Positions 1-50,060 of a stretch of 50,060 bases of DNA are shown piece after piece. The stretch comes from an uncultured Planctomycetota bacterium (GTDB lineage: Bacteria > Planctomycetota > Brocadiia > CAIUPP01), in assembly GCA_903901045.1 (NCBI GenBank), contig CAIUPP010000079.1:1-50060 (forward strand), given 5' to 3'. The position numbers and the translations under genes are program-made. The number at the start of each line of letters is the position of its first letter. Position 1 is the stretch's first letter. A model generated the notes under the pieces. That model made no database searches and was not told the origin of the DNA. It worked only from the letters and a program-made list of their open reading frames with translations.

Positions 1-82
1 CGGCAATCTCCTGGCGGGTTCCTTCTTTCGTGTCATACGACGCGAGAACCCGTTCGCGCAGGTCGATCGATAGAGTTTTCAT
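1..82 (-). CDS. IS630-family transposase, N-terminal fragment cut by window edge
   Basis: Reading the minus strand from an ATG at 82 gives 27 codons starting MKTLSIDLRERVLASYD, then TKEGTRQEIA up to the window edge. This is the typical opening of the helix-turn-helix domain of IS630-type transposases, which start with a short 'LS.DLRERV' segment. Only the N-terminus is inside the window, so the DDE catalytic part cannot be judged. It is oriented like the EamA gene that ends 54 bases upstream, and the element end must lie in that gap. The family call rests on this short match only. Confidence 0.6.
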   Translation of the reverse strand, partial: MKTLSIDLRERVLASYDTKEGTRQEIA

Positions 83-105
83 GTCCGCAGTCTACCAAAT
101 AACCG

Positions 106-142
106 CGGATAAGGCCACAGTATTTCTTAATATGCTCTAGTT
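106..142. repeat. Inverted repeat GGCCACA / TGTGGCC at the IS630-permease junction
   Basis: GGCCACA (from about 106) and TGTGGCC (about 135-141) form a short inverted repeat around an AT-rich loop. It lies between the IS630 transposase start and the EamA stop codon, and the EamA stop is inside it. It could be a terminator-like hairpin or part of the insertion-sequence end; no T-run follows either arm clearly. Confidence 0.35.
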
Positions 143-1129
143 GTGGCCGGCCATTGAATTCGGCATTCTGATTTCCGCGTTCTGCGCTCTGCATTCCGCC
201 TTCGCCTTCTCCTCCACCCGCGCGCGCTCGTGAGCGAACAGCGCAATCGCCCCGCACATCAGCAGCGCTGCGGCCAGCCGCCGGATCAGCACCCAGCGGG
301 TCACCGGGCGTTCCAATGCGATGTGCCCCCGCGCGGCGATGGCCATCCCGATCAGAATGGAGAAGGGGCCGCGCACGGACTGCACGATGTTCCCGAACAC
401 CGCGCCGACCTGGCGCAGCGAAATGTACAGGAAGACCATCGCGGCGAACCAGGTGATCGCCACCGGCAGGGCGGCGCGCCACTTCGGCGGCGTGCGGTCC
501 TCCGCGTCCCCGATCCCGACCATCGCGATCCCCACCACAGAGCAGAGGATGTACGTCAGGCTCGCGCCCAGCAGGATGCCGCGCAATCCGTTTTCCGGCG
601 ACAGCGCCTGCACCAGCACGACGATGCACAGGTCGCTGAAGGAATACCCCACGCACGCGCCGAGGACCGCCAGAATGCTTCGCACCGGCAGCGCGCCGCC
701 GCCGGAGTAGTTCAGCGCCAGCGCCGCCCCAAGGCACATGAAGACGCTCAGCCATTGCAGCGGGGTGAGCGCGTTATGAAACAGCGTGACGGTGATGATC
801 GCCAGGATGAGGATCTTCAGCCCCAGCAGCGGCGAAATCCGCGAGGCGTCCGCCGCCTTCACCGCCTGGAACAGGCACAACTGGCCCGCCATGTAGAAGC
901 CCACGGCCCCCAGCAGCGGCCAGAGGTACACGGAGACGCGCGCCACCTGCGCGCCGTTGAAGACGAAAGGCAGCAACACCAGCGCGAAGAGCCCCATCCA
1001 CGCATGCGACAGTGCGAACAGCGCCCCGGAGCGATACCCCGGCCGCGACAGGAAGAGGCGCGTATAGAGGTAGCAGAACGACTGGAAGGCCGCCGCCACC
1101 AGTCCAAGTATGACGCCTAACGCGATCAC
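137..1129 (-). CDS. EamA/DMT-family membrane permease
   Basis: The protein has 330 residues with about ten hydrophobic segments arranged as two halves of five, as in the drug/metabolite transporter (EamA) superfamily. The substrate cannot be told from sequence. The start is GTG at 1129, preceded by GAGG at five bases' spacing. Only 34 bases separate it from the upstream phosphatase gene, so the two are probably co-transcribed. The last ~20 residues (after ...ERARVEEKAKA) are hydrophilic. They are encoded by a low-complexity run of the type found in non-coding repeats, so the natural C-terminus may have been lost and replaced by read-through toward the neighbouring IS630 element. Confidence 0.75.
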   Translation of the reverse strand: MIALGVILGLVAAAFQSFCYLYTRLFLSRPGYRSGALFALSHAWMGLFALVLLPFVFNGAQVARVSVYLWPLLGAVGFYMAGQLCLFQAVKAADASRISPLLGLKILILAIITVTLFHNALTPLQWLSVFMCLGAALALNYSGGGALPVRSILAVLGACVGYSFSDLCIVVLVQALSPENGLRGILLGASLTYILCSVVGIAMVGIGDAEDRTPPKWRAALPVAITWFAAMVFLYISLRQVGAVFGNIVQSVRGPFSILIGMAIAARGHIALERPVTRWVLIRRLAAALLMCGAIALFAHERARVEEKAKAECRAQNAEIRMPNSMAGHN

Positions 1130-1163
1130 GGGAACCTCGACAGGGCCGGGGAGGAAAGCCCAG

Positions 1164-2957
1164 TTACAGCACGCGCAGGACGATGATGCTGATGTCGTCG
1201 CTTTGGCGCGTGCTCTTCGTGAACTGGTGGACTTCGTTGATCAGGCGGACGATGATCTCGGCGGAGGAAATTTTCCCCATCCGGCGAAGAAGGGCGATGA
1301 GCCGCTTGGTGCCAAAGATTTCCTCGTCGGCGTTGAGCGCCTCGGTGACGCCGTCGGTGTAGAGCAGCACCAGGTCGCCGGAGCGCAGTTGCACCTCGGC
1401 CTGTTCGTAGTTCTCGGTGTCATCCGCCCCCAGCACGAGCCCGCCGGCTTCCAGCGGCGTGGCGCGGCCGTGGCGCAGGAGCAGCGGGGGGTTGTGCCCG
1501 GCGTTGGTGTAGAGCAGGCTGTGCCGTTTCGGGTCGAGCACGCCGCAGAAGAGGGAGACGAATTGCCCGCTGCGGGTGTCGTGGCAGAGGTTGCGGTTGA
1601 GGCGGCGCACGACGCGGCTGGGGACGGTGGAGTTCTCCAGGTGCGCGCGCAGTCCGCCGCGCGTGCTGGCCATGAGCAGCGCCGCAGGCATCCCTTTGCC
1701 GACGACGTCCGCGATGATGATGGCCTGCCGGTTCTTGGGCAGCGAGACGAAGTCGTGGAAATCTCCCCCCACTTCGCCGCAGGGGAAGCCGGCGGCGGCA
1801 AGGTCGTACCCGTCGAGGAGGGGGGCGTGCTTCGGCTGCAACTGCTCCTGGATGCGTCCGGCGACGCGCAATTCGCGGTCCATCCGGCGCTTTTCGAGGC
1901 TTTGCTGGTAGAGCTGCGCGTTGTCGATGGCGGCCGCGGCCTGGTTCGCCAGGGAACGCAGCACCTGCACCTCGTCGGCGTCGAATTTCCGGGGCTCGGC
2001 GCTGTAGAGGTGCAGCGTGCCGATGGGGCGCTTCTTGCTGATGAGCCCCAGGCTGATGCCGGAGCGGATTCCCTCGCGCGCCGCTTCCTTGGGATAGAGG
2101 ACACGCGGGTCGTGCAGCATGTCCGCCATCTGAACCACTTCGCCGGCGAGCGCGGCGCGGTCGATGCCGCTCTTCTGCAGCACCACCGGCCCCTTGTCCA
2201 GGTAGCGCTGGCTCAGGTTGTAGGAGGATTTGATCACCAGCACCTTCCCCTGCGCGTCGAGAAGGCGGATCGAGCAGCCTTTGGCGCCGGAGAGCAGCGT
2301 GGCGCTCTTGGCGACCAGTTGGAGGACGCCCTCCAGGTCGAGCGTGCTGGTGAGCAGTTTGCTGACTTCGTAGAGCCCGCTGATTTCGCGCAGTTTCGCG
2401 CGAAGCTCCGCCCCCTGGTAGAAGAGGCTGGCCAGGGTGTTGGCGATGGTGACGAGCAGGCTGATGGTGCGGGAGAGCTCCTCCTCGGACCAGGGTTTGA
2501 GGGACTGAAGCGCGTCGATCATCTTGCGCTCGGAGACGCCGATTTTGCGGGAGAGCTCCGGGATGCGCTGGAACGTGGCCTGGCCCTCCGGCAGGTCGCC
2601 GGTGACGATGGTTCCGACGCAGACGCCTTCGACTTCGATCGGCGCGGCGAACTGGGAGAGGCCGGCGTGGCAGACGTATTTGACGACGCGGTGCTCCTCG
2701 GCGGCGCGCCGGACGGCGCGCGCGTTGCTGGCGCGGCAGCTCTTCTCACCCGCGCGCGAGTTGTTCACGAGGCGGCAGAATTTGTTCTGGCAACTCGGGC
2801 GCGTCACCGGCCGGCCGTTCAGGTCGCGGATGATGGCCGAAATGCCGGTCGTCTCGGCAAGGCGGTCCTGGACGCGCTGAAGGACTTCCACGTCCACCAG
2901 TTTCTCCAGCGGCGTCTCGCGCAGGAGCTTCGTCAGTTGTGCGTTCGTCTTCTTCAT
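1164..2957 (-). CDS. PocR-GAF-SpoIIE (PP2C-type) serine phosphatase
   Basis: A 597-residue cytoplasmic regulator. Residues ~20-175 form a PocR-type sensory domain with Cys56, Cys61, Cys74 and Cys96. Residues ~190-350 are a GAF domain. From ~375 comes a SpoIIE/PP2C phosphatase with metal-binding GEVGGDF (392-400, Asp399) and ADVVGKGMPAALLMA (Asp417). PocR domains are known as small-organic-molecule sensors, and SpoIIE phosphatases usually dephosphorylate an anti-sigma-factor antagonist. No partner kinase or STAS protein is seen nearby. The gene follows the corrinoid protein gene in the same direction but is separated by a strong intrinsic terminator. ATG at 2957 has a weak AGGA upstream. The ligand is unknown; a methylated one-carbon compound is possible given the neighbour. 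Confidence 0.85.
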   Translation of the reverse strand: MKKTNAQLTKLLRETPLEKLVDVEVLQRVQDRLAETTGISAIIRDLNGRPVTRPSCQNKFCRLVNNSRAGEKSCRASNARAVRRAAEEHRVVKYVCHAGLSQFAAPIEVEGVCVGTIVTGDLPEGQATFQRIPELSRKIGVSERKMIDALQSLKPWSEEELSRTISLLVTIANTLASLFYQGAELRAKLREISGLYEVSKLLTSTLDLEGVLQLVAKSATLLSGAKGCSIRLLDAQGKVLVIKSSYNLSQRYLDKGPVVLQKSGIDRAALAGEVVQMADMLHDPRVLYPKEAAREGIRSGISLGLISKKRPIGTLHLYSAEPRKFDADEVQVLRSLANQAAAAIDNAQLYQQSLEKRRMDRELRVAGRIQEQLQPKHAPLLDGYDLAAAGFPCGEVGGDFHDFVSLPKNRQAIIIADVVGKGMPAALLMASTRGGLRAHLENSTVPSRVVRRLNRNLCHDTRSGQFVSLFCGVLDPKRHSLLYTNAGHNPPLLLRHGRATPLEAGGLVLGADDTENYEQAEVQLRSGDLVLLYTDGVTEALNADEEIFGTKRLIALLRRMGKISSAEIIVRLINEVHQFTKSTRQSDDISIIVLRVL

Positions 2958-2978
2958 GGTTCCTGTCGTTTTGCGGAT

Positions 2979-3022
2979 AAAAAAGGGGAGAGCGCTGCGG
3001 CCGGAGCCGCAGACACTCTCCC
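2979..3022 (-). terminator. Rho-independent terminator after the corrinoid protein gene
   Basis: On the minus strand, GGGAGAG pairs with CTCTCCC around an inner CTGCGGC/GCCGCAG stem with a tight loop, followed directly by CTTTTTT. It begins about 27 bases after the corrinoid gene stop and ends before the phosphatase gene start, so it should limit read-through between them. Confidence 0.88.
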
Positions 3023-3048
3023 GCTTGAGCTTGAGCAGGCGTGTGGCG

Positions 3049-3711
3049 TCAGGCGACCTTCAGCAACCTGTTGGCAACGTCCACCGCGGAAGCCGCGTCG
3101 GCGGCATAGCCGTCGGCGCCGATCTCGTCCGCGTAGCTCTGGGTCACCGGCGCGCCGCCGATCATCACCTTCACGTCCTTCAGGCCGGCCGCCTTGAGCG
3201 CCTGGATCACGGTCTTCATCTGCGGCATGGTGGTCGTCAGCAGGGCCGACAGGCCGACCAGCTTGCAGTCGTTGCTCTTGGCCGCTTCGACGAACTTCTC
3301 GGCCGGGACGTCGATTTCCAGGTCGATTACTTCAAACCCTGCGCCCTTGAGCATCATGAGGACGAGGTTCTTGCCGATGTCATGCAGGTCGCCCTTGACG
3401 GTGCCGATGATCACCTTGCCGCGGGACTTGACGCCGGCCTTTTCGAGCGCGGGGCGCAGAACTTCCATGGCGCCCGGGCGCGTGTCCTTCTCCTTGATGT
3501 TCGACATAGCGCGGGCGGCGATCAGCACCTCGGGGACGTAGAACTCATTGGCCTTGAAGCGGCGGCCCACTTCGTTCATCCCGGCGATGAGACCCTCATT
3601 CAGGATCTTCTCAGCCCCGACGCCCTCGGCAAGAGCCTTCTTAACCAAGTCCACAACCAGCTCGCGCTTGCCATTGATGATCCCGTTTGCAATCGCCTTC
3701 ATGTCGGCCAT
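3049..3711 (-). CDS. Corrinoid (B12)-binding methyltransferase subunit, MtaC/MtbC/MttC-like
   Basis: A 220-residue protein with the two-domain build of methanol/methylamine corrinoid proteins: a helical cap (residues ~1-90) and a B12-binding Rossmann domain (~97-220). It has the base-off motif GDLHDIGKN (Asp108, His110, Gly113), then GLSALLTT (Ser155, Leu157) and IGGAPV (Gly185-Gly186). The histidine would be the lower axial cobalt ligand that carries the methyl group. ATG at 3711 is chosen because GGAGGG lies upstream at normal spacing; an open frame continues 47 codons further up without family similarity. No substrate methyltransferase (MtaB, MttB type) or reductive activator is in the window, so its substrate is open. 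A consensus-like promoter faces away from the hydrogenase operon. Confidence 0.9.
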   Translation of the reverse strand: MADMKAIANGIINGKRELVVDLVKKALAEGVGAEKILNEGLIAGMNEVGRRFKANEFYVPEVLIAARAMSNIKEKDTRPGAMEVLRPALEKAGVKSRGKVIIGTVKGDLHDIGKNLVLMMLKGAGFEVIDLEIDVPAEKFVEAAKSNDCKLVGLSALLTTTMPQMKTVIQALKAAGLKDVKVMIGGAPVTQSYADEIGADGYAADAASAVDVANRLLKVA

Positions 3712-3784
3712 TTCAAGCCACCCTCCAGATAGGTCCAGAAAAATGATTCCACTTGCAAAGCCCGTGGAGCCCAAACTTGGGATG

Positions 3785-3813
3785 ATTATCCACAAGGATT
3801 CGTTTCTTGTCAA
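3785..3813 (-). promoter_or_regulatory. Sigma70-type promoter for the corrinoid protein gene
   Basis: On the minus strand TTGACA (3808-3813) is followed after 17 bases by GATAAT (3785-3790), about 75 bases before the ATG at 3711. The untranslated leader would be roughly 65 bases. I found no cobalamin-riboswitch B12 box in it. Confidence 0.75.
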
Positions 3814-3948
3814 CCCTCTGGATGCGTTGGGAGGCCGTACTTTCCGTTGCATCGTCCCGTGTCGTCCGAGAGGCCTTTTAGCCGCGGCAGGCCTGCATTG
3901 GGCTTGACGAGGGCCCCCCAGGGCGGAAATGGTGAAATGGTGCTGTAT

Positions 3949-3978
3949 TTGACAATTCCGTGCGATTCTTCGTAAAAT
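3949..3978 (+). promoter_or_regulatory. Sigma70-type promoter for the Ech hydrogenase operon
   Basis: TTGACA (3949-3954), an 18-base spacer and TAAAAT (3973-3978) stand about 110 bases before the first Ech gene. The gene-free stretch 3712-4090 otherwise holds only the divergent corrinoid promoter and a GC-rich leader with short self-complementary runs (ccgcggacgg, accgcggccgcgc); I see no operator of a known family there. Confidence 0.7.
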
Positions 3979-4090
3979 GCATTTTTAGGCGTATTGCGGC
4001 GTATTCCCCGCCACGCGATGGACCGCGGACGGTTCGCAGCGCAATGGCACCGCGGCCGCGCCCGCGTTCACTTTCGGTCAGCCAATATAA

Positions 4091-6016
4091 ATGGGCTTTG
4101 ATATGAATGCTCTGCTCTTGTTGGTGCTCATTGCGGCGCCGCTGTTGTTTGCGGCGGCTGCGTTCGTGGCGCCCAGCGCTCGAACGCGTCGCGTCTGCGC
4201 GGTGTTGGCGGCGCTGATAACGGCCGTGGCCAGCGTCAAACTGGCGGTCGGGGGGAGCTTCACCCTGGAGCTGCCGGCTTCATGGGACAGCGTGCCGGTG
4301 ATTCTTGAACTGCTGCTCGGCCTGCTCGTTCTCTGGATCAGCGTGCGCATCCGGAATTGGATGATCGGGCTGCTGGCGCTGGCGCAACTGGTGCTGGCCG
4401 TCATCGGCGAGATGCTGCCTCATGCGCCGGCGGGCGGGCCCGCTTTCAACGTGGACATGCTGGCGATCATCCTGCTCTTGATTGTGGGGCTGGTCGGCTC
4501 CGCCATCGTCGTCTATGCCATCGGCTACATGCGCCGCCATGCGGAACATGCCCAGCCCTCCTCGGCGGGCGAAGGCGCCTTCTTCTTCTTCCTGATCGGC
4601 TTCCTGGGAGTGATGAACGGCCTCGTGGTCGCCAACGACCTGCGCTGGCTGTCGGTCTTCTGGGAAGCGACCACGCTCTGCTCCTTCTTCCTCATCGGGT
4701 ACAACGGAGATGAGCCGTCGCGGCGCAATTCCGCGCGCGCCCTGCTGATCAACAGCTTCGGCGGCGCGGCGATGGGGCTGGCCTGCCTGGTCACCGTCAC
4801 CTCCGGTCGGGCTGAGACGCTTCAGGCGCTCATCACCGGCGGGGGAGCGGGCGGGATCATCCTGCTGCCGGTGGCGCTGCTTTGCCTGGCGGCTTTTACG
4901 AAGTCCGCGCAGATGCCCTTCCAGAGCTGGTTGCTCGGGGCGATGGTCGCCCCCACGCCCGTCAGCGCGCTGCTTCACTCCGCCACGATGGTCAAGGCGG
5001 GATCCTACCTGGTGCTGCGCCTGAGCCCCGCCTTCGCCGGAACCACCTTCAGCGCGATCATTGCCGTGGTCGGCGCTTTCACCTTCACCTGCGCCTCGGC
5101 GCTGGCGATCGGCCAGAGCAACGCCAAGCGGGTGCTTGCCTACAGCACCATCGCCAACCTGGGGTTGATCGTCGCCTGCGCGGGGATCAACACTCCCCTG
5201 GCCTACGCGGCGGCGCTGACGATCCTCTGCTTCCATGCCGTCAGCAAGGGACTGCTGTTCATGTCCGTGGGGGCGATTGAACAGGAGATCGGCAGCCGCG
5301 ACATCGAGGATATGGGCGGCATCATGTTCAAGATGCCGGCCACCACGATCATCGCGCTGATCGGCATGGTCAGCATGCTGGCGCCCCCGTTCGGCATGCT
5401 GCTGAGCAAATGGATGGCCATCGAAGCCTCCATCAACTCCCCCCTGGTGCTTGTGCTGATCGTGCTGGGCAGCGCCTTCACGGTGCTCTTCTGGGCCAAG
5501 TGGATCGGGCGCATCCAGACGGTCTCCTACCATGAGAAGTACACCATCGAAAAACTGCCGCATACCATGATTTACACGATGGGCATACTGGCGGTGACGG
5601 TGCTGATCTCGGGCATCGCGGCGGTGCCGCTGATGCCGTACCTTGAGCCGCTGGTCAAAGGCTCATTTGCCAACACCGGCGCGCTGGCGGATCACGCGTT
5701 TGCGCCGCTGCGCTCGGTGACGGCGCTGACGCAATGGCCGATGCTGCTCTTCCTGGGCGTCGGGCTGGCGGCGGCGCTGGGCGCGCTGGTGCGCTTCAAG
5801 CCCTCCTCGGTGCGTCCGCCGTTCCTGTGCGGCGAAAACGTCGAGGCCCCCGGCATCACCTACAACTTCCGCAGTCTGATGGACAAGAGTGAGACCGCCT
5901 GGTCCACCAGCGTTTACCTGAAGGACATTCTCTCCGAGTCGCGCATGACCTTCTGGGCGAACCTTGTGGCGGCGATGATAGTCCTGACCATGTTCGGCAT
6001 GATTGGCGCCATATGA
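4091..6016 (+). CDS. echA: Ech-type hydrogenase antiporter-like membrane subunit (NuoL/MrpD family)
   Basis: A 641-residue polytopic membrane protein of the proton-conducting NuoL/M/N-MrpA/D family, with about 14-16 hydrophobic helices. Ion-path residues expected in this family are present: Glu192 in SVFWEATT, Lys271 in TKSAQMPFQSWL and the APTPVSALLHSATMVKAG segment (288-304) with His296 and Lys302. It would form the ion-pumping arm of the hydrogenase. It is the first gene of a six-gene block in the canonical order A-B-C-D-E-F. The start is uncertain: ATG 4091 or ATG 4103, neither with a clear Shine-Dalgarno. Complex I was considered, but the neighbouring large subunit has a real nickel site, so hydrogenase is the right assignment. 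Confidence 0.92.
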   Translation: MGFDMNALLLLVLIAAPLLFAAAAFVAPSARTRRVCAVLAALITAVASVKLAVGGSFTLELPASWDSVPVILELLLGLLVLWISVRIRNWMIGLLALAQLVLAVIGEMLPHAPAGGPAFNVDMLAIILLLIVGLVGSAIVVYAIGYMRRHAEHAQPSSAGEGAFFFFLIGFLGVMNGLVVANDLRWLSVFWEATTLCSFFLIGYNGDEPSRRNSARALLINSFGGAAMGLACLVTVTSGRAETLQALITGGGAGGIILLPVALLCLAAFTKSAQMPFQSWLLGAMVAPTPVSALLHSATMVKAGSYLVLRLSPAFAGTTFSAIIAVVGAFTFTCASALAIGQSNAKRVLAYSTIANLGLIVACAGINTPLAYAAALTILCFHAVSKGLLFMSVGAIEQEIGSRDIEDMGGIMFKMPATTIIALIGMVSMLAPPFGMLLSKWMAIEASINSPLVLVLIVLGSAFTVLFWAKWIGRIQTVSYHEKYTIEKLPHTMIYTMGILAVTVLISGIAAVPLMPYLEPLVKGSFANTGALADHAFAPLRSVTALTQWPMLLFLGVGLAAALGALVRFKPSSVRPPFLCGENVEAPGITYNFRSLMDKSETAWSTSVYLKDILSESRMTFWANLVAAMIVLTMFGMIGAI

Positions 6017-6918
6017 TCTCTTTCCAGGAAATTCTGGCGATGCCTCACGGCCGCGCGCTGCTGGCCGCCGCCGCAGTCGTCGCCGCGCCTCTGCTCGGCG
6101 CCCTGCTGAGCGGAATCGACCGCATTCTGACGGCCCGCATCCAGGGGCGCGTCGGACCTCCGCTGCTTCAGCCGTTCTACGACGTGATCAAGCTCTTCGG
6201 CAAGGAGCCGATGGTGCTCAACCGCGTCCAGATCATCTACGCCTGCCTGCACCTGGCGCTGATGCTGCTGGTCGTGACGCTGCTGGTGCTCGGGCAGGAT
6301 ATGCTGATGATCCTGTTCGTCCACGCCTTCAGCAGCATTGCGCTGATCCTGGGCGGCATGTCCGTGCGCAGCCCGTACAGCCGCATCGGCAGCCAGCGCA
6401 CGATCATGCAGATGATCGCCTACGAGCCGATCCTGATCCTGATGGTGGTGGGCATTCACATGAGCAAGGGGACGTTCAACGTCGGCGAGATCGGCGCTGC
6501 CGGCACCCCGCTGCTGATGAGCCTGCCGCTGGTCTTCCTTGCGTTCCTTGCGGTCGTGGCCATCAAGCTGCAGAAGTCCCCGTTCGACGTGGCCACCTCG
6601 CACCATGCCCACCAGGAACTCGTCAAGGGCGTGACGATCGAGTACTCCGGCCCCTACCTCGGGCTGATTGAAGTGACGCATTTCTGCGAGATATCGACTC
6701 TCTTCGCGATCACCGCGCTGTTCTTCGCCTGCGACCTGCGCATCGGCGTGGCCATCGCCGCCGTCTGCTTCCTGGGCGAGATCGTCCTGGACAACGCCTT
6801 CGCGCGTCTCACCGCGCGCTGGATGGTCGGCTTCATGTGGAGCGTGCCGCTCCTGCTGGCGCTGAGCAACATCATCTGGCTGTATCTGGGCCGGACGGGA
6901 GGGCATGTCAATGGGTAA
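6013..6918 (+). CDS. echB: Ech-type hydrogenase membrane anchor subunit (NuoH/HyfC family)
   Basis: The 301-residue protein has about eight membrane segments. The family signature RIQGRVGPPLLQPFYD (~37-52) is followed by VIKLFGKE on the loop that docks the hydrogenase module. The ATG overlaps the TGA of echA (ATGA), which implies translational coupling. In the complex it links the hydrophilic [NiFe] arm to the EchA ion channel. Family members with this signature also occur as NuoH in complex I, but the genomic block makes the hydrogenase role clear. Confidence 0.92.
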   Translation: MISFQEILAMPHGRALLAAAAVVAAPLLGALLSGIDRILTARIQGRVGPPLLQPFYDVIKLFGKEPMVLNRVQIIYACLHLALMLLVVTLLVLGQDMLMILFVHAFSSIALILGGMSVRSPYSRIGSQRTIMQMIAYEPILILMVVGIHMSKGTFNVGEIGAAGTPLLMSLPLVFLAFLAVVAIKLQKSPFDVATSHHAHQELVKGVTIEYSGPYLGLIEVTHFCEISTLFAITALFFACDLRIGVAIAAVCFLGEIVLDNAFARLTARWMVGFMWSVPLLLALSNIIWLYLGRTGGHVNG

Positions 6919-7402
6919 TGTCGCCAAGTCCCTTTGGGTCGTCCATTTCAACTGCAATAGCTGCAATGGCTGCGACATCGAGTTTCTGGCCTGCCTGACG
7001 CCGATGTACGACGCCGAGCGCTTCGGTGTGTTGCACGTCGGCAACCCGAAACATGCCGATGTGCTGATCGTCACCGGGTCGGTCAACCACCGCAACGCCC
7101 GCGTCCTGAAGAACGTGTACGATCAGATGCCGGACCCGAAGGTGGTGGTGGGCCTCGGGGTCTGCACCTCCAGCGGCGGCGTCTATGCCGGCTGCTACAA
7201 CATCCTGGGAGGGGTGGACAAGGTGATTCCGGTGGATGTGTTCGTGCCGGGGTGCCCGCCGCGTCCCGAAGCGATGTTCGACGGCATTCTGCGCGCCGCC
7301 GCGATTCTGCAGGAGAAGCGCCGCGGCCACGCCACGCTGACGGCCGAGAAGCCCACCCTGACGGAACGGCCGTCGCCGGTCAATGCCGGGGAAGGAACCT
7401 GA
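6911..7402 (+). CDS. echC: Ech-type hydrogenase small subunit, proximal [4Fe-4S] (NuoB family)
   Basis: 163 residues from ATG 6911. This start is preferred to ATG 6905 because GGGAGG sits eight bases before it but only one or two before the other. Cluster ligands are CNGCD (Cys18, Cys21), Cys85 in VGLGVCTSSGG and Cys115 in PGCPPRPEA. These are the four positions used by the proximal cluster of NuoB-like small subunits, which passes electrons to the nickel site. The tail after ~145 is hydrophilic and probably disordered. It overlaps the end of echB by eight bases. Confidence 0.92.
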   Translation: MGNVAKSLWVVHFNCNSCNGCDIEFLACLTPMYDAERFGVLHVGNPKHADVLIVTGSVNHRNARVLKNVYDQMPDPKVVVGLGVCTSSGGVYAGCYNILGGVDKVIPVDVFVPGCPPRPEAMFDGILRAAAILQEKRRGHATLTAEKPTLTERPSPVNAGEGT

Positions 7403-7403
7403 C

Positions 7404-7784
7404 ATGCTTCCAAATCAGAAAGAGATCACCCGCGACGAACTGCTTGAGGCCGTCGCCGGCAAACTGCCCCAGGGATATCGCTTCGTCACGCTGACCTGCC
7501 TGGACGCCGGGGACGCCTTCGACGTCATTTACCATTTCGACCGGGACTATCAGTTGTCCCATCTGCGGCTGCGCCTGCCCAAGGGGCAGACGCTCCCGAG
7601 CATCTCCAGTATGGTCTTTTCCGCCGTCATCGTCGAGAACGAAATCAAGGATCTGTTCGGCATCGAGGTCACCGGAATGAAACTCGACTACGGCGGGAAA
7701 CTGCTGCTGGCCGAGGGCGCTCCCAACGCCCCCATGCTCAAGACCGTCCCGATCGTCCCTCAGATGCCAGCGAAGGGGGGCTGA
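7404..7784 (+). CDS. echD: Ech-type hydrogenase NuoC-like subunit
   Basis: 126 residues from ATG 7404, one base after the echC stop, with GGAA just upstream; an ATG at 7383 inside echC lacks support. The part from ~65 (SSMVFSAVIVENEIKDLFGIEV) is the hallmark of the 30-kDa NuoC/EchD family that scaffolds the small and large subunits. It is short, as EchD proteins are, compared with NuoC of complex I. It has no cofactor motif. Confidence 0.88.
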   Translation: MLPNQKEITRDELLEAVAGKLPQGYRFVTLTCLDAGDAFDVIYHFDRDYQLSHLRLRLPKGQTLPSISSMVFSAVIVENEIKDLFGIEVTGMKLDYGGKLLLAEGAPNAPMLKTVPIVPQMPAKGG

Positions 7785-7785
7785 C

Positions 7786-8865
7786 ATGGCCAAGAAAACC
7801 ATCATCCCGTTCGGCCCGCAGCACCCGGTGCTGCCCGAGCCGCTGCAACTGCGCCTGGTGCTCAAGGACGAGACCGTCATCGAGGCGCTCCCCGCCATCG
7901 GCTACGTCCATCGCGGTATTGAGAAGCTGGCCGAGAAGAAGGACTACCTGCAGAACCCCTACCTCATCGAGCGCGTGTGCGGCATTTGCAGCTTCATGCA
8001 CTCGCTGGCCTACTGCCAGGGGATCGAGCAGCTCATGAAGGTGGAGGTTCCCGCGCGCGCGCGCTACCTGCGCACGATCTGGAGCGAAATCCACCGCATC
8101 CACAGCCACTTGCTCTGGGCCGGCCTGCTGGCCGACTCCTTCGGCTTCGAGAACCTCTTCATGCAGCTCTGGCGCAGCCGCGAGCGCGCGCTGGACATCA
8201 TGGAGAAGACCGCCGGCCAGCGCATCATGCTCGGCACCTGCATGGTGGGCGGAGTGCGGCGCGACGTTTCGCCGGAGCTGCTCGCCGAAGTGCTTGTGAC
8301 GATGGAGAATCTCCAGCGCGACTTCGACCACCTGATCCCCGTGATGCTGGGAGATTACAGCGTCAAGCGGCGCCTCAAGGGGGTTGGCGTGCTGTCGCAG
8401 CAGCAGGCGCAGGATCTGGGCGCCGTCGGCCCGGTGGCGCGCGCTAGCGGCGTCGCTCGCGACCTGCGCGAGACCGGCTATGCCGCCTACGGCGACCTGG
8501 GCGTCAAAGGGATCGCCGAATCCGCCGGCGATTGCTACGCGCGCGCCGACGTGCGCATGAGTGAGCTTTACCAGTCCATCATCATCGTCCGCCAGGCGAT
8601 CAAGAAAATGCCCGCCGGGCCGATCAGCGTGCCCGTCAAGGGGAACCCGGACGGCGAAGTCATCTCGCGCGTCGAACAGCCTCGCGGCGAAGTGATCTAT
8701 TACATCAAGGCGAACGGAACCAAGAACCTCGAACGCCTCCGCATCCGCACCCCGACGTACGCCAACATTCCGCCGCTGCTGATGATGCTGCCCGGCTGCC
8801 AACTGGCCGACGTCCCGGTGATTACCCTGTCCATCGACCCGTGCATCAGTTGCACGGAGAGGTAA
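7786..8865 (+). CDS. echE: Ech-type [NiFe]-hydrogenase catalytic large subunit
   Basis: 359 residues of the NuoD/HycE family with both nickel-binding pairs intact: RVCGICSFMHS (Cys65, Cys68) and DPCISCTER (Cys353, Cys356). This distinguishes a hydrogenase from complex I, where these cysteines are lost. It should reduce protons to H2, or oxidise H2, at a NiFe(CN)2CO centre facing the cytoplasm. The reading frame stops directly after the Arg of the second motif. There is therefore no C-terminal extension for a maturation protease to remove. GAAGGGGGG lies before the ATG. No hyp maturation genes are in the window. Confidence 0.95.
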   Translation: MAKKTIIPFGPQHPVLPEPLQLRLVLKDETVIEALPAIGYVHRGIEKLAEKKDYLQNPYLIERVCGICSFMHSLAYCQGIEQLMKVEVPARARYLRTIWSEIHRIHSHLLWAGLLADSFGFENLFMQLWRSRERALDIMEKTAGQRIMLGTCMVGGVRRDVSPELLAEVLVTMENLQRDFDHLIPVMLGDYSVKRRLKGVGVLSQQQAQDLGAVGPVARASGVARDLRETGYAAYGDLGVKGIAESAGDCYARADVRMSELYQSIIIVRQAIKKMPAGPISVPVKGNPDGEVISRVEQPRGEVIYYIKANGTKNLERLRIRTPTYANIPPLLMMLPGCQLADVPVITLSIDPCISCTER

Positions 8866-8867
8866 CC

Positions 8868-9191
8868 ATGCCCAACCTTCTGAGTAACATCGTGCGCAAC
8901 CTCTTCGGCAAGCCGGCCACGCGCCGCTATCCGTTTGAGAAGCGCGAGCCGTTCGCCGGCACGCGCGGCCATCTGGAGATCGATCCCGACACGTGCATCT
9001 ACTGCGGCATCTGCTCCAAGCGCTGCCCGGCCGACGCCATCGCCGTCACGCGCGAGCCGAAGACCTGGACGCTCGACCCCTACCGCTGCATCGTGTGCGG
9101 CTATTGCGTGGAAGTATGCCCCAAGCGCTGCCTGGGCATGAACGCGGCGCACGTCCGGCCCCCGCAGAGCAAGCCGGCGGACGTCGTCTGA
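8868..9191 (+). CDS. echF: Ech-type hydrogenase 2[4Fe-4S] ferredoxin-like subunit (NuoI family)
   Basis: 107 residues from ATG 8868 with GAGAGG just upstream. Two full cluster motifs are visible: Cys43-x2-Cys46-x2-Cys49-x3-Cys53 and Cys74-x2-Cys77-x2-Cys80-x3-Cys84. It should accept electrons from soluble ferredoxin and hand them to EchC. It is the last of the six ech genes, and no terminator is evident before mutY, 67 bases further on. Confidence 0.93.
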   Translation: MPNLLSNIVRNLFGKPATRRYPFEKREPFAGTRGHLEIDPDTCIYCGICSKRCPADAIAVTREPKTWTLDPYRCIVCGYCVEVCPKRCLGMNAAHVRPPQSKPADVV

Positions 9192-9258
9192 GCGACGCCT
9201 CTTGAAGAACGGCCCGTCGTTCGGCGGCTCATGCCAACGCAAGGGCTGCGGAGTCGTC

Positions 9259-10482
9259 ATGCTGAACAAAGCCCTCCTCCAGCGCCGCCTGCTGGCATGG
9301 TATCGCCGCCACCAACGCGACCTCCCCTGGCGTCGCACCCGCGACCCGTACGCCATCTGGGTCAGCGAAATCATGCTCCAGCAGACCCAGGTCGCCACCG
9401 CCATCCCGTACTATGAGCGCTTCCTGCGCCGCTTCCCCCATGTGCGCGCGCTGGCGCGCGCGCCGATGGAGCGCGTTCTGAAATCGTGGGAAGGGCTTGG
9501 CTATTACAGCCGCGCGCGGAACCTGCGCCGCGCGGCGCAAATCGTCCTGGCCGAGCACGGCGGACGGCTCCCCGAAGAACCCGAGGCGCTGCGCAAGCTC
9601 CCCGGCATCGGGCGCTACACCGCCGGGGCGATCAGCAGCATCGCCTTCGACCGCGACGAGCCTGTTCTGGACGGCAACGTCATCCGCGTCCTCTGCCGCG
9701 TCTTCCTCATCCGCGCCAATCCGAAATCCGCCCGTACGCAGAAACGGCTTTGGAAACTCGCGGAAGAGTTGCTCCCTGCAGGACATGCGAGCTTCTTCAA
9801 CCAGGCCCTCATGGACCTGGGCGCGACGATCTGCATGCCCTCCCATCCGCATTGCGACCGATGCCCGCTGCGGCAAGCGCCTATCCGTTGCAGGGGCAAG
9901 GCATGCCTTGCCCCTACAAGCATGCCGGCGGAGGCCGTGCCGCATGGTAGGGGAGCAGCATGCTGCGCCCTTGCTGTTCCGCGCGGCCCAATCGGTTCAC
10001 CTGGCGGGTTATGCCGCGCCTTCGCAAAGGGGATGCAGGAGAAGCTTCCTCTGCGCGTTGCGCGCAAGGCGATCCCGCATTACGACGTCGCCGTGGGGAT
10101 TATCAGGAAGGGGGGCAAGATCCTGATTGACCGTCGCAAGCCGGAGGGGCTGCTCGGAGGGCTATGGGAATTCCCCGGCGGCAAAAAGCAGGGGGGGGAG
10201 TCGCTGGAGGAGTGCCTGGTTCGCGAAGTGCGCGAGGAGCTTGGCGTGCGCGTGCGAGTCCTGCGCCCGCTGGCCAGAGTCCGTCACGCCTACAGCCACT
10301 TCCGCGTCACTCTGCATCCCTTCGACTGCGGTTGGGTGAGCGGCCGCCCCCGCGCCATCGCCTGCGCGGAGTGGCGATGGGTTGCGCCGCGCCAATTGGG
10401 GCGTTTCGCATTCCCGGCGGCCAATAGAAGGATACTGGCTTGCATTGGAGCCGTGCCTGAGATGCGGGGCAAACGCATCTAA
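9259..10482 (+). CDS. mutY: A/G-specific adenine DNA glycosylase with in-frame palindrome insertion
   Basis: A 407-residue base-excision repair enzyme that removes adenine opposite 8-oxoguanine. Seen: SEIMLQQTQV with catalytic Glu37, the helix-hairpin-helix LPGIGRYTAGAI (~114-125), catalytic Asp138 in LDGNVIRVL, and a C-terminal Nudix-like domain with a full Nudix box (GG..Q..E...REVREELGV, ~308-330). The cluster should be Cys-x6-Cys-x2-Cys-x5-Cys. Cys192, Cys199 and Cys202 are present, but position 208 is Pro. About 50 residues follow (to ~258) that are encoded by two palindromic repeats; Cys211 inside the insert is the nearest replacement. The stop codon lies within another inverted-repeat element. 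ATG 9259 has GGAG upstream; a TTG 19 codons earlier is unlikely. Confidence 0.88.
   Translation: MLNKALLQRRLLAWYRRHQRDLPWRRTRDPYAIWVSEIMLQQTQVATAIPYYERFLRRFPHVRALARAPMERVLKSWEGLGYYSRARNLRRAAQIVLAEHGGRLPEEPEALRKLPGIGRYTAGAISSIAFDRDEPVLDGNVIRVLCRVFLIRANPKSARTQKRLWKLAEELLPAGHASFFNQALMDLGATICMPSHPHCDRCPLRQAPIRCRGKACLAPTSMPAEAVPHGRGAACCALAVPRGPIGSPGGLCRAFAKGMQEKLPLRVARKAIPHYDVAVGIIRKGGKILIDRRKPEGLLGGLWEFPGGKKQGGESLEECLVREVREELGVRVRVLRPLARVRHAYSHFRVTLHPFDCGWVSGRPRAIACAEWRWVAPRQLGRFAFPAANRRILACIGAVPEMRGKRI
9891..9916. repeat. CAAG-type palindrome inside mutY
   Basis: A perfect 22-base palindrome at 9893-9914 with arms GGGGCAAGGCA and TGCCTTGCCCC. Related copies lie at about 15548-15567 and 48792-48814. 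It is translated as part of the extra segment in MutY. Confidence 0.85.
9946..9976. repeat. GCAG-type palindrome inside mutY
   Basis: AGGGG, then a core GCAGCATGCTGC, then GCCCTTGC. One base is missing compared with the copies at 47613-47643 and 48740-48766, which read AGGGGC before the core. It lies 34 bases after the CAAG-type palindrome. Confidence 0.82.
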
Positions 10483-10704
10483 AAAGCGCCGCAGAATGTG
10501 GAGTGCGCCGCCGCCGGCGGCGCTTTGGCTATGACGGAGCGCACGACTCACGGGGCTACACCCTGAGGGCGCCGGACTCCGCGCCATCCAAAGCGGCGTC
10601 GTTGCCGCCGCACTCCACAAACCATCGCGCTCAGCGCGATCACAATCATGCATCGCGATCCAGACCCCTGACGCCACAGCCTGCGGCGCTCTTTAGATGC
10701 GTTT
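10471..10704. mobile_element. MITE-like 234-bp element with 24-bp terminal inverted repeats
   Basis: Bases 10471-10494 and 10681-10704 are inverted copies matching at 23 of 24 positions. Inside, a second inverted pair (10497-10529 and 10588-10619, GTGGAGTGC...GCTTTGG) and a perfect 17-base palindrome (10624-10640, ATCGCGCT-c-AGCGCGAT) are nested. There is no coding potential. The left arm contains the TAA of mutY. The element fills most of the gene-free stretch 10483-10909; the rest is the pheA promoter and leader. Whether it was ever mobile is inferred from its shape only. Confidence 0.6.
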
Positions 10705-10728
10705 GTCCTGCCCAAGATGCCGTTTTAA

Positions 10729-10757
10729 TTGACTTCCCCGCCCCCGCTTGCTATACT
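10729..10757 (+). promoter_or_regulatory. Sigma70-type promoter for pheA
   Basis: TTGACT (10729-10734), 17 bases, TATACT (10752-10757). The start would give a leader of about 145 bases before the pheA ATG. I see no phenylalanine-rich leader peptide, so attenuation of the enteric kind is not supported. Confidence 0.72.
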
Positions 10758-10909
10758 TTCTCATTCAGCGCAGTGTCGCAGGAGACGTACTGCGTTGATA
10801 AGGTCAAATAGGTGAGGCAGTTACGGATTGCGCCGCCCTGACGCGGGCAGGGAGGGGGAATCTGTCTCTGTCCCTAGCCTGTTTCGACGCTCTTATTAGG
10901 CATGAATTC

Positions 10910-12016
10910 ATGAAGATTGACCGGTTCCGCGCCAGGATTGACGCGACTGACAAGAAGCTCGTGAAGCTTCTGAATGATCGCGCGCACATGGCGGTCGAGA
11001 TCGGAAAGATCAAGCATCGCGAGGGGCTGCCGGTCTTCGCCCCCGACCGCGAGGAGAAGGTTCTGCGCGGCGTGGAGGAACTCTCCGCGCGGCTCGGGAA
11101 CCTCTCCCCCGAGGCCATTCGCGCCATCTTCAGTGAAGTCATCAGCGCCTGCCGCTCCGCCGAACGCAAGATTGTCGTCGCCTTCCTCGGGCCGCGCGGC
11201 ACTTTCAGCGAAAAGGCCGCCAACGCCGTCAAATGGAACTCCCTTGCCGCGCGCGCGGCGAAGTGGCGATTCGGCTCCCAGGTCGAAATGCAGCCGATGG
11301 GGAGCATCGACGCCGTCTTCGCCGAGGTCGCCGGCGGGCGCGCCGACTATGGCGTCGTCCCGATCGAGAACAGCACGGAGGGGGGGATCGGCGCGACCCT
11401 GGATATGTTCATGGAGTCCGACTTGAAGGTCTGCGCCGAGGTGCAGGTGCGCGTGCATCACGCGCTGCTGGCCCGGTGCAAGCCGGAAAAAGTCCGCCGT
11501 ATCTACAGCAAGGCGGAGATATTCGGACAATGCAAGAGCTGGCTGGCGAACCAGTATCCCGGCGCGGCGTTGATTGACGTCGCTTCCAGCACGCACGCCG
11601 CCGAACTGGCCTCCCGCCACGCCGGCGCAGCCGCCGTCGCCAATGAGGAGAACGCCGAGCGCTTCGGTTTGCAGGTTCTCCACCGCGCCATCGAGGACAA
11701 CCCGTTCAACATCACCCGCTTCTATGTCGTCGGGCAGGCCCCGGCGCCGCGCACCGGGCGCGACAAGACCAGCCTGCTCTGCTTCATCAAGGACCAACCC
11801 GGCGCGCTGCATGAGCTGCTGCTGCCGTTCCAGCGCTCGCGGGTGAACCTGACCAAGATCGAGTCCTGGCCCTCGAAGCGCAAGGCGTGGGACTACTGCT
11901 TCTTCATCGATTTCGAGGGGCACCGCGATGAGCCGAAGATCGCGCGCACCCTCGCGCAGGTGCGCAAGTGTTGCAGCGAGTTGAAGATTCTGGGTTCGTT
12001 CCCGGCCGCGCGCTGA
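10910..12016 (+). CDS. pheA: Bifunctional chorismate mutase / prephenate dehydratase
   Basis: A 368-residue P-protein for phenylalanine synthesis: chorismate to prephenate to phenylpyruvate. Residues 1-85 form an AroQ-type chorismate mutase (RARIDATDKKLVKLLNDR). Residues ~88-275 are the prephenate dehydratase, with FLGPRGTFSEKAA, PIENSTEGGI (151-160) and the catalytic NITRF (268-271). Residues ~285-360 are an ACT domain for phenylalanine feedback, with PGALHELL and ESWPSK in place of the usual ESRPS. The Arg-to-Trp change in that ACT motif may alter feedback inhibition. The ATG at 10910 has only a weak upstream AGG; an ATG eight bases earlier runs into a stop at once. Confidence 0.95.
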   Translation: MKIDRFRARIDATDKKLVKLLNDRAHMAVEIGKIKHREGLPVFAPDREEKVLRGVEELSARLGNLSPEAIRAIFSEVISACRSAERKIVVAFLGPRGTFSEKAANAVKWNSLAARAAKWRFGSQVEMQPMGSIDAVFAEVAGGRADYGVVPIENSTEGGIGATLDMFMESDLKVCAEVQVRVHHALLARCKPEKVRRIYSKAEIFGQCKSWLANQYPGAALIDVASSTHAAELASRHAGAAAVANEENAERFGLQVLHRAIEDNPFNITRFYVVGQAPAPRTGRDKTSLLCFIKDQPGALHELLLPFQRSRVNLTKIESWPSKRKAWDYCFFIDFEGHRDEPKIARTLAQVRKCCSELKILGSFPAAR

Positions 12017-12022
12017 CCGGGA

Positions 12023-12109
12023 GGTGGAGCGCGCTGTCCCAGCGCGCTTGTGCGAGAAGGAAATTGAAATGTGCGTTGTTCGAGCCGGCTGAGGACAGCC
12101 GGTTCCACC
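12023..12109. repeat. Inverted pair of palindromes (BIME-like) between pheA and tpiA
   Basis: 12023-12050 reads GGTGGAGCGCGCTGTCCC then AGCGCGCTTG. The complement of 12081-12109 reads GGTGGAACCGGCTGTCCT then CAGCCGGCTCG. The two are clearly related, each is a hairpin, and they face each other, as in bacterial interspersed mosaic elements. The arm bases differ but pairing within each hairpin is kept. Confidence 0.75.
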
Positions 12110-12130
12110 GCGCCTTGTGGGAGCGACTAC

Positions 12131-12877
12131 ATGAGAAAGAAGTTCGTCGCCGGCAACTGGAAGATGAACACCACCGCCGAGGAGGGCGTCAAGCTGGCTG
12201 CGGCCATTGCGCGCGAGGCCGGTTCTCTGCCCTCCGACGTCGCCATCTGCCCGCCTTTCGTCTACCTGCAGACCGTCGCCTCCGCCCTCAAGGGGAGCCG
12301 CGTGGCCCTCGGCGGACAGGATATGTACTTTGAAGCCAAGGGGGCTTTCACCGGCGAGATCAGCGGCGCGATGCTCAAGGACGTCGGCTGCGCCTACGTG
12401 ATCCTGGGCCACTCCGAGCGCCGGCACGTGATCGGCGAAACCGACGCCCTGATCAACAAGAAAATGCACGCCGCCCTGGTCGCCGGGTTGCTCCCGATTC
12501 TCTGCGTGGGGGAGACGCTCGATGAGCGCGAGTCGAACCGCACCATGGAGGTGGTTGGCCGCCACGTGCGCGAAGGGTTCAAGGGGCTCAGCGCCGAGGC
12601 CGCCGGCAAGGTGACCATCGCCTACGAACCGGTCTGGGCCATCGGCACCGGCCGCAATGCCACGGCGCAGCAGGCGCAGGAAGTGCACGCGGAGATTCGC
12701 GGAATGATCCAGCAGATGTACGGTCCCGCCATTGCGCAGGCGATTCGCATCCAGTACGGCGGCTCGGTCAAGCCTGAGAATGCCCGCGAGATTCTGGCTC
12801 AGCCGGATGTGGATGGCGCCCTGGTGGGCGGAGCCTGCTTGAAGGCGGATTCCTTCCTGGCGATTGCCCGGGCATAA
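12131..12877 (+). CDS. tpiA: Triosephosphate isomerase
   Basis: A 248-residue TIM-barrel enzyme interconverting dihydroxyacetone phosphate and glyceraldehyde 3-phosphate. It has GNWKMN with Lys11, ILGHSERR with catalytic His94, the AYEPVWAIGTG loop with catalytic Glu, and the phosphate-binding IQYGGSV and DGALVGGA segments. ATG 12131 is chosen because the family begins RKKFVAGNWKMN and GGGAG stands eight bases before it; the open frame extends 20 codons upstream through a repeat. Confidence 0.97.
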   Translation: MRKKFVAGNWKMNTTAEEGVKLAAAIAREAGSLPSDVAICPPFVYLQTVASALKGSRVALGGQDMYFEAKGAFTGEISGAMLKDVGCAYVILGHSERRHVIGETDALINKKMHAALVAGLLPILCVGETLDERESNRTMEVVGRHVREGFKGLSAEAAGKVTIAYEPVWAIGTGRNATAQQAQEVHAEIRGMIQQMYGPAIAQAIRIQYGGSVKPENAREILAQPDVDGALVGGACLKADSFLAIARA

Positions 12878-12907
12878 GACAACGCGATAATTCAAGGAGA
12901 GCGCATC

Positions 12908-13216
12908 ATGGTAATGGTTGGAGTGCTGACGTTCCTGCTGATCTTCGTGGCGATTGCGCTGATCGGTCTGATCCTGATTCAGCGCGGCAAGGGCGGCGGG
13001 CTGTCGGGCGTCTTCGGCGGCGGCGGCGTGGAGCAGGCGTTCGGCACGCGCGCGGCCACCATGGCGCAGAAAGCCACCGCGCTGCTGGGCGCGCTCTTCC
13101 TCATCCTGTGCGTCTGGCTTGGCCTCATCTGGCACAAGAGTGTGCCGGTTGCGGAGCCGATGCCTTCCGCCCCCGCCCAGCACGCTCCGGCCGCTCCGGC
13201 GCCGGGAGGGAAGTAA
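12908..13216 (+). CDS. secG: Preprotein translocase subunit SecG
   Basis: A 102-residue protein with two hydrophobic helices (~5-22 and ~57-75) around the conserved loop IQRGKGGGLSGVFGGGG..AFGTR typical of SecG. A Pro/Ala-rich tail follows. It assists SecYEG-mediated export at the inner membrane. AAGGAG is eight bases before the ATG. Its stop overlaps the pyrE ATG by one base. Confidence 0.95.
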   Translation: MVMVGVLTFLLIFVAIALIGLILIQRGKGGGLSGVFGGGGVEQAFGTRAATMAQKATALLGALFLILCVWLGLIWHKSVPVAEPMPSAPAQHAPAAPAPGGK

Positions 13217-13800
13217 TGGACCAGGAGAAGGCCGTTCGGGTATTCAAGGAGTGCGGCGCATTCCTGCAAGGGCACTTCCTGCTCACCAGCGGGCTGCACA
13301 GCCCGGGGTACCTGCAATGCGCGCTCGTCTGCCAGCATCCGAAAGTCTGCGCCGATCTGTGCAAGGAGTTGGCGCGTGAGTTCGCGGGCCAGAAAGTGGA
13401 CGCCGTGATCGGCCCGGCCATGGGCGGCATTGTCCTGGCGTATGAACTGGCGCGCGCCCTCAACGCGCGCGGCCTCTTCATGGAACGCGGCGACGACGGG
13501 CGCATGACCCTTCGCCGCGGCTTCAGCATCAACCCCGGCGACAAAGTGGTCGTCGCCGAGGACGTCATGACCACCGGCGGCTCGGCGGCCGAAATCGTCG
13601 AACTGGCCGAGAAGGCCGGCGCGGTCGTGGTCGGGGTCGTCTCACTCGTGGACCGCGGAGGCGCGAAGCGCTTTGAAGGGCGCCGCGTCGCCAGCGCGTT
13701 GAAGGTGGAACTGCCCACCTACAAGCCGGAGGAATGCCCGCTGTGCAAACAGGGCTCCTCGGCCGTCAAACCCGGCAGTCGAAAGCAGCCAGGCGCCTGA
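13216..13800 (+). CDS. pyrE: Orotate phosphoribosyltransferase
   Basis: A 194-residue pyrimidine-synthesis enzyme that joins orotate to PRPP. The type I phosphoribosyltransferase fold shows the PRPP loop VVVAEDVMTTGGSAAE (~113-128) and the N-terminal LTSGLHSPGYLQ for orotate binding. The C-terminal ECPLCKQG segment is common in a subgroup of PyrE proteins. The ATG at 13216 overlaps the secG stop; an in-frame extension into secG has no family similarity. Confidence 0.95.
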   Translation: MDQEKAVRVFKECGAFLQGHFLLTSGLHSPGYLQCALVCQHPKVCADLCKELAREFAGQKVDAVIGPAMGGIVLAYELARALNARGLFMERGDDGRMTLRRGFSINPGDKVVVAEDVMTTGGSAAEIVELAEKAGAVVVGVVSLVDRGGAKRFEGRRVASALKVELPTYKPEECPLCKQGSSAVKPGSRKQPGA

Positions 13801-13801
13801 T

Positions 13802-14677
13802 ATGATCCGAAGCATGACCGGCTATGGGCTCAGCGAAGGCGGCGCCAGCCAGTACAAGGTGCGCGCGGAGGTCCGTTCCGTCAACAACCGGAGCCTGCGC
13901 ATCACGTTCCGGCTGCCGGAGCGCCTGCAGGGAATGGAGCAGGAATTCGAGCGCATCGTCCGCGACACGATCAGCCGCGGGAGCGTCAGCGTCTCAGTTT
14001 CGCTCGACGATGTCAGCGGCGATACCGGTTTTCTCCTGGACCAGAGCGCCTTGCGCTACTATCGCCAGTCGCTGGCCGAACTTCAAGCGCCCGGCGAGGC
14101 CCCCGTGCCGGTCGCGGCGCTGATCACATTGCCCGGCGTCGTTCGCAAGAAAGCCTCCGACGAATTGGATCAGGGAGTCGTGGACACCGCCGTGCAGACC
14201 CTGCGCCGGGCGCTGGACGCGTTCGTCGCCAGCCGCGAGACCGAAGGGGCGAACCTCTGGCAGGACCTCATGGCGCACTGCAAGGTCGTGGAGGGGCTGG
14301 TCAAGCAAGTGGAGGAGCGCAGCCCCGGCATGCTGGATTCGTACCGCCAGCGGCTCAGCGATCGTCTGGCGAAATTGCTCGAAGGGATCGGATCGAATAT
14401 CACCGAAGAGGACGTCCGGCGGGAATTGGTGCTCTTCGCCGACCGCTCGGATATCTCCGAGGAAATCGTCCGCATGCGCAGCCACCTGGAGCTCGTGCGA
14501 ACCGGCCCCAGCGTCAAGGAGGCTTTCGGACGCAAGCTGGAGTTCATCGTCCAGGAAATGTTCCGCGAGGCCAACACCATGGCCTCCAAGACCAACGACC
14601 CGGAGATGGTTCACCTGGTCGTGGACGTGAAGGCGGAAGTGGAAAAACTCCGCGAGCAGGCGCTGAACGTCGAATAG
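13802..14677 (+). CDS. yicC: YicC/YloC-family endoribonuclease
   Basis: A 291-residue protein starting IRSMTGYG with an early SVNNRSLRI segment, the hallmark of the YicC N-terminal domain. The C-terminal DUF1732-type domain ends with FIVQEMFREANTMASKTND. Members in E. coli and Bacillus have been described as endoribonucleases; that function is taken from the family. It starts one base after pyrE and precedes gmk, a linkage kept in many bacteria. Confidence 0.92.
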   Translation: MIRSMTGYGLSEGGASQYKVRAEVRSVNNRSLRITFRLPERLQGMEQEFERIVRDTISRGSVSVSVSLDDVSGDTGFLLDQSALRYYRQSLAELQAPGEAPVPVAALITLPGVVRKKASDELDQGVVDTAVQTLRRALDAFVASRETEGANLWQDLMAHCKVVEGLVKQVEERSPGMLDSYRQRLSDRLAKLLEGIGSNITEEDVRRELVLFADRSDISEEIVRMRSHLELVRTGPSVKEAFGRKLEFIVQEMFREANTMASKTNDPEMVHLVVDVKAEVEKLREQALNVE

Positions 14678-14703
14678 TCGGCGGGCCTGGGGAGAAAAAG
14701 CCG

Positions 14704-15291
14704 ATGGGATCTGGCGCGCGCCGCGGGCTGGCCGTCGTGATCAGCGGCCCCTCGGGGGCCGGCAAGACCACGGTCGCCCGGCTTCTGGCGCAGCGGTTCG
14801 GCTACGAGGTGTCCGTCTCGGCCACCACCCGCCCCCCGCGCGCGGGGGAGCAGGAGGGGCGCGAGTACCGCTTTATGACGCGCGAGGCGTTTGCGCAGGC
14901 GCTGGAGCGGGGCGAGTTCCTCGAGCACTCGGAGCATTTCGACAGCCTGTACGGCACGCCGCGCGGGCCGGTGGAGCGCGCGGTCGGCCAGGGACGCGTG
15001 ATCCTGCTGCAGATCGACGTGAACGGCGCAAAGCAGCTGATGGAGAAATTGCCCGGCGCGTACTGCATCTTTCTGAGCGCGCCGGATATGGAGACGGTGG
15101 AGGAGCGGCTGCGCGCGCGCCGCACCGAAAGCGAAGCGGCCATCCGCACCCGGCTCAAGCGCGCCGAAATGGAACTGGCCGCCGGACTGAACTATGACGC
15201 ACGCGTAGTAAACGACGATCTGGAACGTGCCGTGTCGGAGATTCACTCCCTTATTCGTCAGCAAGAGGAGAGGCAAGCCAATGGATGTTGA
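14704..15291 (+). CDS. gmk: Guanylate kinase
   Basis: A 195-residue enzyme that phosphorylates GMP to GDP. It has the P-loop SGPSGAGKTT (14-23), the GMP-binding SATTRPPRAGEQEGREYRF and the YGTPR segment. The start ATG 14704 is 26 bases after yicC. Its last codons overlap the start of rpoZ by 11 bases, so translation is probably coupled. Confidence 0.96.
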   Translation: MGSGARRGLAVVISGPSGAGKTTVARLLAQRFGYEVSVSATTRPPRAGEQEGREYRFMTREAFAQALERGEFLEHSEHFDSLYGTPRGPVERAVGQGRVILLQIDVNGAKQLMEKLPGAYCIFLSAPDMETVEERLRARRTESEAAIRTRLKRAEMELAAGLNYDARVVNDDLERAVSEIHSLIRQQEERQANGC

Positions 15292-15526
15292 CCGTCTTGA
15301 GAAACTGACCCAGAAGGTCGGCGGGAAGTTCCGCCTGACCGCACTGCTGCAGAAGCGCCTGTCCGAGTTGGTCAAGGGCTCGCCGGCGCTGGTGGACCTG
15401 CCCTCCAACAACTTCTTCGAGGTCGCCCTGCGCGAAATCGAGGAAGGGCGGATTGAATTGCTTCGCCCGTGGCGCGCCGAAGATGCCGCTCCCCGCGCCC
15501 TGACGGAGACGGTCGAGGACGAGTAA
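15281..15526 (+). CDS. rpoZ: DNA-directed RNA polymerase omega subunit
   Basis: A small 81-residue protein. The central VGGKFRLTALLQKRLSELVKG matches the omega core that holds the beta-prime subunit. FFEVALREIEEGRIEL follows. Position after gmk is the usual one for rpoZ. ATG 15281 has GAGGAGAGG upstream and overlaps the end of gmk; a longer frame inside gmk is not supported. Confidence 0.88.
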   Translation: MDVDRLEKLTQKVGGKFRLTALLQKRLSELVKGSPALVDLPSNNFFEVALREIEEGRIELLRPWRAEDAAPRALTETVEDE

Positions 15527-15545
15527 GCCGCAGCGCGTCGGCTGC

Positions 15546-15630
15546 TTGGCAAGGCGTCGCCTTGTCCATGCGGCGGACGGCGGTATTCGACAGGTGCGCA
15601 GGGACGCAGCAGGCTGCGCCCCTGCGGGAC
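15546..15630. repeat. Pair of CAAG-type and GCAG-type palindromes before coaC
   Basis: 15548-15567 is GGCAAGGCG/TCGCCTTGTCC and 15596-15626 is GCGCAGGGACGCAGCAGGC followed by TGCGCCCCTGC. The same two families occur together inside mutY and before the dehydratase gene at 48.7 kb. Confidence 0.75.
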
Positions 15631-15674
15631 GGGCTGTGATCGGGAGTATGAGAATTTTGTAGGAGGCCGGCCAC

Positions 15675-16217
15675 ATGAAGGGCAAGCGGATACTCCTGGG
15701 CGTTACCGGCAGCGTCGCCGCGTTCAAAGTCGCCGATCTGACCGCCCGGCTCGTGGAGGGGGGAGCCGACGTTCAGGTCATCATGACCGAGGCCGCGCAG
15801 CGCTTTGTCGCGCCGCTGACCTTCGAGACGCTCTCCCGCCGCTCCGTCATCACCAGCATGTGGACGCGCACCCCGCTGCCCGAGCCGGTCCACGTCACCC
15901 TGGCCGACTGGGCCGAGTTGCTGGTCGTCGCCCCCGCCTGCGCCGACTTCCTGGGGAAACTGGCGCACGGCATCGCCGACGACATGCTGAGCTGCATGGC
16001 CATCACCATCACGCGCCCGCCGCTGATCGCGCCTGCGATGAGCGACAGCATGTACCGCCACCCCGCCGTCCAGGCGAACGTGAAAATTCTTCAGGAGCGC
16101 GGCTGCCGTTTCGTCGGCCCCGCCGAGGGACGGCTGGCCAGCGGAAAAGTCGGCCTCGGCCGGCTGGCTGACGTGCCCGATATCCTGAAAGCCATTCAAG
16201 AGGCGCTGAAGAAGTAG
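15675..16217 (+). CDS. coaC: Phosphopantothenoylcysteine decarboxylase (flavoprotein, stand-alone)
   Basis: A 180-residue FMN protein of the CoaC/EpiD family, making 4'-phosphopantetheine in coenzyme A synthesis. GVTGSVAAFK binds FMN, and VHVTLADWAE carries the active-site His. APACADFLGKLAHGIADD corresponds to the PASANT region, with Cys-Ala-Asp in place of Ser-Ala-Asn. APAMSDSMYRHP replaces the usual PAMNxxMW, so the conserved Asn is Ser here. Most bacteria fuse this domain to CoaB; here CoaB is a separate gene 88 bases downstream. AGGAGG lies eight bases before ATG 15675. Confidence 0.88.
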   Translation: MKGKRILLGVTGSVAAFKVADLTARLVEGGADVQVIMTEAAQRFVAPLTFETLSRRSVITSMWTRTPLPEPVHVTLADWAELLVVAPACADFLGKLAHGIADDMLSCMAITITRPPLIAPAMSDSMYRHPAVQANVKILQERGCRFVGPAEGRLASGKVGLGRLADVPDILKAIQEALKK

Positions 16218-16224
16218 AGACGGC

Positions 16225-16275
16225 AATGACGAATGAATTTCCTAATCACCCAATCTCCCAATTGCCCAATCTCCC
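16225..16275. repeat. Short interspersed repeats (GACGAATGAA and CCCAATCTCCCAA types)
   Basis: The 88-base gap between coaC and coaB holds ATGACGAATGAA followed by CAATCTCCCAATTGCCCAAT and CTCCCA. The same words recur at 34.9-35.0 kb and 37.4-37.5 kb. No gene fits here. Confidence 0.6.
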
Positions 16276-16305
16276 ACCCGCCCTTCGACTTGCGGGGCTC
16301 CGGTC

Positions 16306-16953
16306 ATGAAATTCCTCATCACAGCCGGTCCCACGCGCGAGCATCTGGATGACGTGCGCTTTCTGAGCAACGCCTCCAGCGGACGGATGGGGTACGCCAT
16401 CGCGCGCGCCGCCGCGCGCGCCGGACATCAGGTCCACCTCGTCAGCGGCCCCGTGTCCCTGCTTCCGCCGCCGGGCGTCCACCTCATTCGCGTCACAAGC
16501 ACGGAGGAGATGCACCGCGCCTGCGCCAGACTCTTTCCCAAGGTGGATTGCCTCATCGGCGCGGCCGCCCCGGCTGACTACACGCCGGTGGAGCGCGCGC
16601 GCGGGAAGTCGAAGAAGGGGCCGGGCGTCCGCACGCTGCGTCTCAAGCCGACTGTGGACATCCTCGCCACCCTCGGGGCGCGCAAGAAGCGGCAGGTCAT
16701 CATCGCCTTTGCTCTGGAAGTCCAGAACGCCCTCCGCAACGCGCGGAAGAAGCTCGTGAAGAAGAATGCCGACGCCATCCTCCTCAACTCGCCCGAGACC
16801 ATGGGCGCAGCGCGCGCCTCCGGCCTCATCATGGCCCGCAACGGGTCGCAGCTTCCTTTCCGCAACCTCACCAAAGCGCAGATCGGGCGGCGGCTCGTGC
16901 GGCTGGCGGAGGAGCTGGCCGGGGAGCGGCCCGCACCAACCGCCGGGCGTTGA
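16306..16953 (+). CDS. coaB: Phosphopantothenate-cysteine ligase (stand-alone CoaB)
   Basis: A 215-residue enzyme of the DFP C-terminal family that joins phosphopantothenate and cysteine in coenzyme A synthesis. It opens with KFLITAGPTREHLDDVRFLSNASSGRMGYAIA, the nucleotide-binding start of CoaB. AAAPADYTP and the LKPTVDIL segment follow, which hold the usual lysine for ligation. It pairs with coaC directly upstream, so the common bifunctional CoaBC is split in this organism. Confidence 0.9.
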   Translation: MKFLITAGPTREHLDDVRFLSNASSGRMGYAIARAAARAGHQVHLVSGPVSLLPPPGVHLIRVTSTEEMHRACARLFPKVDCLIGAAAPADYTPVERARGKSKKGPGVRTLRLKPTVDILATLGARKKRQVIIAFALEVQNALRNARKKLVKKNADAILLNSPETMGAARASGLIMARNGSQLPFRNLTKAQIGRRLVRLAEELAGERPAPTAGR

Positions 16954-16975
16954 ATCCCCGCTCCTTGCGTCACCC

Positions 16976-17353
16976 CTATATCTGCAATCCCCTCAGGACG
17001 GCATCCACCAGCGCGTGAATCTGATCCGGTTCGAGGCCGATCAGAACCGCCTCGTTCACCAGGCAGCCGGCAAGGAGTTGAACGTTCTCGCGGCGGGGTT
17101 CATCCGGCACGCTCTTGGCGCTGGCGACGATGACGCTGCGGCCGCGGCGCACGTCGAGCAACCCCAGGGCGGCCAGTTCGCGATAAGCGCGCGCGACGGT
17201 GTTCAGGTTGATGTGCAGGTCGTCGGAGAGCTGCCGGACGCTTGGGAGGCGGTGGCCCACGGGCAATTGGCCCCGGTTGATGAGTTCTTTGATCCCCTGC
17301 ATCACCTGGGCGTAGATGGGCACGCGGCTCTGAGGGTCAATGACTATCCGCAA
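16976..17353 (-). CDS. Short GntR-family regulator (YtrA type)
   Basis: About 125 residues: a winged helix-turn-helix (PIYAQVMQGIKELINRGQL, LPSVRQLSDDLHINLNTVARAYREL) and only a short helical tail, as in YtrA-type GntR regulators. These regulators often control ABC transporters or envelope stress; the target here is unknown. The start is not ATG. TTG at 17353 has GGGAGG just upstream and fits the family's beginning; another TTG at 17377 is possible. It is divergent from the glutamate dehydrogenase gene, and both starts share a 160-base gap, so it might regulate that gene. Confidence 0.82.
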   Translation of the reverse strand: MRIVIDPQSRVPIYAQVMQGIKELINRGQLPVGHRLPSVRQLSDDLHINLNTVARAYRELAALGLLDVRRGRSVIVASAKSVPDEPRRENVQLLAGCLVNEAVLIGLEPDQIHALVDAVLRGLQI

Positions 17354-17364
17354 GGGGCCTCCCG

Positions 17365-17395
17365 ATGCTACAAACAACTGTCATAAGCGTAGCAT
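17365..17395. promoter_or_regulatory. Inverted repeat ATGCTAC-N17-GTAGCAT near the GntR gene start
   Basis: ATGCTAC (17365-17371) and GTAGCAT (17389-17395) form a perfect inverted repeat just upstream of the preferred GntR start. It could be an operator for autoregulation. The 17-base spacing is wide for a GntR dimer site, so this is tentative. Confidence 0.35.
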
Positions 17396-17426
17396 ACACT
17401 TTATGATGCCCGAAGTCACTCCGTGC

Positions 17427-17454
17427 TTGCGCGGTTCAGCCTGGAAGGTATAAT
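17427..17454 (+). promoter_or_regulatory. Promoter for the glutamate dehydrogenase gene
   Basis: TTGCGC (17427-17432), 16 bases and a perfect TATAAT (17449-17454), giving a leader of about 55 bases before ATG 17518. The -35 is weak, so an activator is conceivable. Confidence 0.55.
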
Positions 17455-17517
17455 TTGAAGAACTGAGTGTTTCGGGCGATGTCCATCACATGGGTTTCAG
17501 GAAGAGAGAGGGATGCA

Positions 17518-20500
17518 ATGGCGAAGGCCAATCGTCCGCTGGAGACGACGGACATCGTCGCGGCGGCCAGCCGGAGCGGGCTGGACGCGGGCATGCTGTA
17601 TGAGTGCGTCGTGGACCTGTCGCGCGGAAAGCTGCTGGCGGTGGACGCGATCAACGCCGCGGCGGGGATTCTGCTGACGGGGCTCGGGCTGCCGGCCTAT
17701 TTCTTCCGCAATATCTCCAAGGACGACCTGAAGCGCCTGCTGCGGCACATCGCGGGCACGCTGGAGGTGGAGGACGGGGCGTTCGTGCTGCGCAGCGAAG
17801 TCTCGGAAGTGCACTTCGACCTGGAAGGTGGCGTCCAGTTCCGCATCGCCACCGGCAAGAACCGCGACCACATGGAGCGCGTGCTCAACGAGGCGATGAG
17901 CGAGAGCCGCGTGGAGTACTACTTCAGCAAGGAGCAGGATTACTACACCTACATCGTGCGGCCGGAAGCGTGCAAGCCGCTGGCGGAGCTGAAAGAGGGC
18001 GAATCTCCGTTCGCGTTCACGCAGATCGTCACCGGCCCGGCGATTCCCGAGGAGACGCGCTGGCGCTATGAATCCTTCCTGAAGCGCTGCAACGAGAGCC
18101 TTCTTCCGCTGGTCGAAGTCAGCGCCGCCAAGCCGAGCAACGAAACGCGCGTGATGATGAAGGAAGACTTCACGAACTCCTCCCTGCCGGTCGTGCGCCG
18201 GATGCTGTCCGACCTGGGCATCACTCTGAACCGCGCGTATTGGGAGACCTACCGGAACCCGCGCGGCCGCGTCGAATCCATCTGCTCGCTTTACGTGGCC
18301 GGCATGCCGCCGAAGCCGGCGATGCAGAAAGCCGCGCAGCGCCTGCGGGCGCTTCTGGCCATCCAGGCGGAGGACCTCGGCGATCTCTACGTCAGCGGTC
18401 AGTTCTCCTTCGAGGAGTATCTCTTCGCGACCGCCGCGCACGCCTTCACGCACACCTTCATCTACAAGGGGCTGAGCGCCGAGCGCGAGATCATGGGGGG
18501 CCTCGCCCAGAAGGAGCTTCGCGACGCGCTGGCCAAGCGCATTTTCGACTCGAACCGCGCCGAGTACACCCGCCGCTGGATCACCCAGACGATCCGCCGC
18601 CAGCCCGACCTGGTCAAGTGGCTCTACCGGCTCTTCGATCGCAAGTTCAATCCGGAATTGAAGAAGCGACCGCTGGCTCAGGCGATCGAGAAGGAACTCG
18701 ACGCGTTCCGCAAGAAGGTGGAAATCTGCTTTGTGGACGACTCCACCGGACGCGGCGTTTTCCTGTACATGACGCACATGATCACCCACGTGCTCAAGAC
18801 CAACTTCTACAAGCCGGCGAAGCGCTCCTTCGCCTTCCGCCTGAACCCTGGCGTCCTCGATCCGCTCGTCTTCCCCGCCAAGGTGCATGGGATCTTCTTC
18901 GTCGTCGGCTTCTACGCGGTCGGCACGCACATGCGCGCGGCGGATGTGGCGCGCGGCGGGCTTCGCATGATCCGCGTCACCGCGGCCAACTACGAGAACG
19001 AGCTCGACGAAATGCCGCTGCTCAACTACGCCCTGGGCCCCTGCGCCCAGCGCCTCAAGCACAAGGATATCGCCGAGAGCGGTTCCAAGGGGGTGTTTGT
19101 GCCGGGCGTCGAGTACGCGGGCGAGGGACTCTATGCCACCTTCGATTACACCGAAGGGATCATGGACCTCATGCAGCCGGACCCGAGCATCGTGGATTAC
19201 CTCGGCAAGCCGGAAATGATTTTCTTCGGGCCGGACGAAGGCACCGCGCCGTTCATGGACATCGTGGCCGAGCGCGCCCGCGAGCGCGGCTATAAGTACT
19301 GGCGCACGATCACCACCGGCAAGAGCATCGGCATTCCGCACGACACCTTCGGACTGACCCACGAGCGCAAGGTCTTCGGCCTGCTCTCGCGCGGCGAGAA
19401 GGGCACCGAGCTTCAGATCAACGGCGCGCCGGTGGTCGTCAGCGCCGACATGGCGAAGATCGTCGCCAAGCTGGAAGGCACGGTGGATTGCAGCGGCATG
19501 ACCACGATGAGCGTCATGGCCGGTCTGCGCACGATGTTCGACCAACTCGGCCTGAAGGAGGCGGAGGTCAACATGATCATGACCGGCGGCCCCGGCGGCG
19601 ACCTGGGCTGCAACGAGATCCAGTCCTACAAGGGGAAGATCTGCCTGATCATGGACAGCGGCTCGGTCTGCTTCGATCCGCAGGGGCTCGACCGCAAGAC
19701 GCTGATGGAACTGGCCGTGGCGCGCCACACCAGCCCGCGGCTCAACAGCCTGGCCTTCCCGGCCGGCAAGCTCAGCCGCCGCGGCTTCAAGGTCCTGCGC
19801 AACTCCGCCGGGACCAAGCTGCCCGACGGCACGGTCGTCGAAGACGGCGCCTTCTTCCACCGCACCTTCCTGGTCAACCCGGCGATGCGCAAGTACTTCG
19901 CCGAGGCGAACATCCAGGCGTTCATCCCCTGCGGCGGCTTCAAGGACACCATCAACGCGGAGAACGTCCACACCTTCCTCTCGCTCTTCAAGGAACTGCG
20001 CGTGATCACCGAAGGGGCGAACGTCTTCTTCGACGACACCGCGCGCGAGACCATCGCCCGCGAGAGCAAGATCATCCAGATGCGCGACTCCTCGGCCAAC
20101 AAGGGGGGCGTCACCAGCAGCTCGATCTCCGAAGTGCTGGCGGCCTTCCTGCTGGGGGACAACTACGAGAAGGTGATGGTCAAGGACCCCAAGGCCAAGG
20201 CGGAGATCATCCGCGCGGTCTTCGAGCTCGTCGAGCGCAACGCCATCGCCGAGACGAAGATGCTTCTGGCGCTGCACGCGAAGACCGGCACCCCGCTGTA
20301 CCGTCTCTCCGTGCAGACCAGCGAGCAGCTTTACGCGCTTCAGGACAAGCTGTACGCGCAGCTCAACGTCATCCTCAAGCACAAGGAGATCGTGACCGCC
20401 GTCCTCAACGCCTACGTCCCCGGCGCGCTCATGAGCCGGGTGGGCGTGGAGAAGGCGCTTCGCACCCTCAGCCAGCCGGACCTGTGCGCCTATCGCGACG

Positions 20501-20625
20501 CCGTCCTCACCAAAAAACTCGCCGCCATGGCCGTCTATCGCTACGCGGCGGAGTGGGGCAGCTTCACCGAGAAGTTCGACCGCGACGTGGTGGGCACTCT
20601 GACCGACCTGGTCGCCAAGAGCTGA
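17518..20625 (+). CDS. NAD-dependent glutamate dehydrogenase, large (~115 kDa) class
   Basis: 1035 residues from ATG 17518, which is preceded by GAGAGG. It is much longer than hexameric GDH (~450) and shorter than the 180-kDa class (~1600), and is close in size to the yeast-type NAD enzyme. The catalytic region has DVARGGLRMI. The dinucleotide fold is marked by MTGGPGGDLGCNEI, and VITEGANVFF and SSANKGGVTSSS follow. The N-terminal ~450 residues are an extra, probably regulatory part. It would convert glutamate to 2-oxoglutarate and ammonia with NAD, mainly for amino-acid breakdown. It is monocistronic, with a promoter upstream and a hairpin downstream. Confidence 0.9.
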   Translation: MAKANRPLETTDIVAAASRSGLDAGMLYECVVDLSRGKLLAVDAINAAAGILLTGLGLPAYFFRNISKDDLKRLLRHIAGTLEVEDGAFVLRSEVSEVHFDLEGGVQFRIATGKNRDHMERVLNEAMSESRVEYYFSKEQDYYTYIVRPEACKPLAELKEGESPFAFTQIVTGPAIPEETRWRYESFLKRCNESLLPLVEVSAAKPSNETRVMMKEDFTNSSLPVVRRMLSDLGITLNRAYWETYRNPRGRVESICSLYVAGMPPKPAMQKAAQRLRALLAIQAEDLGDLYVSGQFSFEEYLFATAAHAFTHTFIYKGLSAEREIMGGLAQKELRDALAKRIFDSNRAEYTRRWITQTIRRQPDLVKWLYRLFDRKFNPELKKRPLAQAIEKELDAFRKKVEICFVDDSTGRGVFLYMTHMITHVLKTNFYKPAKRSFAFRLNPGVLDPLVFPAKVHGIFFVVGFYAVGTHMRAADVARGGLRMIRVTAANYENELDEMPLLNYALGPCAQRLKHKDIAESGSKGVFVPGVEYAGEGLYATFDYTEGIMDLMQPDPSIVDYLGKPEMIFFGPDEGTAPFMDIVAERARERGYKYWRTITTGKSIGIPHDTFGLTHERKVFGLLSRGEKGTELQINGAPVVVSADMAKIVAKLEGTVDCSGMTTMSVMAGLRTMFDQLGLKEAEVNMIMTGGPGGDLGCNEIQSYKGKICLIMDSGSVCFDPQGLDRKTLMELAVARHTSPRLNSLAFPAGKLSRRGFKVLRNSAGTKLPDGTVVEDGAFFHRTFLVNPAMRKYFAEANIQAFIPCGGFKDTINAENVHTFLSLFKELRVITEGANVFFDDTARETIARESKIIQMRDSSANKGGVTSSSISEVLAAFLLGDNYEKVMVKDPKAKAEIIRAVFELVERNAIAETKMLLALHAKTGTPLYRLSVQTSEQLYALQDKLYAQLNVILKHKEIVTAVLNAYVPGALMSRVGVEKALRTLSQPDLCAYRDAVLTKKLAAMAVYRYAAEWGSFTEKFDRDVVGTLTDLVAKS

Positions 20626-20658
20626 CGTTCTATGTCACGCTTTCGGTTCCGTTCGCAC

Positions 20659-20699
20659 AGCGCCTCCTCGACCGCGGGTCGAGGGGGCGCTGCTGTTTT
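20659..20699 (+). terminator. Terminator-like hairpin after the glutamate dehydrogenase gene
   Basis: AGCGCC-CCTCGACC pairs with GGTCGAGG-GGCGCT around a GCG loop, followed by GCTGTTTT. The stem is long and the T-run is short. It lies 34 bases after the stop codon. Confidence 0.7.
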
Positions 20700-20723
20700 C
20701 GGGACTGGTCGGAAGTTCATGTG

Positions 20724-20745
20724 GCACAGCCGCCCTCGGCTGTGC
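20724..20745. repeat. Palindrome GCACAGCCG/CGGCTGTGC
   Basis: A perfect nine-base stem with a CCCT loop. The gene-free stretch 20626-21004 holds this, the terminator hairpin upstream, the related CGGACAGCCGGGGGCTC just after it and a promoter at 20869-20897; nothing else was recognised. Confidence 0.7.
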
Positions 20746-20868
20746 ACGGACAGCCGGGGGCTCAGGGGCCGTTTCGGACCGACGCGCACCTGGTTGTGCG
20801 GTGACCGTCTCGCCGTCAAGCGCCGCAGATGCGGGCCCTTCCGGCGCAGGGCAATGCCCTGGGGTAGC

Positions 20869-20897
20869 TTGACAGTGCGCCCGTCTTGAGCGATAGT
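20869..20897 (+). promoter_or_regulatory. Promoter for the orphan membrane-anchored gene
   Basis: TTGACA (20869-20874), 17 bases, GATAGT (20892-20897), about 105 bases before ATG 21005. Confidence 0.6.
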
Positions 20898-21004
20898 GCA
20901 ACGCCAAGTATTTCGGCTCGGGCGGATACGCAAGCGGCGCGTTGCGCGGAGTCGCTAGCGGCTACCTAGTCCCATGGTGGGGCTGGTTGTTGTGGGGACA
21001 TAAA

Positions 21005-21604
21005 ATGAATGGACTCTGGCAGGTTGTACTCACTGTAATAGGTTCCACCAACGTATTGCTCATGCTCTTCTTGACGTACTGGATCAAGAAAGAACTCCAT
21101 CGTCATGACAGGGCCTTGGAACGCCTTAATCAAACTGCCCTAATCCGCTTCAGTAGATATCATCAATGCTCAGTGGATGCTATCAAGGAATGCTATGCCC
21201 TGTTCATTGATCTTCACAACAGTGTCTTTCGCTACTGTTTCCCGGACTGGGATTCAGACAAGGCGACCGACGGAGAGAGGAAACAAGCCGCGTGTGACGC
21301 TATGGTTAGATTCTACGTGCATTTTCGGAAACACCAGATATTTATGGAGGATCCTGTAATCGAGGAATTTGAGCGGGGTTTTAGGTTTCTTCAGCGGGCC
21401 TTCAGCAAGAAGGAGGACATTCACATTGAGCCGGATCATCGAATCCAAATTGGAATAACCGTATATGCGGACATGATCAAAACATTCCCAACCATGCTTA
21501 AGAATTTGCGCACGGAAATTCAGAGGACGGTTGCACCAGAACAATGCACGTCGTCTGGTCCGGCGTTGCAGGACACGTTGCCTCCATTGCCTCCAAACCA
21601 ATAG
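21005..21604 (+). CDS. Unrecognised single-span membrane-anchored helical protein
   Basis: 199 residues that I do not recognise. A hydrophobic segment (~6-28, VVLTVIGSTNVLLMLFLTYW) would anchor it in the membrane. The rest is soluble and mostly helical, with charged and aromatic residues (IKECYALFIDLHNSVFRYCF, MVRFYVHFRKHQIFMEDP), and ends in a Pro-rich tail. It has five cysteines but no motif. Base composition is clearly more AT-rich and codon use less GC-biased than neighbouring genes, suggesting recent transfer. It has its own promoter. ATG 21005 is taken because it starts just before the membrane span; there is no strong Shine-Dalgarno. It may be a defence or effector accessory, but nothing in the sequence proves that. 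Confidence 0.6.
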   Translation: MNGLWQVVLTVIGSTNVLLMLFLTYWIKKELHRHDRALERLNQTALIRFSRYHQCSVDAIKECYALFIDLHNSVFRYCFPDWDSDKATDGERKQAACDAMVRFYVHFRKHQIFMEDPVIEEFERGFRFLQRAFSKKEDIHIEPDHRIQIGITVYADMIKTFPTMLKNLRTEIQRTVAPEQCTSSGPALQDTLPPLPPNQ

Positions 21605-21789
21605 ATATGGTGCTCAACTCTCCCTTTCCAGTGTTGTGAACGACTGCCACGCAGCCGCTCATTCTTGACCGTACCCCCCAAGAAAACGAATGGTTCTCCG
21701 GCTTCTTTAACTCCTATTGAATACAACGCTTCCCCGTAGGAAACTATAGTCAGGGCTTGTAGCCACCATTGCACCCTGGGGAGGTTCCG

Positions 21790-22191
21790 ATGAAGCAGGC
21801 GCTGCTGGACTCAGCGGTTGGGTTGGGGGAGAAGTTGCAGCACATTTTCGTCGCCACCAGCGACGAGGGGGGCGTGCCGCATTTGGCGGCGGCGGGGAAG
21901 ATCGCGCGCGGGCGGCCGGGGCGCGTGACCGTCGGGGCCTGGTTCTGTCCGCGCACCATCGAGAACCTTCGGCGCAACCCGCGCATCTCCCTCGTGGCGT
22001 GGGACCGCGCCACCGACGACGGCTACCAGTTGCTCGGCGAGGTGGAGGAGATTATCGACGAGAGCGTCCTGGACGGCTTCGACCCGCGCATCGAGGAGCC
22101 GGCCATCCCGCAGGTCGAGCACGAAGTGGTGGTGCGCGTCTCCCGCGTCATGCGCTTCAAGCACGCTCCGCACACCGACCTTGAGGAGTGA
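21790..22191 (+). CDS. Pyridoxamine 5'-phosphate oxidase-like flavin/split-barrel protein
   Basis: 133 residues with a split-barrel look: LQHIFVATSDEGGVPHLAAAGKI, then VGAWFCPRTIENLRRNPRISLVAWD, which resembles the flavin-binding strands of PNPOx-like proteins. These bind FMN, F420 or haem; which one cannot be told. GGGGAGG stands five bases before ATG 21790. It leads a compact three-gene set with the phosphoribosyltransferase (five bases later) and a hydrolase, so it is more likely a small redox or stress protein than a vitamin B6 enzyme. Confidence 0.75.
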   Translation: MKQALLDSAVGLGEKLQHIFVATSDEGGVPHLAAAGKIARGRPGRVTVGAWFCPRTIENLRRNPRISLVAWDRATDDGYQLLGEVEEIIDESVLDGFDPRIEEPAIPQVEHEVVVRVSRVMRFKHAPHTDLEE

Positions 22192-22196
22192 CCTCC

Positions 22197-22853
22197 ATGC
22201 TCTACGCCGACCGATTGGACGCCGGGCGGAAACTGGCGCAGCTTCTGCTTCGATACCGCGACGCGGAGCCGTTCGTCCTGGCCCTGCCGCGCGGCGGCGT
22301 GGTGGTCGGCAGCGAGATCGCGCGGGCGCTCGACGCGCCGCTGGACGTGCTGGTCGTGCGCAAGCTCGGCGCGCCGATGAACCCGGAATTCGGGTTCGGC
22401 GCCATCGCGCCCGAGGGCGTCCGGTACGTTGACCATCACACCGTGCAGATGCTCGGGCTCACGCCGCAGGAGATCGACGACGTGGTCGGGACCGAGAGCG
22501 CCGAACTGAACCGGCGCGTCCGGCTCTATCGCGGGAACCGCCCGGAGCCGGAGATTCGCGGCAAGAGCGTGATCCTCGTGGACGACGGCCTCGCCACCGG
22601 CGGCACCGCGCGCGCCGCCATTCGCTACGCCCGCACCGCGGTCCCTCGGCAACTCATCCTGGCCGTTCCCGTCGCCCCGACAGACACCGTCAGCCGCCTG
22701 CGTGAGGAGGTGGACGAACTGATCTGCCCCGCCGTGCGCTCCGATTTCAGCGCCATCGGCGCGTGGTACCAGGACTTCGAGCAGACCACCGACGAGGAGG
22801 TGCTCGAATTGCTCGCCGCCAGCCGAGTACGCGTGCAGAGTGGCGCGCGCTGA
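22197..22853 (+). CDS. Phosphoribosyltransferase-family protein
   Basis: 218 residues with the type I PRTase core: LALPRGGVVVGSEIA (~29-42), VRKLGAPMNPEFGFGAI and the PRPP loop VILVDDGLATGGTARA (125-140). This subgroup is known mostly as a domain fused or adjacent to a dienelactone-hydrolase-like protein, exactly as here (the hydrolase starts 88 bases downstream). The nucleobase substrate is unknown. ATG 22197 has GAGGAG upstream; a GTG nine bases earlier is less likely. Confidence 0.88.
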   Translation: MLYADRLDAGRKLAQLLLRYRDAEPFVLALPRGGVVVGSEIARALDAPLDVLVVRKLGAPMNPEFGFGAIAPEGVRYVDHHTVQMLGLTPQEIDDVVGTESAELNRRVRLYRGNRPEPEIRGKSVILVDDGLATGGTARAAIRYARTAVPRQLILAVPVAPTDTVSRLREEVDELICPAVRSDFSAIGAWYQDFEQTTDEEVLELLAASRVRVQSGAR

Positions 22854-22941
22854 AGCGGCGGCGCACCGCGCGGAGGGGGCGGAGGACGCGGCGTCAAGCG
22901 GATTCTCCGGCAAAGTAGCCGTCTTGTGATGGGAGCGCGCT

Positions 22942-23622
22942 ATGTTGAAAAGTTTGCATCGGGGGGAGGAAGTGCGCATCGGCGCGGTGCCGGAGGACCT
23001 ATACGGCAGCCTGGTGATCCCGCCGCAGGCGGGGGGAATCGTCCTCTTTGCGCACGGCAGCGGCAGCAGCCGCTTCAGCCCGCGCAACCAATTCGTCGCG
23101 GGGCGGCTGCATGCGGTGGGGTTGGCGACGCTGATGATGGACCTGCTCACCCGGAAGGAGGAGGACTACGATTCCTTCACCGCGGAGTTGCGCTTCAATA
23201 TTCCGCTGCTCACGGGGCGCGTCCTGCTGGCGCTCGACTGGGTGCTGCGCGACGCGCGCACGCAGGGGCTGCGCGTCGGCTGCTTCGGCTCCAGCACGGG
23301 GGCCGCTTCGGCCCTTGAGGGCGCCGCCGAGCGTCCTGAGGAAATTCGGGCGGTCGTCTCGCGCGGCGGGCGGCCCGACATGGCAATACCAGTCCTTCAT
23401 CGCGTCATCGCGCCCACCCTGCTGATCGTCGGCGGGGCCGACCATGCGGTCCTCGAAATGAACCGCCACGCGTTCGAGAAGCTGACCTGTCCGCGGGAAC
23501 TGTCCATCGTCCCCGGCGCAACGCATCTTTTTGAGGAGCCGGGGGCCCTGGAGAAGGTCGCCGATCTGGCCGCGGAGTGGTTCCAGAAGCATCTGCTCGC
23601 CGCCGACGCGATGGGGAACTGA
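22942..23622 (+). CDS. Alpha/beta hydrolase, dienelactone hydrolase-like
   Basis: 226 residues of the alpha/beta-hydrolase fold. Oxyanion strand IVLFAHGSGSSRFSPRN, nucleophile elbow GSSTG with Ser118, acid Asp167 in VGGADHAV and catalytic His195 in GATHLFEEPG, so the triad is complete. It belongs to the small cytosolic hydrolases that accompany the phosphoribosyltransferase subgroup upstream; in other bacteria the two are one polypeptide. The substrate is unknown. Confidence 0.87.
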   Translation: MLKSLHRGEEVRIGAVPEDLYGSLVIPPQAGGIVLFAHGSGSSRFSPRNQFVAGRLHAVGLATLMMDLLTRKEEDYDSFTAELRFNIPLLTGRVLLALDWVLRDARTQGLRVGCFGSSTGAASALEGAAERPEEIRAVVSRGGRPDMAIPVLHRVIAPTLLIVGGADHAVLEMNRHAFEKLTCPRELSIVPGATHLFEEPGALEKVADLAAEWFQKHLLAADAMGN

Positions 23623-23669
23623 TTCCCCGACTTGCGCGTGCAATGCGCGGGAAACGCTTTCAGGGGTGG

Positions 23670-23689
23670 CGCGGGTTATTTAACCCGCG
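23670..23689. repeat. Hairpin CGCGGGTTA/TAACCCGCG
   Basis: A perfect palindrome 48 bases after the hydrolase stop. Similar GCGGGTT-loop-AACCCGC hairpins occur at 47671-47688 and, in looser form, 35721-35738. It has no T-run, so it is a repeat-family hairpin rather than a classical terminator. Confidence 0.65.
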
Positions 23690-23746
23690 ATAATCGATTG
23701 TTCTTCCGATTGCTCCCCCGCGCCGCGGCGCGGAACGTGAACTCCC

Positions 23747-23775
23747 TTGCAGGCGGGCGGCTATTCAGGCATTAT
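23747..23775 (+). promoter_or_regulatory. Possible promoter for the SDR gene
   Basis: TTGCAG (23747-23752), 17 bases, CATTAT (23770-23775), about 50 bases before ATG 23827. Confidence 0.45.
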
Positions 23776-23826
23776 GAGACGCCGAGATGCCCGGGCAGTC
23801 CATTCGCAAAGTGAACGGAGAACTCC

Positions 23827-24582
23827 ATGACGAACAGAAAAGTGGCGGTTGTCACAGGTGGAGCGCAGGGCATCGGCAAAGCGATCTGCGCGCGCTTTCT
23901 GCGGGAGGGGTGGGCGGTTGCTGCGGGAGACATCGACTTTGCCGCCGCGCGCGAGACGGCGGCCGAGTTGCGTACGGCGGGGGAGTTGCTGCCCATCCGG
24001 GTGGACGTGGCGGAGGAGTCGGACGTGAAGGAACTGCTCCGCCGCGCGCGCAGCCGGTTCGGGCGGATCGACGCGCTCGTCAACAATGCCGGCATCATGA
24101 ACGGCAAGCCGCTGGCGCGCATGACGCTGGCCGAATGGAACCGCGTCATAGGGACCAACCTCACTGGCGCTTTCCTCTGCGCCAAGCACGCCGCGCCGGA
24201 ACTGGCGAAGAGGCGCGGCGCCATCATCAATATCTCCTCCACCCGCGCGCTCATGTCCGAGGCGGGCACCGAGGCGTACAGCGCCAGCAAGGGGGGAATC
24301 CTGGCCCTCACGCACGCTCTGGCCGTCTCGCTGGGGCCGCGCGTGCGCGTCAACTGCATCCTGCCGGGATGGATTGAGACGAGCGAGTGGAAGAAGAGCT
24401 CACGCCGCCACGCGGCGAAGCTTTCGCGCGCGGACCATGCGCAGCACCCGTGCGGGCGGGTGGGGACGCCGGAGGATATCGCCGCACTGGCCTGGTTCCT
24501 CGCGGGCGCGGAGGCGGGGTTCATCACCGGCGCGGGGTATGTCGTCGACGGCGGGATGACGCGCAAGATGATCTACGTGTGA
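23827..24582 (+). CDS. Short-chain dehydrogenase/reductase
   Basis: 251 residues with the classical SDR set: TGGAQGIG (10-17) for the cofactor, NNAG (86-89), Ser138 and the YSASK active site (Tyr151, Lys155). Asp35 after the second strand (AAGDIDF) suggests preference for NAD over NADP. The substrate cannot be read from sequence. GGAG lies before ATG 23827. The 3' end overlaps the convergent PAP2 gene by ten bases. Confidence 0.93.
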   Translation: MTNRKVAVVTGGAQGIGKAICARFLREGWAVAAGDIDFAAARETAAELRTAGELLPIRVDVAEESDVKELLRRARSRFGRIDALVNNAGIMNGKPLARMTLAEWNRVIGTNLTGAFLCAKHAAPELAKRRGAIINISSTRALMSEAGTEAYSASKGGILALTHALAVSLGPRVRVNCILPGWIETSEWKKSSRRHAAKLSRADHAQHPCGRVGTPEDIAALAWFLAGAEAGFITGAGYVVDGGMTRKMIYV

Positions 24583-25343
24583 GGCGGCGCTTCCTCTCCC
24601 GCGGACTCCACCTCGCCGTGCCGCTGCAGATAGCGCGCCGCCAGCCAGCAAAGCGCCGCCCAGACCGCGCCGCAGGTCCAGCCGGCCAGCACGTCCGTCG
24701 GCCAGTGCACCCCCAGATAGACGCGGCTGAAACCCACGAGGAACGTCAGGAGGATTGCCGTCAGCAGCAGGTATGCCTTCAGTATCTTCCCCGAGACCAC
24801 GCGCGTCAGGATCGCCCCCAGCGTCAGGTAGGTGAGCGCGGACATCATGGAATGTCCGCTGGGGAAACTGGTGGAATAGGTGTGAGACAGGTACGGGACG
24901 ATGTCCGGGCGCGGGCGGTGGAAGGCGAGTTTGAGCGCCGTGCTCGCCAGGAATCCGCTGCCGACGGCTCCCATCAGCAGCCACGCGGCATGCCTCTTGC
25001 GCTGGAGCAGCAGGAACCCGGCGGAGAAAAGCGTCAGCATCGTCAGAACGATCGTGCCGCCCAGGGCGGTCAGGTCGCGGCAGCCCTCCTCCACCCAGGA
25101 GGGGCCGATGGGATCGGCCAGGTTGCCCGGCGTGCGCAGCGCCAGCAACACGCGCGTGTCGAATTTCTGCGTATCCCCCTCGGCCACCTCGTCTGCGAGC
25201 GCGATGAACCCCCAGATCCCTGCGCTGATCAGCGCCAGCAGAAGCAACGTGCGCAGCTCATGCGCGCCGACTGCCGCCAGCAGGCGCATCAGGCGGTTCG
25301 GCTTCTTCTCAGGAGTGGGCGCCGGCATCGTGGGGTCGCTCAT
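24573..25343 (-). CDS. PAP2-family membrane phosphatase
   Basis: 256 residues with about six membrane spans and the full acid-phosphatase signature in order: KLAFHRPRP (138-146), PSGHS (161-165) and SRVYLGVHWPTDV (206-218). Enzymes of this type dephosphorylate undecaprenyl pyrophosphate, phosphatidic acid or related lipids on the outer face of the inner membrane. Its ATG overlaps the stop of the binding-lipoprotein gene (ATGA), and it converges on the SDR gene with a ten-base overlap. Confidence 0.92.
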   Translation of the reverse strand: MSDPTMPAPTPEKKPNRLMRLLAAVGAHELRTLLLLALISAGIWGFIALADEVAEGDTQKFDTRVLLALRTPGNLADPIGPSWVEEGCRDLTALGGTIVLTMLTLFSAGFLLLQRKRHAAWLLMGAVGSGFLASTALKLAFHRPRPDIVPYLSHTYSTSFPSGHSMMSALTYLTLGAILTRVVSGKILKAYLLLTAILLTFLVGFSRVYLGVHWPTDVLAGWTCGAVWAALCWLAARYLQRHGEVESAGEEAPPHT

Positions 25344-26980
25344 GGCGTCGCGCGCGGCGCCTCCGTGAAGGAGACTTTATGAAAGTCCACCCTGTTCACC
25401 GATGGCCCCATATCCATCGCGCTGAGGGTGAAGCCTGAGACATACGGCTTGACCAGCAGGTTCGTCTGCGCGTGGGAGAGGAAAATCCAGGGGGCGTCGG
25501 CGACGATCATCTCCTCCGCCTTCCGCAGCAGGGCCATGCGTCGCTGGGCATCCGGCTCACGGCGCGATTCCGCCAGCAGAGTGTCCAATTCCGGGTTCGC
25601 GTAACGTGCCCGGTTCCCAGCCGACCCGAAGCGCGCGCTGTGGAAGATGAACAGGAAATTGTCCGCGTCCGGGAAATCCCCCACCCAACCCAGCCGGAAC
25701 AGGTCCGGCTCACCCTTGTTCGTCGCCGCGAGCAACGCGGCCAGCTCCAGCGGCTGCAGGCGCACGGGGATTCCCGCGTGGCGCAGGTCGCTCTGCACCG
25801 CCTGCGCCACCTGCGGGTTCGGGGGGCGGCTGTTGTAGTAGAGCGTCATCTCCGGCAAATCCTTGCCGCCGGGACCGTACCCCGCCGCCGTCAACTCCTC
25901 GCGCGCCTTCGCCTCGTCGTAACGGTACCCCGCCAGCGCCGGATCGTAACCGGCCAGCCCGGGCGGTAGGAGTCCCTTGGCCGGCACGTGCGTGCCCCCC
26001 AGTATCTTGTTGCAGATGAACTCGCGATCCACCGCGTAGTTCATCGCCCGGCGCAAGTGGACATTCTCCCCGGCGGGTTTGTGCGTCATCGTGATGCCGA
26101 CGTAGTACGTGCTCAGCGTTGCGACCGATTTCAACTGGGCGGCCAGACCGGGGTCCTGGCGAATGCTTCCCAGGTACGCCTCCGGCGCCGCGCAATGCTC
26201 CAGATTGCCGGCCAGGTACTCCTGGTAGGCCACCAGCGGCTCTTTGATGATGCGGAACCTCAGCCCCGCCAGCGGCGCGGGCCCGGCGTAGTACTTCTCA
26301 TTGCGCGCCAGTTCGATCACATCATTCTCGCGCCAGCGCACGAAGGTGAACGGGCCGCTCCCGACCGGGTTCAACCCGAAGTCCTTTCCCGGGCGCTCGA
26401 CCTCCTCCCTCGGGACGATGGCCGCGCTCCCCATCGCGAGGAAGCTCAGGAACGGCTCGAATGGTTCCGTCAGGCGGATGCGCACCGTGAAGGGATCGGG
26501 CGTCTCCAGACCCGACAGGCTGTCCGCCGTGCCATCGCGCAGTTCCCTGGATCCCGAGATCGGCTCGACCACCCAGCCGCGGTGGGAGAGCGTGCTCTTG
26601 CGGAGCAGGCGCTCGTAGGAGTAACGCACATCGGCGCTGGTCAACTCGCGGCCGTTGTGGAACAGCACCCCCTTGCGCAGTTGGAAAGTGTAGGAGAGAC
26701 CGTCCGGGGAGACTTCCCACTTTTCGGCCAGATCGGGGGCGGGCTTGAGTTGCGCGTCCAGCGTCACCAGCGTGCTGAAAATGCGGCGGGCCACCCCTTC
26801 GGAATCCACGTCGGTGAAGCGGGCAGGGTCGAGCGTCTTGGGGCCATCGGTCAGGGGCAGGCGATAGACGCCATCCGCCGGCGGGCGCGGCGGGCCCTCC
26901 GTGCGGTTGCACGCCGGCAGCGCGGCAAGACAAACCACAGCAAGCATTACCGGAAGCAGGCGTTGCGAACAGGTTCTCAT
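25340..26980 (-). CDS. Peptide/nickel-type ABC transporter substrate-binding lipoprotein
   Basis: About 546 residues. A signal peptide ends in LAALPAC, a lipobox. The mature part has the SBP family 5 pattern (DPARFTDVDSEGVARRIFSTLVTLD, WEVSPDGLSYTFQLRKGVLFHNG, FPDADNFLFIFHS). It would bind oligopeptides or similar solutes in the periplasm, but no permease or ATPase partner is adjacent. ATG 26980 gives the best signal peptide. GTG 26995 would overlap the TGA of the upstream restriction gene (GTGA) and is an alternative, coupled start. Confidence 0.9.
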   Translation of the reverse strand: MRTCSQRLLPVMLAVVCLAALPACNRTEGPPRPPADGVYRLPLTDGPKTLDPARFTDVDSEGVARRIFSTLVTLDAQLKPAPDLAEKWEVSPDGLSYTFQLRKGVLFHNGRELTSADVRYSYERLLRKSTLSHRGWVVEPISGSRELRDGTADSLSGLETPDPFTVRIRLTEPFEPFLSFLAMGSAAIVPREEVERPGKDFGLNPVGSGPFTFVRWRENDVIELARNEKYYAGPAPLAGLRFRIIKEPLVAYQEYLAGNLEHCAAPEAYLGSIRQDPGLAAQLKSVATLSTYYVGITMTHKPAGENVHLRRAMNYAVDREFICNKILGGTHVPAKGLLPPGLAGYDPALAGYRYDEAKAREELTAAGYGPGGKDLPEMTLYYNSRPPNPQVAQAVQSDLRHAGIPVRLQPLELAALLAATNKGEPDLFRLGWVGDFPDADNFLFIFHSARFGSAGNRARYANPELDTLLAESRREPDAQRRMALLRKAEEMIVADAPWIFLSHAQTNLLVKPYVSGFTLSAMDMGPSVNRVDFHKVSFTEAPRATP

Positions 26981-26991
26981 GTTAGACTGTG

Positions 26992-29900
26992 TCACTCACC
27001 TTGTTCGCCCTCTACGATAGCGATTTCCTCTTTGGTCAGACTGTATAGGCCAAAGACCAATTCGTCGATCTCGCGGTCGGTCGCTTCGACCTGACGCTTA
27101 ATCGCCACGCGCGGGGCTTCTGACTTGGCCGACATAAGTTGTTTGTGCAGTGCCAACATCGAATCGACCAGCTTTACTATGCGGTCATGGGCCGCTTTGT
27201 CCTCTGCATCTGCAAAGTCAACCATACGGATGGGTAATTTTGAAATGCTGTTCCAGAAATACTCATAGATCCCCCCGCTCTTCAATTTTCCGATACTCTT
27301 GAATCTGAATGTTAGAAGTCGAGAGTTTAGCAACCCGAGCAAATACAGTAGACTCTCTTTTTGGGAATTTTCAAAAAGAACCGTCGTGTCGGTCAGCCCC
27401 AAGAATTCGTTGGCACCATCAATCGCAAAACGGTTGGAATTAGCTAAGTAGGGACATAGTATCCTTCTCCGATTGTAGTATTCCTTGTGAAGCGGCCACG
27501 TAAACCGCCACCAGTCGCAGTCTCCCCGCTTGAATGCGGCCCGAGATCTTAACGAGTCGGCATGTTTCAGAAGGTGGGATTGTACGCCCTTTGGGAGTCC
27601 CGAAAAGGAGGCCACATCTTCCACGTATAGGACATATTCTCCACGGTCACGAATGGAGAAGCGCTGAATGTCGGAGTTCGTTGCACGCTTGAAGAATGCG
27701 CCCTCTGGAACTGCCCACTTTGTTATTTCTGCCTTGCTACGTTCCCCGAAAACATCATTCGCCCCAGTCTGCATCCCTTGTCCGATTGTTAACACATCAA
27801 CCAAAGGTATTCCTGTATGGTCGATCTTGCTATTCAGACGAGAAATCTCCGGAGAAACAAAAGCCCACGGGGAAGTAGCCAGGGATGACTGCTTGACCTT
27901 CACTGACTCGAAAACGCTGGCAATTGGCAGATGTTTAGAAAGGTCCAAGGACGGCAATCTTGCAGGTAATAGCTTCCATGATTGCACTACATTGGAAACG
28001 GCTCCCGGTTGGAGCGTAATGATACAGGTGGTAATTCCAACGCCATCGAAAACGTAGAAATTTTGAAAGTCTACTATTTCGCAGATGGCAGTTCGAGTCA
28101 GGAGATATTTGCGCAGCTTGTCCGCTTTGTACGCTTTGTACGCTTCCAGGAAAGCTCGCGAGACGATGAAACTCACGTAGCCTCGTGAAAGTTGCACAGC
28201 CTTTGCTAGGAAATAGAAGAGAATATCTGTCTTGTCATTGTATATGGATGGGTATTGCGTTTTCAGGGCCGCCAAACGAATATCAGCCTTGCCCCATGTG
28301 TCGTCTACGTTTAAGTATGGTGGGTTACCGATCACGCAGTCGAATCCCCCGGCAGACATCGCGGCTGGGAATTCTCGCTTCCAATCGAAGGCGTTAACTC
28401 GGGTCAACTCCTCCACATCGGGTATCAACATGCCCGAGAAGTAGTCTAGGCCAATCAAAGAATTACCGCACTTAATATTACCGGAAAGGTTCGGGAGCGC
28501 CCGTTGATGAAATAGCCGCATCGTGTCGCCGACGCTTTCTGCGGACTCTCCTTCAAGTACTTTTAGTAGCAGCGAGAGCTTGGACACTTCCACGGCTTGG
28601 AGGTCTATGTCGACGCCGAAGATGTGTGTCGTGAGGATGCGCTTCTTTTCGGAAATGGTCAGCCGCCAGTCGCCAGCGTGAATGGCGTAAACCGCCTTGG
28701 GGTATCCTTCTGGGCCGTTATCTATGTACCACTTCAAACAATGGTCGAGAAGGCACTGGTAAGCGCCCAAGAGGAACGAGCCGCTGCCGCAAGCCATGTC
28801 CAGTATGCGAAATGGTTGCACTCTTCCTTTGCCGGCCAACTGGCGTGGACTCTTGCCTTCAATCTGCCGCTCAACCGTCTGCTTGACGATGTAATCCACG
28901 ATGTACTTGGGGGTGTAGTAAACGCCGCCAGCCTTGCGAACCTCGGGCTTTTCTTCAACCTTCGCCTGATGGCCTGCGGTAAGCCGAATGACCTTGCCCA
29001 AGAACCGCTCATAGACCGTGCCAAGGATTTCTGTGGGGAGAACCTTGAATATGTAGGGGCTGCCGTGCTCGAAGTAAAGGCTCTGGAGAATCGGCTTGAA
29101 GACCTTATCGTCAATTTCTAGCCGTGGTGTCAACGAGTCGGGGGATTCGGATACGTCGCTTTCTTTCTCGAAATGGAAGAGACCGGAGTTGTACTTGTCA
29201 TCCGCCTTGCGGCACAACTTCATGAATCGTTCGTAAATGTTCCCCTGCGGGCAAAGCGCCAGAAGCTGATCGTACGGCTCAAGGCCTCGATCCTCTGCCA
29301 TGCGAAGGAACACGACGCGGTCTATGGTGAGCTGAACGGCGCGGTTCAACTCATCGTCAGACAGCTTCGCGTTGCGCAACGCGATGTTGTGCGCGAGAGC
29401 ATCGCGCCAGTCCTCGATTTCCTTGAGGAATTCGGAGTCCACCTCGGACGTGCCACGCTTGCGCTTGGACGCGGCGTATTGGTCGAAGGCTCCGGTCCAA
29501 ACCGCTTCACGAGAGAAGATGTCCCAAAGCTCGCGCCAGCGGTCGGGGTATTCTTCGAAACGAAAATATAAGATTCGCGCGTGGCTTGGTTTGTCGCTCT
29601 CACGCGGGCGCATGGTGCAATCGTATACGCCCATTTCTTCAAAATCGGTCAGTATGGAAACCGCAACCTTGGCGCTCCAGCCGTAACGTCGCAATTGGTA
29701 GGCGGGGGCAGGGTCGGCAAAGATGTTCACGCCGCATTTCTTGGCTTCGGTGTAGAACTTCGGTAGCGTGCCGACGCGGAAGGTATAGTCGGGGGCTTTC
29801 TGATGGCCTTCGACGTCCAAGCTATCTTCGACCACGACTTCGCAGTACTGCGGAGCGACACGGGCGGCGTTGCCAACGTCCCACCCCAGCGCCCGAAAAA

Positions 29901-30042
29901 GCGGGTCAATCAAATCTTGCCTGACATGGGCCTCTTTTCTGCCAGCGGCGCAGAACGCCCCCCGATTCTTGGCGAAATATCCACACAAGGCGGAGACTTC
30001 GGCCCTGCCTTGCTCAAAGGTCTTGTTCAATATGCTCCCCAA
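26992..30042 (-). CDS. Type IIG-like restriction-modification enzyme (Eco57I/TaqI-class)
   Basis: A 1016-residue single-chain restriction-methylation enzyme. The N-terminal nuclease part has Asp85 (APDYTF) and Glu99-Ala-Lys101 (FYTEAKK), a PD-(D/E)XK pattern. Residues ~200-360 form a helical connector. The adenine methyltransferase has GGVYYTPKYIVDYIV (motif X, ~372-386), DMACGSGSF (motif I, 415-423) and NPPY (573-576). The rest is a target-recognition region with GLTDTTVLF and LLNSRLL. No separate specificity or modification gene is present. The start is a TTG (30042 or 30030, the latter just after GGGGAG). The 3' two-thirds are AT-richer than the surroundings, pointing to transfer. BREX PglX was considered, but no other brx genes are nearby. 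Confidence 0.88.
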   Translation of the reverse strand: MGSILNKTFEQGRAEVSALCGYFAKNRGAFCAAGRKEAHVRQDLIDPLFRALGWDVGNAARVAPQYCEVVVEDSLDVEGHQKAPDYTFRVGTLPKFYTEAKKCGVNIFADPAPAYQLRRYGWSAKVAVSILTDFEEMGVYDCTMRPRESDKPSHARILYFRFEEYPDRWRELWDIFSREAVWTGAFDQYAASKRKRGTSEVDSEFLKEIEDWRDALAHNIALRNAKLSDDELNRAVQLTIDRVVFLRMAEDRGLEPYDQLLALCPQGNIYERFMKLCRKADDKYNSGLFHFEKESDVSESPDSLTPRLEIDDKVFKPILQSLYFEHGSPYIFKVLPTEILGTVYERFLGKVIRLTAGHQAKVEEKPEVRKAGGVYYTPKYIVDYIVKQTVERQIEGKSPRQLAGKGRVQPFRILDMACGSGSFLLGAYQCLLDHCLKWYIDNGPEGYPKAVYAIHAGDWRLTISEKKRILTTHIFGVDIDLQAVEVSKLSLLLKVLEGESAESVGDTMRLFHQRALPNLSGNIKCGNSLIGLDYFSGMLIPDVEELTRVNAFDWKREFPAAMSAGGFDCVIGNPPYLNVDDTWGKADIRLAALKTQYPSIYNDKTDILFYFLAKAVQLSRGYVSFIVSRAFLEAYKAYKADKLRKYLLTRTAICEIVDFQNFYVFDGVGITTCIITLQPGAVSNVVQSWKLLPARLPSLDLSKHLPIASVFESVKVKQSSLATSPWAFVSPEISRLNSKIDHTGIPLVDVLTIGQGMQTGANDVFGERSKAEITKWAVPEGAFFKRATNSDIQRFSIRDRGEYVLYVEDVASFSGLPKGVQSHLLKHADSLRSRAAFKRGDCDWWRFTWPLHKEYYNRRRILCPYLANSNRFAIDGANEFLGLTDTTVLFENSQKESLLYLLGLLNSRLLTFRFKSIGKLKSGGIYEYFWNSISKLPIRMVDFADAEDKAAHDRIVKLVDSMLALHKQLMSAKSEAPRVAIKRQVEATDREIDELVFGLYSLTKEEIAIVEGEQGE

Positions 30043-30117
30043 GCTGCGATATCAGGCCCTTGCATGTCGAGTACGACCTCGGAAGACGCAGCGCCTTGTT
30101 TCCGTGTCGTCAGTTCG

Positions 30118-30168
30118 CAAATCAGTAATCAGTATTCAGTAACCCGCCTTCGCCAAGGCTACGGCGGG
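30118..30168. repeat. Interspersed repeat: AATCAGTAATCAGTATTCAG plus CCCGCC/GGCGGG hairpin
   Basis: ATCAGTAATCAGTATTCAGT is followed by CCCGCCTTCGCCAAGGCTAC and GGCGGGC, which folds into a hairpin. It lies in the 150-base gap between the restriction gene and the phosphorylase gene. Word-like repeats of this kind are typical non-coding repeats; no gene fits. Confidence 0.6.
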
Positions 30169-30191
30169 CGAGTCTGCAATCATCCGTCCCG

Positions 30192-32741
30192 CTATCCCCA
30201 GATAATCATCCCCGGCTCAAACGGATGCACCAGGTCGGGTTGGAAGGGGAGGACGCGCAGGGCGAAGCCGCGGCGGCCGCTGTGGGTGCAGGAGACCTGG
30301 CAGCGGTAGATGCTGAGGCCGTCCTTGGACTCCTCGCAGGTCATCCGCGTTCCGGTGCCGCGCTCCAATTTGTCCTCGGCGGCCAGCGGGCCGTGGAAAA
30401 GCTGAACCTCCACATCCGTCGAGTGCAGGTTCCCCAGGCGGATGCGCGCCGTCACGTCCATCTTCTCTCCCACGCGCAACGCGGGGTCCACGTTGCTCGT
30501 TACCGACTCGACCTTGATATTGTTCCAGTTCTGGCGCAGGTTCGCCCGCCACGCGGCCAGCGCCCGGGCGCGCGCCTGCTTGTCGCCGGTGAGCGTCACG
30601 TACTTCTCGCCCGCCTTCAGGTAGTAGTCGGTGACGTAATCGCTGGTCATCCGGCTCGTATTGAAGTAAGAGCCGATCTGCGACATGCACTGCTTCATCC
30701 TGCCGATCCAGCGCCGGGGGAGTCCGTCGGGACCGCGGTCGAAGAAGAGCGGGATGACGTCCTGTTCGAGGATGTCGTAGAGCGCGCCGCTTTCCACGTC
30801 ATCCTGCTCGGCGGCGTTCTCGTAGATTTCGCCGCTGCCGATGGCCCAGCCGGTCTCGGGGGTGTAGCCTTCCACCCACCATCCATCCAGCGTGCTGACG
30901 TTGAGCGCGCCGTTGGCGGCGGCCTTCATCCCGCTCGTGCCGGAGGCCTCCAGCGGGCGCTTCGGGGTGTTCAGCCAGATGTCCGCTCCCTGCACCATGT
31001 AGCGCGCCACGTTGATGTCGTAGTCCTCGATGAAGACGATCTTGTTGCGGAAACCCTCCTGGCGGACGAAGTGGAAGAGGTCCTTGATCAACTGCTTGCC
31101 GGGGTTGTCCATGGGATGCGACTTGCCCGCGATGATGATCTGGACGGGCCGCGCCGGATCGTTCAGTATCTTCTTCAGGCGCTCTGGGTTCTTCATGAGC
31201 AGCGTGCCGCGCTTGTACTCGGCGAAGCGGCGGGCGAAGCCGATGGTCAGCGCCTCGGGATCGAGGACCTGGTCGCTCTCGGCCACGACGTGCGGCGGAG
31301 AGCCGCGGCGCAGGTTCTGCTGGCGCAGCCGCTTGCGGGCGAACCAGACCAGCCGCTCGCGGCGGCGCTCATGCGTGCGCCAGAGCTCCGAGTCCGGAAT
31401 GCTTTCCACGCGACGCCAGATGCTGAAGTTCATCGGCTCTTCCTCGAACTTCGGCCCGAGGTAGCGGTCGAGCAGGTCCGCCATGTCATGGCTGAGCCAG
31501 GAACGGCTGTGGATGCCGTTGGTGATGCTGCCGATGGGCACGTCGTCGTCCGGGAGATTGGGCCAGAGTCCGTGCCAGAGATGGCGCGAGACGCGCCCGT
31601 GGAGGAGGCTGACGCCGTTGAGGTGCGCCGCGTAGTGGAGCGCCAGGACGGTCAGGCAGAACTCCTCGGAGGAGTTGGAGGGATTCTCGCGCCCCATGGC
31701 CAGGAACTCTTCCCAGCCGATGCCGATGCCCCGGACGTAGTCGCTCATGTAGCGTTCGAGCAGGCGCGGGTCGAACCGCTCGTTCCCCGCGGGCACGGGG
31801 GTGTGCGTCGTGAAGACGGTGCTGGCCCAGACGACCTCCCACGCCTCGGCGCGCGAGAGCTTGTAGCTTTCCATGCACTGGCGCACGCGCTCCAGAGCGA
31901 GGAAAGCGGAGTGGCCTTCATTCATGTGGCAGACGGAGGGCTCGATTCCCATCGCCTTCAGCGCGCGCAACCCGCCCACCCCCAGGACGAGTTCCTGGCG
32001 GACGCGCATGTCGCGGTCGCCGGCGTAGAGGCGCGTGGTGATCGCCCGGTGCTCCGCGCGGTTCTCGGCCAGGTCCGTGTCCAGCAGGTACAGCGGCACG
32101 CGCCCGACCTGCACCTTCCATATCTGGAACTGCACCGGCTCGTTCGCCAGTTCGATCTGCGCGCGGATCGGCTTGCCGGAGGCGTCGGTCGCCAGCGTCA
32201 CCGGCATGTTGTACCAGTCGTTCTTCGGATACGCCTCCTGCTGCCAGCCGTCGCGGTTGAGGTACTGCTTCAGGTATCCCTCGCGGTAGAGCAGCCCTAC
32301 GGCGACCAGCGGCAACCCCAGGTCGCTGGCGGACTTGAGGTGATCTCCCGCGAGCACCCCGAGGCCGCCGGAGTAGATCGGCAGCCCGACGTCGATTCCG
32401 TATTCCATCGAGAAATACGCCGTGATGCGGTTCATGGAATCCGGGTGCATCTTCTGGAACCAGGTGGGGGAGCTCATGTACTGCTTGAACTCCTCATGCA
32501 CGCGGTTCATGTTCGCGACGAAGCTGTCATCCTGGGCCAGTTCCTCGAAGCGCTCCTGCGGGATCACGCCCAGCATCAGCGCCGGGTTCTGGTAGGTTTT
32601 GTCCCAATACTCCGCATCCATGCGGATGAACATTTCCACCGCGCGCCAGTTCCAGCCGAACCAGAGGTTGTACGCGATCTCGCGCAGCGGTTCGAGCCTC
32701 TGCGGCAGCCGGGGCAGGACGTTGAACGGGCGGATCTTCAT
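30192..32741 (-). CDS. glgP: Alpha-glucan (glycogen/maltodextrin) phosphorylase
   Basis: 849 residues of the short alpha-glucan phosphorylase family. An N-terminal DUF3417-type segment (~10-110, REIAYNLWFGWNWRAVEMF) precedes the phosphorylase core (YFSMEYGIDVGLPIYSGGLG, NEGHSAFLALER). The pyridoxal-phosphate lysine is Lys606 in EASGTSGMKAAANGALN. It releases glucose 1-phosphate from glycogen or maltodextrin in the cytoplasm. GAGG lies nine bases before ATG 32741. It stands alone, with a promoter and a hairpin upstream. Confidence 0.95.
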   Translation of the reverse strand: MKIRPFNVLPRLPQRLEPLREIAYNLWFGWNWRAVEMFIRMDAEYWDKTYQNPALMLGVIPQERFEELAQDDSFVANMNRVHEEFKQYMSSPTWFQKMHPDSMNRITAYFSMEYGIDVGLPIYSGGLGVLAGDHLKSASDLGLPLVAVGLLYREGYLKQYLNRDGWQQEAYPKNDWYNMPVTLATDASGKPIRAQIELANEPVQFQIWKVQVGRVPLYLLDTDLAENRAEHRAITTRLYAGDRDMRVRQELVLGVGGLRALKAMGIEPSVCHMNEGHSAFLALERVRQCMESYKLSRAEAWEVVWASTVFTTHTPVPAGNERFDPRLLERYMSDYVRGIGIGWEEFLAMGRENPSNSSEEFCLTVLALHYAAHLNGVSLLHGRVSRHLWHGLWPNLPDDDVPIGSITNGIHSRSWLSHDMADLLDRYLGPKFEEEPMNFSIWRRVESIPDSELWRTHERRRERLVWFARKRLRQQNLRRGSPPHVVAESDQVLDPEALTIGFARRFAEYKRGTLLMKNPERLKKILNDPARPVQIIIAGKSHPMDNPGKQLIKDLFHFVRQEGFRNKIVFIEDYDINVARYMVQGADIWLNTPKRPLEASGTSGMKAAANGALNVSTLDGWWVEGYTPETGWAIGSGEIYENAAEQDDVESGALYDILEQDVIPLFFDRGPDGLPRRWIGRMKQCMSQIGSYFNTSRMTSDYVTDYYLKAGEKYVTLTGDKQARARALAAWRANLRQNWNNIKVESVTSNVDPALRVGEKMDVTARIRLGNLHSTDVEVQLFHGPLAAEDKLERGTGTRMTCEESKDGLSIYRCQVSCTHSGRRGFALRVLPFQPDLVHPFEPGMIIWG

Positions 32742-32781
32742 ATGGGCATCCTCACTAAAGTGGGGGCGAACTCAAGAAAGC

Positions 32782-32811
32782 ATTTTCCCAAGCCATGCGG
32801 CGGCGTGTCAA
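32782..32811 (-). promoter_or_regulatory. Possible promoter for the glucan phosphorylase gene
   Basis: On the minus strand TTGACA (32806-32811), 18 bases, GAAAAT (32782-32787), about 40 bases before the ATG. Confidence 0.45.
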
Positions 32812-32849
32812 GACGTTTCGCGCCGCCACGCGGCGTAAAGAGAGTATCG

Positions 32850-32881
32850 CCTTGCAAAGGTGGGTCTAAACCTTCGCAAGG
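32850..32881. repeat. Hairpin CCTTGC-AAGGT / ACCTT-GCAAGG
   Basis: Two stacked stems with an eight-base loop, placed in the 223-base gap upstream of glgP and after ksgA. It has no T-run on either side; it looks like another palindromic repeat rather than a terminator. Confidence 0.6.
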
Positions 32882-32964
32882 TCTGTTCATCGCAGGAGCG
32901 GCGGGCCGCTCATGATAAGGTTCGTGCAAAGTTCGGCAATCTTTACCCGCGCGAGCGCATTTCG

Positions 32965-33852
32965 TCAGGAAAGGGCTTTGGCTATGCGGATAAAGTCGGC
33001 CACGGGGAGCTCTTCGGCGCGCGCCTCGGGGCGAATGGCCAGCCCTTCCAGCAGGCGGCGCGCCTCTTCCAGCCCGGGCGAAAGCCCGGACTGTCGCAGC
33101 GCTGCCGCCAGTTGCTTGCGCCGGAACGTGAACAAACCGCTGGCCACCGCGCGCAGCCGCTCGGCGTCCCCCGCGGCGCGGCGCAATGCCGCATCGGGCC
33201 GAAGCCGAACCACGGCGCTGGCCACTTCCGGCTGCGGCCAGAACGCCTTGGGGCTCAGTCGCCGAAGCGACTCCACCCGCGTCAGCGCTTGCACGATCAC
33301 CGAAAGATAGCCATACTCCTCGGCCCCCGCCTTCGCGGCGAGCCGGTCGGCCACCTCGCGCTGGACCATCACCACCATCTCTTCCGGCAGCGGACCGGAA
33401 CCGAGCAGCGCGCCGATCAGCGCCGTTGAGATGGCGTACGGGAGGTTCGCCACCACCTTGAGCCGCCCCCGCGGATTGCGCGCCAGCGCTTCCTCCAGCG
33501 CCGCCCGCGCCACAGCGGCGATCTGGTCCCCTTTGCCCATGATATCCGAGTGGATCAGCCGCACGTTCTCAAGCCTCGCCAGCCGCTCCGAGGCCAGTTC
33601 GAACAGCTTGCGGTCCAGTTCCACCGCAACCACCGCCGCTGCGCGTTCGGCCAGAAGCGCCGTCAGGCCGCCCGTTCCCGGGCCGGGCTCCAGCACGACG
33701 TCGTCGGGCGTCAGTTCCGCCGCCTCGGCGACGAAGCGCATCTGCGCGGGATCCACCAGAAAATTCTGCCCGCGCGTGCGGCTGGGCCGCACCCCGCGTT
33801 CCGCGAAGAGCGCCTTCAGTTCCGCCGCGGTGGGGGGAAGGAGGGGGGGCAT
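32965..33852 (-). CDS. rsmA: 16S rRNA dimethyladenosine transferase
   Basis: 295 residues of the RsmA/KsgA family, which dimethylates two adjacent adenines near the 3' end of 16S rRNA. RGQNFLVDP opens the SAM domain, LEPGPGTGGLTALL is motif I and VANLPYAIST is the catalytic NLPY motif. PKAFWPQPEVASAVVRL is typical of the family. The ATG shares its A with the TGA of pdxA (TGATG), so translation is coupled; this pairing with pdxA is common in bacteria. Confidence 0.95.
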   Translation of the reverse strand: MPPLLPPTAAELKALFAERGVRPSRTRGQNFLVDPAQMRFVAEAAELTPDDVVLEPGPGTGGLTALLAERAAAVVAVELDRKLFELASERLARLENVRLIHSDIMGKGDQIAAVARAALEEALARNPRGRLKVVANLPYAISTALIGALLGSGPLPEEMVVMVQREVADRLAAKAGAEEYGYLSVIVQALTRVESLRRLSPKAFWPQPEVASAVVRLRPDAALRRAAGDAERLRAVASGLFTFRRKQLAAALRQSGLSPGLEEARRLLEGLAIRPEARAEELPVADFIRIAKALS

Positions 33853-34883
33853 CAGCGCGCGCGCCTCTGGCGCGTTGCCGCCATCTGCGCCGCCACCAGG
33901 ATCGCCGCCGCCATGCTGCCGGGGTCGGCGATTCCCTTCTTCACGATGTCATATGCCGTCCCATGGTCGGGGGAGGTGCGGATGATCGGCAGCCCCAGCG
34001 TGATGTTCACCCCGCTGTCGAATGCCAGCATCTTCACCGGGATCGTCGCCTGGTCATGGTACATCGCCACCATGGCGTCGAATCGCTTGCGATAGGCTGG
34101 GGTGAATGCCACATCGGCCGGAATCGGCCCTTCGCAGAGGATCCCCTCCCGCTGCGCCTGCCGCACCGCCGGCGCGATGCGCGTCATGTCCTGTCTGCCG
34201 AACAGCCCATGCTCCCCGGCGTGCGGATTCAGCCCGCAGACGGCGATGCGCGGCGCGCGCAGGCCGAAATACTTCCGCAGGTCGGCATCCACGATGCGGA
34301 TCGTCGCCAGAACTTTTGCGCGCGTGATCAGCCGGGGGAGGTCCTCAATCGCCGCGTGCGTTGTCACCAGCGCCGCGCGGATGCCCGCGCCCGCCATCAT
34401 CATCACGGGCCGCCGCGCCCCCGTCAGCGTCGCCAGCATCTCCGTGTGGCCGGGGAAGGGAATCCGCGCGAGGTGCAGCGCCTCCTTGCTGATCGGCGCG
34501 GTCACCACCGCATCCACGATCCCCTCCTGAGCGTACGCTACAGCCCAGTCGATCGCCTCGGCGCAGCAGACTCCGCCCGCCGCCGTCGGTTTTCCGCGAA
34601 GCGCCAGGGAGTCCGGGCAGCGCCCCGTCTCGACAAGGATGATCGGACCGGTGGGAAGCAGGGGGGAGTGCCAGTCCAACTTCTGCCACGCCGGCAGCGG
34701 AATGCGGAACGCGGAGGCGACTCGCCGGAGGACCGCCTCATGGCCGAAGAGAATGAAGTGCGCCGCGCGGCGGACATCTCGGCGGTTCAGCGCGCGGAGA
34801 ATCACCTCCGGGCCGATCCCCGCCGGATCGCCCATCGTGAGGCCAATCAGTGGCAGCCTGGAATTCCTTTTCATTGCTAACAT
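33852..34883 (-). CDS. pdxA: 4-hydroxythreonine-4-phosphate dehydrogenase
   Basis: 343 residues of the PdxA family, an NAD-dependent oxidoreductase in pyridoxal phosphate synthesis. It begins IGLTMGDPAGIGPE. VTAPISKEAL and FPGHTEML supply substrate and metal ligands. GLNPHAGE and MYHDQ carry the other metal-binding histidines. Either ATG 34883, which has AGGTGA three bases before it, or ATG 34874 may be the start. Overlap with rsmA suggests one operon. Confidence 0.95.
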   Translation of the reverse strand: MLAMKRNSRLPLIGLTMGDPAGIGPEVILRALNRRDVRRAAHFILFGHEAVLRRVASAFRIPLPAWQKLDWHSPLLPTGPIILVETGRCPDSLALRGKPTAAGGVCCAEAIDWAVAYAQEGIVDAVVTAPISKEALHLARIPFPGHTEMLATLTGARRPVMMMAGAGIRAALVTTHAAIEDLPRLITRAKVLATIRIVDADLRKYFGLRAPRIAVCGLNPHAGEHGLFGRQDMTRIAPAVRQAQREGILCEGPIPADVAFTPAYRKRFDAMVAMYHDQATIPVKMLAFDSGVNITLGLPIIRTSPDHGTAYDIVKKGIADPGSMAAAILVAAQMAATRQRRAR

Positions 34884-34909
34884 TGCTCACCTGCAGGAGG
34901 TCAACGACG

Positions 34910-35032
34910 ATGACGAATGACGAAATCCGAATGACGAATGAATGTCCCAAACGCCCAACACCGCGCCGCTGCTCCTGACTCTCTTGAGTCATTGTCTGTT
35001 TGATTCGTCATTCGGATTTTGTCATTCGTCAT
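34910..35032. repeat. Large inverted repeat (30 bp) of the ATGACGAATGAC type
   Basis: 34910-34939 and 35003-35032 are inverted copies agreeing at 29 of 30 positions, around a 63-base loop. The motif ATGACGAATGAC is itself partly repeated within each arm. It fills the gap between ribE and pdxA and could form a long hairpin in a shared transcript. Fragments recur at 16.2 kb. Confidence 0.8.
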
Positions 35033-35038
35033 TTGCTT

Positions 35039-35692
35039 TCACTTGAACCCATGCTCGGCCAGGAACTCCTCCGACAGATTTCCGTTGCCCGGCATGGAAG
35101 CCGGCGTGCGGCCCATCAACCGCGCGACGTACTTGCCGATCATGTCCAGTTCGAGATTCACCTGATCACCCGCCGACTTGCTGCGCAGCGTCGTGTGGGC
35201 GAAGGTGTGCGGAATGATCGCCACCGAGAAAACATCCTCGCGCAGCTCCGCCACCGTCAGGCTGATCCCCTCCACGGCGATGGAGCCCTTGGGGATGATC
35301 TGCGCGACGACTTGCGGCGCGGCCTTCACCTTCAACGTCACCTGCGCCGGGCTCTTTTCAATGGCGGCGATGACGCCGGTGGTGTCCACGTGCCCGAGCA
35401 CGAAGTGCCCGCCCAGCCGATCCCCCACGCGCAGCGCGCGCTCCAGGTTCACCTCCGCCCCGGGCCGAAGCGTCCCCAGCGTGGTGACGCGGAGCGTCTC
35501 TCCGCTGACATCGCACTCCGCCAGGTCGGAGGAGAGGCGGGTGACCGTCAGGCAGGCGCCGTTCACGGAGAGACTGTCGCCGATGCGCATCCCCTCGGCC
35601 AGCGGGCCGATCGCCACGCGCAATTCCCCCTTGCCGCCGCTCTGTGTCAGCGCGACCACCCGCCCGATCTGCTCGATGATGCCGGTGAACAT
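35039..35692 (-). CDS. ribE: Riboflavin synthase, alpha subunit
   Basis: 217 residues with two lumazine-binding barrels. The first starts MFTGIIEQIG and has SVNGACLTV and GGHFVLGHVDTTG. The second has SIAVEGISLTV and FAHTTL. It dismutates two dimethylribityllumazines to riboflavin. No other rib gene is in the window, and no FMN riboswitch was seen upstream. Confidence 0.95.
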   Translation of the reverse strand: MFTGIIEQIGRVVALTQSGGKGELRVAIGPLAEGMRIGDSLSVNGACLTVTRLSSDLAECDVSGETLRVTTLGTLRPGAEVNLERALRVGDRLGGHFVLGHVDTTGVIAAIEKSPAQVTLKVKAAPQVVAQIIPKGSIAVEGISLTVAELREDVFSVAIIPHTFAHTTLRSKSAGDQVNLELDMIGKYVARLMGRTPASMPGNGNLSEEFLAEHGFK

Positions 35693-35720
35693 CGTTTGAT
35701 CTCACTTCTGCCGCGTGCCG

Positions 35721-35738
35721 GGCGGGCTTCAACCCGCC
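35721..35738. repeat. Hairpin GGCGGG/CCCGCC between thiL and ribE
   Basis: GGCGGG-CTTCAA-CCCGCC lies in the 58-base gap between thiL and ribE. It is similar in outline to the hairpins at 23670 and 47671. Confidence 0.5.
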
Positions 35739-35750
35739 GCCGTTTCAGTT

Positions 35751-36701
35751 CTACAACAGGTGCTTCCATCCCTTTGGCGCCAGCGGACGGTGCGGCTCCC
35801 CCTTGCGGCGGATCCACAACCCGCTGCCGTTGACCACCTCGCCGATGCAGGTCAGCTTCACCGGCAGATTCGCGCGCCGCAGCAGCCGCTCCGCATCGCG
35901 CGATGAGAGAGTGAACAACAGCTCGTAGTCCTCCCCGTCCTGCAAGGCATGCTCCAGCGGCGTGCCGCCGGAGTTCGCCGCCAACGCGCGCGCATCCGCG
36001 CTGACTGGCACCGCCTCCTCCCAGATTTCGAGCCCCACGCCGCTTTCCTCGGCGATGTGGTTGGCATCGGCGGCCAGGCCGTCGCTGATATCGATCATCG
36101 CATGAAGCGTAACCGTTTCGCGCAGCCAGCGCGCTTCGCGCAGGCGCGGGAGAAAGCGCAGATGCCGCCCGAGGATCGAGCCGCCGAGTTCCCCCGTCAC
36201 CATCAGAACATCTCCCGACTGCGCGCCGGAGCGGCGCGCCAGCCGCCCCTCCGCGCCGCTGCCGATGGCCGTCACCGTCAGCGTCAGCGGCATCTCCGCC
36301 GTGGCGATGTCTCCTCCCACGATTCGAACCCCCAACGCGTCCGCCGCCTGCTTCATCCCGTCGAAGAGTTCCTGGAAGTACGCCTGCGTCAGCCCCGGGG
36401 GGGCGGCCATGGCGACCACCACCGCCAGCCCGTCCGCCGCCATCGCGGCCAAATCCGAGACGGAGCGCGCCACCGCCTTGTGCCCGACCTGCCGCGGCGA
36501 GGCTTCCGCCGAGCGGAAATGGACCCCGTCGATCAGCATATCCGTCGTGACCACCGTCAGCGCGTCGGCGGGCAGGCGCAACGCCGCCGCGTCGTCGCCG
36601 ATGCCGATGGGGACCTCCGGGCAGGCCGGCACGCGCGAGCGGATCCAGCGGATCAGGTCGAATTCGCTGGGCCGTTCCGGAGAGGGATTAGTCTCCTTCA
36701 T
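35751..36701 (-). CDS. thiL: Thiamine-monophosphate kinase
   Basis: 316 residues of the AIR-synthase-like kinase fold: GIGDDAA (~33-39) and TTDMLIDGVHF hold the ATP-magnesium site, with VGGDIA and MIDISDGLAAD further on. It phosphorylates thiamine monophosphate to the active diphosphate. Its ATG overlaps the TGA of no upstream partner except the DUF2062 gene's stop region (36698-36701, ATGA arrangement on the minus strand). No TPP riboswitch was found. Confidence 0.94.
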   Translation of the reverse strand: MKETNPSPERPSEFDLIRWIRSRVPACPEVPIGIGDDAAALRLPADALTVVTTDMLIDGVHFRSAEASPRQVGHKAVARSVSDLAAMAADGLAVVVAMAAPPGLTQAYFQELFDGMKQAADALGVRIVGGDIATAEMPLTLTVTAIGSGAEGRLARRSGAQSGDVLMVTGELGGSILGRHLRFLPRLREARWLRETVTLHAMIDISDGLAADANHIAEESGVGLEIWEEAVPVSADARALAANSGGTPLEHALQDGEDYELLFTLSSRDAERLLRRANLPVKLTCIGEVVNGSGLWIRRKGEPHRPLAPKGWKHLL

Positions 36702-37309
36702 GGTTCGGTATCTCCGGAAACGAGACGGTCAAATTCCTGCTGGCGGCGGACGCGCGCGATGCGCTTCTGCGCCCGCAACGCCACGCGCTGCGCCTTCAAC
36801 AACCGGTGCCCGGTCACCAGCCGCAGGACGATCCAGTACGCGGCCACCGCGGCAAACGCCCCGACCACCAGCGACCCCAGCGCCAGCGGCGCCATCCCTC
36901 GCCATCCGAGCTTGAGCGTCGTCTGCATTTCAAGATAACAGGTGTGCCAGAAGTTCCAATGCCCTCCCTCCGGCACGACGGCCAGTTGCGCCCGGATGCT
37001 CTTGAAGGTCAGAGGGACGAACCCCATGGGAATGAGTATCCAGCAGCCCACCTTGTAGCACAATCCCCATATCGGAAGGGCGGTGATGGGGTTGGTGATA
37101 TAAACGCAGATGAGCGCGGGCAACCGGCTGCACCGCGCTGCTGTGGCGATGAGAACGGCGAGGATCATGTGCAGACCGAGCGTGGGCGTAATGCCGACAA
37201 AAGTCCCTATGGCCGCGCCCCCGGCGATTTGCCGCGGGGAGTCGCGCGCTTGCAGGACGACGCGCAGCAGTCGGCGGCTCCAGTAGCGCCACGCACGCGA
37301 AATGGGCAT
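36698..37309 (-). CDS. DUF2062 membrane protein
   Basis: 203 residues from ATG 37309 (GGAG nine bases before). After a basic N-terminus comes DSPRQIAGGAAIGTFVGITP, the DUF2062 signature, then three hydrophobic spans, ITNPITALPIW and a basic, probably cytoplasmic tail. The function of the family is unsettled. The frame stays open 41 codons upstream, but that part is encoded by repeat-rich DNA and is unlikely to be translated. It lies immediately before and overlapping thiL, so the two share a message. The gap 37310-37536 upstream holds only repeats. Confidence 0.82.
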   Translation of the reverse strand: MPISRAWRYWSRRLLRVVLQARDSPRQIAGGAAIGTFVGITPTLGLHMILAVLIATAARCSRLPALICVYITNPITALPIWGLCYKVGCWILIPMGFVPLTFKSIRAQLAVVPEGGHWNFWHTCYLEMQTTLKLGWRGMAPLALGSLVVGAFAAVAAYWIVLRLVTGHRLLKAQRVALRAQKRIARVRRQQEFDRLVSGDTEP

Positions 37310-37417
37310 TACGACGACTCCGGGTTCAGGGTCCCTCCGAACGGCCTGCCATCCGCGCTTGAGTCTAAGCCGAAGCCCTGTTAGATGCAAGCCGGGATGC
37401 GACCGTGACGGCGGAAT

Positions 37418-37514
37418 CCCCCAATCTCCCAATTACTTGATCTCCTAATCTCCCATCTCTCCCCCCAACTTCGGTGACTCGGAGACTGGGAAAGTGGGAG
37501 ATTAGGAGATTGGG
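37418..37514. repeat. Inverted repeat of the CCCAATCTCC / GGAGATTGGG type
   Basis: A 16-base stem, 37440-37455 against 37495-37510, is perfect (ATCTCCTAATCTCCCA and its complement). Flanking CCAATCTCCCAATTAC on the left and GATTGGG on the right extend the likeness. Related words occur between coaC and coaB. Confidence 0.75.
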
Positions 37515-37536
37515 ACACGAGGGGGCCAGGCGGCGC

Positions 37537-38913
37537 TCACTTTGCCAGCACCACCTTGGCGTACGCTAGGTAATTCTGCCTGAAGACCAGCACGGAGACC
37601 GCGTCGCCGGCCATCGTCGTGCGCAGCGCCGCGGCGGCGTCCTGCAGGTTCCGGACGGGGGAGGACTCGATTTTGACGATCACGTCTCCTTCGGCCAGCC
37701 CCGCCTGCTCCGCCGGGCTCCCGGCGGCGGCTTCCGTAATGAGCAGTCCGGTATCCAGCGGAATCCCGCGTTTGCGCGCGACGGCGCGCGTCAGGTCCTG
37801 AACGGCGATGCCCAGCTTGTCGCGCAGAAGTTCCTTCGGCGAAGGCATGGGCAGCCGCGCCAGCGTCAGCGTCACCTCTACCGGCTGGCCTGCGCGCAGC
37901 ACGCGCAGCGCGATCTTCTCCTCCGGCTTGTGCTGCACCACGCGGATCAGGAAATCGAAATAATCCGTCACCGCCGCCCCGTCGGCCTGTTCGATCAGGT
38001 CGTCGGCCTTGAGATGCCCCTGCGCCGGGCCCTGCGGGTCGAGAAGGGCGACGCGCACCCCCTTGCGTCCTTCCACCGTCACCCCGCGGAATCCGCACCA
38101 CGCCTCGGACACCTGCGGGTTGGTCAGCAGCGGCGCGAGCGCATCGCGCGCGTGGTCGATCGGAATGGCGAAGCCGATCCCCTGCGCCTGGTCCACCACC
38201 GCGCTGTTGATGCCGATCAGCTCCCCCAGCACATTCACCAGCGGGCCGCCGCTGTTGCCGGGGTTGATCAGCGCGCTGGTCTGGATCAAGCCGGTGAAGC
38301 TGCGCATCTCTCCGCCGGCAGGCACCTGAATCTCGCGGTTGAAGGCGGAGAGAACCCCCGAGGTGACCGAGTTGTTGAAACCGAAAGGGTTGCCCAGGGC
38401 GATCACCGTCTCCCCGAGCATCAGGTCGGCGGAGGAACCCATGCGAATGGCCTGCAGCGGCTTGGTTGCCTGCGCGCGCAGCAGCGCGAGGTCGTTCGTG
38501 GCGTCCGCCGCCAGGAGCACGGCGTCGAAGCTCTCGCCGGTGTCCAGCGACAGCTTGATGTTGGTCGCCCGGCTGATGACGTGCTCATTGGTCATCACCA
38601 GCCCGTCCGGGGTGATGATGCACCCGGAACCCAGCGGCGTCTGCACCTTGCGGCGCTCCACCACCGGCCCCTGGAAGAACTGCTGGAACATCTCATCGAA
38701 CATGTCCCCGCCGGGGCCGAAGGAGGGGCCCAGCCCCCGCCGGACGGCCACGACGCGTTCGGTGCTGATGTTCACCACCGCGGCGTGCGAGCGCTCCACC
38801 GCATCCACCACGGGGGTGCGCCGGAGTCGCAGCGACTCCGCGCGCGTCGGCTCCGCCGCCCCGGCCCACGTCCCGGCCGCCAGCAACAGAAGCACGGATA
38901 TGAATCGTGTCAT
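37537..38913 (-). CDS. HtrA/DegP-like periplasmic serine protease with two PDZ domains
   Basis: 458 residues from ATG 38913, with AAGGGA six bases upstream; an ATG at 38928 overlapping the previous stop (ATGA) is the alternative. A signal peptide ends near AGAA (~20). The trypsin-like domain has His111 (TNEHVIS), Asp141 (DATNDLALL) and Ser221 (NPGNSGGPL), so the triad is complete. Two PDZ domains follow (~260-345 and ~372-455). It should degrade or refold damaged envelope proteins. Standing last in the ABC cluster, it may serve quality control of what that system handles. Confidence 0.93.
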   Translation of the reverse strand: MTRFISVLLLLAAGTWAGAAEPTRAESLRLRRTPVVDAVERSHAAVVNISTERVVAVRRGLGPSFGPGGDMFDEMFQQFFQGPVVERRKVQTPLGSGCIITPDGLVMTNEHVISRATNIKLSLDTGESFDAVLLAADATNDLALLRAQATKPLQAIRMGSSADLMLGETVIALGNPFGFNNSVTSGVLSAFNREIQVPAGGEMRSFTGLIQTSALINPGNSGGPLVNVLGELIGINSAVVDQAQGIGFAIPIDHARDALAPLLTNPQVSEAWCGFRGVTVEGRKGVRVALLDPQGPAQGHLKADDLIEQADGAAVTDYFDFLIRVVQHKPEEKIALRVLRAGQPVEVTLTLARLPMPSPKELLRDKLGIAVQDLTRAVARKRGIPLDTGLLITEAAAGSPAEQAGLAEGDVIVKIESSPVRNLQDAAAALRTTMAGDAVSVLVFRQNYLAYAKVVLAK

Positions 38914-38924
38914 TCCACATCCCT

Positions 38925-40676
38925 TCATTTCTTCAGAAACGCCCGGCGCAGGATTTCCGGAATCGAATCATCCAGGACAAACACGCGACCGCCATCCCCG
39001 TTCAGCGCGTAGACTCCCCCCTCCGCGCGGCGGCTGCCGATCGAAAGCGAGCGCTCGGCGGCGGGGGGGCCTTCCACGGAAATCGTCACGGTCAACTGCG
39101 GCTTGTCCAGCCCGTAGTCGGAAAGATGCTGCGGCATCGGCAGCGCTTCGAATGTCTCAACCAGCGCAAGGTCAAGCAGCAGGGCGTTCACGGCATCCTG
39201 GTCCAGCGTTCCGGCGGGCTCCTGGAGCGTCCATGCCTTGCCTTCGCGCGCCAGCCGCACAATCCGCTCCGGCGACACGATGCGGATGGCGGAGATATTT
39301 TCGTTGCGCAGGTCGAGCGCCACGATGCGCGCGGCGAATGGCTTCTCTCCCTCCGCGAGCATCTCCACGATCGTGTCCGGGACGGTCAGGATGGGGCCGC
39401 TGCTCCCTCGTCGCGCATAGACCAGGGTTCCGCCGGGAACGCTCCCGCCGAAGCGCAGTTCCCAAAGCCCCTTCGGCGTTTCGATGCTGAGCGCCAACCG
39501 CGGCGGCTCCAGGCCGTCCTGCGCAAGCTGCTCCGGGGTGGGGGCGTCCATGCGCTCCTTCACTTCCAGTTCGCTCAGCCGGCGCAGAAAGAGGCGCACG
39601 CGCTCGGCGTCGGCGGCTTTGCCTGAGGAGACAAGCTGCCAGCCGGCATCCTTCCGCTCCAGCTTGAGCGGGATGGAGCCGGAAACTGTCAGCGCGGTGG
39701 CTTCATCGGGGGAGAATGGCAGTGCGCGCCTCGCGCGGAACGTTTCGGACGTCTTGCGCAGCGCTTCGGCGGCCGCGGCGCCGATGCGAATGACTCCCGG
39801 GTCCCCGTCGCGCGCGCCATACCATTTGCCGTCGGCGTCCTGGGCGATCCGCAGCGCAACCGATTTTCCGTCAGCGTCAATCCTAACGGATGCGGCCGGC
39901 TTCTCCAGGTCGCATGACGCGGGGGAGAACTTGCTGAAGGAGTCTTTGTTGAGCGAGCGAGCCGAGAGGCTTCGCAAGAGGCTCTCGACCTCCGCCGCGT
40001 TCGCCAGGTCGCTGATGGGCGCGACGATTTCCCACCCCTTGGACTTGTTCACAAGTTGCAGCTTTTCCGGTTGCAGGGTCAGGTGATCCGCTTTCGCTGG
40101 GTCGAAGCGGAGCAGGCGTTTCTCGCGCAGGTCGTTCACCTCTATCGGAGTCATATCGAAAATCGTTCGGGGCAAGATGAAGATGGTCGGGATAGGGTCA
40201 TCGGGACGCATGGCGTACACGGCCTTTTCGTCGGCGGTGGTTGCGACAAGCGCCAACTCCGCGCTCCGGCCGTTCGCCAGGGTAAGTCGAATCCGTTTCT
40301 CCGGCTGGCCCATGTACTGCTTCGGCATCTCAGTTCCCCCTTTCTTGCTCAGTGTGCGCAGCGGCTTGAGCGTTTCCAGGGTCGCCAAGATTGCGGAGAT
40401 GGTTTCTGAGTCGGCCATCGCGGCGATCGGTTGAGTCATCTGCCAGTCTTGGCTGGCCGGAGAGGGGCGCGATAAGGAGGCAACCTTGTCTTTGGAGAGC
40501 AGGTCGAGTCTGACCACTTGTTGTGAGAGCCTCTCTCCCATCTCGTCCGGTGGAAAGACAAGCCCGCTGTTCTCCTCGTACTCCGCCGCGCCGGGGCGGC
40601 GCAGGGTGTAGAGGATCAGGAAGGCCAGCAGCCCGAGCACCAGCCCGAGGAGGATGAGTGTCGTGCGGAACTTCAT
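38925..40676 (-). CDS. DUF4340 membrane-anchored protein of the Gld-like ABC cluster
   Basis: 583 residues. An N-terminal membrane anchor (~6-26, LILLGLVLGLLAFLILYTL) is followed by a long soluble part with repeated beta-rich modules, each containing an L-x-x-D.A-x-V-x-x-L-L-x-x-L type segment (~90, ~230, ~370, ~490). This is the DUF4340 pattern, known to sit beside GldG-like ABC components. It is probably periplasmic. GGAG is five bases before ATG 40676. Its stop overlaps the alternative start of the protease gene. Confidence 0.85.
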   Translation of the reverse strand: MKFRTTLILLGLVLGLLAFLILYTLRRPGAAEYEENSGLVFPPDEMGERLSQQVVRLDLLSKDKVASLSRPSPASQDWQMTQPIAAMADSETISAILATLETLKPLRTLSKKGGTEMPKQYMGQPEKRIRLTLANGRSAELALVATTADEKAVYAMRPDDPIPTIFILPRTIFDMTPIEVNDLREKRLLRFDPAKADHLTLQPEKLQLVNKSKGWEIVAPISDLANAAEVESLLRSLSARSLNKDSFSKFSPASCDLEKPAASVRIDADGKSVALRIAQDADGKWYGARDGDPGVIRIGAAAAEALRKTSETFRARRALPFSPDEATALTVSGSIPLKLERKDAGWQLVSSGKAADAERVRLFLRRLSELEVKERMDAPTPEQLAQDGLEPPRLALSIETPKGLWELRFGGSVPGGTLVYARRGSSGPILTVPDTIVEMLAEGEKPFAARIVALDLRNENISAIRIVSPERIVRLAREGKAWTLQEPAGTLDQDAVNALLLDLALVETFEALPMPQHLSDYGLDKPQLTVTISVEGPPAAERSLSIGSRRAEGGVYALNGDGGRVFVLDDSIPEILRRAFLKK

Positions 40677-40731
40677 GCGTTCTCCAGAAACGCGCCCTGC
40701 GATACGTCCAATCCGCTCGGTCCGCCCGGCG

Positions 40732-43203
40732 CTACCGCCGCCGCGCCCACCAGACCCAGACGCCCAGGAACCCCGCCGCCAGCGGCATCGCCAGGACGGT
40801 GAGCAGGAAGATCGCCCGGAACAGCGCGGGGCTGACGGCCAATTCCCTGTGCTGCGCCCGTTGCGGCGCGATGCCCAGGTGCGTTACGCGTTCCGTAAGC
40901 CAGTTGACGCAGTTCAGCGCGAAAGTCCGGTTCGCCTCGTTGGCCTTGAGCGCGGCGTCATCCAGAATGCTCGTGGCGCCGAGGATCACCAGCCGCGCCC
41001 CCGTGGCGGAGGTGGGGGCCGTGGCGGGGGCGTTGGGAATGGCCGAATGCGGCTTCCGGCTCACCGCCACCGCCATCGTCACCGGGCCGCGGAGGTCTTT
41101 CTTCTCATCGAACGTCACCGGATTATCGGTGATATTGGTCTCTCCCCATCCCTGCGGACTCGTCTGCAGCAGGGGGGTGACGAGCCAGTCGGAGCGGAGC
41201 GTCGGCGGCCCGCCCGGGATTTGCGCCGCGGCCTCGGGGACCAGCGTTAGGACGGGGGAGGCCGCCTGCACGTAGCAATTCAGCGCCCCCATGTCGTGCG
41301 TAATCGCATGGCCCGCCTGGAACGTCGTGTAAAAACTGACGCCGCCCGCTTGCGCGCCGCTGCGCAGGTCGCGGCCCACCTCGATCACCACCTCATCGTC
41401 GCAGAGGCGCACGTTGTATTGCGCCAGCAGCCCTTCCAGCCCCGCAATGCTTCCGCCCGCCGCGCGTGGCTTGACCGCCAGCAGCAGTTTGCCGCCGCCC
41501 TGGAGGTACTCCTCAAGATGCCGCACCTCCACGGGCGGGAAGGGGGAGGCCGGCCCTGCGATGACCAGCAGCCCGCAATCCTCCGGCACTTGTCCGGTCT
41601 GCGAAAGGTTCAGCTTGGTCACCTTCATGTTGTCGCGACGCAGGTCCCCGGTGAATTCCGCCAGCGCCTTCGAAGCCTCTCCCTCGGGCGCCAACTCGCC
41701 GTGGCCGGTCAGGAAGCAGACCGTCGTCGGCTTGCGCTCGATCAGCGAAACGATGGCGGAGGTGATCTTCTCCTCCCCCTGGAAGCCGGCCAGCGTGGGC
41801 ATTGCGCCGTACGCGTATTCGATCTCGAACAGGTTGATGAAGGGGATCTGCGCGCGCTGATCCCCCGCGCTCACCACCAGCGTATCCGCCTCCAGCGGCA
41901 CCTTCAGCGCCAGCGCCACCTGCTGCGCCTTGAGCTTGTCCGCATAGATGTCCACCCATTGCGTCTTCACTCCGTGCGACTGGTACAGCCTCAGCAGGTC
42001 CTTCACGCGCTGCGTGACGTCCACCCCCTTGTCGCCGTAGCCGGTTTTCACCGAGCCGTTCCCATACAGCACGGTGATCGACACCTCGCGGTCGAGTCCC
42101 TTCAGGATGTTGACGCTCTTCTCCGACAGCGTGTGGATGCGCTCCCGCGTCATATCCAGGAAGCAGGCATCCGTCTGCGGCGTGGCCACCATGATGGCGT
42201 TGGCGACCACCAGAGCTATGACGCTGAGCGCCACCCCCGTCCAGACGTTCAGTCCCACCAGGAATCTGCGCTGGCGGAGGATGCCCGCAATCCAGCGGAG
42301 GTTGAGCAAGATGCCGCCGAGCACCAGGAGCGCGCCGAACGCCACCGGGCCGACCACAACGACTTGCGGGTAAGCGCCCCAACTGAAAGTCATGTGCGCC
42401 GCCAACCCCATCAGGAGGGAGACGATTCCCAGCAGGATGGCCCAGCGCGTCAACCTGTTCCAGAGAGTGGCCGTTGCGCCCGGCATGCCGCCGGACCGCC
42501 AGCGCCGGCTCTCGACCACTCGGACCGCCAGGAAGAGGAAGAAGGCCGCCATGCTGACGAAGTAGAAGGCGTCGCGCAGGGGGATGCGGCCCCCCGCGAA
42601 CGCCGCCAGGTGCGATTCGGTCCCGGCGTAGGTCAGCAGCGGGCCGAAGTCGCCTCCGACATATTGACCGACCTCCCCCATGACCCAGATCAGCAGCAGC
42701 GCGATGACCGCCGTGGAGCCGGCGACGATCTGGTTCTGGCTGAGCGAGCTGCAGAACAACCCCAGCGCGATGAACATGCTCCCCGCCAGCGCAAGCCCGG
42801 CGTAGCCGGACAGCACCGGGCCCAGGTCCAGATCGCCATAGCGGTGCAGGATCGCCACATAAATCAGCGTCGGCGCGAGCATCGCCAGGTAGAACGCCAG
42901 CGCCCCTAGGAACTTGCTTGCCACCACCTCCGCGTCGGTCACCGGCGCGGTCATCAGCGACTCAATCGTGCCGGTGCGGTACTCGTCGCACAGGAGCCGC
43001 ATCGTGATCAGCGGGATGGCGAAGAGCGAGACGAACGAGAGAATCCCGAACGTCCCGGACATGCTCGCCTTCAGCCCGGCGATGGTGGTGAAGAAGAAAA
43101 AGAAACCGCTGAACACCGTGAAGAGCGTCAGCACCACGTAGGCCAGCGGGGAGCAGAAGATGGAGATCAACTCGCGCCGGGTGAGCGCCGTGACGTTGCG
43201 CAT
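40732..43203 (-). CDS. Fused ABC-2 permease and GldG-type auxiliary protein
   Basis: 823 residues from ATG 43203, which overlaps the ATPase stop (TGATG). Residues ~1-245 are an ABC-2 permease of GldF type, with six spans and DEYRTGTIESLMTAPV. Two or three extra spans lie at ~255-350. Residues ~365-790 form the GldG/ABC-auxiliary domain (DMTRERIHTLSEKSVNILK, CFLTGHGE, LLAVKPRA). A last span is at ~797-818. GldF and GldG are normally separate proteins, so this is a fusion. The complex may export or move material across the envelope, but the substrate is unknown and gliding is not implied. Confidence 0.88.
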   Translation of the reverse strand: MRNVTALTRRELISIFCSPLAYVVLTLFTVFSGFFFFFTTIAGLKASMSGTFGILSFVSLFAIPLITMRLLCDEYRTGTIESLMTAPVTDAEVVASKFLGALAFYLAMLAPTLIYVAILHRYGDLDLGPVLSGYAGLALAGSMFIALGLFCSSLSQNQIVAGSTAVIALLLIWVMGEVGQYVGGDFGPLLTYAGTESHLAAFAGGRIPLRDAFYFVSMAAFFLFLAVRVVESRRWRSGGMPGATATLWNRLTRWAILLGIVSLLMGLAAHMTFSWGAYPQVVVVGPVAFGALLVLGGILLNLRWIAGILRQRRFLVGLNVWTGVALSVIALVVANAIMVATPQTDACFLDMTRERIHTLSEKSVNILKGLDREVSITVLYGNGSVKTGYGDKGVDVTQRVKDLLRLYQSHGVKTQWVDIYADKLKAQQVALALKVPLEADTLVVSAGDQRAQIPFINLFEIEYAYGAMPTLAGFQGEEKITSAIVSLIERKPTTVCFLTGHGELAPEGEASKALAEFTGDLRRDNMKVTKLNLSQTGQVPEDCGLLVIAGPASPFPPVEVRHLEEYLQGGGKLLLAVKPRAAGGSIAGLEGLLAQYNVRLCDDEVVIEVGRDLRSGAQAGGVSFYTTFQAGHAITHDMGALNCYVQAASPVLTLVPEAAAQIPGGPPTLRSDWLVTPLLQTSPQGWGETNITDNPVTFDEKKDLRGPVTMAVAVSRKPHSAIPNAPATAPTSATGARLVILGATSILDDAALKANEANRTFALNCVNWLTERVTHLGIAPQRAQHRELAVSPALFRAIFLLTVLAMPLAAGFLGVWVWWARRR

Positions 43204-44135
43204 CAGCTTTCCTCCTGCGTCGTCAGGCGCACGAAAATCTCCTCGAGCGACGGCTGCTCGCGGCGCAGTTCGCGCAGCGGCCATCCATTCATCGCCGCGC
43301 GGCGACTGAGTTCCTCGCGCACGTCATTTCCCGCGTCCACCGCCAACTCCACGCGGCAGAACGGCCCATCCGCCCAGGTCTGGATGCTGTGCGCGCCGGG
43401 GAGCGTCGCCAGCGCTACGCGCACCTCCGCCTCCGGCCCGCGCACCTCGGCCACGATCCGCACCCCCGCGTCGGGGTGCGCAATCTCATCCATGCGCCCC
43501 TGAAATGCGATCCGCCCCCGGCGGATGATCAGCACGCGGCTGCATACCATCTCCACCTCCGGCAAAATGTGCGTGCTCAGCAGCACCGTGCGCTCGGAGC
43601 CCAGGTCGCGGATCAGTTCGCGCACCTGGCGGATCTGGTTGGGGTCCAGCCCGATCGTCGGCTCATCCAGGATCAGCACCGGCGGGTCGTTGATGAGCGC
43701 GTCGGCCAGCCCCACGCGCTGTCGGGTTCCCTTGGAGAGCGCCGCGATCAGCTTCCGGCGCGACTCCGTCAGGTCGCATCGGGCTATCACCTCCTCGACG
43801 CGCGCGCGCACCTGCCGCGAGGGGACCCCCTTGATCCGCGCGCGATAGGAAAGGTACTCCTCCACCCGCAGGTCGACGTACAGCGGCGCGGATTCAGGCA
43901 AATAGCCGATCTGCCGCCGGACTTCGAGGGAGTCTTTGAAGATGTCCTTCCCGGCGATGGAGGCGGTTCCCGAGGTGGCCGGCAGGTAGCCGGTGAGCAT
44001 GCGCATGGTGGTGGTCTTGCCCGCGCCATTGGGGCCGAGGAAGCCGACCACTTCGCCGCGTTCGACATCGAAGGAAATGCCGTCCACGGCGACGGCGCTG
44101 CCATAGCGCCGGGTCAGTTGGTCCACGTGGATCAT
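43203..44135 (-). CDS. ABC transporter ATP-binding protein, GldA-like
   Basis: 310 residues from ATG 44135 (GGAGGG nine bases before). Walker A GPNGAGKT (34-41), signature LSKGTRQ (133-139), Walker B ILDEP (155-159) and switch His189 are all present. The C-terminal ~80 residues hold the DUF4162-like extension seen in ABC-2 export ATPases. It energises the fused permease encoded directly downstream. The open frame continues 63 codons upstream but without family similarity. Order ATPase, permease-GldG, DUF4340, protease gives one four-gene operon. Confidence 0.93.
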   Translation of the reverse strand: MIHVDQLTRRYGSAVAVDGISFDVERGEVVGFLGPNGAGKTTTMRMLTGYLPATSGTASIAGKDIFKDSLEVRRQIGYLPESAPLYVDLRVEEYLSYRARIKGVPSRQVRARVEEVIARCDLTESRRKLIAALSKGTRQRVGLADALINDPPVLILDEPTIGLDPNQIRQVRELIRDLGSERTVLLSTHILPEVEMVCSRVLIIRRGRIAFQGRMDEIAHPDAGVRIVAEVRGPEAEVRVALATLPGAHSIQTWADGPFCRVELAVDAGNDVREELSRRAAMNGWPLRELRREQPSLEEIFVRLTTQEES

Positions 44136-44313
44136 CAGCCGCCATCCCTCCATGGGCGTGCGCGGCGGCGCGGGAAAGGGCTTCCGTTGAATTGGATGGG
44201 CGCGCTCATCGAGGCATACCGCCGACCACGCGACAAGAAGGATTCTACTGGATGCAGCACTCCCGTTGCAAGGATTCGCGCCACTCCTGCCCCTCCCAGG
44301 GCGGTGCAAGAGG

Positions 44314-44575
44314 GGGTCAGGCAACTTTTCGCAACGGCGAAAAGCGGGCAGAAAAGGGGTCAGGCAACTTTTCGCAACGGCGAAAAGCGGGTGGAAAAGT
44401 GGGTCAGGTAACTTTTCGCGACGGCGAAAAGCGGGTGGAAAAGTGGGTCAGGCAACTTTTCGCGACGGCGAAGAGCGGGTGGAAAAGGGGGTCAGGCAAC
44501 TTTTCGCAACGGCGAAAAGCAGCCCGACCCCTTTTCCGCTTCCCCTTTTCCGCTTCAATCCGGCGCGCTATCCCG
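44314..44575. repeat. Tandem array of five 43-44-bp hairpin units ending in an inverted copy
   Basis: GGTCAGGCAACTTTTCGC recurs with its T at 44317, 44360, 44404, 44448 and 44492. Each unit contains CTTTTCGC-(a/g)acg-GCGAAAAG, a tight hairpin, then GCGGG(T/C)GGAAAAG or a close variant. After the fifth unit the sequence AGCCCGACCCCTTTTCCGCT is the inverted form of the linker and is followed by a second partial copy. The gene-free stretch 44136-44581 holds this array and, from 44136 to 44313, nothing recognisable. A 44-base period shifts frame each time, so it is not coding. Confidence 0.88.
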
Positions 44576-44581
44576 CGGGGG

Positions 44582-46492
44582 TCACTTGCTCCGGCTCAAC
44601 TGCGCGGCATGCTTCGCCGCGGCGGGCGCGGAATCCGCCGACTCCACGGATATGACGCAGGAGCATAGACCGATGGACTGCGGAATCAGCCAGGAGTCCT
44701 GCGGAGCTTTCAGCGCGAAGCCGAACTTGTATGCCCCCTTGGTGTCCGGCGCGGTATTGAAGTAAAGAGTCACTACCTGATCCTCGCCGGGATTCAAGAG
44801 CTGAGGGCCCGAGGCGGAATCGCCGACGCCCGGCCCCTTCTCCGTCACCTTCAACTCGCCGGAATAGGGCACCCCCGGAACGGTCTGGAGGAGGTCATAG
44901 GTGATATTGATCTGCGAACTATCCCCTCCGGTGATCGGCGAGTCCGCCGAAATGTCCGACACTCGAAGATAGGGGACGTTGGCGGAATACTTGAACTTGT
45001 CCCATGTGAGCGCCTTGCCGCCGTAGGTCGTGCTGACGACGACCATCAGAACCTCCTGCGCTTTCAGGCCGAACCCGGCCACGAACGAGCGCGGCGCGGC
45101 CATGGGCAGGGCAGGAGCTTTGCCGCCTACCAGCATTAATCCGGTGGGCGCGCCGGAACTGGGGGTCATCGTGAGGATGAGCGATCCGGGATGGAAATCC
45201 GAATCGGAGGGGGTGAACTTGAGGTACTGCGCTCCCGTCTGCGCGACGCTGACATCCGCCCCTTCGGCGACGCCGTAATCCGCGATCTCGGCCACGCAGC
45301 CCACCTTGCACATGTACTTCGAGATGGACTTGATCCCGTTGGCGGCCATCGCGACGTAGAAGTTCTTGAATTCGTCGGTAAACGTGCCGCCTTCGTCATC
45401 CACGCAGGCGGTGAGCAGCGTGATCGCGTCGTTCCCGCCGGTCTCGGACTTCTCGAAGTACGACTTGAGGAAGGCGGCCTTGCCGTACTTGTCCGTGAAG
45501 TACCACACCAGCGCGCTGGTGGAGTACTTGCGCATTCCTGCGTCGTACCAGATCGGGTAAGTGGGCACCTTCACAATGCCGTTCGCGTCCGCGTAAAGGT
45601 CCGCCAGCCCCATGGTGGACTTGGCGAAGTACAGTTCCGCCCACTGCGCCGTCCCTTCCAGGAACCAGAGGTCGCTGGCGTAATTATACGCGGACTGGAC
45701 GCCGTGGAAATACTCATGGTAGCAGGTGGTCTTGAGCCAGAGCTGCCAGGTCGCAGCGCCGTACTCGGTATCGATGTTCCGTTTGATCTTGATGTATCCG
45801 GAACGCTGCTGGCCGACAACCTGGCTGACGTCCACCCACTCCCCCAGCGCGCTCTGCTCGATGATGTAGAGATGCAGCTTCGTGTCACCGACGGCGGCTT
45901 TCTCCGTGAACGCCTTGCGGAAATACTTGACCTCCGCCTTCACGGCGGCGTCCACGTACGTCTTGACGAGTTGCGCATAGGTGGCGTTCGCGCAGGCGTT
46001 CCCGCCGGTCAGTGTGTAGTGGACGATGCAGTTGGCGCCCGTGACGGTCTTGTCCAGGTCCGCGTAGACCGGCAGCGCTCCGGCTTCCGTGGGGGCGGGG
46101 CCGCGCCCGCGCGCGGTCATGATCGCCTGCAGGTCCGGGCTCAGAGAAGCCAGCCAGCTCTTCTCCGCCGGGGCGAGCTGGTCATAGACCATGTGCACTT
46201 CCTTGTAGAAGGAGGCGCCGCACTTCTCGTAGACCAGCGATTCCCCCGCCGCCAGCTTGTAGGGAGAATCCGCGGGAATCGTATCCGGCGCGAACAACAA
46301 CCGCGCCTTCAACAGCACGGCCTCCTTCTGCGAGAGTGTCCCATCCGCCTGCGCGACGGTCAGGTTTCGGTACGCGGGCGAGAGCGCCTTGCTGTTGAGA
46401 GCGACCGCCCCCTGCGCCAGCGAGGCCGCCAGAAAAGCGGTCGCGAAAAGAACGCTCGCCAGAATACCCCAACGCCGAGTTCCTCCTGTCAT
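44582..46492 (-). CDS. Secreted zinc metallopeptidase-like protein (HExxH)
   Basis: 636 residues. A signal peptide covers ~1-29. Residues ~45-130 form a small helical module that recurs in the neighbouring lipoprotein. The catalytic region has HEYFH (259-263) and, 16 residues later, Glu279 in FLEGTAQWAE, the gluzincin arrangement of two His and one Glu around zinc. From ~400 to the end the protein is beta-rich, probably two Ig-like or pro-domain-like modules. It has five or more cysteines. AAGGAG lies seven bases before ATG 46492. The exact peptidase family is not recognised. It follows the small lipoprotein gene by 22 bases. Confidence 0.75.
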   Translation of the reverse strand: MTGGTRRWGILASVLFATAFLAASLAQGAVALNSKALSPAYRNLTVAQADGTLSQKEAVLLKARLLFAPDTIPADSPYKLAAGESLVYEKCGASFYKEVHMVYDQLAPAEKSWLASLSPDLQAIMTARGRGPAPTEAGALPVYADLDKTVTGANCIVHYTLTGGNACANATYAQLVKTYVDAAVKAEVKYFRKAFTEKAAVGDTKLHLYIIEQSALGEWVDVSQVVGQQRSGYIKIKRNIDTEYGAATWQLWLKTTCYHEYFHGVQSAYNYASDLWFLEGTAQWAELYFAKSTMGLADLYADANGIVKVPTYPIWYDAGMRKYSTSALVWYFTDKYGKAAFLKSYFEKSETGGNDAITLLTACVDDEGGTFTDEFKNFYVAMAANGIKSISKYMCKVGCVAEIADYGVAEGADVSVAQTGAQYLKFTPSDSDFHPGSLILTMTPSSGAPTGLMLVGGKAPALPMAAPRSFVAGFGLKAQEVLMVVVSTTYGGKALTWDKFKYSANVPYLRVSDISADSPITGGDSSQINITYDLLQTVPGVPYSGELKVTEKGPGVGDSASGPQLLNPGEDQVVTLYFNTAPDTKGAYKFGFALKAPQDSWLIPQSIGLCSCVISVESADSAPAAAKHAAQLSRSK

Positions 46493-46514
46493 CGAACTGC
46501 TCCTTATAGAAAAT

Positions 46515-46949
46515 TCAGGGAAGTTTCTCCGGCGCCTTGTTCGCCGCGAGGATCGCCGCCAGATCGGGGCTGAGTTTACGCAGGTAGTCGCGTTCTCCCG
46601 GGCTCAACTGCGGGAGGACGGCCAGCACCTCCTTGTAGAAGCCGGTGTTGGAGAGGTCCTTGCGCGCCGCCTCGCCGGGGGCCGGGGCATAGGGGGAACC
46701 GGCTGGGAGCGACGCCGGTTCGAAAATCAGCCGCGCTTTGAGAAGCACCGCCTCTTTCGGGCCGAGCTTTCCCTCGGCGAGCGCTGCATTGACTCGATCA
46801 TAAGGAGTGAGTTGCAAACCCATTTCCGTCTTTCCCTTCCCGGCGGCGGGGACCGGTGCCGGGGGGGGGGCCTCCTCGTTTTGTCTTGCGCAGGAAAGGC
46901 TTGCCATGGCGAGCGCGGCCAGAAGGGCTGCGCAGACGAAACCTCTCAT
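46515..46949 (-). CDS. Small lipoprotein sharing a module with the metallopeptidase
   Basis: 144 residues from ATG 46949 (GGAGGG nine bases before). A signal sequence ends in MASLSC, an imperfect lipobox with Cys20. A Pro/Ala linker follows, and then a ~80-residue module (GKLGPKEAVLLKARLIFEP, SPYAPAPGE, NTGFYKEVLAVLPQLSPGE, LSPDLAAIL). The metallopeptidase next door has GTLSQKEAVLLKARLLFAP, SPYKLAAGE, SFYKEVHMVYDQLAPAE and LSPDLQAIM in the same order. The two genes are one transcript. A role as propeptide-like inhibitor, anchor or partner is possible; none is proven. Confidence 0.75.
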   Translation of the reverse strand: MRGFVCAALLAALAMASLSCARQNEEAPPPAPVPAAGKGKTEMGLQLTPYDRVNAALAEGKLGPKEAVLLKARLIFEPASLPAGSPYAPAPGEAARKDLSNTGFYKEVLAVLPQLSPGERDYLRKLSPDLAAILAANKAPEKLP

Positions 46950-47013
46950 CACCGCCATCCCTCCCCGTTGCCGAAGATGCGGCAAACCCGGTCCAAACCT
47001 CATTTTGGCGGCG

Positions 47014-47042
47014 ATTATAGGCATCCTCAGGCAAGATGTCCA
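47014..47042 (-). promoter_or_regulatory. Promoter for the lipoprotein-metallopeptidase operon
   Basis: On the minus strand TGGACA (47037-47042), 17 bases and a perfect TATAAT (47014-47019), about 65 bases before ATG 46949. Confidence 0.72.
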
Positions 47043-47064
47043 GCTATTTTCGACGGCCCGTGGC

Positions 47065-47094
47065 TTGCCTTTGCGCGTGGAGGGCGGTTATCAT
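47065..47094 (+). promoter_or_regulatory. Possible promoter for the DUF3830 gene
   Basis: TTGCCT (47065-47070), 18 bases, TATCAT (47089-47094), about 53 bases before ATG 47148. It is divergent from the lipoprotein promoter 22 bases away. Confidence 0.45.
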
Positions 47095-47147
47095 TGCCGG
47101 AACGCCGGACGCCGCGTCGGCGGAATTCGATCTAGGAGAGAGCGCTC

Positions 47148-47597
47148 ATGCCGCGATTCATCGAACTGTGCTATGTGGATGACAATATCTCGATCAAGGC
47201 CGAGTTGCTGGAGAAGGAGATGCCGCGCACCTGCGCGGAGATCGTCAAGCATCTGCCGATCGACGGCATCGCCACCCATGCGCGCTATTCCGGCAGCGAA
47301 GTGGCCACCCTGATCACCAAGTCGTGCAAGATTGCGCGCGAGAAGGCCACCTGCGCGGTGCTTCCCGGCGAGATCGCCTACGTCTGGCTGAACCGCGACG
47401 ACCACTATGGCCTCGACGACGACGTTTCGGAAATCTGCTGGTTCTATGACCGCGACTCCCGGCCGACGATGGCGGAGGGGCCTGTGCTCGTGAACGTCTT
47501 CGCCCGGATGATCGGGGATGCCTCCGCCTTCAACAAGGCGTGTGCGGACACCCGGATCCACGGCGTCAAGCGCATCCGCATTCGCCTTGTTGGCTGA
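47148..47597 (+). CDS. DUF3830-family protein
   Basis: 149 residues starting MPRFIELCYVDDNISIKAELLEKEMPRTCAEI, a pattern of the DUF3830 family, which is thought to adopt a cyclophilin-like barrel. EIAYVWLNRDDHYG and the C-terminal GVKRIRIRLV complete it. Members are often found beside catabolic genes but have no settled function. AGGAG stands before the ATG. The next gene on the same strand is a 3-hydroxyacyl-CoA dehydrogenase-like gene 141 bases on, so a shared catabolic role is possible. Confidence 0.75.
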   Translation: MPRFIELCYVDDNISIKAELLEKEMPRTCAEIVKHLPIDGIATHARYSGSEVATLITKSCKIAREKATCAVLPGEIAYVWLNRDDHYGLDDDVSEICWFYDRDSRPTMAEGPVLVNVFARMIGDASAFNKACADTRIHGVKRIRIRLVG

Positions 47598-47610
47598 GGC
47601 CGGGGAGCGG

Positions 47611-47645
47611 TTGCGCAGGGGCGCAGCATGCTGCGCCCTTGCGGG
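47611..47645. repeat. GCAG-type palindrome
   Basis: GCGCAGGGG, then GCGCAGCATGCTGCGC, then CCTTGCGG. Same family as at 9948, 15596 and 48740. Confidence 0.82.
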
Positions 47646-47670
47646 GGAGCGGAAGGAACGCACGATGATC

Positions 47671-47688
47671 GCGGGTTGGATAACCCGC
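47671..47688. repeat. Hairpin GCGGGTT/AACCCGC
   Basis: GCGGGTT-GGAT-AACCCGC, similar to the hairpin at 23670-23689. It lies upstream of the dehydrogenase gene. Confidence 0.65.
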
Positions 47689-47738
47689 GCCACATTGCCC
47701 GCGCAGGGTCGGGCGGGTATCCATCTCTGGAGTTTCGG

Positions 47739-48722
47739 ATGCACAACAGCAAGATAGACCCGGTGGGACTGGTGGGCCTGGGGCTGATGGGGCGCGGCAT
47801 CGCCGCCTGCCTCATCGCGCACGGCTTCACCGTCATCGCCTGCAACCGCACGCACGAGCGCGTCCACCAGGCACGCGAGCAGATCGGCCGCACCCTTAAG
47901 GAACTTGTCCGTCGCAAGGTCCTCTCGCGCGACAAGATCAAGAACTGGGAGGAGCGCTTCCACTTCGTCCGCTCCCCCAAAGAACTCGCTCCCTGCCCTT
48001 TCATCATCGAGTCGCTCCGGGAAGACCTGAAGGTGAAGAAAGAGGTGTATGATCAGCTTGAGGAAGCCGTTGCGCCGGAGACCGTCATTGCGTCGAACAC
48101 CTCCAGCTTCCCCGTCGCGCTGCTGGCGGAGGGGCGCAAGCACCCGGAGCGGTTCGTCGTAATGCACTGGGCCGAACCGGCTTGGATCACTCGATTCATG
48201 GAGATCGTCCGCGGCGAGAAGACCTCGGACGAGGCCGTGCGGCGCGCCGAGGAGATCGGGCTGGCGTGCGACAAAGAGCCATCCCTGCTCAACTTCGACA
48301 TCCGCGGCTTCATTACCAACCGGCTCATGTACGCCTTCATCCGCGAGGCCTGCTACCTCGTGGACATCGGCGCGGCGACGCCGGAGATGGTCGACCGCTC
48401 CTTCCGCAACGACGTCGGCTGGTGGTCGGCGCTGGCCGGCCCCTTCCGCTGGATGGACCTCACCGGCATTCATTCCTACGGCGCCGTGATGGAAGGGCTG
48501 CTGCCCGAGCTTTCCAGCCGCAAGCGCCTCCCGAAGGTGATGCGCGACATGCTCAAGAAGGGCGGCACGGGCATCGCCAACCGCACCGGCTTCTACCCCT
48601 ATACCGAGCAGAGCGCCAAAGCGTGGGAAGAGGTATGGATCGACTTCACCTACGACATGCGCCGCCTCGTCAAGAAGCACGAGAAGCGCCTGCACACGCG
48701 CTCCAAAGGCCACACGCGCTGA
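47739..48722 (+). CDS. 3-hydroxyacyl-CoA dehydrogenase-family oxidoreductase
   Basis: 327 residues from ATG 47739 with GGAG upstream. The NAD site is VGLVGLGLMGRGIAACL (GLGLMG, 13-18). ASNTSSFPVALLAEG (~115-129) and the catalytic-type MHWAEPAW segment follow; in true HADs this is a conserved FFNP-type segment with His. RGFITNRLMYAFIREACYLVDIGAATPEMVD is the C-terminal helical domain. It is a HAD-like NAD-dependent oxidoreductase, but the substrate may be a 3-hydroxy acid rather than an acyl-CoA. The frame runs upstream to an ATG inside a palindromic repeat (MLRPC...), which is an artefact. Confidence 0.88.
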   Translation: MHNSKIDPVGLVGLGLMGRGIAACLIAHGFTVIACNRTHERVHQAREQIGRTLKELVRRKVLSRDKIKNWEERFHFVRSPKELAPCPFIIESLREDLKVKKEVYDQLEEAVAPETVIASNTSSFPVALLAEGRKHPERFVVMHWAEPAWITRFMEIVRGEKTSDEAVRRAEEIGLACDKEPSLLNFDIRGFITNRLMYAFIREACYLVDIGAATPEMVDRSFRNDVGWWSALAGPFRWMDLTGIHSYGAVMEGLLPELSSRKRLPKVMRDMLKKGGTGIANRTGFYPYTEQSAKAWEEVWIDFTYDMRRLVKKHEKRLHTRSKGHTR

Positions 48723-48737
48723 GGCAGCGGCGTCGAG

Positions 48738-48816
48738 TGTAGGGGCGCAGCATGCTGCGCCCTTGCCGGAAGCGGGGCTTCCGCCAAGTGCAGGGGCAAG
48801 GCGCTGCCTTGCCCCG
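48738..48816. repeat. GCAG-type and CAAG-type palindromes in tandem before gmd
   Basis: 48740-48766 is TAGGGGC then GCAGCATGCTGC then GCCCTTGC. 48791-48814 is AGGGGCAAGGCGC then TGCCTTGCCCC. The order is the reverse of that inside mutY. Confidence 0.85.
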
Positions 48817-48868
48817 TCACGGAAGACGGTTCAATCACCGCGGGGAAGCAATCGGCGAAAGGGCACGA

Positions 48869-49867
48869 ATGAAGAAAGCGCTCGTCACCGGCATCACGGG
48901 GCAGGATGGCTCCTACCTGGCCGAACTCCTCTTGCAGCAGGGATACGAGGTCCACGGCATCGTGCGGCGCGTTGCCTTCGAGGACCCGCACCACCGGCTC
49001 TGGCGCATCGTCCCGCTGCTGGACCGGTTGCACCTGCACGCCGCCTCGCTGGAGAGCTACGCCAGCATCTTCGCCGTCGTCGAGGCCGTCCGGCCCGACG
49101 AATGCTACCACCTCGCCGCGCAGAGCTTCGTGAGCTACAGCTTCGACGACGAATTCTCCACCCTGGAGACCAACATCAGCGGCACCCAGCACGTTCTGGC
49201 CGCGCTGCACCGGCTCACCCCGAAATGCCGCTTCTACTTCGCCGGCTCCAGCGAGATGTTCGGCAAGGTGCATGAAGTCCCGCAGACCGAGACGACGGTG
49301 TTCCACCCCCGCTCCCCTTACGGCATCTCCAAATGCGCGGGGTTCTACCTGACGCAGAACTACCGCGAGGCGTACGGCATGCACGCCTCCAGCGGCATCC
49401 TCTTCAACCACGAATCTCCGCGGCGCGGCTTCGAGTTCGTCACGCGAAAAATCACCTCGGGGGTCGCGCGGATCGCCGCCGGCGGACGCGGCAAGATCGC
49501 CCTGGGCAACCTGGACGCTCGGCGCGACTGGGGTTTTGCGGGGGATTACGTCAGGGCGATGTGGGCAATGCTCCAGCAGCCCGAGGCGGATGACTACGTC
49601 ATCGCCACCGGCGAGACGCACAGCGTTCGCGAATTCCTGATCGAGGCCTTCGCGCATGCCGGGCTCCCCTGGGAGGAGCACGTGGAACTGGACACGAAAT
49701 TCTTCCGCCCCGCCGAGGTCGACCTCCTCGTCGGCGACGCCGCCAAAGCCCACCGCCTCCTGAACTGGCAGCCGACGGTGCGGTTCAAGGAACTCGTGGG
49801 GATGATGGTGGAGGGGGACTTGAAAAGGGAGAGGCAGGGCGGGGCGAGACGGGGGGAAGCCAGCTGA
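48869..49867 (+). CDS. gmd: GDP-mannose 4,6-dehydratase-family sugar-nucleotide enzyme
   Basis: 332 residues of the extended SDR family. GITGQDGSYLAE (8-19) binds NADP, SSEMFG (127-132) holds the catalytic Ser/Glu and SPYGISK (149-155) holds Tyr151 and Lys155. NHESPRRG and ARRDWGFAGDYVRAM are hallmark segments of GDP-mannose 4,6-dehydratase, which makes the first intermediate of GDP-fucose or GDP-rhamnose synthesis. Close relatives use other nucleotide sugars, so the substrate carries some doubt. AAAGGG precedes ATG 48869. The downstream partner gene, if any, is interrupted by or lies beyond the IS5-type element. Confidence 0.9.
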   Translation: MKKALVTGITGQDGSYLAELLLQQGYEVHGIVRRVAFEDPHHRLWRIVPLLDRLHLHAASLESYASIFAVVEAVRPDECYHLAAQSFVSYSFDDEFSTLETNISGTQHVLAALHRLTPKCRFYFAGSSEMFGKVHEVPQTETTVFHPRSPYGISKCAGFYLTQNYREAYGMHASSGILFNHESPRRGFEFVTRKITSGVARIAAGGRGKIALGNLDARRDWGFAGDYVRAMWAMLQQPEADDYVIATGETHSVREFLIEAFAHAGLPWEEHVELDTKFFRPAEVDLLVGDAAKAHRLLNWQPTVRFKELVGMMVEGDLKRERQGGARRGEAS

Positions 49868-49921
49868 GAGTTGATGGGAGGAGATGGAAATGGGTGGATG
49901 TTCCGTGGCTTCCGCTGGTTA

Positions 49922-50060
49922 GAACCGGTTTCACAACCTTGTTAGATGTAAGCTTTTAATTTTCATGCAGATATGTTAAACCTTGCCGTGGAAAGGAGAA
50001 TCTTTTCATGGCAAGACATCGAGACGAACTGACGGACGCACAATGGGCGAAGATCGAACC
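49922..50060 (+). mobile_element. IS5-family insertion sequence, left end (partial)
   Basis: From about 49922, GAACCGGTTTCACAAC resembles the inverted-repeat ends of IS5-group elements and is preceded by TTA, a possible TNA target duplication. The right end is beyond the window. The exact boundary is inferred, and the stretch 49868-50007 contains nothing else. Confidence 0.45.
50008..50060 (+). CDS. IS5-family transposase, N-terminal fragment cut by window edge
   Basis: ATG 50008 with GGAG upstream starts MARHRDELTDAQWAKIE, the typical opening of IS5-group transposases (DUF4096-type N-terminus). The catalytic DDE part is outside the window. Confidence 0.7.
   Translation, partial: MARHRDELTDAQWAKIE

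Follow-up and report, generated by a model that had tools for sequence, protein, structure and literature searches.

Paired GTAG-tagged palindromic repeats lie in frame between the third and fourth iron-sulfur cysteines of a planctomycete MutY

The window analysed here, a stretch of 50,060 nucleotides from an uncultured Planctomycetota bacterium, carries on its plus strand a mutY gene at positions 9259-10482 (stop codon included) that encodes 407 residues and scores 324.7 bits against the TIGR01084 mutY profile, for which the cut-off is 286.5. Pfam and NCBIfam profile matches identify an HhH-GPD domain and a Nudix-type C-terminal domain, the latter located at 10090-10440 on the plus strand (residues 278-394) and matching the full NUDIX_4 profile (E = 1.1e-32). 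An in-frame insert of 132 bp is present at 9877-10008 (plus strand, residues 207-250), with edges that are uncertain by about a codon. Downstream of it the reading frame continues into the Nudix-type domain, which is intact, as the preliminary description of this DNA had stated, and is predicted with a pLDDT above 90 in most of its blocks. All data derive from a single assembly of 154 contigs, representing a genome of 4.77 Mb.

The edges of the insert were set by alignment with relatives, as had been proposed. Solved MutY proteins align to residues 7-205 and then to residues 251-392, with nothing between, and the nearest genome, G001, which belongs to the same family, shows 69% identity over residues 7-206, after which its match picks up at residue 252 following a three-base gap. 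At this position G001 reads CPLRRRC and the MutY of the window reads CPLRQ, followed by 44 residues and then LC, such that the matches both to the solved structures and to G001 restart at LCRAFAKG. The extra segment noted initially is real, but it comprises 44 residues rather than about 50. It is missing from G001, from a second genome (G002), from the solved MutY proteins and from 62 MutY relatives, so the segment is not shared by these palindrome-free relatives (G001 and the 62). Among the 62, all of which have clean frames, the spacing between cysteines 3 and 4 is x5 in 59, x4 in one and x3 in one, with the pattern unmatched in the remaining one, and none exhibits a long insert between these cysteines.

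Two palindromes are translated in frame within the insert, in agreement with the preliminary description. The first, of the CAAG type, spans 9890-9917 on the minus strand and has an intact GTAG tag at its right end, while its left tag reads GCAG; its core and 10-bp stem are perfect, and it folds well as single-stranded DNA (z of -4.2). The second, of the GCAG type, spans 9947-9970 on the plus strand, with a GTAG tag at 9947-9950, and is partly degenerate, bearing substitutions and a degenerate stem. Its fold as single-stranded DNA is indistinct from that of shuffled sequences (z of only -0.6), and its own stem is therefore judged to be weakened. The intact tags of the two palindromes face each other, 29 nt apart. 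With a score of -0.54 per codon, the codon usage of the insert falls below every one of 77 stretches of 44 codons tested from neighbouring genes (mean 0.51). This usage resembles that of non-coding DNA, as would be expected had such DNA recently been captured, and suggests that the insert is probably recent. No source was found for the 77 bp of the insert that lie outside the repeats when blastn was run against the stretches of the same genome fetched around repeat matches, where the insert as a whole recovered nothing beyond the palindromes and a few adjoining bases, apart from chance matches. Inspection by eye likewise revealed no target-site duplication compatible with the 132-bp length.

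The insert lies within the iron-sulfur motif of MutY. The first three cysteines, Cys192, Cys199 and Cys202 (codons within 9832-9864, plus strand), are retained, as reported previously, and occupy invariant columns in a 54-sequence MutY alignment that draws on many phyla. The preliminary description also reported a proline at the expected fourth position and, from this, considered the fourth cysteine to be displaced or lost. Indeed, residue 208, at the x5 position, is a proline; that reading arose because the count from Cys202 landed on this residue, and Cys252, which sits directly after the right edge of the insert, was overlooked. Cys252 (codon 10012-10014, plus strand) aligns with the fourth cysteine of solved MutY proteins, including that of Geobacillus, and is likewise invariant in the 54 sequences, on which grounds we reject the idea that the fourth cysteine was lost or replaced. 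The motif thus reads C-x6-C-x2-C-x49-C, as opposed to the usual C-x6-C-x2-C-x5-C, and differs in the last spacing alone. Other invariant columns of the alignment are also kept. In human MUTYH, iron is no longer loaded once a cluster ligand is altered (C306W; PMC12000561), and a functional enzyme would therefore be expected to retain Cys252.

The structure predicted by AlphaFold2 from the 54-sequence alignment has a mean pLDDT of 90.5 and a pTM of 0.85. Residues 214-247 form the sole segment with a pLDDT below 50, the blocks beyond it on both sides, including the residues around 252, being modelled at high confidence. The best structural match of the model is DNA-bound MutY (9bs2), with a Z of 40.6 and an rmsd of 1.6 over 344 aligned residues. 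Because low confidence is confined to residues 214-247 and the remainder matches 9bs2, the insert is predicted to form a disordered loop on an intact MutY fold. The protein thereby resembles bacterial MutY and human MUTYH in its two domains and predicted fold, and in having the four cysteines and the other invariant columns, but 49 residues, as compared with 5, separate ligands 3 and 4.

Both palindromes belong to large families. A search of the 4.77-Mb genome, allowing up to 3 mismatches, returned 121 matches to the CAAG core and 139 to the GCAG core, spread over many contigs, and 0 matches to a reversed-pattern control; the GTAG-tagged forms number 128 and 135 on the two strands. Neither palindrome was found in G001 or G002 (0 matches each). 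The repeat units are GTAG-tagged and 24-30 bp each, and 37 neighbouring pairs within 150 bp were found among the copies examined. Thus, the families show three features of GTAG-type REPs, namely a GTAG or variant tag beside a hairpin with a stem of 6-13 bp, a high and dispersed copy number, and frequent pairing. Elsewhere in the window the palindromes had been described as intergenic, and the GCAG-type copies at 47618 and 48742 do fall between genes. A further family of the GTAG/GTGG type, CGCGGGTT...AACCCGCG, has 96 matches in the genome. In addition, a sister family, GTAGGGGCACGGCATGCCGTGCCC, is present in four genomes of the same class (G019, G023, G025 and G049), with up to 13 matches per strand. 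One genome of the same phylum from another family (G068; loci L289-L294) contains 48 matches to the CAAG palindrome, which is absent from nearly all genomes between, and this distribution suggests that the CAAG repeat may have spread horizontally; one of the seven copies inspected in G068 is in frame within a long PMT-type open reading frame.

MutY is not special as a REP target in this genome. We classed 206 distinct copies, a subset of those in the genome, taken from the stretches around matches, and 33 of them are in frame within 26 genes, mutY and at least 25 others, the latter at L249, L172, L054, L207, L033, L058, L051, L199, L186 and other loci. By Pfam and NCBIfam assignment, the tagged genes encode LigA, MutL, DnaE, an AddB-like protein, a DinG-like helicase, a class I tRNA synthetase (IleRS) and MurD, as well as LpxK, MnmA, MVD, an E2 acyltransferase, a DUF2400 protein, a QueE-like radical SAM enzyme and others. 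The in-frame copies give rise to recurring peptides (GKACLAPT, GARHALPL, GAQHAAPL and GAACCAPT), and the inserts in these other genes add approximately 12 to 41 residues at sites that are also variable among relatives, with MurD and LigA holding paired copies, as does MutY. The orthologues in REP-free G001 are without the extra residues and provide the edges of the inserts in about a dozen genes. Genes of replication and repair account for 6 of the 26 (MutY, MutL, LigA, DnaE, AddB-like and DinG-like), an enrichment that is only suggestive, with P ranging from 0.0005 to 0.015 for an assumed background share of 4-8%.

Of the 206 copies, 49 are flanked on each side by clear coding in the same direction. 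The same frame is open through 30 of these, and in the remaining 19 the gene upstream stops no later than the repeat, with a further gene beyond it, such that none of the 49 interrupts a gene, the pattern that selection against frame-breaking insertions would leave. Since 132 of the 206 copies are without clear coding on both sides, some broken, decayed genes may be missed. The in-frame copies use the two stop-free phases 17 and 16 times and the TAG phase 0 times, a distribution that is largely forced by the picking of open frames and is given no weight here.

Taken together, we consider it highly probable that a pair of GTAG-tagged REPs entered mutY in frame with the normal ligand set kept, that selection filters such insertions, and that a RAYT-type transposase was the probable agent. 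The insert would comprise the REP pair and some unique flanking DNA, and would have entered mutY after the split of the lineage from its nearest sequenced relative, landing in the short loop that connects iron-sulfur ligands 3 and 4 with the frame kept, where it would be translated as a disordered loop of 44 residues. Cys192, Cys199, Cys202 and Cys252 would still make up the normal ligand set, on which basis both the [4Fe-4S] cluster and the adenine glycosylase activity of MutY have most likely been retained. REP elements may land in many places, with those insertions that shift the frame, bring stops or disrupt a structured core being purged; such purifying selection, which we infer from sequence, would explain why copies that persist inside genes keep the frame and occupy loops.

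We regard as unlikely the alternative that the insert disturbs the cluster loop and leaves MutY impaired or dead, either in a mutator lineage or as an early pseudogene whose frame has yet to decay. The apparent recency of the insert by codon usage and its position between two cluster ligands would fit such a scenario, as would the abolition of iron loading when a cluster ligand is lost in the human enzyme (C306W; PMC12000561), but the four cysteines and other invariant columns are kept, both domains are intact with an undisturbed predicted fold, and REP elements are also in frame in the usually essential genes for LigA, IleRS and MurD. We also hold it to be unlikely that REP insertion, beyond being tolerated in replication and repair genes, changes the activity of their products and gives the lineage an altered mutation rate, as the authors of a 2013 study speculated for other species (PMC3733652).

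Recruitment of Cys211 as the fourth ligand, raised in the preliminary description, is very improbable. Cys211 is near the x5 position and is one of four cysteines in the insert (with 216, 235 and 236), but the original, invariant Cys252 is present, so that Cys211 is not needed as a ligand, as judged from the sequence, and it sits beside the stretch predicted to be disordered from residue 214 onwards, whereas the residues around 252 are modelled at high confidence. A repeat-caused assembly artefact, to which a fragmented assembly with misjoin-promoting repeats could give rise, is hardly credible given that the repeats are under 30 bp, that a single MutY gene, read in one frame, makes up both flanks, and that the pattern recurs in 26 genes whose orthologues are without it.

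REPs that go with RAYT transposases are recognised by a GTAG-tagged hairpin (PMC3733652, PMC8266576), and the CAAG and GCAG families were probably moved by a transposase of this type (Y1/HUH). The genome contains six matches to the Y1_Tnp profile, two of which have GTAG- or GTGG-tagged palindromes beside them; one of these has a CAAG-type copy approximately 0.45 kb away, and no GCAG-type copy flanks either. Within the surroundings of the Y1_Tnp genes, no transposase gene flanked on both sides by CAAG and GCAG repeats was found. The first RAYT-like Y1 gene (L172, G000:C7:3000-8500; 2599-2874, minus strand) lies immediately upstream of the MutL gene that bears a REP. A CAAG-type palindrome is found at 2149, and GTGG-tagged CGCGGGTT palindromes are present on both sides of the Y1 gene. 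The second (L173, G000:C139; 2699-2929) has GTAG-CGCGGGCTTCAGCCCGCG repeats beside it, with which it likely constitutes a REP-transposase unit of another family.

The phenomenon itself, though little known, has been described before, and the present case, an unusually clean one structurally, belongs to the intragenic GTAG REP kind. A 2013 study reported REPs in frame within genes for both the GTAG and the CGTC superfamily, with Opitutus terrae and Rickettsia conorii ranking top (Di Nocera et al. 2013, PMC3733652). According to that study, more than half of the intragenic inserts are dimers or groups, and many of the targets, among them DNA ligase, act in the synthesis and repair of DNA. The repeats described here are similar in being high-copy, GTAG-tagged short palindromes that are often paired and in frame in many genes, including those of replication and repair, but they differ in host and repeat families from the intragenic GTAG REPs, which are most numerous in Opitutus terrae (PMC3733652); moreover, the insert here falls among the ligands of a metal cluster, and its exact edges can be read from a relative that is free of REPs. 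The older analogue is provided by the Rickettsia RPEs (Ogata et al. 2000, 2002, cited in PMC10969869), palindromic selfish DNA that is translated in frame in unrelated genes. The resemblance to these elements drawn in the preliminary description is supported as a working likeness, in that mobile palindromes are translated in frame in a DNA repair enzyme, MutY, and in unrelated genes. RPEs are, however, approximately 150 bp with conserved peptides (PMC10969869), as compared with repeats of 24-30 bp with a GTAG tag, and the GTAG REPs and the CGTC repeats of Rickettsia are treated as different superfamilies (PMC3733652). The present case adds another host, two repeat families and two targets, MutY and MutL, neither of which is named in the main text of PMC3733652, as well as the position inside a metal-cluster motif. 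With a REP-free relative giving edges in about a dozen genes and an insert between cluster ligands in MutY, the genome constitutes a clean natural experiment on short mobile DNA becoming protein, opening to experiment the questions of whether a [4Fe-4S] site can accommodate a ligand loop ten times the usual length and whether repair enzymes that carry REPs are altered or unaffected. Where a motif search insists on C-x5-C, a cluster of this kind would be mistaken for a lost one.

The window also contains other repeats. A tandem repeat of 43-44 nt, GGGGTCAGGCAACTTTTCGCAACGGCGAAAAGC, is present in five copies at 44309-44564 and is unlike the REPs. At 34910-35032, a 33-nt inverted repeat that is 94% complementary is made of ATGACGAATGAC-like units, with related sequence at 16225. 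Finally, the stretch from mutY to the next gene (10464-10711) contains nested long inverted repeats (41 nt at 85% and 43 nt at 74%), which probably form a large hairpin.
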